The notes under the pieces were generated by a model. That model saw nothing but the letters and a program-made list of their open reading frames with translations. It was not told where the DNA came from and did no database searches. DNA of 32,631 nucleotides from an uncultured Chthonomonas sp. (GTDB lineage Bacteria; Armatimonadota; Chthonomonadetes; Chthonomonadales; Chthonomonadaceae): contig CAIJLM010000674.1 in NCBI GenBank assembly GCA_903821495.1, positions 1-32,631 of the forward strand, in the 5' to 3' direction. The translations under genes were made by a program, and so were the position numbers. Shown piece by piece: positions 1-32,631 of this stretch (positions are counted from its first letter, which is position 1; each line of letters begins with the position of its first letter).

Positions 1-1
1 A

Positions 2-60
2 AACTATTTTCAAAAATAGTTGAAAAACAGGCGCGAAATAGGAGTGAAACACCTGTTTTC
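2..60. repeat. Two adjacent inverted repeats (hairpins)
   Basis: The arms AACTATTTT (2-10) and AAAATAGTT (13-21) form a perfect 9-bp palindrome with a 2-nt centre. Immediately after it, GAAAAACAGG (22-31) pairs with CCTGTTTTC (52-60) with one bulge. The stretch is AT-rich and non-coding. It may be the 3' region of a gene outside the window or part of a repeat; its function is not evident. Confidence 0.5.
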
Positions 61-65
61 ATAAT

Positions 66-84
66 AAAAAAGGGCTTTCGCCCT
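66..84 (-). terminator. Rho-independent terminator, minus strand
   Basis: Read on the minus strand, AGGGC-GAA-AGCCCT forms a short GC-rich stem with a tight loop, followed directly by a run of T (plus-strand A66-A71). This is a textbook intrinsic terminator for leftward transcription. No minus-strand protein gene lies to its right before rapZ, so it may end a small RNA or a gene disrupted by the neighbouring insertion. Confidence 0.6.
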
Positions 85-130
85 GCTTGCATCCAGCAAT
101 CGCCCCACACGAGACTTCTGTCAAAAGGAG

Positions 131-315
131 GTAAGAGTTCAGGGTTGGACTTCTTCACATAACCTCACCCAACCTCTCCTTCGCAAAGGAGAGGAGTCTT
201 TGTGGTTTGAGATTGGGAAGTTTGTGTGAGTGGTTCCAAGTTTGGGGCTTTGTGCATTTTTTTCGCGTGTTTCGCGTGTTTCGCGGTTTTTACTCCCATA
301 ACCCTGAACTCTTAC
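131..315. mobile_element. MITE-like element with 16-bp TIRs and 9-bp target duplication
   Basis: GTAAGAGTTCAGGGTT (131-146) is exactly the reverse complement of AACCCTGAACTCTTAC (300-315). Each end is flanked by the same 9-bp word CAAAAGGAG (122-130 and 316-324). This is the signature of transposition with a 9-bp target site duplication. The 185-bp interior cannot encode a transposase. It holds a hairpin CCTCTCCTT/AAGGAGAGG (173-194) and a tandem CGCGTGTTT repeat (about 264-289). The element is most likely mobilised in trans by an IS whose ends match these TIRs. It lies just upstream of rapZ and may separate the gene from older upstream regulatory sequence. Confidence 0.8.
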
Positions 316-344
316 CAAAAGGAGAAGGAACCGCAAACTCGTGG

Positions 345-350
345 TACAAT
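345..350 (+). promoter_or_regulatory. Possible -10 box for rapZ
   Basis: TACAAT lies about 48 bp before the rapZ ATG and matches a sigma-70 type -10 box at five of six positions. No good -35 hexamer is visible at the usual distance, so this is only a candidate. It lies to the right of the MITE-like element, so the promoter would be outside the insertion. Confidence 0.35.
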
Positions 351-397
351 TAGGTAAGGTGTTGAACCAAAAACGATAGCGGGAGAACCTTCTTTCT

Positions 398-1321
398 ATG
401 CGACTGGTCATTGTTACGGGACCCTCTGGCACGGGCAAAACGCTCGCCCTCCACAGTTTTGAGGATGCCTCCTATTTTACGGTGGATAACCTCCCGCCGC
501 GAATGTTGCCGCAACTTATTCAGAGCGTGGAGGGCTTTGATAGAATCGCTGTCGTGGTGGATACCCGCTCCGGTAGCGCCTTCTTACATTTCGAGGAGGC
601 GATTCATCGTCTTCGCGCAGATAACACGGAGGTCGAAATTCTCTATCTGGACGCGAGCGATGAGACCTTAGTGCGCCGCTTCAAGGAGACGCGCCGTCCC
701 CACCCGCTGTTCATACCCTCCGCCGATGACCGAACGGAAGACGGTATTGTAGAGGCGATTCATACAGAGCGAACCCTGCTTGAAACCGCTCGCGCACTCG
801 CCGACTGCACGATAGACACCAGCTCTCTCTCCGCCTCCCAACTACGCGAGACCATACACTCTAGCTACGCGCAGGATACCCGACCCGGAATGATGATTAT
901 TATCACTTCGTTCGGGTTCAAGTACGGTCTCCCTGTGGATGCCGACCTCGTTTTCGATGTTCGCTTCCTCAATAACCCCTACTACCGCCCCGAACTTCGC
1001 AAACGCACAGGGCGCGACCCCGAAGTAGCCGCCTACATCTACCAAGACCCGCGCACTCAACCCTTCCTCGATAGGCTTCACGACCTCGTGATGTTCACTC
1101 TGCCGGAGTATCGGCGCGAGGGCAAGGCGTATGTGAATATCGCTATTGGGTGTACGGGCGGGAAGCACCGCTCTGTAGCGCTGACCGAAGAGCTAGCGAC
1201 CTACCTCCGCGACAGAGGCTATCACGCCGTCATACGCCACCGCGACATTCAGCTCGACTCGAACGGAGGCTCCGCGCTACTTCCTAATATCTCCCCGCCG
1301 ACTGCGGAGGTGACGCTATGA
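398..1321 (+). CDS. rapZ: RapZ / YvcJ family nucleotide-binding protein (RNase adapter)
   Basis: RapZ-family P-loop protein of 307 residues, slightly longer than the usual 285-295. The N-terminal Walker A is GPSGTGKT (residues 8-15), followed by the family segment YFTVDNLPP. The C-terminal half carries SFGFKYGLPVDADLVFDVRF and GCTGGKHRSV, which are diagnostic of the family. In Enterobacteria RapZ binds GlcN6P and delivers the sRNA GlmZ to RNase E, controlling glmS; in Gram-positives YvcJ is a nucleotide-binding protein linked to competence. The start is ATG, with GGGAGAA upstream. The stop overlaps the start of yvcK by 4 bp (ATGA), so the two are translationally coupled, as in many phyla. The enzymatic role is inferred from family only. 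Confidence 0.93.
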   Translation: MRLVIVTGPSGTGKTLALHSFEDASYFTVDNLPPRMLPQLIQSVEGFDRIAVVVDTRSGSAFLHFEEAIHRLRADNTEVEILYLDASDETLVRRFKETRRPHPLFIPSADDRTEDGIVEAIHTERTLLETARALADCTIDTSSLSASQLRETIHSSYAQDTRPGMMIIITSFGFKYGLPVDADLVFDVRFLNNPYYRPELRKRTGRDPEVAAYIYQDPRTQPFLDRLHDLVMFTLPEYRREGKAYVNIAIGCTGGKHRSVALTEELATYLRDRGYHAVIRHRDIQLDSNGGSALLPNISPPTAEVTL

Positions 1322-2700
1322 AAAAGTTTATCCCCTCCCTCAAGTGGCTCTATCCGGGAATGCAGGTCAAGCGTTGGGCGATTCTCGCTCTGCTTGGAAT
1401 CGCGCTCTTTCTGATTGGAATGGGGATGCGATTGCAGGGTCCCACACCCGAAGCGCACTGGCTCGCGGAGAAGATGTTTTTTTACTCGTTACACAGCGTA
1501 AGGGCGCTACAAGTCGGCTTGCTACTCAGCGTGTTGGGCGCTATCCTCTGTTTCTACTCCGCCTCCCGCCTCATACTTTCACTGGTGGGAGCGATAGAGC
1601 CGGAACGCGCTGATAGAGGGTTAGCCGATATTATCTACCAACGCCGCAAACTGAGTCAGGGGAAGCGCGTTGTGGTGATTGGCGGGGGAACGGGGCTTTC
1701 GACGCTGTTGCGGGGGCTTAAATACTACACTAGCAACCTTACGGCGATTGTCACCGTAGCGGACGATGGGGGGTCGTCGGGGAAAATCGTGAAGCAACTC
1801 AATATGCTTCCTCCGGGCGATATTCGGAACTGTCTTGTCGCCCTTGCCGATGACGAGACGCAGATGACCGAACTGTTTCAATATCGCTTCAAGCAGAGCG
1901 TTGCGCCAGAGAGTCCTGTCGCCGTTACGCGAAAAAGGGGGCAGGGCGCTACCGCCGTCGCTGAAAAACAAGAGACTCCCAACTTTGGCGAAGGGCTACG
2001 CGACCACGCCTTCGGAAACCTACTGATAGCCGCCATGTGCGCTATTAATAACGGCGATTTTCAGAAGGCGATACGCGAGACAAGTCGCGTTTTGAACGTG
2101 CGCGGGCGAGTCCTTCCTTCTACAGTGGAGCATATTCAACTACGCGCCGAGATGGAGGATGGCTCCACCCTTACGGGAGAGACGACGATTGCAGGGGCGC
2201 GGATGAAAATTATGCGGATGATGACCGTTCCCGAAAAACCGCACCCGCCCTCCGAAGTCCTTGAGGCGATTGAGAGCGCGGACGTAATAGTGCTAGGACC
2301 CGGTAGCGTCTTCACAAGTATTATCCCAAACCTGCTTGTGGAGGGCATTCCCGCCGCGATTCGCCGCTCGAAAGCCCGTAAAGTCTACGTCTGCAATGTA
2401 ATGACCCAACGCGGCGAAACAGAGGGATTCACCGTATTCGACCACATAGATACCATCGAACGACACGCCGGACAGCGTATTTTCGACTATGTGCTTATCA
2501 ATACAGGGGAACCCGCGCAGGAGACTCTGGAGCGATACCGCAAATCGGGGGCGCAAATCGTGGTGAATGATATAGATAAGGTGAAGGCGGCGGGGTATCG
2601 TCCATTGACTGGAAACTTTCTAAATGAGACCGATATTGTACGCCATAACTCGGAAGAGCTGGCGCGAACAATTATGGCGCTATCTGCAAGTAAAAAGTAG
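1318..2700 (+). CDS. yvcK: YvcK/GlmR gluconeogenesis factor, membrane-anchored
   Basis: CofD-like/YvcK family protein, 460 residues. The conserved core begins with VVIGGGTGLSTLLRGLKYY, then TVADDGGSSG and PPGDIRNCL, which form the UDP-sugar or phospholactate-transferase-like binding site. In Bacillus and Listeria this protein (GlmR) binds UDP-GlcNAc and stimulates GlmS, steering carbon to cell-wall precursors. Two hydrophobic segments lie before the core (roughly residues 20-40 and 55-85), so the protein is predicted to be membrane-anchored; Bacillus YvcK lacks these, but N-terminally extended forms occur in other phyla. A low-conservation insertion rich in Ala, Lys and Gln (about residues 200-220) follows QYRFKQ. 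It is coupled to rapZ. The usual third partner, whiA, is absent. Confidence 0.9.
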   Translation: MKKFIPSLKWLYPGMQVKRWAILALLGIALFLIGMGMRLQGPTPEAHWLAEKMFFYSLHSVRALQVGLLLSVLGAILCFYSASRLILSLVGAIEPERADRGLADIIYQRRKLSQGKRVVVIGGGTGLSTLLRGLKYYTSNLTAIVTVADDGGSSGKIVKQLNMLPPGDIRNCLVALADDETQMTELFQYRFKQSVAPESPVAVTRKRGQGATAVAEKQETPNFGEGLRDHAFGNLLIAAMCAINNGDFQKAIRETSRVLNVRGRVLPSTVEHIQLRAEMEDGSTLTGETTIAGARMKIMRMMTVPEKPHPPSEVLEAIESADVIVLGPGSVFTSIIPNLLVEGIPAAIRRSKARKVYVCNVMTQRGETEGFTVFDHIDTIERHAGQRIFDYVLINTGEPAQETLERYRKSGAQIVVNDIDKVKAAGYRPLTGNFLNETDIVRHNSEELARTIMALSASKK

Positions 2701-2717
2701 GAAGAAGTCCTCTGGTC

Positions 2718-2831
2718 GTAACTACTCACGCTCCATTTTTGCGGAAAGTTTCTTAAAAACAGCCATTTTCCCGAATGAGAGAACAGACGTTTTCAGGAAA
2801 ATACGTCGAAGAGGGAAGCGCGAGTAGTTAC
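2718..2831. repeat. MITE-like inverted-repeat element between convergent genes
   Basis: GTAACTACTC (2718-2727) is the exact reverse complement of GAGTAGTTAC (2822-2831), and pairing continues imperfectly inward (ACGCTCC against GAAGCGC). The element is flanked by near-identical words CTCTGGTC (2710-2717) and CTTTGGTC (2832-2839), 7 of 8 matching, as an aged target duplication would be. No ORF lies inside. It fills the gap between the convergent genes yvcK and ftcD and could also act as a transcriptional barrier. It is less certain than the 131-315 element. Confidence 0.45.
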
Positions 2832-2864
2832 CTTTGGTCAGGGGTTTCAACCTCCGTCCCTAGA

Positions 2865-3770
2865 TTACTCTAGCCATGTCTCCAAAATCTGCGTTGGGCG
2901 ATAGGCTCTCCACAGTATCGTTTCGGGCGGTCTACCGCCCAGTAAAGCCCTCGGAATCGCGCCGATAATCTCGCTCTCGTAGACCGCCGCGCCCAACTCC
3001 ATCGCCCACTCCCGCACCGCCTCAAAAACAGACGGAAGCGTCATACTCTCCGGTTGAGTCAGGTTCATAGAGACCTGCGCCCTCTTTTGCGACTCCAGTA
3101 GTAGCCCCAAAGCGCGAACTCCCGCCCACTCAGAGGTACGCTCTCGCTCCTCGCGAATCCGTTTCGCAATCGCTTTCGCGACGCTTACATCGGAGGTCAA
3201 GAGGTTGATGTTATAGGCGACGAGGGGGGGACGCGCCCCGACAATCGCGATTCCTGCGGTAGGGTGAGCGCGGGAGCCTCCGAAGTCAGGGGCGTGGTCG
3301 CCTATCAGTTCTCTACCCTGTAGCGCCTCGAAGCCGCCTCTGCGAAGGGCGGGCAGGGCGGAAGAGCGTCCCGGTTTCGCCGACCATTCGTAGAGATAGA
3401 CGGGTAGATTGCAGGTTCGCGCAAGGTCTTCGCCTATCGCGCAGGAGAGCGCAACCGCCTCTTCACGACTCGCATGGCGTAGAGGAACCACTGGAAGCAC
3501 ATCTATCGCCCCGACTCGCGGATGCACCCCAGCGTGTTGGCGCATATCTATTCGCGACACAGCGACTCGCGCCGCCGCCACCGCCGCTCTCCGCACTCCC
3601 GCCGCATCCCCCAAGAAGGTCATCACGCAACGGTTATGGTCGTAGTCGGCGGAGTAGTCTATTAGGCGAACGCCGGAGACGCTCTGTATCGCGTCGGCGA
3701 TGGCGTGAACAACCTCCAAGCGCTGTCCCTCGCTGAAATTCGGGACGCACTGATAGACGGCGGGCGGCAA
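2865..3770 (-). CDS. ftcD: Glutamate formiminotransferase (monofunctional FtcD N-domain)
   Basis: Transfers the formimino group from N-formiminoglutamate to tetrahydrofolate, the last step of one histidine-degradation route. The N-terminus QCVPNFSEG and the HAGVHPRVGAIDVLPVVP block (H79 and H83 include the expected catalytic His) are characteristic. At 301 residues it has the two formiminotransferase subdomains but lacks the cyclodeaminase domain of the bifunctional 540-residue enzyme. The only sensible start is TTG at 3770, five bases after the upstream SDR stop, so the two genes form a compact pair. No other histidine-utilisation genes are in the window; the folate one-carbon role is inferred from family. 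Confidence 0.9.
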   Translation of the reverse strand: MPPAVYQCVPNFSEGQRLEVVHAIADAIQSVSGVRLIDYSADYDHNRCVMTFLGDAAGVRRAAVAAARVAVSRIDMRQHAGVHPRVGAIDVLPVVPLRHASREEAVALSCAIGEDLARTCNLPVYLYEWSAKPGRSSALPALRRGGFEALQGRELIGDHAPDFGGSRAHPTAGIAIVGARPPLVAYNINLLTSDVSVAKAIAKRIREERERTSEWAGVRALGLLLESQKRAQVSMNLTQPESMTLPSVFEAVREWAMELGAAVYESEIIGAIPRALLGGRPPETILWRAYRPTQILETWLE

Positions 3771-3775
3771 CGTTT

Positions 3776-4534
3776 CTATACCGCCATGCCTCCATCCACC
3801 ACGAGACCGGAGCCTGTGATAAAGGCGGACTCGTCGGAGGCGAGATAGAGCGCGGCGTAGGCGACATCTTGGGGCTTGCCGATTCGCCCCACTGGTTGCC
3901 TATCTTCAAAGGCTTTACGCGCTACAATGGGGTCGGGCGAACTCTCAATTCGTTGTTTGAGAGAGGGAGTCTCAATGGTAGCGGGCGAGATGTAGACGAC
4001 GCGAACGCCCTCCTTCGCATGGTCTAGGGCGACGGCGCGGGTCAGCCCGATAACGCCCCCTTTCGCGGCGGAGTAGATAGCGCGATTGGTAATCCCCATC
4101 ATCCCTGCGACGCTCGCCATGTTGATTATCACGCCGCCGCCCTGTTCACGCATCAGCGGAACCGCGTACTTGCATCCTAAAAACACGCTTTTGAGCGTAG
4201 TGGCTATCTGCTCGTCCCAATCCTCTTCGGTATTGTCCTCCACGCGCCCCTGCGCGACGGTTCCGGCGTTGTTGAAGAGGACGTTCACCTTGCCGTAAGC
4301 CTCCACCGTCGCCTCTAGCATACGCTTCACCTCTTCGCCTTTAGCGACATCTATCGTAAGGGCTATCGCTTTGCCGCCCTCTTGCGTAATGAGGTCTGCG
4401 GTCTCTTGCGCGGCGACTCCGTTCCTGTCCGCCACGACGACGGACGCGCCCTCGCGTGCAAAAACCAGAGCGGTCTCTCGCCCGATTCCGGCTCCCGCTC
4501 CCGTTATAACGGCTACTTTATCCTTCAATCTCAT
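3776..4534 (-). CDS. SDR family NAD(P)-dependent oxidoreductase
   Basis: Classical short-chain dehydrogenase of 252 residues. The cofactor motif TGAGAGIG (11-18), NNAG (88-91), catalytic Ser141 and the Y154-x3-K158 pair in YSAAKGG are all present. The acidic D36 after the second strand (VVVADRN) favours NAD over NADP. The position normally held by the catalytic-tetrad Asn (NxKG-like) reads TTLKSVFLG, that is Thr rather than Asn, which is unusual. The C-terminus ITGSGLVVDGGMAV is typical. A good ribosome site (AAGGAGAG) precedes the ATG. It is followed within 5 bp by ftcD. The substrate cannot be told from sequence; 3-oxoacyl or sugar/steroid alcohols are all possible. Confidence 0.85.
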   Translation of the reverse strand: MRLKDKVAVITGAGAGIGRETALVFAREGASVVVADRNGVAAQETADLITQEGGKAIALTIDVAKGEEVKRMLEATVEAYGKVNVLFNNAGTVAQGRVEDNTEEDWDEQIATTLKSVFLGCKYAVPLMREQGGGVIINMASVAGMMGITNRAIYSAAKGGVIGLTRAVALDHAKEGVRVVYISPATIETPSLKQRIESSPDPIVARKAFEDRQPVGRIGKPQDVAYAALYLASDESAFITGSGLVVDGGMAV

Positions 4535-4577
4535 CGTAAAACACTCTCCTTATTTTTGGTTTGAAACGCAAAATACC

Positions 4578-4810
4578 CCACATCCCGCTTCGGGAAGGGG
4601 AATGCAACCCCTCTCCAACCTCTCCCCGAAACGGAGAGAGGCGAATGCCCGGTACTCAAAGCCACCCCACACCCCGTAGACCCTCTGCCCCTTCACAAGG
4701 GAAGGGCGAATGCCGATGACGAAAGGCTTATCGCACTCCTCAAAAGTCGTCAGTAGACGGGAGCATTGCAAGTCTCCCCTTCCGACATCCCTCCCTTTCC
4801 GAAGGGGAGA
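4578..4810. repeat. Cluster of REP-like hairpins
   Basis: The 337-bp gap between the SDR gene and hfq holds no gene but four consecutive palindromes. They are CCCG/CGGG at 4584-4594, CCTCTCC/GGAGAGAGG at 4619-4641, CCCTTC/GAAGGG at 4688-4706, and a perfect 10-bp TCTCCCCTTC/GAAGGGGAGA at 4773-4810. The second and third are each followed by CGAATGCC and the first by a similar GAATGC, so they look like diverged copies of one unit. The CCTCTCC-type arms recur inside the 131-315 element and at 24026-24052. This resembles REP/BIME families in other bacteria. Confidence 0.6.
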
Positions 4811-4845
4811 AGAAAGAAAGAGAGAGAGGTTTTCGCCTCTCTCTC
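4811..4845 (-). terminator. Rho-independent terminator of hfq
   Basis: On the minus strand a perfect 10-bp stem GAGAGAGAGG/CCTCTCTCTC (plus positions 4820-4845) with a CGAAAA loop is followed by a T-rich tail TTTCTTTCT (4811-4819). It lies 27 bp past the hfq stop and ends the mtaB-miaA-hfq unit. Confidence 0.8.
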
Positions 4846-4871
4846 CCTCTGTAGTACGCGATAGAGCGCAG

Positions 4872-5177
4872 TTATGACGTAGGCGGAAGCGGGGGGCGTG
4901 GCTCACGCGGTTCACGGGACTCTCTGTCGGCGGAGTGGTCGCGGTTCTGGTCTGTATAGAACGAGACCGCGCGCGCTGGCACGATAGAGGTCACAGCGTG
5001 TTTATAGACGAGTTGGGTGGGCTTCCCAATCGAGTCGAGCAGAATGGTGAAAGCGTCGAAACCCCGAACATGACCACGCAACTGCACCCCGCCAATGAGG
5101 TAGATGGTCACGCCAATGTTCTCTTTACGAACCTGATTCAGGAAGATGTCCTGTAGGTTTAACTGCGATTTATTCAT
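4872..5177 (-). CDS. hfq: RNA chaperone Hfq
   Basis: Sm-like hexameric RNA chaperone that pairs small RNAs with mRNAs. Residues 6-65 form the Sm core: [20 protein letters not shown] leads into strand pairs [12 protein letters not shown] and FTILLDS, and the Sm2 motif reads [10 protein letters not shown] (compare the typical YKHAISTVVP). The C-terminal 30 residues are disordered and rich in Arg, Glu and Pro ([14 protein letters not shown]), with charge repeats that are lineage-specific. The start is ATG with AAGGAG 8 bp upstream. It lies 69 bp downstream of miaA on the same strand, the classical miaA-hfq order, and is followed by a strong terminator. Its presence implies sRNA-based regulation in this organism. 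Confidence 0.95.
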
Positions 5178-5246
5178 CTTGGTATCTCCTTCCCTGCTAG
5201 AAAATTGAGGGAAAACAAAAGAAATGCAAACGGCAAACCGCGCCCT

Positions 5247-6221
5247 CTATTCACTTGGTATCTTGCTTAGTATCTGTAGGGCGACATCTATGGGAGACCT
5301 ATCGGAAACGTCGAGCCACTCGATAAGCGGGTCGGCGCGAAACCACGTCTGTTGGCGTTTGGCATAGCGCCGCGTGTTTTGTTGGATAGTCTCAACGGCT
5401 GTTTGGTAGTCGCTCTCTCTATTCAGGTAGGCGACTAACTCTTTATAACCCAGACTCTTGAGGGCGGCGAGGTTTGCGGGAACCCCTTTTTCGAGCAGGG
5501 TTCGCACTTCACTCTCAAAGCCCGCCTCCATCATCTGCAACACCCGCGCATCGATACGGGCGTAGAGTTCAGGGCGCGGAAGCGATAGCCCAAAGCGGCG
5601 CGCGAACCTACGCCGACTTGGGTCATCGTCCTGCACACTCCACTGCGAGAGGGGAACGCCTGTTATCTGAAACACCTCTAGGGCGCGAACGATACGCACT
5701 CCGTCGTTGGGATGTAGTCGTCGGGCGGTAACGCCATCTACATACTGCAACCTAGCGTGTAGCGCGTTCGCCCCTGCGCTCGCCAACTCCTCGCGGAGGG
5801 CGGCGCGAATCTCCGGATTCTCCGGCGTTTGCGCTAAAGTCCAGTTATCCAGTAGAGAGCGTATATACAGCCCCGTACCTCCGCAGACGATAACTCGTTT
5901 ACCGCGTTCGACAATCTCCTGAAACGCCGCTTCCGCTCGTAGTTTCCACGCTGATACGGTGAACTGCACGTCGGGTTCCACGATATTGAGCAGGTGAAAC
6001 GGAATACGCGCACGCTCTTCATACGTCGGCTTCGCGGTTCCTATGTCCATTCCGACGTAGATTTGCATCGAGTCGGCGTTGATGATTTCGGCGTTCCATC
6101 TCTCCGCCAACGCCATCGCGACAGCCGTTTTTCCTACTGCGGTAGACCCTACAATCACGATAGGCGGGTAGTTGCGCCAAAGAGCGTCAAAAGCGGTCGG
6201 TGGAGCCTCGTCAGTTGGCAA
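5247..6221 (-). CDS. miaA: tRNA dimethylallyltransferase MiaA
   Basis: Adds a dimethylallyl group to N6 of A37 in tRNAs reading UNN codons. Walker A is GSTAVGKT (25-32). The family motifs ADSMQIYVGMDIGTAKPT (49-66), VCGGTGLYIRSLL and the C-terminal KSLGYKELVAYL and NTRRYAKRQQTWFR are all present. At 324 residues it has the usual length. The start appears to be TTG at 6221, preceded by AAAAAAGGGG; the N-terminal 18 residues before the P-loop strand are poorly conserved. It follows mtaB by 16 bp and precedes hfq, forming a tRNA-modification/RNA-chaperone operon. Confidence 0.93.
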   Translation of the reverse strand: MPTDEAPPTAFDALWRNYPPIVIVGSTAVGKTAVAMALAERWNAEIINADSMQIYVGMDIGTAKPTYEERARIPFHLLNIVEPDVQFTVSAWKLRAEAAFQEIVERGKRVIVCGGTGLYIRSLLDNWTLAQTPENPEIRAALREELASAGANALHARLQYVDGVTARRLHPNDGVRIVRALEVFQITGVPLSQWSVQDDDPSRRRFARRFGLSLPRPELYARIDARVLQMMEAGFESEVRTLLEKGVPANLAALKSLGYKELVAYLNRESDYQTAVETIQQNTRRYAKRQQTWFRADPLIEWLDVSDRSPIDVALQILSKIPSE

Positions 6222-6237
6222 AGTAACCCCTTTTTTG

Positions 6238-7731
6238 TTACCTAAGCGCGGCGGTCAGCGTAGCCAGCGGGATAAAGTGCGCGTCGTCGGGAGCCTCTAG
6301 CGGCGCGAAGTGCGCCCCTCCGGCTTCGCCGATAGCGCCATCGCTCGTCGGCTCTAGTAGTTGCACCGGAACCACTCGCCCCACGAGATGCGCCCCTCCC
6401 GTGAACTGTACGCGAATGTAGTTGCTTGTGTAGCCGCCTAGCAGTCCTGTCGCGCCCTCCCCGCTGATTGGAACCGGGATATTGCCTTCATTGCCGCTTG
6501 CGCCGCTCTCCGTTTCGGGCGCAGTTTTGCCCTCTACAAGAACGGGAAGCGTTCTCCCTATATATTGACGTATAAAAGCCTGCTGAGTTTCGCGGCACGC
6601 GGCGGCGAGAACTTTGCTTCGCGCCTCTTTTGTCTCTTCTGAAACCTGTTCGCGAACATCGGCGGCGGGAGTATTGGGGCGCGGCGAGTAGCGGAAGATG
6701 TGGGCGCGGGCGAAGCCAACCGTTCGCACGACATGAAGCGTACTCTCAAACTCCGCCTCGCCCTCGCCGGGAAAGCCTACCATAATATCGGCGGTCAGCG
6801 CAAGGCTGGGTATGCGCTCGTAAGCCGTTCTGCACCGTTCGAGATAGAAATCTTGGTCGTAGGGGCGGTTCATAGCGCGAAGGACGCTGGTATCGCCGCT
6901 TTGCAAGGGAATGTGGAGATGAGGGCAGAGTTTTGGCTCCGTTGCGAACGCATCCAGTAGCCTATCTGTCACCTGCGTCGGCTCGATAGAGGAGAGGCGC
7001 ACCCGCTCAATACCGTCCACCTTCGCTATCCTGCGGAGAATATCGGAGAGGTCTACCTCTAGGGCGGGCTGTTGGTTCAGGTAGGCGCGAGGCATATCCG
7101 CGCCGGGAGTCGCCTTGAATCCATCCTGCCCATACGCGCCCACTAAAACTCCTGTCACCACAACCTCTTTGTAGCCCTGCTCTACTTTTCGGCGGACTTC
7201 GCTTAGAATGTCGTCGGGCGTGCGAGAGAGCATAAGACTGCGAGTGTAGGGGATGGAGCAGAAGGCGCAGAAGACGTTGCACCCATCCTGCACCTTGAGG
7301 GTGGCGCGTGTCCGCCGGTGGAAGGGACGCTCTAGCGCGGGGGGCGGGGCGCTCTCTAGTTGGGTGTGTAGTTCGGGGAAGCCCTCTAAAACGTAGCGAA
7401 GCGTTTCGAGTTTGTGTTGGTTGGGAACGATGAGGCTGGCTTCGTCAACGGTTTCGCCCTTAATTCGCGCCATCTCGCCGTAACAGCCGGTCATTACGAC
7501 CACTGCGTCGGGGTTCAGGCGCGATACGCGGCGAAGCATCTGGCGGGATTTGCGCTCGGCGGCTTGCGTAACGGAGCAGGTGTTGATAACGTAGACATCG
7601 GCGGGGGTATTGAACTCGGTGATGGCGAAGCCGCGCTCCTCGAACGATTCGAGGATACGTTGGGTCTCGTACTGGTTGACTTTACACCCTAGCGTAGTGA
7701 AGGCGGCTGTCGGCGCTGTCATCGGTCGCAT
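6238..7731 (-). CDS. mtaB: tRNA (t6A37)-methylthiotransferase MtaB
   Basis: Radical-SAM methylthiotransferase that converts t6A37 to ms2t6A37 in tRNA. N-terminal cluster cysteines are C16 (TTLGCKVNQYE), C52 (NTCSVT) and C83 (TGCYG). The radical SAM motif is CNVFCAFC (C151, C155, C158). The start TTLGCKVNQYET is typical of MtaB rather than MiaB. The TRAM-like C-terminal RNA-binding region (YIRVQFTGGAHLVGRVVPVQL) is preceded by a Gly/Glu-rich insertion (about 420-440), and there is a further 25-residue tail. At 497 residues it is longer than the usual 430-450. The ATG follows AAGGGAG. Pairing with miaA is notable, because MiaA's usual sulfur partner is MiaB. Confidence 0.9.
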   Translation of the reverse strand: MRPMTAPTAAFTTLGCKVNQYETQRILESFEERGFAITEFNTPADVYVINTCSVTQAAERKSRQMLRRVSRLNPDAVVVMTGCYGEMARIKGETVDEASLIVPNQHKLETLRYVLEGFPELHTQLESAPPPALERPFHRRTRATLKVQDGCNVFCAFCSIPYTRSLMLSRTPDDILSEVRRKVEQGYKEVVVTGVLVGAYGQDGFKATPGADMPRAYLNQQPALEVDLSDILRRIAKVDGIERVRLSSIEPTQVTDRLLDAFATEPKLCPHLHIPLQSGDTSVLRAMNRPYDQDFYLERCRTAYERIPSLALTADIMVGFPGEGEAEFESTLHVVRTVGFARAHIFRYSPRPNTPAADVREQVSEETKEARSKVLAAACRETQQAFIRQYIGRTLPVLVEGKTAPETESGASGNEGNIPVPISGEGATGLLGGYTSNYIRVQFTGGAHLVGRVVPVQLLEPTSDGAIGEAGGAHFAPLEAPDDAHFIPLATLTAALR

Positions 7732-8020
7732 CTCTCCCTTGTTAGGGGATATTGTACCTCAATCGCCGCCTGTCGGGTAGGGGGAATTTGCCTACTCTTC
7801 CGTAGAGCGGACGATTTCGCGAATAGCGTTGAGGAGGAGGAGAAGGTCTGTTCGATATGAGAGGGGGTGTTCGGCGAAGTTGTCAGGTTCTCTCGTCCTT
7901 GCGAACGGGCGTAAGGCGCAATCGCGCATTGTCTAGCAAGTCGGCTACCCGCTGGACGTTTCGGAACGCCTCAAGCGAGTAGCCGATATGCTCACGGCGT
8001 ACAATATATTGGCGAAAGGG
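7732..8020 (-). pseudogene. Possible decayed coding remnants, minus strand
   Basis: No intact gene is present. In the same minus-strand frame as the small gene at 8021-8227, reading on past its TAA gives a further 45-codon open stretch that looks coding (contains GYSLEAFRNVQRVADLLD, ending about 7883). Overlapping it in another frame, a second open stretch from an ATG at about 7929 ends near 7788 (contains NFAEHPLSYRTDLLLLLNAI). This could be the worn-out 3' end of a longer gene split by a stop and a frameshift, or two tiny genes, or chance. No family is recognised. A possible minus-strand -10 box TACAAT for mtaB lies at 7751-7756. Confidence 0.25.
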
Positions 8021-8227
8021 TTAAGCGACAGAAGATTCTTGACTGCGCTTCACTCGTTCCGCGCTATCTTTCGCAATGACAGAGGCGGCATGATTCGCCT
8101 CTTCTTCTGTACCCCCCATTCGCAAAATCGCCGCTTTCATCGCGCTACCATCGTCTTCAGCGATAATGTCACGGATATTGCCAAACGGGTTGTGCGGGTA
8201 TTGAGCCTTTTTTTTCATCATAACCAT
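8021..8227 (-). CDS. Small hypothetical protein (68 aa)
   Basis: Not recognised. A 68-residue, mostly hydrophilic and helical sequence beginning MVMMKKKAQYPHNPFGNI, with no signal peptide or membrane segment. Its start overlaps the end of the upstream metallopeptidase-like gene by 10 bp, so the two are probably co-translated. Base composition is lower in GC than the flanking housekeeping genes. The reading frame appears to continue as coding-like sequence beyond its TAA, so it may be the truncated front part of a formerly longer protein. Several close Met codons at the N-terminus (positions 1, 3 and 4) make the exact start uncertain. Confidence 0.5.
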   Translation of the reverse strand: MVMMKKKAQYPHNPFGNIRDIIAEDDGSAMKAAILRMGGTEEEANHAASVIAKDSAERVKRSQESSVA

Positions 8228-8925
8228 CCTAAAGCGCGAAAAATCGCCCTTATCTCTTTTTCAATAGGAGCGAACTCCTTATACGTCCAGTATACTCTAA
8301 GTGCGCGTGAACCCAATCGCACTGTCTTACGCCTCTTAGCCGAAAACTCTATCCGCGCATCCCTATCGTTGCAATTCTGCCCGATAAACTGCTCATAAGA
8401 ACGCGCCCAAATTTCGCGTATATCAAAATAATATAGAGTTAATTCGTAATCTTCCGACACCTTGTCAAGGGATGCCTGCGCCAAATAGAGTTCCGATACA
8501 GGGCGGCTCGCATAAGTGAGATTCACCCACTCTGCTAACAGCCCTTTCCCCCCCTTAAGAGCGATTTCAGAAGCCCATCCCTGTCGTGGCAAATAGCCGC
8601 TTGCAACGTTCAAAAAGAGAAAGTCTAAGGCGTGTCCTACTTCGTGGAAGCCAGTTGTCAAAGGATGCAAGGCATCGCGAGAGACACGCACTTCCCGCTT
8701 AAAGGAGTCAAACTCTCCTTCAATTCCCCTTTCCAACGTCGCTTTCCGAATAACCAGAGGGGTTATATCAGGTACGCCATGAACCTCGTCAATGGCTCCC
8801 AACATCTGCTTTGAATACGACTTTACTCCCAGTATGGGAGTGAATGACTGTGCGATAGTATAGGGGGCGCTTCGCGATTCCACGATAGGATTCTTCTTCG
8901 TACAATTTTTCATTAAAAAATGCAC
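8218..8925 (-). CDS. Putative zinc metallopeptidase-like protein
   Basis: A 235-residue protein with the zinc-site signature HEVGH in TGFHEVGHALDFLF (about residues 94-107). A further Glu downstream in IREIWARSYEQFIG is placed where gluzincin-type peptidases have their third ligand. The combination HExGHALD followed by E-x-x-AR-x-x-x-x-x-I is seen in metallopeptidase domains of phage-associated and polymorphic-toxin-like proteins, but I cannot name a family. No signal peptide is seen. The start may be GTG at 8925 (AGAGG upstream) or ATG at 8913. The gene is less GC-rich than its neighbours, overlaps an unknown small gene and has no obvious housekeeping role, which suggests acquisition by transfer. 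Confidence 0.6.
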   Translation of the reverse strand: MHFLMKNCTKKNPIVESRSAPYTIAQSFTPILGVKSYSKQMLGAIDEVHGVPDITPLVIRKATLERGIEGEFDSFKREVRVSRDALHPLTTGFHEVGHALDFLFLNVASGYLPRQGWASEIALKGGKGLLAEWVNLTYASRPVSELYLAQASLDKVSEDYELTLYYFDIREIWARSYEQFIGQNCNDRDARIEFSAKRRKTVRLGSRALRVYWTYKEFAPIEKEIRAIFRALGWL

Positions 8926-9104
8926 ACAAGCCTCTCGTAGTTGAGAGCCGATTTAGGAGATCGGGGCGTTACGACAGGGGCGGAAGAGTTGACGCACGAG
9001 CATAGAGCGAGCGAGGAGATAATTGGTAGAGTAAAACAAATCGCAAGCCGAATTTGCACTGAGAGGTGTTGCATGGTCTGTCGCCCCTTTCCGTTGGCAT
9101 AGCC

Positions 9105-10181
9105 CTACCCCTTCGCCTTCCGCGCAATATCGAACGCCGCCTCAATCGAGTGCGTATACTGCGGGCGCAACACTCCTTCTTCCGTAATTATCGCGGAGAT
9201 GAGTTCCGCGGGAGTCACATCGAAAGCGGGGTTCAGCACGTTCACGCCTTCGGGCGCGATTCGCGTATCCCCGATATGCGTCATCTCTCGCGTGTCTCGC
9301 TGTTCAATAGGAATCTGTAGCCCGTTTGGGAGGTCTCTATCTATTGTTGAGAGGGGCGCGGCGACGTAGAACGGGATGTTGTGATGATGCGCGACAACAG
9401 CGAGGCTATAGGTTCCAATTTTGTTTGCGGTATCGCCGTTTGAGGCGATTCTGTCCGCCCCGACCACCACTGCATCCACGCGCCCTTGCCGCATAAGGCT
9501 CGCCGCCATATTGTCCGCTATCACCGTGACGGGAATGCCCTCCTGCACCATCTCCCACGCCGTCAGCTTCATTCCTTGCAGGCGAGGGCGCGTCTCATCG
9601 GCGTATACGTGGACGTTTTTGCCCATCTCCACCGCGGCGCGAACCACGCCCAACGCCGTGCCGTAGCCCACCGTCGCGAGCGCCCCCGCGTTGCAGTGCG
9701 TGAGGACGTTGCTATTATCTGAAAGCAGGTCGGCGCCGAACCAGCCCATGCGGCGGTTTGCGGTCAGGTCTTCCTCAAGCATGAGTAGCGCCTCGCGCAT
9801 CAGCGCGTCCTTGATGTCCACCACGCTACCGGGAGTATTTCGCGCTAGATTCATCTGCCTGTCTACCGCCCACATCAGATTAACGGCGGTGGGTCGCGCC
9901 GTGCGAAACCTCTCCGCGATAGGCTCCAACCGCTCGATAAAGGCTTCGCGCCCCTCTGCAATCAGATTTCGCGCCGCCATAGCGATACCCAGCGCCGCAG
10001 TGCAACCAATCGCGGGCGCTCCTCGAACGACCATCGCGCGAATCGCCTCTACCACGTCGCGCCAATCGGTATAGTCGAGGTGGCGCATAATGGCGGGGAG
10101 GGCGTTCTGGTCTATTAAGCGAAGGCGACCACTCTCCCATGAGACGGTTTGGATGATTTTCGCGGGTCTTAGTTGCGACAT
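9105..10181 (-). CDS. mtnA: S-methyl-5-thioribose-1-phosphate isomerase
   Basis: Isomerises methylthioribose-1-phosphate to methylthioribulose-1-phosphate in the methionine salvage pathway. It is 358 residues, typical for MtnA. Diagnostic segments are VVRGAPAIGCTAALGIA (51-67), THCNAGALATVGYGTALGV with catalytic Cys163, and VVVGADRIASNGDTANKIGT with catalytic Asp242. The C-terminus NPAFDVTPAELISAIITEEG is also family-typical. The ATG follows AAGGAG and lies 24 bp after the mtnP stop, so mtnP and mtnA form one unit in pathway order. Downstream salvage enzymes (mtnB, mtnC, mtnD) are not in the window. Confidence 0.95.
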   Translation of the reverse strand: MSQLRPAKIIQTVSWESGRLRLIDQNALPAIMRHLDYTDWRDVVEAIRAMVVRGAPAIGCTAALGIAMAARNLIAEGREAFIERLEPIAERFRTARPTAVNLMWAVDRQMNLARNTPGSVVDIKDALMREALLMLEEDLTANRRMGWFGADLLSDNSNVLTHCNAGALATVGYGTALGVVRAAVEMGKNVHVYADETRPRLQGMKLTAWEMVQEGIPVTVIADNMAASLMRQGRVDAVVVGADRIASNGDTANKIGTYSLAVVAHHHNIPFYVAAPLSTIDRDLPNGLQIPIEQRDTREMTHIGDTRIAPEGVNVLNPAFDVTPAELISAIITEEGVLRPQYTHSIEAAFDIARKAKG

Positions 10182-10205
10182 CGGTTTCGATTTCTCCTTA
10201 GCGTT

Positions 10206-11024
10206 TTAAGCGTGAACTGCGGCGTAGTGCAAGGCGTGATGACAGGGACTATCCAAATCGAGCGGTATGCGACGTATCAACTCCAGAGCCACGCTCTTGA
10301 TTCGCTCGGCGTTCTGACTAAAAACGGCAAGCACCTCCGACGCATTGACGGGAGGAACCTCGCCCAAAGCGACAAGCCCACTATCATAATCGGTAACTAA
10401 AGAGATATTCACCACCGCAATCTCCTGTTCCAGCGCAAGATAAGCCTCTGGGTACTGCGTCATGCCCACCACATCCCACCCGGACTGCGTAAACCACTTG
10501 CTTTCGGCTTTTGTAGAGAAGCGGGGTCCTTGTATCACAACCATAGCGCCCGCCTCATGCACAGTGATTCCCTGCTCGCGTATCACGTCTATCGCCAACC
10601 GCCGCAGGTGGGGGCAGTAGGGGTCTGCGGGGCTGACGTGATGCACAACAGGTCCCTCATAGAAGGTGTCGCTACGTCCGCGAGTGCGGTCTATATACTG
10701 GTCGCAAATCACAAAGTGACTCGGCTTTATATGCGTTTGCAGGCTTCCCACCGCGCAGGGACTGATGAGGTAGCGCACGCCCAACTCCTTCATCGCCCAT
10801 ACGTTGGCGCGGAAGTTGATTTTGTGTGGCGGAATGGTGTGATGTCGCCCGTGTCGGGGCAGAAACGCGACTCGCTTCCCCTCCAACTCCGCGAGAAAAA
10901 TACTATCGCTAGGAGCGCCGTAGGGGGTTTCGAGGGCTATCTCCTCGACATTGGGAAGCAAGGAGTAGAATCCGCTTCCTCCGAATACGCCGATGTCGGC
11001 GCGGGGTTTCTCTTGAACTGCCAT
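10206..11024 (-). CDS. mtnP: S-methyl-5'-thioadenosine phosphorylase
   Basis: Phosphorolyses methylthioadenosine (by-product of polyamine synthesis and other SAM reactions) to adenine and methylthioribose-1-phosphate, the substrate of the next gene's product. It is 272 residues. The family fingerprint includes IGVFGGSGFYSLL (11-23), FLPRHGRHHTIPPHKINFRA (54-73), MVVIQGPRFSTKAESK (161-176) and NISLVTDYDSG (206-216). The Asp in TDYD favours 6-aminopurines. Its ATG overlaps the stop of the preceding small gene (TAATG), indicating translational coupling. Confidence 0.93.
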   Translation of the reverse strand: MAVQEKPRADIGVFGGSGFYSLLPNVEEIALETPYGAPSDSIFLAELEGKRVAFLPRHGRHHTIPPHKINFRANVWAMKELGVRYLISPCAVGSLQTHIKPSHFVICDQYIDRTRGRSDTFYEGPVVHHVSPADPYCPHLRRLAIDVIREQGITVHEAGAMVVIQGPRFSTKAESKWFTQSGWDVVGMTQYPEAYLALEQEIAVVNISLVTDYDSGLVALGEVPPVNASEVLAVFSQNAERIKSVALELIRRIPLDLDSPCHHALHYAAVHA

Positions 11025-11263
11025 TAGTTCCTTGCCTCTTGAAGTTGTCGCTCAATCTCCTCCCACTCTTCAGGAGTATGATTTCTTGGTGGAAGGGACT
11101 GTAAATACTCCCATGTGGACGCAAATTGAGGGGTAGCGTGTTCGGTTTCGGCTTTCAATATGATAAGTTCCACCCCTTCTCCTTCAACAAGTTCGGGAGA
11201 GGCGAACTCTACACGGTTTCCGGGCAGTACATGAGTTATTAAGCGAATAGCGGTTTGTGTCAT
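11024..11263 (-). CDS. Small antitoxin-like protein containing a repeat-derived SPELVEG peptide
   Basis: A 79-residue acidic protein. An N-terminal beta-strand region (residues 1-35) is followed by a helical tail with LQSLPPRNHTPEEWEEIERQLQEARN. This layout resembles small antitoxins that accompany PIN-domain (VapC-like) toxins, where the tail usually runs a few residues further. No toxin gene adjoins it. Residues ASPELVEGE are the well-known translation of a dispersed bacterial palindromic repeat, here inserted in frame (see 11173-11203). The gene overlaps the mtnP start by one base and may now serve mainly as a leader cistron. Function is not established. Confidence 0.5.
   Translation of the reverse strand: MTQTAIRLITHVLPGNRVEFASPELVEGEGVELIILKAETEHATPQFASTWEYLQSLPPRNHTPEEWEEIERQLQEARN
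11173..11203. repeat. REP-like palindrome inside a coding gene
   Basis: The segment around CTCCTTCAACAAGTTCGGGAG matches, with a few changes, the widespread repeat whose usual form is CCTGAGCTTGTCGAAGGA on the coding strand. It encodes the peptide SPELVEGE in the small antitoxin-like gene. CTCC and GGAG arms can pair. It appears to be an in-frame repeat insertion. Confidence 0.45.
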
Positions 11264-11282
11264 GCTTTGGATCCTCTATGCT

Positions 11283-11288
11283 ATTATA
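11283..11288 (-). promoter_or_regulatory. -10 box for the small gene-mtnP-mtnA unit
   Basis: On the minus strand TGATATAAT gives a perfect TATAAT (with a TG-like extension two bases earlier) about 20 bp before the start of the 79-aa gene. No convincing -35 is visible, which is tolerable for an extended -10 promoter. No SAM riboswitch-like structure was recognised between it and the start; the leader would be very short. Confidence 0.5.
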
Positions 11289-11352
11289 TCACAAGCCGTA
11301 GTATTGAACGCCGCTTCGTGTGAATAGTCGCGCTCAACCTTCTTCCTAATCC

Positions 11353-12120
11353 TCAAAAATCAACCGTGTACGCAAAATACTGTTCGCCTACGGGGTCGGC
11401 TTTCACAACCCACTCGCCTTTCGGGTTCAAGATTCCAGAGGGCGCGGAGCAGGGAAGATTTGTAGGAGCGCAGTTATCCACCGTCGCAATCCAGAGTTTC
11501 CCTGACATGGCTCTCACGCGCAGATTCGACTCGTGGAGATGCCAGAATACCTCTGAGAGGGGACTGCCATCTCGCCCGCCATTCACCGCATGAAAGATAA
11601 TCTGCGTCCCTAGTTCGGCGTGTTGTTGAGTAAGGTGGGGGTCGGGCATGGGGGTACACATTGGATTCGCCCAGAGGTCGTTGCAGATAAGCCCGCCCGC
11701 GCTCACGCCGTTTATGTCGAACGTTCTCAGGGGCGTTGTCGCGTAGTCGTTGATTTCGCCCTGCGTGGGTTGCGTCATGGTTCCGCACCGCAGTATCTTG
11801 CTATGAAACCCCAGAAACGCGCCCTCTTTCGTATAGAAGCGAATCTGGTTATAGCAGAGTCCGTCGCTCGGCTCTACAAAGCAGGTTCCCAACGCCAAAG
11901 CGATTCCGCCCATTTTTGCGTACTCTACTATTTCATCAAGAGCCGCTTTCACCGCTTCCACGTCGAAATGGGGGCGATACCCGCTCAGAGAGCCTTCCGG
12001 CGTAAGAAGAATATCGGCTTTTTCCGTCACGGCGTAATCTATAGCGCGGCGAAGCGTCGCGATATTTGTAGGTATGTCGTTCGTAACCGGAATTTGCGCT
12101 CCGGCGATACGTAGTCTCAT
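11353..12120 (-). CDS. Carbon-nitrogen hydrolase (nitrilase superfamily)
   Basis: Amidase-type hydrolase of 255 residues with the Glu-Lys-Cys triad of the superfamily: E42 in LLTPEGSLSGY, K108 in HSKILR and C146 in GLICNDLWAN. The last is atypical in having Asn-Asp after the Cys rather than the commoner Tyr/Trp-Asp. Its ATG overlaps the comEC stop (ATGA), so it is the last gene of recF-dciA-comEC. It sits between that operon and the methionine salvage genes, and an omega-amidase role (MtnU-like) is conceivable, but CTMTQPT-like features specific to MtnU cannot be confirmed. Substrate is unknown. Confidence 0.8.
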   Translation of the reverse strand: MRLRIAGAQIPVTNDIPTNIATLRRAIDYAVTEKADILLTPEGSLSGYRPHFDVEAVKAALDEIVEYAKMGGIALALGTCFVEPSDGLCYNQIRFYTKEGAFLGFHSKILRCGTMTQPTQGEINDYATTPLRTFDINGVSAGGLICNDLWANPMCTPMPDPHLTQQHAELGTQIIFHAVNGGRDGSPLSEVFWHLHESNLRVRAMSGKLWIATVDNCAPTNLPCSAPSGILNPKGEWVVKADPVGEQYFAYTVDF

Positions 12121-13688
12121 TCTCTCTCTTCTCCTTTATGCTTGCGGTAGAGTCTCCAACCGACACTCCATAGCGCTCCATAGTAGATAAATACAAGCCA
12201 TGCGGGGGGCGACGGCGTGTTGATAACTCCGCCGCCCAAACCGCCCCAAAACTGCACCCAATTTATAGCAGTTTTCAACAAAACTTTCAACATTTCAACA
12301 ATCGGAACAGACAAAACCGGGTGAATAGCGTCCAAAAACGCGCTCAAAAACCCCAACGCCAAAATAGGCGCTACTAGAGGGACAACCATCAGATTCGCGA
12401 ACACAGAGGTTAGGGATATGTTGTTGAAGTAGACGGCGATAAGCGGCATAGTCCCCATCTGCGCGACGAATGAGATAGCGAAACAGGTCATTAAGTAGCC
12501 CGCGAACTTGCGAAAAGCCCTCTGTGCGCTAGTGTTTTTAGGGATTCTCGCTCCCATATTATGAATTCCGCGAAGGCAGGAGGGCATGAAAAGCACGAGC
12601 GTTATCACCGTCGCAAAAGAGAGTTGGAAGCCCGCCTCCATCAGAGAGTAAGGGTTCAAAATCAGCAGAATCAGCGCGGCTAATCCCGCCGCGTTCCACC
12701 AGTCCGGCTCTCGCTCTACAACACGCGCAAACAGGTAGACGGAGGCGATAACTACGGCGCGAATCACAGCGGGTCGCCCCTCCGCCAGAAAAGCGTAGAG
12801 AATCAGCCCGCCTAACGTGAAAAAAATCGCCGTTTTGCGAGAGAGTCTGCACCCGCGAAACAGCGCCATCAGAAGCCCTGCCGCTATCCCGACGTGTAGC
12901 CCCGCCGTTGCGAGAATGTGAATCGTTCCTGTCCGCTCGAAGTCGTCGCGTAAAGCGCCCGCGATTTCAGCGCGTTCCCCAAACAGAATCCCGTTCAAAA
13001 CGCCCGCTAACTCAGGAGACAGATGTATTTTTGAAGAGGCTATTAGGCGCGTTCTTAGGGCGAATATCGCGCTTAAAAGCGGGTTCCCCTCATTAGAATC
13101 GGGAAGTTTTTCCATTCGCTTGGAGATAAGAGTGGCGCGAATACCCTGCGTCTTCAAGTATTGCGCGAAGTCGAAGCCGCCCGGGTTCCGCTGTCCTTCC
13201 GGTATCTCTAAATCTCCTAGTAGGCGGATTCTCGAACCATAGGCGGGTAGGACGTTTCCAGCGCCTTGAGGTTGGTAGGCATAGACCTGTAGAGTTCCCT
13301 CCGCCCTCTGCGGACTCTCAAACGCCCTCTTCCGAACGCTCTCCACAGCCAGTCGAAACTGAAGTTTGAGTCCGTGATTCCTACTCTTGACCTCCTTAGA
13401 ATCCACATCTGATACCAGTACGCCTGTCACACTAATACTCGCAGGGGCAAAGGAAGAAATCGCGTCGGAGGGTAGGTAATATGCGAGGCTCATACGCCAA
13501 AACCCAAGCATAACCGTAACTAAACAGATGGCGGATACCCCATACAAGGAGCGGCGGCGTAGCGCGAAAAGCAGAAGCGCGGGGAGAATCAAAGCGATAG
13601 GAATGAGAAGTAGAGCAGGAGCGAAAGCGCGAATCAGAATCCCGATAGTAAACGCGAAAACGACGCTGATGAGAGGACGCTGGCTCAT
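12117..13688 (-). CDS. comEC: ComEC/Rec2-family competence protein (no MBL domain)
   Basis: Inner-membrane DNA-uptake channel homologue, 523 residues from the ATG at 13688, which has an excellent AAAGGAGGG six bases upstream. A GTG at 13724 would add 12 residues but overlaps dciA. The N-terminal hydrophobic helices and a DUF4131/OB-like soluble region (about 80-195) precede the competence domain. That domain has LNGILFGERAEI, an AGLHVG core (normally SGLHVG), AEGRPAVIRA and GFQLSF. The C-terminal metallo-beta-lactamase nuclease domain found in many ComEC proteins is absent; the protein ends after the last helices. It is coupled to dciA upstream and to a nitrilase downstream. It suggests natural competence, but no other competence genes are visible. 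Confidence 0.85.
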   Translation of the reverse strand: MSQRPLISVVFAFTIGILIRAFAPALLLIPIALILPALLLFALRRRSLYGVSAICLVTVMLGFWRMSLAYYLPSDAISSFAPASISVTGVLVSDVDSKEVKSRNHGLKLQFRLAVESVRKRAFESPQRAEGTLQVYAYQPQGAGNVLPAYGSRIRLLGDLEIPEGQRNPGGFDFAQYLKTQGIRATLISKRMEKLPDSNEGNPLLSAIFALRTRLIASSKIHLSPELAGVLNGILFGERAEIAGALRDDFERTGTIHILATAGLHVGIAAGLLMALFRGCRLSRKTAIFFTLGGLILYAFLAEGRPAVIRAVVIASVYLFARVVEREPDWWNAAGLAALILLILNPYSLMEAGFQLSFATVITLVLFMPSCLRGIHNMGARIPKNTSAQRAFRKFAGYLMTCFAISFVAQMGTMPLIAVYFNNISLTSVFANLMVVPLVAPILALGFLSAFLDAIHPVLSVPIVEMLKVLLKTAINWVQFWGGLGGGVINTPSPPAWLVFIYYGALWSVGWRLYRKHKGEERE

Positions 13689-13702
13689 CTCAAAGCCCTC
13701 CT

Positions 13703-14434
13703 TTAGCCGCCCGTAAGACGGCACACGGGGCAGAGACTGTACTCTGTGTTCTGCGCCGCCTGACAGCGCGTACAGACCTTCCAGCCGCGTTCGATACGCC
13801 AGTGCCGCAGTTTCGCATCTAGCGCGAGGCGATGGGCTATCTTTTCGCGTATCACATCGTCCTTGATATAGATTAACTCCTCCAGTTGGGCGCGAAGTTG
13901 CCCCCTCTCGGCAGGTTCTAAAATCACAGACTTTAACTCTTCGAGGAGAGGAGTCTCAGGAACGATGGGAACGCTCTCCTTCTTGAGTTTACGAACACGA
14001 AAACGAATATCCGTAATACGCGACTTGCCTAAAAAACGGTTTAGTTCCGCAAGGATACGAGGTTTATAGAGAGTCAACTCGTGCGACCAGACGGAACTTT
14101 TTGTATTCACAAAAAGAACCCCGCCGTTCACGCTCTCCGCCTCGGTAGCCCCCGCCGCTTGGGGCCCCACCACGCGCTCCCAGTAGAGCGTAGCGAGATT
14201 CCCCTGCAACTGCTCGGCGTTCTCGTGGCTCTCCATCGCATGAGAGACGGAGCGCATGGCTTGAGTCAGGTCATTGGCAAGAGGTCCCTGCTTCCCTTGA
14301 AGGCGGTGGCGCAGGCTTTCGTCTATCTGTTTTGCGTCGTCAAGAGGCGATTTCAACCGATTCGGAGGCTGTTTCGGGCTTGTTAGCCTCTTTTTCGGCG
14401 AGAATTCGGCTATTTCGGGTTTTTCTTCGGACAT
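13703..14434 (-). CDS. dciA: DciA-like helicase-loader protein (DUF721) with C-terminal zinc ribbon
   Basis: 243 residues. The middle section (about 75-150) is the KH-like DUF721/DciA domain: WERVVGPQAAGATEAESVNG, GVLFVNTKSSVWSHELTLYK and ILAELNRFLG are typical. DciA loads or positions the replicative helicase DnaB in bacteria lacking DnaC/DnaI. A charged helical stretch (165-215) leads to a four-Cys zinc ribbon, C221-x2-C224 and C235-x2-C238, not part of the minimal domain. The ATG at 14434 overlaps recF by 95 bp; a TTG near 14360 is an alternative. recF-dciA order is the same as in Mycobacterium, where dnaA-dnaN precede. Confidence 0.8.
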   Translation of the reverse strand: MSEEKPEIAEFSPKKRLTSPKQPPNRLKSPLDDAKQIDESLRHRLQGKQGPLANDLTQAMRSVSHAMESHENAEQLQGNLATLYWERVVGPQAAGATEAESVNGGVLFVNTKSSVWSHELTLYKPRILAELNRFLGKSRITDIRFRVRKLKKESVPIVPETPLLEELKSVILEPAERGQLRAQLEELIYIKDDVIREKIAHRLALDAKLRHWRIERGWKVCTRCQAAQNTEYSLCPVCRLTGG

Positions 14435-15698
14435 CAGGCGTTACCACTCCATTGGCGACTTGAAAGGTGGTCGCCTCTGCAAGTATCTCTTTGGGAAAGG
14501 GACGTAAACTGGTGCAGGTGATAAAAGTTTGACATCTGCGGCGCACCCACTCTAGCAGGTGAGCGCGGCGATTATCGTCTAAATCGCTCATCACATCGTC
14601 AAGAAGCATTACGGGCGGCTCCCCCACGTAGTCTTGAATCAGTTGAAATTCGGCGAGTTTCAGAGCGAGAGTCGCGGTTCTCTGCTGTCCCTGCGAACCG
14701 TAGAGCCGCGTTTCCGCCCCGTCAATAAAGAATCCAATGTCATCTCGTTGGGGTCCCAGCAGAGTCACGCCTCTACGCGCCTCTTCTAGCCCCATCTCCG
14801 CCATCTGCTCGCGAAACGCCGCCGCGATTGCCTCCGTGTCACTGAGGGGCGATTCCACGCGAGTCTGAGGGGCTGACTCGCTTGCAGGAGTCGCATCTTG
14901 AATCTCAGTCAGGTATTGCGTCTCCCTATTTGTCTCTCGAATCATCGAGTTATCAACAACAGCGGTTGAAAGTGTTGAAAGTTCAGCGGGTTTCGGGAGG
15001 CGAACACTCGGCAGATAGCGAATTTCGAGGTTTTCCTTGCCGTCTGTCAAGGCGCGATGCACCTGATTCGCAAGCGGAGCCAGCCGCTCAAGGTAGAATC
15101 TCCTCTTTTCGATGATTGGAGCGCCATAGTTTATCAACTGCTCGTTCCACACATCCAGCCCCAACTCCTTCGGCGGGCGGGGGCGGTCTCTCAACTCTTT
15201 CAACAGGCGGTTGCGTTGCGCTAAAACGCGCTTATAGTGACCTAAGTCGTATACGTAGCGCGGACTTATCTGCGAAATCTCGATGTTGAGATAGTGCCGC
15301 CTGTCCGCGGGTTCGCCCATCACGATAACAAGGTCTATCGAACCAAAGAAGACAGCGTTGAACTGCCCTAGTATATCAACGACCCTTCCGCGCTTGCTTC
15401 CGTTGATTTTGACCTCTTTTTTGTCGGTCTGAAAAACGGAGACCTCTAAATCCACATCCCCCTGACACTCTCGAACCACATCTGCCATAACGCGCGCTAC
15501 ATCTCCGCCACGAAAGATAAGTTCCGACTCTCTGCTCGCCCGCAGAGAGCGAGTCGTAGCCAGTAGCGAGAGGGCTTCCAGCACATTCGTTTTGCCCTGC
15601 GCGTTCTGTCCGTAGAGGATGTTCACTCCCTCCCCCGGATGAAGTTCCAGCGAGGGGTAGTTCCTAAATTGGTTCAGTTTTAGATAGCGAACACGCAT
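14340..15698 (-). CDS. recF: DNA replication/repair protein RecF
   Basis: SMC-like ATPase that loads RecA at single-strand gaps. I place the start at the ATG at 15698 because RecF proteins begin MRVRYLKLNQFRNY; reading on to 15815 would add 39 residues unlike the family. Walker A is GQNAQGKT (30-37), the signature is GSQGQQRT and Walker B is VMLLDDVMSDLD. The protein is 452 residues, longer than the usual 360-400. The excess is a variable insertion (about 245-295) and a C-terminal tail that overlaps dciA. GGAG upstream of the ATG sits inside the small hairpin TTTTGG/CCAAAA (15703-15718), which could limit translation. It heads the recF-dciA-comEC-nitrilase operon and is transcribed away from the unusual region at 15699-16316. 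Confidence 0.93.
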   Translation of the reverse strand: MRVRYLKLNQFRNYPSLELHPGEGVNILYGQNAQGKTNVLEALSLLATTRSLRASRESELIFRGGDVARVMADVVRECQGDVDLEVSVFQTDKKEVKINGSKRGRVVDILGQFNAVFFGSIDLVIVMGEPADRRHYLNIEISQISPRYVYDLGHYKRVLAQRNRLLKELRDRPRPPKELGLDVWNEQLINYGAPIIEKRRFYLERLAPLANQVHRALTDGKENLEIRYLPSVRLPKPAELSTLSTAVVDNSMIRETNRETQYLTEIQDATPASESAPQTRVESPLSDTEAIAAAFREQMAEMGLEEARRGVTLLGPQRDDIGFFIDGAETRLYGSQGQQRTATLALKLAEFQLIQDYVGEPPVMLLDDVMSDLDDNRRAHLLEWVRRRCQTFITCTSLRPFPKEILAEATTFQVANGVVTPDVRRKTRNSRILAEKEANKPETASESVEIAS

Positions 15699-15815
15699 TG
15701 CGTTTTGGGACTCCAAAAGAGGGATGGAATGAGCGAGAATAGAGTCGAGAGTAGACACAATTAGGATAGCATAGGATTCCACAAAACCTAAGAGAAGAGA
15801 ATCAGAATCATACAC

Positions 15816-15821
15816 ATTATA
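15816..15821 (-). promoter_or_regulatory. -10 box for recF operon
   Basis: A perfect TATAAT on the minus strand, 118 bp before the recF ATG, within an AT-rich segment. The -35 region (CATAAG) is weak, and GANTC sites lie directly on both sides (15805-15809, 15829-15833), so methylation of those sites could influence it. This is a prediction only. Confidence 0.45.
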
Positions 15822-15893
15822 TATTTAAGAATCTAATGCTTATGATTCTTATTGTGTTGAAAAGACTCATAACTTGGCTCTTAGTAGACGGTT

Positions 15894-15962
15894 GAATCTC
15901 ATTTTGAATCGCATTGAATCCAGACTCTGACGGATTCTGATAGACTCTGCGAGATTCTCACA
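15894..15962. repeat. GANTC-containing 10-bp tandem array
   Basis: GANTC starts at 15894, 15906, 15916, 15923, 15933, 15943 and 15953. The last four units are ten-base repeats reading GACTCTGACG, GATTCTGATA, GACTCTGCGA and GATTCTCACA. The 10-bp spacing puts the sites on one face of the helix, as expected for cooperative protein binding. It resembles iterons but lacks a plasmid context. Confidence 0.6.
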
Positions 15963-16095
15963 GCGCAAAAGAGTCTACTGAATCGGTATTTAGCAGGACA
16001 AAAGTTTTCAACAATCGCCCCGATTCTCTGTTGAAAACTCTGTTGAAAACTGCCGAGTTTTCAACGGCTTTCAACAGCCTTTTTGGAATCAGGCG

Positions 16096-16160
16096 AGTTT
16101 TGAGTCCTAAGACTCAAAACTATACCCCTAGTTTTGAGTCTTAGACTCAAAACTTAGGGG
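16096..16160. repeat. Two neighbouring large inverted repeats with shared arms
   Basis: Repeat one pairs AGTTTTGAGTC (16096-16106) with GACTCAAAACT (16111-16121) across CTAA. Repeat two pairs CCCCTAGTTTTGAGTC (16125-16140) with GACTCAAAACTTAGGGG (16144-16160), a 16-bp stem with one bulge. The arms are the same, so they could also pair with each other. Each arm carries a GANTC site. No run of U follows in either direction, so neither is a standard terminator, though they lie past the 3' end of the kinase gene. Confidence 0.7.
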
Positions 16161-16316
16161 AATCTTTCAACATAGTATAAGTTTAAGTGTTAAAAATAGT
16201 CTTTTGTGGCGAAGCCTCGCCTTGCTATTGTTGAAAACTCTGTTGAAAACTCACTTTTTTGTTGAAAACTTTAGACTCAATTATGACCAAAAACTGGTAC
16301 AAAATGAGTCGTGGAA

Positions 16317-18872
16317 TCAGGCTTCTAGGGCTTCGCGCACACTACGTAAAAGGTCTGCTTTGTGGAAGGGTTTGGAGAGGAATCGGGCTTCATTCGTGAG
16401 AAGCTGTTTCTCTAACGACTGGCTATCGGAGTGCGCGGACATATAGAGAATTTTGGCGGCGGGGAGTATCTGCTTGATGCGGCTCGCTAGCTCTAGCCCG
16501 TTCATTTGAGGCATGACGATATCCGTTAGGAGAAGGTGGATAGGCTCTTTAATCTCCTCTAACTTCTTCAGAGCGGCGGCTCCGTTTTCGGCGGAGAGTA
16601 CGCGATAGCCACGCTCCTGCAAAGCCTGAACTGCGATGTCCCGAACGAAGGATTCGTCGTCTACAATTAGAACTGTTTCTGAACCCGAGTAGTCTGTGAG
16701 TTTGTCTCTATCTTGGGTTTGGGTGAGAGCCTCCGCTGTTGTTGGCAGGTGAATAGTGAAAGCGGTTCCCTCTCCTAAAACGCTTTCAAAAGTGATACTG
16801 CCTCGATGGCGTTGGACGATTCCGTAGCAGATTGATAAGCCCAATCCTGTGCCTTTACCCTGCCCTTTTGTAGTGAAAAATGGCTCGAAGGCGCGTTGTC
16901 GAGCCTCCTCCGATACTCCAGTCCCTGTATCTTTTACGCGAATAACGAGGTAGTTTCCTTGCGATAATCCCTGCGCTACCCTATCCCCAAGGTGAACGTT
17001 ACTCGTCTCAATACTCAAGGTTCCGCCGTTAGGCATTGCATCGTTCGCGTTGAGGGCTAGATTCATTAAAACCTGTTGAACCTGAGTAGTGTCGGCGCTA
17101 ATAGTGGGGTGACTAGCCATTTTTTGGAATACAAACGTCGTTTTTTGTCCAAGAAGGGGCGTGATGAGACCTATCGTCTCTTCGATAACTGAGTGTACAT
17201 CCACCACTCTGGGAGTGATAATTTGACGACGCGCAAAAGTAAGTAGTTGGGAGGTTAGCCCCGCCGCTCGTTCGCTACTGATACGGATGTTGCTGAGGTA
17301 GCGGGTAAGAGGCGTATCTGTGGGGGCTGACATCTCCGCCAACTCCACATAACCTATAATCGCTGTGAGGATATTGTTGAAGTCGTGGGCGATTCCTCCG
17401 GCGATATGCCCCATACTCTGCATCTTCTGTGTTTGAAGAATCTGGTGTTCTAGCTCCTTCTGGCGGGTAATATCCGCCGCAACCCCGACAATGCGATAGA
17501 GCGTTCCTGATGAGTTGTAGATGGGGTAGGCGCGATGATGAATCCAGCGAACCTCTCCATTGGGGCGAACAATACGATAGTTGATGTCTATCTCTTCCCC
17601 TGCTAACTCCCTCCGCTGCATATCTATCACATAAGCGTAGTCTTCCGGGTGAATCGCTTTTTGGTAGGCGAGCGGGTTTTTATACAGAGTCTCCTGCGAG
17701 ATGCCCCACACCTTAGAGTAGGCGGAGTTGATGTAGAGTAGTTTGAACTGGAAGATGTCGAATATCCAGAAAATCTCGTCAACGCTCTCGGCAATCTGTC
17801 GAAACCGCTCGTCGCTCTCTCGGAAGGCGAGTTCCGCGCTCTTACGCTCCGTGATGTCTTGCAAAATTCCTAAGCAACCATAAACCTCTCCCTCCGCGTC
17901 CCGTAACAGAAGAGAGTTGTCTGCGAAGTAACGAAGTTTACCGCTCTTTGTAATATAGGATTCATCCGTTTGCCACATCTCTATTTTTCCGGCGCGGAAT
18001 AGCGCTACGGCTTCCGCCACCGTCAACCCTTTGAGCGCCCCTCTCATCTCAGGGGAAAAAGCGATGGTTTGGAGCAGGTCGGGGGTCACCTCCTCTGAGT
18101 TGTACCCCAACAACTCTCCGATACTTGTGTCTATAAAGGTGTAGGATTCGTTACGGAAGTCGTATTGAAAGACAACGCCGCCCATAGACCGAATGGCTTT
18201 GCGGTAGAGCGCTTCACGGCTTTTCGTCTCGGCTTCCGCTCTGATTCGAGCCTCCTGTAGGCGGTATTCGGTGCAAAGATGGGCTAGAGTGAGCGCGTAA
18301 AGCCGGGCCGTCTCTTGATTAGAGGGGGTTATTGGTCGCTGAGAGAGGAGATTATCTATCTCTAATAAGCCTATAACTCTCTCTCCATCCCATAAAGAGA
18401 CGGTCAAATGCTCTCCGTAGCCTACTTCGTCGCCTATATGGTTCTGAATCTCTAGCCTAGGGTAGTAGACCCAACTCTCCTCTTGCAGGCGTGGCAATAG
18501 AGACGAATCTGGGGGGAGTGTGTACGCTTGAGAACGCTCATCGCGAATATCGCCTTTTTCATCTGTTCCATAGGAGCCTTGTAGTTGGTAACTATCCGCA
18601 ACAAAGAACCAGATGCTAATGCGGTCAAAGCCCAAACGTTCACGCCCAAGCATTACGGCGCGTCTGCAAAGTTCATCAAACGATACTACGCCAGCCAACT
18701 CTTTTTCAACTGCACGAAGTTCTCGATGAAGTTGGTAGAAATCCTGTAGCGTAGCCTCTCGCTCAGACAGCCGCTCCGAAAGGGAGTGGTTGAGCTTTTG
18801 TAGACGCGCATTTTCGGCTTGTAGCGCCTCTAAGTCGCTATGGGGGGATGGGGTGGTTTTTTGTTCGCTCAT
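16317..18872 (-). CDS. Hybrid sensor histidine kinase (GAF-PAS-PAS-HisKA-HATPase-REC)
   Basis: An 851-residue, apparently cytoplasmic kinase with no membrane segment. A coiled coil (about 12-60) is followed by a GAF-like domain (60-205), two PAS/PAC units (about 220-345 and 350-480), and HisKA with phospho-acceptor H496 in GGIAHDFNN. Next come the ATPase domain with N-box LMNLALNANDAM and G-boxes DTGTGV and GKGTGLGLS (595-710), and a C-terminal receiver domain (733-851) with D739/D740, phospho-site D784 (LLTDIVMP) and K834. The HDFNN type of H-box belongs to the NtrB/HPK4-like kinases. No partner regulator or output gene is adjacent, so an orphan phosphorelay component is likely. Its stop overlaps a GANTC site of the region downstream. 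Confidence 0.9.
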   Translation of the reverse strand: MSEQKTTPSPHSDLEALQAENARLQKLNHSLSERLSEREATLQDFYQLHRELRAVEKELAGVVSFDELCRRAVMLGRERLGFDRISIWFFVADSYQLQGSYGTDEKGDIRDERSQAYTLPPDSSLLPRLQEESWVYYPRLEIQNHIGDEVGYGEHLTVSLWDGERVIGLLEIDNLLSQRPITPSNQETARLYALTLAHLCTEYRLQEARIRAEAETKSREALYRKAIRSMGGVVFQYDFRNESYTFIDTSIGELLGYNSEEVTPDLLQTIAFSPEMRGALKGLTVAEAVALFRAGKIEMWQTDESYITKSGKLRYFADNSLLLRDAEGEVYGCLGILQDITERKSAELAFRESDERFRQIAESVDEIFWIFDIFQFKLLYINSAYSKVWGISQETLYKNPLAYQKAIHPEDYAYVIDMQRRELAGEEIDINYRIVRPNGEVRWIHHRAYPIYNSSGTLYRIVGVAADITRQKELEHQILQTQKMQSMGHIAGGIAHDFNNILTAIIGYVELAEMSAPTDTPLTRYLSNIRISSERAAGLTSQLLTFARRQIITPRVVDVHSVIEETIGLITPLLGQKTTFVFQKMASHPTISADTTQVQQVLMNLALNANDAMPNGGTLSIETSNVHLGDRVAQGLSQGNYLVIRVKDTGTGVSEEARQRAFEPFFTTKGQGKGTGLGLSICYGIVQRHRGSITFESVLGEGTAFTIHLPTTAEALTQTQDRDKLTDYSGSETVLIVDDESFVRDIAVQALQERGYRVLSAENGAAALKKLEEIKEPIHLLLTDIVMPQMNGLELASRIKQILPAAKILYMSAHSDSQSLEKQLLTNEARFLSKPFHKADLLRSVREALEA

Positions 18873-18968
18873 GTCTCAAAAATAGGGTAAGGCGCATAGT
18901 GCGCTGTACTATCTATTATGGTATATTTTTTGGATTAGTTTGTCTTTTGTTCTGAGTTAGTCTTAACG

Positions 18969-18997
18969 TTGCGAAAAGCGAGGCTTTTCGGTATAAT
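18969..18997 (+). promoter_or_regulatory. Promoter with internal palindromic operator, upstream of oppD-like gene
   Basis: TTGCGA (18969-18974) and TATAAT (18992-18997) are separated by exactly 17 bp, a near-consensus sigma-70 promoter. The spacer is almost filled by a perfect palindrome CGAAAAGC-GAG-GCTTTTCG (18972-18990). A repressor binding there would block RNA polymerase. The predicted start is about 20 bp before the first ABC ATPase gene. Confidence 0.7.
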
Positions 18998-19021
18998 TCA
19001 CACCAAGCCTTAGTCCTTTGC

Positions 19022-20014
19022 GTGAAAGCGAGCCAAACTCTCTTGACACTTCTCGAAGTGAACAGTTTACAGACCGAATTCAAGACCCCCGGCGGTCTTG
19101 TTCGAGCGGTGCGCGGCATCTCCTTTCAGGTGGAGCGCGGCGAGACAGTTGGAGTTGTGGGAGAGTCGGGTAGCGGTAAAAGCGTCACCGCGCTCTCCCT
19201 AATGCGTCTTATTCCAACGCCGCCCGGCTGCATAAAGGCGGATTCCATTCTGTTGGAAGGGCGGGATTTGCTGTCTCTCTCTTCTCGCGAGATGCAGAGG
19301 GTTCGCGGCAGTCAGATAGCGATGGTCTTTCAAGACCCTTTTACCTCCCTAAACCCCACTATGAAACTAGGCGAGCAGGTCGCCGAAACGATTCGCGTCC
19401 ACAATAGTGTGAGCGCGACGGAGGTAAAGGAGCGGGTTCTGAAGCTCTTTGAGGCGATGCGCCTTCCAAGTCCGGAAATCCGGTATCATCAGTATCCCCA
19501 TGAGATTTCGGGCGGGCAACGTCAGCGCGTGATGATTGCCATAGCCTTCGCCTGCAACCCCAAACTCCTTATCGCGGATGAACCCACTACCGCCCTTGAT
19601 GTCACGGTGCAGGCGCAGGTTCTCTCGCTGATGAAGCGGCTTCAAACGGAGCATAACACGGGGACGCTACTCATTACGCACGATTTAGGGGTCGTTGCAG
19701 AGGTCTGCGACAGGGCGCTGGTTATGTATGCGGGGCAGATAGTGGAGAGCGGAACCGTTCAGCAGATTTTCCAGTCCCCAAAACATCCCTACACGCAGGG
19801 GCTTCTCGCCTCCCTTCCGCAGATTCACGCCGATAGCCGTCAGCGACTCGTCAGCATATCCGGACAGCCCCCCGATCTCGCCCGTTTACCGAAAGGGTGC
19901 GCCTTCTACGAGCGGTGTCCACGACGTTTGATGGACATCTGTACGCAAAAAGAGCCGCAAGAGACCGTTTTTGAGGATGGACAGACGGCGCGTTGCTTTC
20001 TGCACGGCAGTTAA
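19022..20014 (+). CDS. Oligopeptide/dipeptide ABC transporter ATPase (OppD/DppD type)
   Basis: ATP-hydrolysing subunit of a peptide or nickel importer, 330 residues. Walker A is GESGSGKS, signature SGGQRQR, Walker B LLIADEPT and the switch His is in LLITHDLG. The C-terminal oligopeptide_trp domain carries the cysteine set [15 protein letters not shown], and these residues bind an iron-sulfur cluster in characterised members of the family. The start is GTG at 19022, with no clear ribosome site, so the mRNA may be nearly leaderless; a TTG at 19043 is an alternative. It is followed 21 bp later by the paired ATPase. Neither permeases nor a binding protein lie in the window, so the pair either works with components elsewhere or has lost them. 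Confidence 0.92.
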
Positions 20015-20035
20015 GCGCCCCTGAATGAGGATATT

Positions 20036-21028
20036 ATGACCGCCCTATTAGAAGTAAAAGGACTCAAAAAGCACTTCCGCGTTGTTCGGCAGAACGGTTT
20101 TCGCGCTGTCCGCGAGACGGTTCACGCTGTGGATGGCGTGGATTTGGAGGTTGCGACGGGCGAAACGTTAGGAATCGTTGGCGAGAGCGGTTGCGGCAAA
20201 AGCACTGTGGGCAGAACGATACTACGCCTTATCGAGCCGACGGAGGGAACCGTTCTCTGGCAGGGGGAGCGGCTGGACAGTCTGCGCGGAGAGGCGTTAC
20301 GTAGTATTCGCCGCGACATTGGAATCGTGTTTCAAGACCCCTTCGCCGCGCTAGACCCTCGGATGTTAGTGGGCGACATCATCACAGAACCCCTCAAAGC
20401 GCACAAAATGGCGACATCGCGAACGGAGCGGCAAGAGAGGGCGCGGGAGCTACTGATAACGGTGGGACTACGCCCTGAGTTCGCTTCCCGCTATCCCCAT
20501 GAGTTCTCCGGCGGGCAGAGGCAACGTATTGGAATCGCTCGCGCTATCTCGACGAACCCGAAACTACTTGTTTTGGATGAGCCAATCTCCGCGCTAGACA
20601 TCAGCATTCGCGCACAGATACTCAATCTTCTGGAAGACCTGCAAACCGAGCGCGGCATCTCCTACCTCTTTATCGCGCACGACCTCTCCGTTGTGCGCCA
20701 CATCTGCCACCGCGTCGCCGTGATGTATCTCGGCGTTATCGTAGAGCAGGCGAGTTCGGACAGCCTCTTCGGCTCCCCGCTCCACCCCTACACGCAAGCC
20801 CTTCTCTCGGCGGTTCCCGTCGCCGACCCCGCCATCCGAAAAGAGCGGACGCTACTAGAAGGAGACGTGCCAAGCCCTGTACACATTCCGTCGGGGTGTC
20901 GCTTCCGAACCCGCTGTCCCCTCGCGCAGGAGCGTTGCGCCAAAGAGACCCCGCTTTTGCGTGAATTAGATACCGCGCACTGGGTGGCTTGCCACTTCGC
21001 TGAAAAAAGCGTCGCCAGCGGCGGCTGA
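20036..21028 (+). CDS. Oligopeptide/dipeptide ABC transporter ATPase (OppF/DppF type)
   Basis: Second ATPase of the heterodimer, also 330 residues. It has GESGCGKS for Walker A, SGGQRQRIGIARAI for the signature and LVLDEPISALD for Walker B. The last has Ile-Ser in place of the usual Thr-Ser/Ala, typical of the F-type subunit. The C-terminal domain again has a Cys series, GCRFRTRCPLAQERC. The ATG at 20036 follows TGAGGA. Shared length and order with the preceding gene indicate a D-F pair. Substrate cannot be inferred from the ATPases alone. Confidence 0.92.
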   Translation: MTALLEVKGLKKHFRVVRQNGFRAVRETVHAVDGVDLEVATGETLGIVGESGCGKSTVGRTILRLIEPTEGTVLWQGERLDSLRGEALRSIRRDIGIVFQDPFAALDPRMLVGDIITEPLKAHKMATSRTERQERARELLITVGLRPEFASRYPHEFSGGQRQRIGIARAISTNPKLLVLDEPISALDISIRAQILNLLEDLQTERGISYLFIAHDLSVVRHICHRVAVMYLGVIVEQASSDSLFGSPLHPYTQALLSAVPVADPAIRKERTLLEGDVPSPVHIPSGCRFRTRCPLAQERCAKETPLLRELDTAHWVACHFAEKSVASGG

Positions 21029-21160
21029 AGGGCGTTTTATTGCAGGATTTTGCGGATTTTGCTCGAACTAAGAGACAATGTCAGGCGACCTGTCTGATAT
21101 TATCTCGCGTTTCGAGGGCGATGTTCGTTCAAATGTGGTAGTACGTCTGGAGGCAGGAGC

Positions 21161-21718
21161 ATGAAGAGACGCTATTTTCTGTGCCTTGTTGCAATATATG
21201 GCTCTGTTTCGCTAACGGGAGTCGGATGTAGCCGTAAACTACAGGAAAAGCCCGCTCAGTCCATGCCTTGGCAAGTTTTCGCAAGTAAAGAGGGCGGCTT
21301 CTCCGTTGAGATACCTAGGGCTCCGGAATTTCAAAAACTGTCGGCGAACATCTCTAAATACTCAGTGAACCTAGACAATCACGAGCAGATGTATTTCGCC
21401 GCTTACATCGAACTGCCTCGTAGCGTTACGGAAAAAGCGGAAGTGGAGAAAGTGCTTCGCGTCTGGGCGGACGCGGAGTTGCAGAAACAGCGGGTCGCCG
21501 CTCCAGACAGCGAGAAGCCGTTGTCCATACAGGGTTATCCCGGCTCTGAAATCACGTTTCACTCCCCCAATCGGGATGGCGGGGAGACCATAGGAACGAT
21601 ACGACTTGTGATTGCGGACACGAAAGCCTACGAACTTGCGGTTTTGTTCAGCAATGGAAAAGGAACCCGCGAGGATAGTCAACGGTTCTTTAACTCATTC
21701 AGGCTTGCTAAACGATAG
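21161..21718 (+). CDS. Putative lipoprotein of unknown function
   Basis: A 185-residue protein with an N-terminal signal (MKRRYFLCLVAIYGSVSLTG) ending in a weak lipobox GVGC with Cys23. The mature part starts with a segment WQVFASKEGGFSVEIPRAPE, followed by alternating strands and the C-terminal FNSFRLAKR. This beta-rich pattern (FSVEIPR, QGYPGSEITFH, KAYELAVLF, RFFNSFRL) resembles PsbP-like or DUF1795-type secreted proteins, but no family is claimed. The ribosome site GGAGGCAGGAGC precedes the ATG. Two further genes for membrane-associated proteins follow on the same strand with short gaps, which suggests an operon. Confidence 0.65.
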   Translation: MKRRYFLCLVAIYGSVSLTGVGCSRKLQEKPAQSMPWQVFASKEGGFSVEIPRAPEFQKLSANISKYSVNLDNHEQMYFAAYIELPRSVTEKAEVEKVLRVWADAELQKQRVAAPDSEKPLSIQGYPGSEITFHSPNRDGGETIGTIRLVIADTKAYELAVLFSNGKGTREDSQRFFNSFRLAKR

Positions 21719-21746
21719 AGCGACGTTCTACAAGGAGGCGACGGAT

Positions 21747-21929
21747 ATGCGTAAAATTTCGCTTGGAACCGTGGGGATGTTATCTATTGTTGTCGCGGTT
21801 GCGGGAAACGCGAACCGACATCCTCAAACCCGCGAGGAGGCGATGGGGTCGGGTTTCGCCACTCTACTTATGATACTGGTCGGAGTAGCGTTCATCATCG
21901 CGCATTTCATCCAACGGAAGCGGCAATAG
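21747..21929 (+). CDS. Small membrane protein (60 aa)
   Basis: A 60-residue protein beginning MRKISLGTVGMLSIVV. The start is ATG at 21747 because AAGGAGGCG lies seven bases upstream; the longer in-frame reading overlaps the preceding gene and is unlikely. A hydrophobic N-terminus and a second helix (LLMILVGVAFIIAHFI) give two likely membrane segments with the polar NRHPQTREEAMG between them. Basic C-terminus QRKRQ. It lies 28 bp after the lipoprotein gene and 24 bp before the TPR gene, so it probably belongs with them. No family is recognised. Confidence 0.55.
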   Translation: MRKISLGTVGMLSIVVAVAGNANRHPQTREEAMGSGFATLLMILVGVAFIIAHFIQRKRQ

Positions 21930-21953
21930 CCGTGCGACGAGAGGAGAAAAACG

Positions 21954-22838
21954 ATGCCTTCGGAAAAAGAAACGGGGCTTGCCGCCCTTCAAAGAGGCGA
22001 TTTTGCAAACGCGATACCCGCCTTAGAGAGTGCGATACTGTCTGACCCAAACGATTTCGACGCGCATCTCTATCTAGGCGCGGCGTATAGTCAGACGGAG
22101 CGGCATACCGAGGGGGTGGAGACTCTGACCAAAGCGGTCTACCTGCAACCCATGAACGCGCAGGTGCGCTACAATCTCGCCGTAGCGTTTGAACGCGCAG
22201 GGTGGAACGAGCAGGCGATAGAGGTTCTGCAACAGGTTTTGCAAATCCAGCCCGACTACGCGCAAGCGCAACAGGCTCTCACGCGCCTACAGCCCCCTGC
22301 GCCTGTTCTGCCGCCCATGTCCGCCCCGCAAGTAGCCCCCGGCTATGCGCCCCCCGGTCAAGGCGCTATGCCCGGCTACGCGCCTCCCGGACAGACCCCC
22401 GCCCCGATACCCGTCCTACAGCGCCCACAGACGTATGGCTCCTCAGCGCAGATGCCCAACCCCGCTCCGCAACCTATCTACGCGCCGCCCGTTCAACCCG
22501 CTTCGATAAGCAATAAGAGTATAGCAGGCGGAATTGTGGCGCTATTCGGAATAGCCATCGGAACAGGGTTCGCTCTGGGGTATATCATGGTGGAGATGAG
22601 GTCGCCTATGCCCATAGGCGTTATCACGGGCTACACTACAGGCAAAGCGGCGCGGTTTTTCGCAGGAGGAGCGACAAGCGCGACAGGAGTGATAGCGGCG
22701 CTCTTCGCGGCTATCACTTGCGGGACGATTATGCTCGTGTTGAAACTGAGCGGATTCGACTGGTCTAGCATATTAGTCTCTTCCGTTTTAGCGGTGATAT
22801 GGGCGTATCGCATTGCGAACGGGAGTTCAAAACACTAG
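21954..22838 (+). CDS. TPR-repeat membrane protein
   Basis: 294 residues in three parts. Residues 1-110 are three TPR units (AGEAYSQTERHTEG-like helices, with ALERAGWNEQAIEVLQQVLQ typical of the last). Residues 112-185 are Pro, Ala and Gln-rich with repeated GYAPPGQ and YAPP motifs, a flexible linker. Residues 187-290 contain three or four hydrophobic helices. The TPRs are likely to bind a partner protein in the cytoplasm while the helices anchor it in the membrane. Ribosome site GAGGAG precedes ATG. The last 4 bp overlap the convergent aminopeptidase gene. Function not recognised. Confidence 0.65.
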   Translation: MPSEKETGLAALQRGDFANAIPALESAILSDPNDFDAHLYLGAAYSQTERHTEGVETLTKAVYLQPMNAQVRYNLAVAFERAGWNEQAIEVLQQVLQIQPDYAQAQQALTRLQPPAPVLPPMSAPQVAPGYAPPGQGAMPGYAPPGQTPAPIPVLQRPQTYGSSAQMPNPAPQPIYAPPVQPASISNKSIAGGIVALFGIAIGTGFALGYIMVEMRSPMPIGVITGYTTGKAARFFAGGATSATGVIAALFAAITCGTIMLVLKLSGFDWSSILVSSVLAVIWAYRIANGSSKH

Positions 22839-23962
22839 GTCGCTCCCAACTCGCCCGGGTTCAGCCCCGCGAGTTCCGGCAGGACGAAAATCCCGTCCTT
22901 GCGAATCAGAACATCGTCAAAGTAGATTTCACCTCCGCCATATTCAGGACGCTGAATACAGACCATATCCCAGTGAATCTGAGAGCGGTTGCCGTTGTCC
23001 GCCTCCTCGTAAGCCTGACCGGGCGTGAGGTGAAAACTACCCGCGATTTTCTCGTCGAATAGGATGTCCTTCATGGGTTTGAGGATGTAGGGATTGAAGG
23101 CGAGCGACCACTCGCCGATATACCGCGCCCCCTCGTCCGCATCCAGAATCTCGTTCAGCTTCGCAGTGTCTCCCGCCGCTGTCGCCTCCACAACCTTGCC
23201 ATCTTTGAACACAAGGCGAATGTTGTTGAAGACAGTTCCCCGATAGAGCGTCTCGCAGTTATACTGAATGACCCCGTTCACGCTATCTCGAATCGGGCAG
23301 GTGAATATCTCGCCGTCTGGCACGTTCGCCTCGCCGCTACAGGGAATCGTCGCGATTCCCTTTTTGCTAAACGTCAAATCCGTTCCCGCGCCCGTGATGT
23401 GAACCCTGTCCGTCTTGTCCATCAGGGCGTGGAGCGGCTTCATCGCCTCTGCCATCTTTGCATAGTCCACCCCCGTGCAGACTCGAAAATAGAAGTCCTC
23501 GAACGCTTCCGTACTCATCCCCGCCGCCTGCGCCATGCTAGGGCTGGGCCAGCGCAGAACCACCCACCGAGTTTTGGGAACGCGCACTTCGCTATGCACT
23601 CTATGCCACCAGTGCTGTTCGTACAGTTTCATTTTATCGGCGGGAACGTCGCTGAGTTCGCTGATGTTGCTGTTTCCTCGTAGCCCGATGTAGTACTGCA
23701 CCGACTCCATGCGCTGACGCTCAATGGCTCCGATGGTCTTCATCTGCTCTTCGGAGGCGTGGCGCAAAAGGGCGCGTTGGACGGGCATCTGGTAGGCGGT
23801 GACGAGAGGTAGCCCTCCCGCCTCCGCGACAGCGCGAATTAACTCTACGGTGAAATCTGTGGGGATGTCGAACGCCTCAATGAGGACTTTGCCGCCCTCT
23901 TTTATGCCGAGGCTGTGGCGAACGAGGAGTTCTGCAAGTTGTGTATAGCGGGGGTCTTTCAT
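22835..23962 (-). CDS. Aminopeptidase T (M29 family)
   Basis: Thermophilic-type metal aminopeptidase (AmpS/PepS/AmpT, peptidase family M29), 375 residues compared with about 400-410 for Thermus AmpT. Motifs include CSGEANVPDGEIFTCP (208-223) with likely metal-binding Glu, IGEWSLAFN with E284, SFHLTPGQAY with H311 and SQIHWDMV with H330 and D332, which together match the cobalt/zinc ligand set of the family. It probably releases N-terminal amino acids from peptides in the cytoplasm; no signal peptide is seen. The ribosome site is weak. It is convergent with the TPR gene and stands apart from the sugar-dehydrogenase operon to its right. Confidence 0.88.
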   Translation of the reverse strand: MKDPRYTQLAELLVRHSLGIKEGGKVLIEAFDIPTDFTVELIRAVAEAGGLPLVTAYQMPVQRALLRHASEEQMKTIGAIERQRMESVQYYIGLRGNSNISELSDVPADKMKLYEQHWWHRVHSEVRVPKTRWVVLRWPSPSMAQAAGMSTEAFEDFYFRVCTGVDYAKMAEAMKPLHALMDKTDRVHITGAGTDLTFSKKGIATIPCSGEANVPDGEIFTCPIRDSVNGVIQYNCETLYRGTVFNNIRLVFKDGKVVEATAAGDTAKLNEILDADEGARYIGEWSLAFNPYILKPMKDILFDEKIAGSFHLTPGQAYEEADNGNRSQIHWDMVCIQRPEYGGGEIYFDDVLIRKDGIFVLPELAGLNPGELGAT

Positions 23963-24025
23963 ATTCGGGTAAGAGCCTTTCAGCGGTCAATTATGGCAAG
24001 CGAAAATATATTCGCCTTGCAAACC

Positions 24026-24052
24026 GCCCCTCTCCCAATTCCGGAGAGGAGC
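24026..24052. repeat. REP-like hairpin
   Basis: GCCCCTCTCC (24026-24035) pairs with GGAGAGGAGC (24043-24052) with one mismatch. The arms resemble those at 173-194 and 4619-4641, so it looks like another copy of the same repeat family. It lies in the gap between the SDR and aminopeptidase genes and could aid 3' end formation. Confidence 0.5.
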
Positions 24053-24107
24053 AGTCTGTAGGACGAAACGAGGGCTGACGGAATAGAGAGGGCGTGAAGC
24101 CTCCCAA

Positions 24108-24902
24108 CTACTCTTTTTTCGGAGGCAGGGCGCGCACTTTGCCCACTGTGATGCCGCCATCTACAAGGAGCGTCTGCCCCGTTATGTATTCGCTGGCGGA
24201 GGAGGCGAGAAACACCACTGCGCCGTCAAGGTCGTTCGGCTGTCCGGGTCTCCCCAGAGGAATCCGTTCGCTGAGGTACTCCACCCACTCCTCATTACGG
24301 TACATGACTTCGTTCTGCTTCGTTTTGAACCAGCCGGGCGCGAGGCAGTTCACTGTCACGCCATGCTCGCCCCAGTCGTCTGCGAGGCTCATGGTCATCT
24401 GCTTCACGCCGCCTCTGCTTGCGCCGTAGGGAGCCAGCCCCGCATAGCCCGCCACGCAGGTCACGGAGCCGATATTGATAATGCGCCCGTACTTGGCGGG
24501 AATCATCTTTCGGGCGATAGCCTGAGAGACGAAGAAGGTTCCCCGCAGATTCGTCTCCAAAATTGTGTTCCAGTCCTCCCACTGCACATCCAGAGCGGGT
24601 TTGCGGATGTTGCAACCCGCGTTGTTCACCAGAATATCAATTTTGCCGTAGTGGCTGAAAGCCTCCTCCGCCATGTTCTGGATGCTATCGTAGTCACGCA
24701 CATCCAGCGGAACGCAGTAGGCTTTGCGCCCCAGCGCCTCAATCTCCGCCTTGAAGTCGGCGAGACTTTCGCGAGTCCGACTGGTTATCACGAGGTCAGC
24801 CCCCGCCCGCGCCAACGCCCGCGCCATGTACTGCCCTAGCCCCCGGCTCGTTCCCGTGACAATCGCCACGCGCCCCGTGAGGTCAAAAAGAGGGTTGCTC
24901 AT
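24108..24902 (-). CDS. SDR oxidoreductase, gluconate 5-dehydrogenase-like, with Arg at the catalytic Lys position
   Basis: 264 residues, classical SDR. It has TGTSRGLG (16-23), NNAG (93-96), catalytic-tetrad Asn118 in ETNLRGTF and Ser146 in NIGSVT. Tyr159 is followed by GASR, so the YxxxK motif reads YxxxR (R163, codon AGA). The C-terminus ITGQTLLVDGGITVG is typical. The general similarity is to gluconate 5-dehydrogenase and 2-deoxy-D-gluconate 3-dehydrogenase. It is 39 bp from a zinc alcohol dehydrogenase, an arrangement like the IdnD-IdnO pair of L-idonate catabolism, so a sugar-acid pathway is plausible. Arg can hold the charge role but usually lowers activity; it may be a subfamily trait. 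Confidence 0.8.
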   Translation of the reverse strand: MSNPLFDLTGRVAIVTGTSRGLGQYMARALARAGADLVITSRTRESLADFKAEIEALGRKAYCVPLDVRDYDSIQNMAEEAFSHYGKIDILVNNAGCNIRKPALDVQWEDWNTILETNLRGTFFVSQAIARKMIPAKYGRIINIGSVTCVAGYAGLAPYGASRGGVKQMTMSLADDWGEHGVTVNCLAPGWFKTKQNEVMYRNEEWVEYLSERIPLGRPGQPNDLDGAVVFLASSASEYITGQTLLVDGGITVGKVRALPPKKE

Positions 24903-24941
24903 ACTGTTTTCTGCACCTTATATTTTGATATGTAACGCCGA

Positions 24942-25976
24942 TTACGGCTTCAGCAAAACCTTCATCAGCCCCGCTTCGCCCGAATAGAGACGGCTGAACC
25001 ACTCGCCGCCCTCCTCCAGAGGCGCGACGCGACTGATAAGCGGCTCCACGTTGATTTTGCCGCTTGCGATAAGTTCGAGGCTCGTCCCAAACTCTCCCGC
25101 AGAGGCGCACGACCCCCGTATCGTCAGTTCGCGAGTCACCATCCACTGTAGCGGCAGTTCGATATTGGGGGAGAGGTTGCCCACAATGGTCACGTTGCCG
25201 CCCTTGCGAACACAGCGCACGGCGGTCTGCACAGCGGGCGTATTGCCAACGGCTTCGATACACACGTCTGCGCCCCTGCCGCCCGTCAGCCCCAGAATCT
25301 CCGCAACTACATCGGTCTCTTTACTTACCTGAATGCCGAAGTCCGCTCCAAAACTACGCGCCATCTCCAGTTTATTGCGGTCTAAGTCCACCGCGATAAT
25401 TTTGCCGCACCCCGCAAGCCGTAGCGCCTGTACCACCAGCAGACCAATCATCCCCGCGCCCACCACAACCGCCGTGTCGTTCAGTTTTATGGGGGTGATG
25501 TCGGTGGCGTGAACGGCGATAGCCACAGGCTCAGCCATTGCGGCGTACTCGTAGGGCAGACCCTCCGGCATACGCACGAGAATATGCTGAGGAACGCTCA
25601 CATAGTCGGCGAAGGCTCCGTTGCGGCGGTAGTCGTCGCAGGATACGCCTAGCACCCGCCGATTGTCGCAGAGGTTCGTCTGCCCTTCGCGGCAGTAGTA
25701 GCAGTTCCCGCAGAAAATCATCGAGTCGAAGGTCACAGAGTCGCCGACCTTCCAGTCGTGGACGTTCGCGCCCGTCTCGGTTATCACGCCGGAAGCCTCA
25801 TGCCCCATGATGATGGGGGGGATGCGCCGTCCGCTACTGCCGTCCATCCCATGAATATCGCTCCCGCAGATGCCGCAAGCGTGGACGTGTATCAACACCT
25901 CGTTCGCGCTCACCGTCGGCTCCGGGACTTGCTGTAGTTCAAAATGCTTGTATTCCGTTAAAACAAGGGCTTTCAC
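24942..25976 (-). CDS. Zinc-binding alcohol dehydrogenase (MDR family)
   Basis: Medium-chain dehydrogenase of 344 residues. I choose the GTG at 25976, because it follows AGAGGAGAAAATT and starts MKALVLTEYKHFEL; the in-frame sequence further upstream is not protein-like. The catalytic zinc residues C37 (GICGSD) and H59-E60 (GHEASG), and the full structural zinc set C89-x2-C92-x2-C95-x7-C103, are present. A Rossmann motif GAGMIGLLVVQAL binds NAD(P). The likely substrates are polyols, sugar acids (idonate, threonine-like) or sorbitol. It lies 20 bp after bcp and 39 bp before the SDR gene. Confidence 0.87.
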   Translation of the reverse strand: MKALVLTEYKHFELQQVPEPTVSANEVLIHVHACGICGSDIHGMDGSSGRRIPPIIMGHEASGVITETGANVHDWKVGDSVTFDSMIFCGNCYYCREGQTNLCDNRRVLGVSCDDYRRNGAFADYVSVPQHILVRMPEGLPYEYAAMAEPVAIAVHATDITPIKLNDTAVVVGAGMIGLLVVQALRLAGCGKIIAVDLDRNKLEMARSFGADFGIQVSKETDVVAEILGLTGGRGADVCIEAVGNTPAVQTAVRCVRKGGNVTIVGNLSPNIELPLQWMVTRELTIRGSCASAGEFGTSLELIASGKINVEPLISRVAPLEEGGEWFSRLYSGEAGLMKVLLKP

Positions 25977-25996
25977 AATTTTCTCCTCTAAATAGG

Positions 25997-26458
25997 CTAT
26001 TTCAGCGCGGCGAGAACCGCTTCCGCGTGTCCGTCCGTCTTCACTTTGCGGAAGACGTGGCTCAAGGTTCCGTCCGGCGCTATGACGAACGTTGTGCGCT
26101 CGATTCCCATATACTTCTTCCCATAGTTCACCCTCTCCACCCAAACCTCATACGCCTCCGCAACCTGATGGTCGGCATCTGCGAGAAGCGAGTAGGGAAG
26201 ATTGAACTTCTCGGCGAAGTTGGACTGCGCGGAGACCGTATCCGGGCTGATTCCTAGCAGAACCGTGTCAGACGAATCGTAGTTCGCCTTTGAGTCGCGG
26301 AAGCCGCAAGCCTCTATCGTGCAGCCGGGCGTATCCGCTTTCGGGTAGAAGAAGAGAACTACGGTTTTGCCTCGCAATGCGGAGAGCGAGACTGTCTGCC
26401 CCGACTGGTCGGGCAGGGTGATGTCGGGAGCGATGTCGCCCACGTTTGGCATGGTCAT
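25997..26458 (-). CDS. bcp: Thioredoxin-dependent peroxiredoxin Bcp/PrxQ
   Basis: Reduces hydrogen and organic peroxides using thioredoxin. At 153 residues it is the usual size. The peroxidatic Cys46 is in ADTPGCTIEAC, with the resolving Cys51 five residues on, so it is the atypical 2-Cys PrxQ type with an intramolecular disulfide. The conserved VVLFFYPK and ERTTFVI segments flank it. AAAGGAAA precedes the ATG. It is the first gene of a three-gene minus-strand unit with the ADH and SDR genes. Confidence 0.95.
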   Translation of the reverse strand: MTMPNVGDIAPDITLPDQSGQTVSLSALRGKTVVLFFYPKADTPGCTIEACGFRDSKANYDSSDTVLLGISPDTVSAQSNFAEKFNLPYSLLADADHQVAEAYEVWVERVNYGKKYMGIERTTFVIAPDGTLSHVFRKVKTDGHAEAVLAALK

Positions 26459-26709
26459 TTTCCTTTCTCAAGAAACATCTATGGAGGGAAGTTCTCCGTT
26501 GAGCATTCGTTTTCCTGCTTCACTCGTTTTTGCCTATAGTTCTAATGGATAGTTGTTCGCCATTGACGGACGTATAGAGCAAGTCTAAATGGAGGCGCGA
26601 ATAGGGTAAAACAGAGAGGTAACTTATTGGGGCTCTTTTTATTAGGTCGCCCAGACAACACAAAACGCAGAAACCTGCCAATACAATCGTTTCAAGGAAC
26701 CAGACGCAA

Positions 26710-27813
26710 ATGTTATCCGAACAGACCCAGTACGCTCTTCGTAAAGCAGGTTGGTCGGAAGAGAGGAGGCTAGAGCCAGAGGCGATTGAGCGACTCTATC
26801 TCTCTATGGGCATCCCTTGCTTTCCTATGGTTCTGGAGTTTTTGCAGCAGTATGGCGGGCTCGTCATTGAACGCAGGTGGACAAAGGCGCGCTCCACTCA
26901 GTTTGCTTTTGATTTCGCTTCGCTACTGCCTTACATGACTCCCTACTGGATGAGTGATTTAGAGGAAGAACTCGTACCTCCAATCTGTCCTATCGGTAAG
27001 GTGGCAGAAGGTTACTATACGTTGATGATGGATGAAGCGGGCAGGGTCTACGCTCACGGAGACGGCGTGTGGTTTTTGGGGTATACGCCCGATGAGGCGC
27101 TGAATCTGCTTTGCGAAGGTGGAGACCTGTTCGGAGAACTGCCGTATGAGGTGAACAAATACCCGGAGGTGCAAAGTCCGCCCATTGAGATAGAAGGTCA
27201 GCAGGTAGCGGTTGCATCGGCTATGCCTTCAGAGTACCAAGCCCTGTTGAAACTCCTTCCGGGGTGTAAAATTACAGGGATGGCGCGGTATGCGTATGTG
27301 GAGCCAACGGCAAGCGAGGTCAAGTACAATCTGCTTCCTGAAGACCTATTCGAGTTTTCAGAGGGCCCCATTCTTATAGATGTAGACACAGGCGACAGTA
27401 TCGGTCTCCACTGGTATAAGAGTATCACATCCCTCTATGTCTGGTTAGAGCGTAGTTCGTCGCTCCCGTTTAGGGCGCGTTATCCGATAGAGGAGGCGGG
27501 GCGCTATCACCGGATAGAGATTACCCATCCCGCCTATAGCTCCGCTGATTTGCATCGAGTCGTAGGTAGCGCTATTCAAGAAACTGTTGTGTTTAGATAC
27601 CCTTTCGCTCAGGAGAATCGATTCATGATGACGGCGGTGCAGTTCACGCTGGACAACGGGAGTTATCTGACATTCGCCCACGACGAGGCGAAGCGAATAG
27701 AGAACTTGGGCGTTCTAGTGACGACGATAGACTATACTCTCTTAAAAAAGAGCGATGGAACTCCTCTTTTCGAGAATAGCGAGGCTCTTTACCGCTTTGC
27801 GCTCTCTCCATAA
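26710..27813 (+). CDS. SUKH-3-like immunity protein with a second unknown domain
   Basis: 367 residues. The N-terminal half fits SUKH-3 (immunity protein family, partners of YwqJ-like deaminase toxins): GW at 14-15, the helix VLEFLQQYGGL (41-51), PIG (94-96), DEAGRVY (108-114) and GYTPDEALNLL (124-134). The C-terminal half (about 160-367) is not recognised; it has mixed strands and helices, no signal and no transmembrane segment. No toxin gene, secretion gene or other immunity gene adjoins. A standalone SUKH protein may protect against neighbours' toxins or act as a spare. It has its own upstream gap (251 bp without other features) and a weak ribosome site, CAAGGAACC. Confidence 0.65.
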   Translation: MLSEQTQYALRKAGWSEERRLEPEAIERLYLSMGIPCFPMVLEFLQQYGGLVIERRWTKARSTQFAFDFASLLPYMTPYWMSDLEEELVPPICPIGKVAEGYYTLMMDEAGRVYAHGDGVWFLGYTPDEALNLLCEGGDLFGELPYEVNKYPEVQSPPIEIEGQQVAVASAMPSEYQALLKLLPGCKITGMARYAYVEPTASEVKYNLLPEDLFEFSEGPILIDVDTGDSIGLHWYKSITSLYVWLERSSSLPFRARYPIEEAGRYHRIEITHPAYSSADLHRVVGSAIQETVVFRYPFAQENRFMMTAVQFTLDNGSYLTFAHDEAKRIENLGVLVTTIDYTLLKKSDGTPLFENSEALYRFALSP

Positions 27814-27954
27814 CGCTCTTATCGCCTATAGCCTCGCATTGAACGCCTCGCGCAAAATGGAGAGAAACAAAAATTCCAGCGAAGAAAAGCGGAAGACAGA
27901 ACGCCCCGAAATAGGTTATCCTATCGCTATCGAAACTCTGCAAAGGAGACCGAC

Positions 27955-29403
27955 ATGGGATTGAGCCGCGAAACGATGTTAGAGCGGATGTACGCCAGCG
28001 ACAAAACCTACAACGGGCGTTTTCTGACGGGGGTTCTCTCGACAGGTATCTACTGTTTGCCCTCCTGCAACGCCCGCAAGCCCAAAGCCGAAAACGTGCG
28101 CTTCTTTCCCTCCGAGGCGGAGGCGCAGACGGCGGGGCTACGCGCCTGCCGCCGTTGCCGACCAGACGCTTTCTATCAGAACCACGACCCCGACTTGGAA
28201 CGGCTACTCGCGCTCGTAGAGCGGATACGGCGGGAGCCAAACGCCTTCGCGGATGTGTCGGACATGGCGCGAGAGTCGGAAATCGGCGTGACGAAACTGA
28301 CCGCGCTCTTCCGTCAGCACTACCACGCCACGCCCGCCAACTTTCTCAATCAGGCGCGAATCGCACAGGCTTGTAGGTTATTGGCAGACCCGCAAGAGAC
28401 GGCGAAAAGCGCCCTCGACATCGCGTTTGAGGTTGGCTACGAGAGCCTCTCCGCCTTCAACGAGAACTTTCGCAAGCAGATGAGCCTATGCCCCAGCGAG
28501 TACCGTAAACTCGGCAAATCGCCCGCGTTCAGCCTCGCCCTGCCCCCCTCCTATCGTGCGGAGTACGTGTTACGGAACTTCTGGCGCGACTCCAAAAGCG
28601 CGATGGAGAGCGCGGAGGGGAGTCGCATCACGAAGGTTGTACGTTTGCAGGGAGGCATCGCCCTACTGCACATTGAGATAGAGGCGGAGCGGGCGGTATG
28701 TAGCGTGGAGGCGGCTACCGCGCTAGGCGCTGACGCTCTCCGCGCCGCCCATGCGGTAGCCCTGCGCCTGCTTGGGCTGACCTCCGACCCCCTCGCGTTT
28801 GAACGCAAACTGGAGGCGGAACCCGAACTCTCTCCACTTATAGGAGACCGCGCTGGACTACGTATCCCGCTAACGGGCGATGTCTTCGAGGCGCTAGTCT
28901 GGTCTATCATCGGGCAACAGATAAACCTGCCGTTCGCGTTCACTCTGCGCCGCGCCCTCGCGGAAAAGTGCGGAACGCGCTACAGTGACCGCTATATCGC
29001 GCACCCTACCCCCGAACAGGTGGCGAACCTTGAACCCTCCGACCTAACCGTCCATCAATTCTCACAGCGCAAAGCGGAGTACCTGATAGATACGGCGCGC
29101 CTGATTGTCTCCGGCGAACTGCTAAACGACTTCGCGACAGCGCCCGCGACGCAGGTTGAGAAACGCCTTTTGTCGGTGCGCGGCTTGGGACCCTGGTCGG
29201 TCAACTATATCCTTATGCGTGGTTATGGGTACGCCGACTGCGTTCCTCTCGGCGATTCGGGGCTACGCACCGCTCTTCACAGGTTCTTCGCGCTAGAGAG
29301 TAGCCCCGACCTCGCGCAGACCGCAACGCTTATGGAGCCGTTCGCGCCCTACCGTAGCCTCGCTACCTATCACCTCTGGATGACATTAGGAGACCCTGCA
29401 TGA
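27955..29403 (+). CDS. Ada-AlkA fusion: methyl-phosphotriester sensor and 3-methyladenine DNA glycosylase
   Basis: 482 residues. The Ada N-terminal zinc domain has C34 and C38 in GIYCLPSCNAR and C65/C68 in ACRRCRP; one of these (Cys38 by analogy with E. coli) accepts the methyl group from phosphotriesters. An AraC-type HTH (about 85-190, with ATPANFLNQARIAQACRLL and FNENFRKQM) makes it a transcriptional activator. The rest (about 205-482) is AlkA-like, with the HhH-GPD motif VRGLGPWSVNYILMRGYGYADCVPLGD including the catalytic Asp. Thus it senses alkylation, activates genes and removes alkylated bases. The O6-methylguanine domain usually fused in E. coli Ada is encoded by the next gene, with a 4-bp overlap. 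AAGGAG precedes the ATG. I could not see a clear Ada box upstream. Confidence 0.92.
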   Translation: MGLSRETMLERMYASDKTYNGRFLTGVLSTGIYCLPSCNARKPKAENVRFFPSEAEAQTAGLRACRRCRPDAFYQNHDPDLERLLALVERIRREPNAFADVSDMARESEIGVTKLTALFRQHYHATPANFLNQARIAQACRLLADPQETAKSALDIAFEVGYESLSAFNENFRKQMSLCPSEYRKLGKSPAFSLALPPSYRAEYVLRNFWRDSKSAMESAEGSRITKVVRLQGGIALLHIEIEAERAVCSVEAATALGADALRAAHAVALRLLGLTSDPLAFERKLEAEPELSPLIGDRAGLRIPLTGDVFEALVWSIIGQQINLPFAFTLRRALAEKCGTRYSDRYIAHPTPEQVANLEPSDLTVHQFSQRKAEYLIDTARLIVSGELLNDFATAPATQVEKRLLSVRGLGPWSVNYILMRGYGYADCVPLGDSGLRTALHRFFALESSPDLAQTATLMEPFAPYRSLATYHLWMTLGDPA

Positions 29404-29906
29404 ACTATTTTGCACATACGTTTGAGACCCCGATGGGCAGTCTGTTGAGCGTTGTTGACGAGAATAACGCACTTGTACTATTGACCTTCTGCGAAGACCA
29501 ACCGCAAGCGGAACTCATTTTCGCGAAGGAGTTCAGGAAGGCTTGCGTCGCGTGGGATGCGGGGCGAAATGCGCTAGTAGAGGCGCAACTGGGCGAGTAC
29601 TTTCTAGGGGAGCGTCAGGCGTTTACCCTCCCCCTTCAAGCGAAGGGAACGGAGTTTCAACAGCGAGTCTGGGAGGCTCTGGTCAACCTGCCTTACGGCG
29701 AGACCGCGACCTACGGAAAAATTGCGGCGGCGCTCGGAAACCCGAACGCGAGTAGAGCGGTGGGGCGCGCCAACGCCACAAACCCTATCGCTATTGTTGT
29801 GCCATGCCACCGTGTTATTGGGGCGAAGGGGGCTTTGACGGGCTACGCCTTCGGTCTCTCACGGAAGGAGCGTCTGCTGGAGTTAGAGCGGAAGAGCGCG
29901 GGGTAA
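29400..29906 (+). CDS. ogt: Methylated-DNA--protein-cysteine methyltransferase
   Basis: Repairs O6-methylguanine (and O4-methylthymine) by suicidal alkyl transfer to its own cysteine. It has 168 residues and the catalytic IVVPCHRVIGAKGALTGYAFG block with Cys136, preceded by FQQRVWEALVNLPYGETATYG and GNPNASRAVGRANATNP. It overlaps the Ada-AlkA gene by ATGA, so both should be induced together. Confidence 0.95.
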   Translation: MNYFAHTFETPMGSLLSVVDENNALVLLTFCEDQPQAELIFAKEFRKACVAWDAGRNALVEAQLGEYFLGERQAFTLPLQAKGTEFQQRVWEALVNLPYGETATYGKIAAALGNPNASRAVGRANATNPIAIVVPCHRVIGAKGALTGYAFGLSRKERLLELERKSAG

Positions 29907-30045
29907 CGCTTGGGGCTGGTAATTTAGGGGGTTCATAGTAATTGTGTCACGGTAGCGCGGATGTTTACGTATCTTTGTATATAGATTAGAGTGTAACCAG
30001 ACACCCTGCTGAAATCTGAAAATCTACCTACATGGAGGTATTACA

Positions 30046-30894
30046 ATGAATCTCAAAATAAATCAACGCACCCTGATAGGCGCTTTTGCGTGCGGCGTCG
30101 CTCTGCTCGCTACAACTTCGCAAGGCTTCGCCCAGAGACAAAAAGAGGATAGACGAAGAGACGATTCTCGCGTAAAGTTCACGCGCTCTCACGAAGACAA
30201 ACGTTTCGATAACGGGATAACCCTGCGACATAGCGCTCCCGTGACAGACCGCGAACTGACGCGGTTCTTCCCGCAACATCAAGCCTCTTACAACCACTAC
30301 GCCGCTAAACGGGATAGGGTGGATGTCGTTATCTCTCCCTTTAGTTTCCATATAGGGATACTGCCGCGCTATATTGAGCGCCGCCACGTGGAGATGTTGC
30401 GTCCTCCATCCATCTATATTGAGGCTCCCATCTACACGAACAACCACTACGTCGTAAGGGACTATAGCCATGACGACTACTACCTGTCTCGCCATCGCGA
30501 GGAGAGCCGGTGGCGAAGCGAAAGAGGGCTAGGGCGCGCTACGGAAGATATTGAGGACGCTTTCCGCTATAACGACATCTCTATGCTCGTAAGGCACGCC
30601 GACCCGGAAACGAAAATCGCGATATTTTCTAAGGGAGACTATCAGTACTCTATTCAGTCTGAGGAGTACATGAACCTGACCCGCGACTTCATGCGGAACG
30701 CGGAAACCACCTTCTTCAACATCTATCGGGTGCGCTATCGCCAAAACGGGGTCTTTAACGCTTACGCCAAGCACTCATTCAGAGATCAAGACGGTAGAAC
30801 GCAAACGATCTATCTCTCCATAGTGTTGGAGCGTATTGGGGACAACTGGGTTATCACCCAGATTGACACCGCCCCTCAGAAGACTTCGGGGTAG
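30046..30894 (+). CDS. Secreted protein, NTF2-like C-terminal region
   Basis: 282 residues with a clear signal peptide (residues 1-30, hydrophobic core GAFACGVALLATTSQGFA followed by Q). The mature N-terminal part (31-165) is rich in Arg, His, Asp and Tyr, with many YY, HH and RR pairs, so it is highly charged. From about 180 to 280 the pattern of a helix, RYNDISMLVRHADPE, and the strands FNAYAKHSFRD and IGDNWVITQIDT suggests a SnoaL/DUF4440-like (NTF2) fold, a guess. A good ribosome site (ATGGAGGTATT) and a possible TTTACG-17-TAGAGT promoter (about 29964-29992) precede it. Not recognised further. Confidence 0.6.
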   Translation: MNLKINQRTLIGAFACGVALLATTSQGFAQRQKEDRRRDDSRVKFTRSHEDKRFDNGITLRHSAPVTDRELTRFFPQHQASYNHYAAKRDRVDVVISPFSFHIGILPRYIERRHVEMLRPPSIYIEAPIYTNNHYVVRDYSHDDYYLSRHREESRWRSERGLGRATEDIEDAFRYNDISMLVRHADPETKIAIFSKGDYQYSIQSEEYMNLTRDFMRNAETTFFNIYRVRYRQNGVFNAYAKHSFRDQDGRTQTIYLSIVLERIGDNWVITQIDTAPQKTSG

Positions 30895-30926
30895 AACCGC
30901 GTGAAGCGCGGTGCGGACACAAACAG

Positions 30927-30961
30927 AGAGGTCTATCAAAATTGGAGTTTAATAGACCTCT
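30927..30961. terminator. Bidirectional hairpin between convergent genes
   Basis: AGAGGTCTAT (30927-30936) is the exact reverse complement of ATAGACCTCT (30952-30961), loop of 15. A smaller ACCGCG/CGCGGT hairpin lies at about 30896-30911. These lie between the convergent genes at 30046 and 30978 and probably end both transcripts, though no long T-run follows. Confidence 0.5.
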
Positions 30962-30977
30962 AGCGCGGGCGAACGGG

Positions 30978-32631
30978 CTACCTTCGCGCTTTGCCTCTAA
31001 TGCGCGTAGCGGAACCCAACGTCCTCAGTTCCAGTTTCAGAGGGGCGGCGCAGACAACTTTAATAGCGCAAGCCCCTGCGTCAACCTCCATCGCGCTGGC
31101 GTTGACGGAAACACGCGCTATCTCCTTCCAGGTGGAGTCGGTGATGACCGCCTCCGCTCCGCCCTGATACTTCACGTTGCCGCCCGAAGGTATCGAAACG
31201 CCCTTTATATCGAGCGCCCGCACTCCGTTTATCTCCAGAGCGAGTTGCAAGAGAGGGGCGCTTCCGGCGACATGAACTGTCCACTGCAAGGGCTGTCGCG
31301 CCTCGTTATTCTGATAGGCGAACTTCGATTCTACGCCTTTTTGGGGGTCGTGCGCGAAGCGTGAGGAGTGGGCTTCGTATACGTCCCACCGATTTACTCC
31401 TACAGGCTTGAGGTGAAATTCGCGAGTGTTATCACGCATCGCCGCCTTGACGGAGGGTGGAAATGCGCCCGACATTCGCGCCTCCTCCCACTGGCGAATG
31501 GCTTCCAGAATGGCGCTTGTGGCTCCAAAGCGTTTTAGGGTGTCTGAAGAGTCGGGGTCGGCTTCCAGTTGCGCGGCGCTGGCGAGGCTCGAAGCGAGGG
31601 CGAAGCCCGCGTCAAACCCCGCAGCCCGCGCCAAAAGCCACTCCGCGTCCTCAATACTGGTATCGGGGCGAAGGGCGAACCAGCCTAGCATACGGGGCAT
31701 TAGATTGCGCTCGAAGTAGACCTGATTCTTAAAGCGATAGAGCGTCTGACTCTCGCGAAACCCCGCGTACCAAGGCTCGCCCCAGTTCATGCGGGTAGCG
31801 ATGTGCCAGTTGAAGTGACCGGGGTTGCTTGCGTCGTTGATACTACCGCTCAACTCCGGCGAAAGGCGGTCATACCACGCTTTTGTGAAGAGCGTGCGCC
31901 CATACTGCCCCATCCCCGTCGACCAGTTCCCCTCTAGCCCATCCAACGAGATTTGCAGGGTCTTCGCGTGGTTGCACAGTTTCGCGATACTGGTCGCCAC
32001 CTCCTGCGTCAAATCCGCATCCGTCAGAAAGACCTGATAGTCGTGGTCGAGCAGCTTCCCAACAGAGTCTCCCGCTGTGTGCGCCGTCGCAGATGTTCCC
32101 CACGCCCCGCGCCGACAGTTCAGCAGTCGCCAAGGAGCCGCCGCCGAAATGGACTCGTAGCGCACTAACTCCTCGCCTATCATCACGGTATTGAGCGCTG
32201 TTTTCTTTGCGAAGTAGTCCGGAGAAGCCACCGCAATTTCGGTCTGCGTCGCGCCTATATCGCCCGTAAGAGGGCTTGAACCGATACGCGCCAGCCGCTT
32301 ATCAGGCTTGGGAGTCACATAGGGGTCGTTGGGCGTGATGAAGTTCGAGAGGGTGTGAAAACCGACGTGTACGCCCGCTCTCTCCGCCTTCTCCACACAG
32401 GCTCGCAGACCGTCCCAGCCCTGCGGGAAGAGGTCGGGTTTGAGTTTGAAATGCCCCCATGTCTCGAAGGGCGAACTGTGGTAGAGGTATTTCAGCCCAG
32501 CGCGTCGCGTCATCGCAATAGCCTGTTCGATAGTCTTTTCGCTGAAATCTACAATGAGGTACGCCCCTGTAGCGCGCGGCGAGACTTTACCCCAAACTCC
32601 GTCTATAATAGGGTGCGGCAACCCCTCCGCA
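30978..32631 (-). CDS. Large protein, glycoside-hydrolase-like TIM-barrel, partial at window edge
   Basis: At least 551 residues. The frame stays open to the right-hand end, so the true start is outside the window (an internal TTG at 32621 is not convincing). The first about 330 residues have the rhythm of a TIM barrel: LIVDFSEKTIEQAIAMTRRA, LKYLYHSSPFETWGHF, WDGLRACVEKAERAGVHVGF (a pattern like alpha-galactosidase or related sugar hydrolases) and LQISLDGLEGNW. The last 120 residues are beta-rich and may be a carbohydrate-binding or Ig-like domain. I could not assign a family or catalytic residues with confidence. No signal peptide is visible in the part seen. Confidence 0.55.
   Translation of the reverse strand, partial: AEGLPHPIIDGVWGKVSPRATGAYLIVDFSEKTIEQAIAMTRRAGLKYLYHSSPFETWGHFKLKPDLFPQGWDGLRACVEKAERAGVHVGFHTLSNFITPNDPYVTPKPDKRLARIGSSPLTGDIGATQTEIAVASPDYFAKKTALNTVMIGEELVRYESISAAAPWRLLNCRRGAWGTSATAHTAGDSVGKLLDHDYQVFLTDADLTQEVATSIAKLCNHAKTLQISLDGLEGNWSTGMGQYGRTLFTKAWYDRLSPELSGSINDASNPGHFNWHIATRMNWGEPWYAGFRESQTLYRFKNQVYFERNLMPRMLGWFALRPDTSIEDAEWLLARAAGFDAGFALASSLASAAQLEADPDSSDTLKRFGATSAILEAIRQWEEARMSGAFPPSVKAAMRDNTREFHLKPVGVNRWDVYEAHSSRFAHDPQKGVESKFAYQNNEARQPLQWTVHVAGSAPLLQLALEINGVRALDIKGVSIPSGGNVKYQGGAEAVITDSTWKEIARVSVNASAMEVDAGACAIKVVCAAPLKLELRTLGSATRIRGKARR

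Follow-up and report, generated by a model that had tools for sequence, protein, structure and literature searches.

The window analysed here is a stretch of 32,631 nucleotides from the genome of an uncultured Chthonomonas sp. (G000; its relatives are numbered G001 and upwards). It holds an intergenic region, flanked by recF and the gene of a hybrid histidine kinase, that is crowded with GANTC, the word methylated by CcrM, which is known as a cell cycle methylase of the Alphaproteobacteria. In the original prediction this region was read as a candidate origin that couples methylation to initiation. The locus raises two questions, namely whether the chromosome is replicated from here and what the GANTC sites do. 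A literature search for GANTC in Armatimonadota found nothing.

The region between recF and the histidine kinase gene

The genes and the elements assigned to initiation are the following.

13703–14434, minus strand: dciA, helicase loader family (PF05258, E=3e-18)
14340–15698, minus strand: recF, syntenic marker of the origin (Pfam SMC_N)
15699–16316: predicted oriC, intergenic between recF and the hybrid histidine kinase gene (synteny, GC skew, 27 GANTC)
15813–15832: AT-rich tract adjoining the trios, candidate unwinding element (composition, module order)
15833–15853, minus strand: DnaA-trio-like run of seven NAN triplets (AAT AAG AAT CAT AAG CAT TAG), 1-bp spacer from the box
15855–15863, minus strand: putative DnaA box TTTTCAACA, recF-proximal, first element of the unwinding module (motif)
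16005–16013, plus strand: putative DnaA box TTTTCAACA (motif)
16029–16037, minus strand: putative DnaA box, TGTTGAAAA on the plus strand (motif)
16041–16049, minus strand: the same (motif)
16058–16066, plus strand: near-consensus box TTTTCAACG (motif)
16229–16237, minus strand: putative DnaA box, TGTTGAAAA on the plus strand (motif)
16241–16249, minus strand: the same (motif)
16260–16268, minus strand: the same (motif)
16317–18872, minus strand: hybrid histidine kinase with GAF, PAS, HisKA, HATPase and REC domains, flanking the origin (family domain matches)

Orthologues of recF were identified in 23 of the 24 relatives searched, and the match in the incomplete genome G016 is only a fragment. 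Adjacency to the replication genes is found through the relatives: in G003, G008, G009, G010, G012, G013 and G020 the region lies between dnaA (upstream) and recF (downstream). In the window the ancestral place of dnaA is taken by the hybrid histidine kinase gene, and a homologue with 67% identity has the equivalent position in G001. Judged from gene order, the region is evidently the ancestral dnaA-recF intergenic region.

The absence of dnaA, which had been noticed at the outset, is real for the assembly of the window but not for the lineage, as G001 carries dnaA on a separate contig. A domain search for DnaA fails in G000 and in G002, and in the latter the 5' part of dnaA is found at a contig end. 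A genome without DnaA is ruled out by the intact genes in G001 and G003 and by this 5' part, and the "missing" gene can most likely be put down to a gap in the assembly. The PF00308 match in G000 (L001) was rejected as DnaA, since it adjoins a transposase-like ORF and reads as an IstB/DnaC-type ATPase.

The contig of the window is too short for a clear GC skew, and the skew was followed in relatives. In G005, the one complete genome among them, the cumulative skew (40 samples of 20 kb) has its minimum at 2.29–2.34 Mb, with recF at 2.290 Mb, and its maximum near 0.45–0.5 Mb; dnaA is located at 1.352 Mb, 0.94 Mb from recF. The contigs of G011 (122 kb) and G003 (24 kb) have their minima at the orthologous locus and in G008 the skew turns positive there. 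The 35-kb contig of G001 has its minimum elsewhere (28 kb). On the whole, the skew check named in the original prediction spoke for an origin here, in relatives and not in the window's own contig.

Seven exact copies of TTTTCAACA in both orientations are present in the region (on the plus strand TGTTGAAAA six times and TTTTCAACA once), and 11 if one mismatch is allowed, so the "about ten" boxes first counted were a fair estimate. As claimed, TTTTCAACA is identical to TTATCCACA at seven of nine positions; plain TTATCCACA boxes do not occur in the region. The word TGTTGAAAAC has 21 copies in the 5.37-Mb assembly, of which six fall within 266 bp at the origin and the remainder lie singly. Across 15 genomes, base 6 of the box goes with residue 435 of DnaA (E. 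coli numbering): it is mostly A in genomes with Ala there and mostly C in those with Thr or Ser. The family offers a natural series of paired changes in the DnaA box and a contact residue of DnaA, and the box cluster is counted here as one that the cognate DnaA would recognise.

The basal unwinding system consists of a DnaA box, a spacer and DnaA-trios (PMC8287927), and it was sought with the published search pattern of that study. At its recF end the region has a box, a run of NAN triplets and an AT tract in this order. Some of its triplets (CAT) depart from the 3'-GAT-5' preference, and the spacer is 1 bp. Runs of at least seven NAN triplets appear in 0.15% of shuffles. Similar modules were identified in G001, G003, G005, G006, G009, G011, G012 and G013. 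The AT-rich tracts of the original prediction are present, with a GC content of 0.38 for the region.

Synteny of dnaA, region and recF, the GC skew of the relatives, the covariation of box and residue 435 and the unwinding module all support the reading as an origin, and we regard it as nearly certain that the region is the chromosomal oriC of a Chthonomonadaceae-like (Armatimonadota) bacterium.

The GANTC cluster and its conservation

The GANTC sites form the following features.

15709–16318: full GANTC cluster, 27 predicted CcrM sites (site count)
15894–15957: helically phased GANTC array with sites at 15894, 15906, 15916, 15923, 15933, 15943 and 15953 (spacing)
16096–16121: inverted repeat AGTTTTGAGTC-ctaa-GACTCAAAACT with two GANTC inside, kept in G001, G003 and G009
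16130–16154: inverted repeat, second copy, with two GANTC inside (sequence inspection, alignment)

The excess of GANTC that drew attention to the region was confirmed, with 27 sites counted against 3.5–3.7 expected; a first-order Markov model based on the region gave a mean of 3.5 and a maximum of 9 in 500. Elsewhere in the window there are on average about 5 sites per kb, and the densest other stretch of 610 bp, inside recF, has 12. Among the 16 palindromes of the form XXNXX only GANTC is strongly over-represented (27 against 3.7, z 12.9; the next reaches 4.3), and it ranks first among them in each of the seven cluster genomes that were compared. GATC does not occur in the region. Pattern searches for GANTC density throughout G000 yielded only one comparable cluster, the ccrM promoter, and not the many loci that the original prediction had named as a possible objection.

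Exact 10-bp steps between GANTC sites were counted 17 times against 5 expected, a number matched by none of 2000 jitters. These steps alone are significant; helical phasing across all spacings pooled is not. Spacing series resembling the phased array are found in G001, G003 and G009.

Eight genomes of a single clade share the cluster (G000, G001, G003, G008, G009, G011, G012, G015), which in G015 adjoins dnaA. Of the 27 sites, 15 have a GANTC at the aligned column in G009 (background 14%, binomial P 5e-7) and nine in G012 (background 6%). The family tree places one gain of the cluster, with changes counted on a tree of the family only, as an earlier tree with outgroups was unresolved. Upstream of dnaA, six members of the clade have 5–12 GANTC against at most 2 elsewhere; G011 has only 2, though it belongs to the clade.

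CcrM and the promoter of its gene

A GANTC methylase gene, which the original prediction had proposed to look for, is encoded in the genome of the window, and a full-length CcrM orthologue was likewise found in 15 of 16 family relatives. It matches Caulobacter CcrM (6pbd) with E=3e-137 over 334 residues and both domains. The two-domain architecture, the DPPY motif, the base-contact residues and the C-terminal DNA-binding residues are present, as is a RAMA domain match. The residues listed in PMC6787082 are kept except Gly39 -> Lys and Lys126 -> Arg, while Arg350 is outside the aligned part. In G003, where the ORF translations around ccrM were inspected, the neighbours resemble a transporter, a pyroglutamyl peptidase and a prenyl synthase, and no cognate restriction gene was seen. 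Going by these sequence features, CcrM very probably methylates the GANTC sites of the origin.

All genomes with the cluster have CcrM, and G010 has neither. Six relatives (G004, G005, G006, G007, G013, G014) have CcrM and no origin cluster, so the enzyme does not need one.

The ccrM promoter of the window's genome carries six GANTC sites in exact 10-bp steps, and the array is similar in eight genomes. Because the origin cluster was gained once, no more than one or two events lie behind its co-occurrence with this array. Outside the family, a search for the phased GANTC triple throughout the phylum gave 0–3 sporadic matches per genome. Two isolated 10-bp triples (G000:C96, G001:C400) share no position and may be due to chance.

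Readings of the GANTC sites and known systems

An origin cluster together with one GANTC per helical turn at ccrM points to a methylation-based control of replication outside the Proteobacteria. As the best explanation of the whole we propose, with some confidence, a DnaA-dependent oriC at which the methylation state of GANTC reports replication and is tied to the autoregulation of ccrM. DnaA would bind the lineage-specific TTTTCAACA boxes and open the duplex at the module of box, DnaA-trio-like run and AT tract beside recF. The CcrM orthologue would methylate the 27 sites within 620 bp, several of them one helical turn apart, and the passage of the fork would leave them hemimethylated until CcrM acts anew. 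A protein sensing this state, or DnaA itself, would then make the origin refractory or competent. As the ccrM promoter has an array of its own, the supply of the enzyme is probably linked to the state of the origin, and we think it likely, on balance, that the methylation state regulates both initiation and ccrM.

The same oriC could use GANTC mainly as half-sites of a sequence-specific, tandem-binding regulator (CtrA/OmpR-like, one per 10-bp repeat) which controls oriC and the ccrM promoter, methylation being secondary or incidental. The repeats upstream of ccrM are indeed oriented direct repeats, GAMTCAnnnn, whose centre base on the sense strand is A or C at 48 of 51 sites. At conserved aligned sites the centre base is kept in 101 of 123 cases and the flanks in 320 of 491. 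Both observations suggest a reader of more than the methylase motif. Direct repeats of 10–11 bp fit winged-helix response regulators, Caulobacter CtrA acts at Cori and ccrM, and here a hybrid histidine kinase gene abuts the origin. However, the origin sites have GANTC alone in common, differ in flanks and centres and lie in many cases off the 10-bp register, and a plain operator leaves unexplained why the word is a CcrM site and why the array is placed at ccrM. We consider this regulator unlikely as the main user of the sites.

It is very improbable that the region titrates DnaA or is regulatory, like datA, instead of being an origin. Box clusters can titrate DnaA, and neither the window nor G001 has dnaA next to the region; against this, the skew minimum lies at the orthologous place in G003, in G011 and in G005, where dnaA has moved too, the unwinding module is conserved and the order dnaA-ori-recF is kept in relatives. 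That base composition or the expansion of repeats produced the GANTC density incidentally, in an AT-rich region with short inverted repeats, is hardly credible, since other palindromes are not comparably enriched, the sites still fall in the same alignment columns between genera with 54% identity, and in the genome a similar cluster turned up only at the ccrM promoter.

Origins with clusters of an orphan-methylase motif are already known: Dam/GATC in Gammaproteobacteria, TTAA in Arthrobacter, CTCGAG in Nocardia and an m4C motif in Haloarchaea (Blow et al. 2016, PMC4752239). The preferred reading, a methylation-marked oriC, shares with them a conserved non-coding cluster at the origin and at orthologous places in related genomes. 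It differs in GANTC and a CcrM orthologue in Armatimonadota, absent from the four clusters reported there, in the additional helically phased array at the promoter of the methylase, and in the several CcrM-bearing relatives without a cluster. With its phased arrays, a CcrM/GANTC origin beyond the Alphaproteobacteria seems to be a new form of such origins. If confirmed, it would add one more independent example of an origin marked by methylation, and it would be a concrete place to seek a new reader of the GANTC methylation state.

In E. coli about 245 bp of oriC contain 11 GATC, and the region in the window, with 27 GANTC in about 0.61 kb, is crowded to a similar density, with some phased sites and with sites near dnaA promoters; this dense origin coexists with a CcrM orthologue, in a phylum other than that of the Alphaproteobacteria. 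The methylase class and the word are different, and SeqA (PF03925) is absent in the 10 genomes searched, with a positive E. coli control. The CcrM-GcrA-CtrA circuit of the Alphaproteobacteria has in common with the present case the CcrM orthologue and GANTC at the origin and at the ccrM and dnaA promoters. GcrA (PF07750) gave no match above the curated cut-off in 17 genomes. In Caulobacter, control of initiation does not require CcrM (PMC3973325). We tentatively hold it possible that a CcrM replication circuit arose in Armatimonadota separately from that of the Alphaproteobacteria, with partly phased GANTC arrays at oriC and at the ccrM and dnaA promoters which a SeqA-like or CtrA-like protein would read, timing initiation by methylation state. 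In contrast to the alphaproteobacterial circuit, the origin cluster is far denser here.

Sequence of the recF–kinase gap

The window is contig C674 of an assembly of 5.37 Mb in 733 contigs. Its RecF is 85-89% identical to the nearest relatives in the genome collection, one of which is an Armatimonadetes MAG, and the source bacterium appears to be Chthonomonadaceae-like; the family includes the single-contig genome G005 (3.44 Mb). Two genes border the candidate origin:

14340-15698, minus strand, recF
16317-18872, minus strand, hybrid histidine kinase (GAF, PAS, HisKA, HATPase, REC)

The gap between them measures 618 bp at 38% GC and holds, as originally counted, 27 GANTC sites (3.5-3.7 expected), the last of which overlaps the kinase stop codon. 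Among the XXNXX palindromes none of the others reaches a similar enrichment. The box TTTTCAACA, for which about ten copies had been proposed, is present in seven exact and eleven near copies, and six of the 21 occurrences of TGTTGAAAAC in the whole assembly lie here, inside 266 bp. A further GANTC-rich stretch (14601-14940; 12 in 610 bp) is found within a poorly conserved insertion of the recF coding sequence, and 26710-27813 encodes a SUKH-3 family immunity-protein-like gene.

GANTC clusters upstream of recF are shared by the window's own genome (G000) and its relatives G001, G003, G008, G009, G011 and G012. The G015 origin is divided between contigs, and its cluster lies beside dnaA. No origin cluster was found in G004, G005, G006, G007, G010, G013 and G014. 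In the alignment of G000 with G009 (54% identity) 15 of the 27 sites are kept against a background of 14% (P 5e-7), and with G012 nine of the 27 against 6% (P 2e-5). The spacing series 10, 10, 10, 7, 10, 12 recurs partially across genera. Exact 10-bp steps number 17 against 5 expected, which none of 2000 jitters reached, a test whose strength is overstated because related genomes were counted as separate. We consider the cluster to be under selection, judging from these comparisons.

Origin position, DnaA boxes and unwinding module

Seven relatives (G003, G008, G009, G010, G012, G013, G020) have dnaA and recF close together on one contig, and in these dnaA is the immediate upstream neighbour of recF, separated from it by an intergenic stretch. 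The gap in the window is therefore what was once the spacer between dnaA and recF, and the histidine kinase now occupies the place of dnaA. G001, of the same genus, shows the gene arrangement of the window, with a kinase homologue (67% identical) at the same place. In G005 dnaA (1.352 Mb) and recF (2.290 Mb) are 0.94 Mb apart, and the cumulative GC skew, calculated from forty 20-kb samples, has its minimum at 2.29-2.34 Mb and its maximum near 0.45-0.5 Mb; the origin thus remains at recF when dnaA leaves. The contig skew minimum lies less than 1 kb from the locus in G011 and G003, and in G008 the skew becomes positive there. The minimum of the 35-kb G001 contig lies elsewhere and the signal of the window itself is weak, as expected for short pieces. 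Synteny and skew bear out the predicted origin, and on sequence grounds we assign the region as the chromosomal origin.

The repeated 9-mers are specific to lineages and are best read as DnaA boxes. TTTTCAACA is found in G000, G001 and G009, TTATCAACA or TTATTAACA in much of G003, G008, G011 and G012, TTTTCCACC in G005, TTATTCACC in G013 and TTATCCACC in G007. The first two of these groups have RDHATV/I in helix 5 of DnaA, the genomes with the other boxes RDHTT or RDHST. Residue 435 (E. coli numbering) is a base-contacting position of DnaA domain IV (PMC5043019). In a scan with base 6 left free, this base is mostly A in nine Ala435 genomes and mostly C in six Thr/Ser435 genomes, some of the latter judged from 1-3 boxes alone. 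On the family tree residue and base each change twice, which amounts to at least two joint changes and not to fifteen independent ones. At loci L166 (G001 dnaA), L149, L150, L153, L159 and L171 the DnaA of this clade carries Ala where E. coli has Thr435 (RDHATV/I), and base 6 of the box is A.

The recF-proximal box begins a putative unwinding module:

15855-15863, minus strand, DnaA box, first element of the module

It is followed by one base, seven NAN triplets and an AT tract; 0.15% of shuffles contain a NAN run of at least seven. Box, NAN run and TA-rich tract follow one another in this order in G001, G003, G005, G006, G009, G011, G012 and G013 as well. The module agrees with the pattern published for finding basal unwinding systems (PMC8287927), although not all of its triplets are the preferred TAG.

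CcrM and the promoter arrays

The methylase gene that the original prediction called for could be identified. A family search revealed one high-scoring enzyme of 365-420 aa in 16 of 17 family genomes, and none in G010. The G000 enzyme, a CcrM orthologue, matches Caulobacter CcrM (6pbd) over 334 residues (E=3e-137) and has a RAMA domain. It retains the catalytic, base-contact and C-terminal residues described for the structure (PMC6787082), apart from Gly39->Lys and Lys126->Arg, two positions which contribute main-chain atoms there; the alignment does not extend to Arg350. About 30 of 121 genomes of the phylum encode full-length enzymes of this kind. Matches to N6/N4-methylase domains number 14 in G000 and 20 in G002 against 1-9 in other family genomes.

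Regarding equal motif density elsewhere, a genome-wide search for three GANTC separated by short gaps gave several overlapping matches at two loci, the origin and G000:C501:1065-1119, and otherwise scattered single places. The second locus is the ccrM promoter, about 125-180 bp upstream of the start, with six GANTC at exact 10-bp steps. Such arrays, partly gapped, are present in G001, G002, G003, G008, G009, G012 and G015; none was found in G004-G007, G011, G013, G014 and G016. Across 17 genomes GANTC-N5-GANTC-N5-GANTC matches these ccrM promoters and the origins, and otherwise three isolated positions. Isolated 10-bp-step triples outside both are L292 position 400 (G000:C96) and L291 position 945 (G001:C400). 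Upstream of dnaA, 5-12 GANTC are found in G001, G003, G008, G009, G012 and G015, and at most two in others. In G008 the dnaA promoter region (L153, around 1050-1500) holds 12 in 510 bp against 2.2 expected, a possible third target.

Possible coupling of methylation to initiation

GANTC is concentrated at the origin and the ccrM promoter, and to a lesser degree at the dnaA promoter. The CcrM orthologue would methylate origin and promoter sites, fork passage would leave them hemimethylated, and a putative reader protein, or DnaA itself, may respond to this state, while ccrM expression could be fed back from its own array. A purely methylase-driven system seems less probable: at conserved sites the centre base of GANTC is better conserved than the flanks, and the ccrM-promoter repeats are oriented (A or C at the centre in 48 of 51, the next base mostly A), so that the system probably includes a protein that reads the sequence. 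SeqA and GcrA were not found in the genomes searched.

Orphan-methylase motif clusters at origins have been described before, with the Dam, TTAA and CTCGAG motifs and one from haloarchaea (PMC4752239); the origin in the window belongs to this known kind, with the CcrM site as its word. The classical GANTC enzyme, alphaproteobacterial CcrM, controls transcription, its own gene is most probably regulated by the state of GANTC, and initiation control in Caulobacter is independent of CcrM (PMC3973325). A literature search of partial coverage, and for that reason weak evidence of novelty, returned no paper joining GANTC with Armatimonadota. What appears to be new is the dense packing of CcrM sites at the origin of a bacterium from another phylum, linked to an array at ccrM that is helically phased. 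In two genomes from another family of the same order (G022:C172, G023:C116) dnaA and a full-length ccrM-like gene are separated by about 3 kb.
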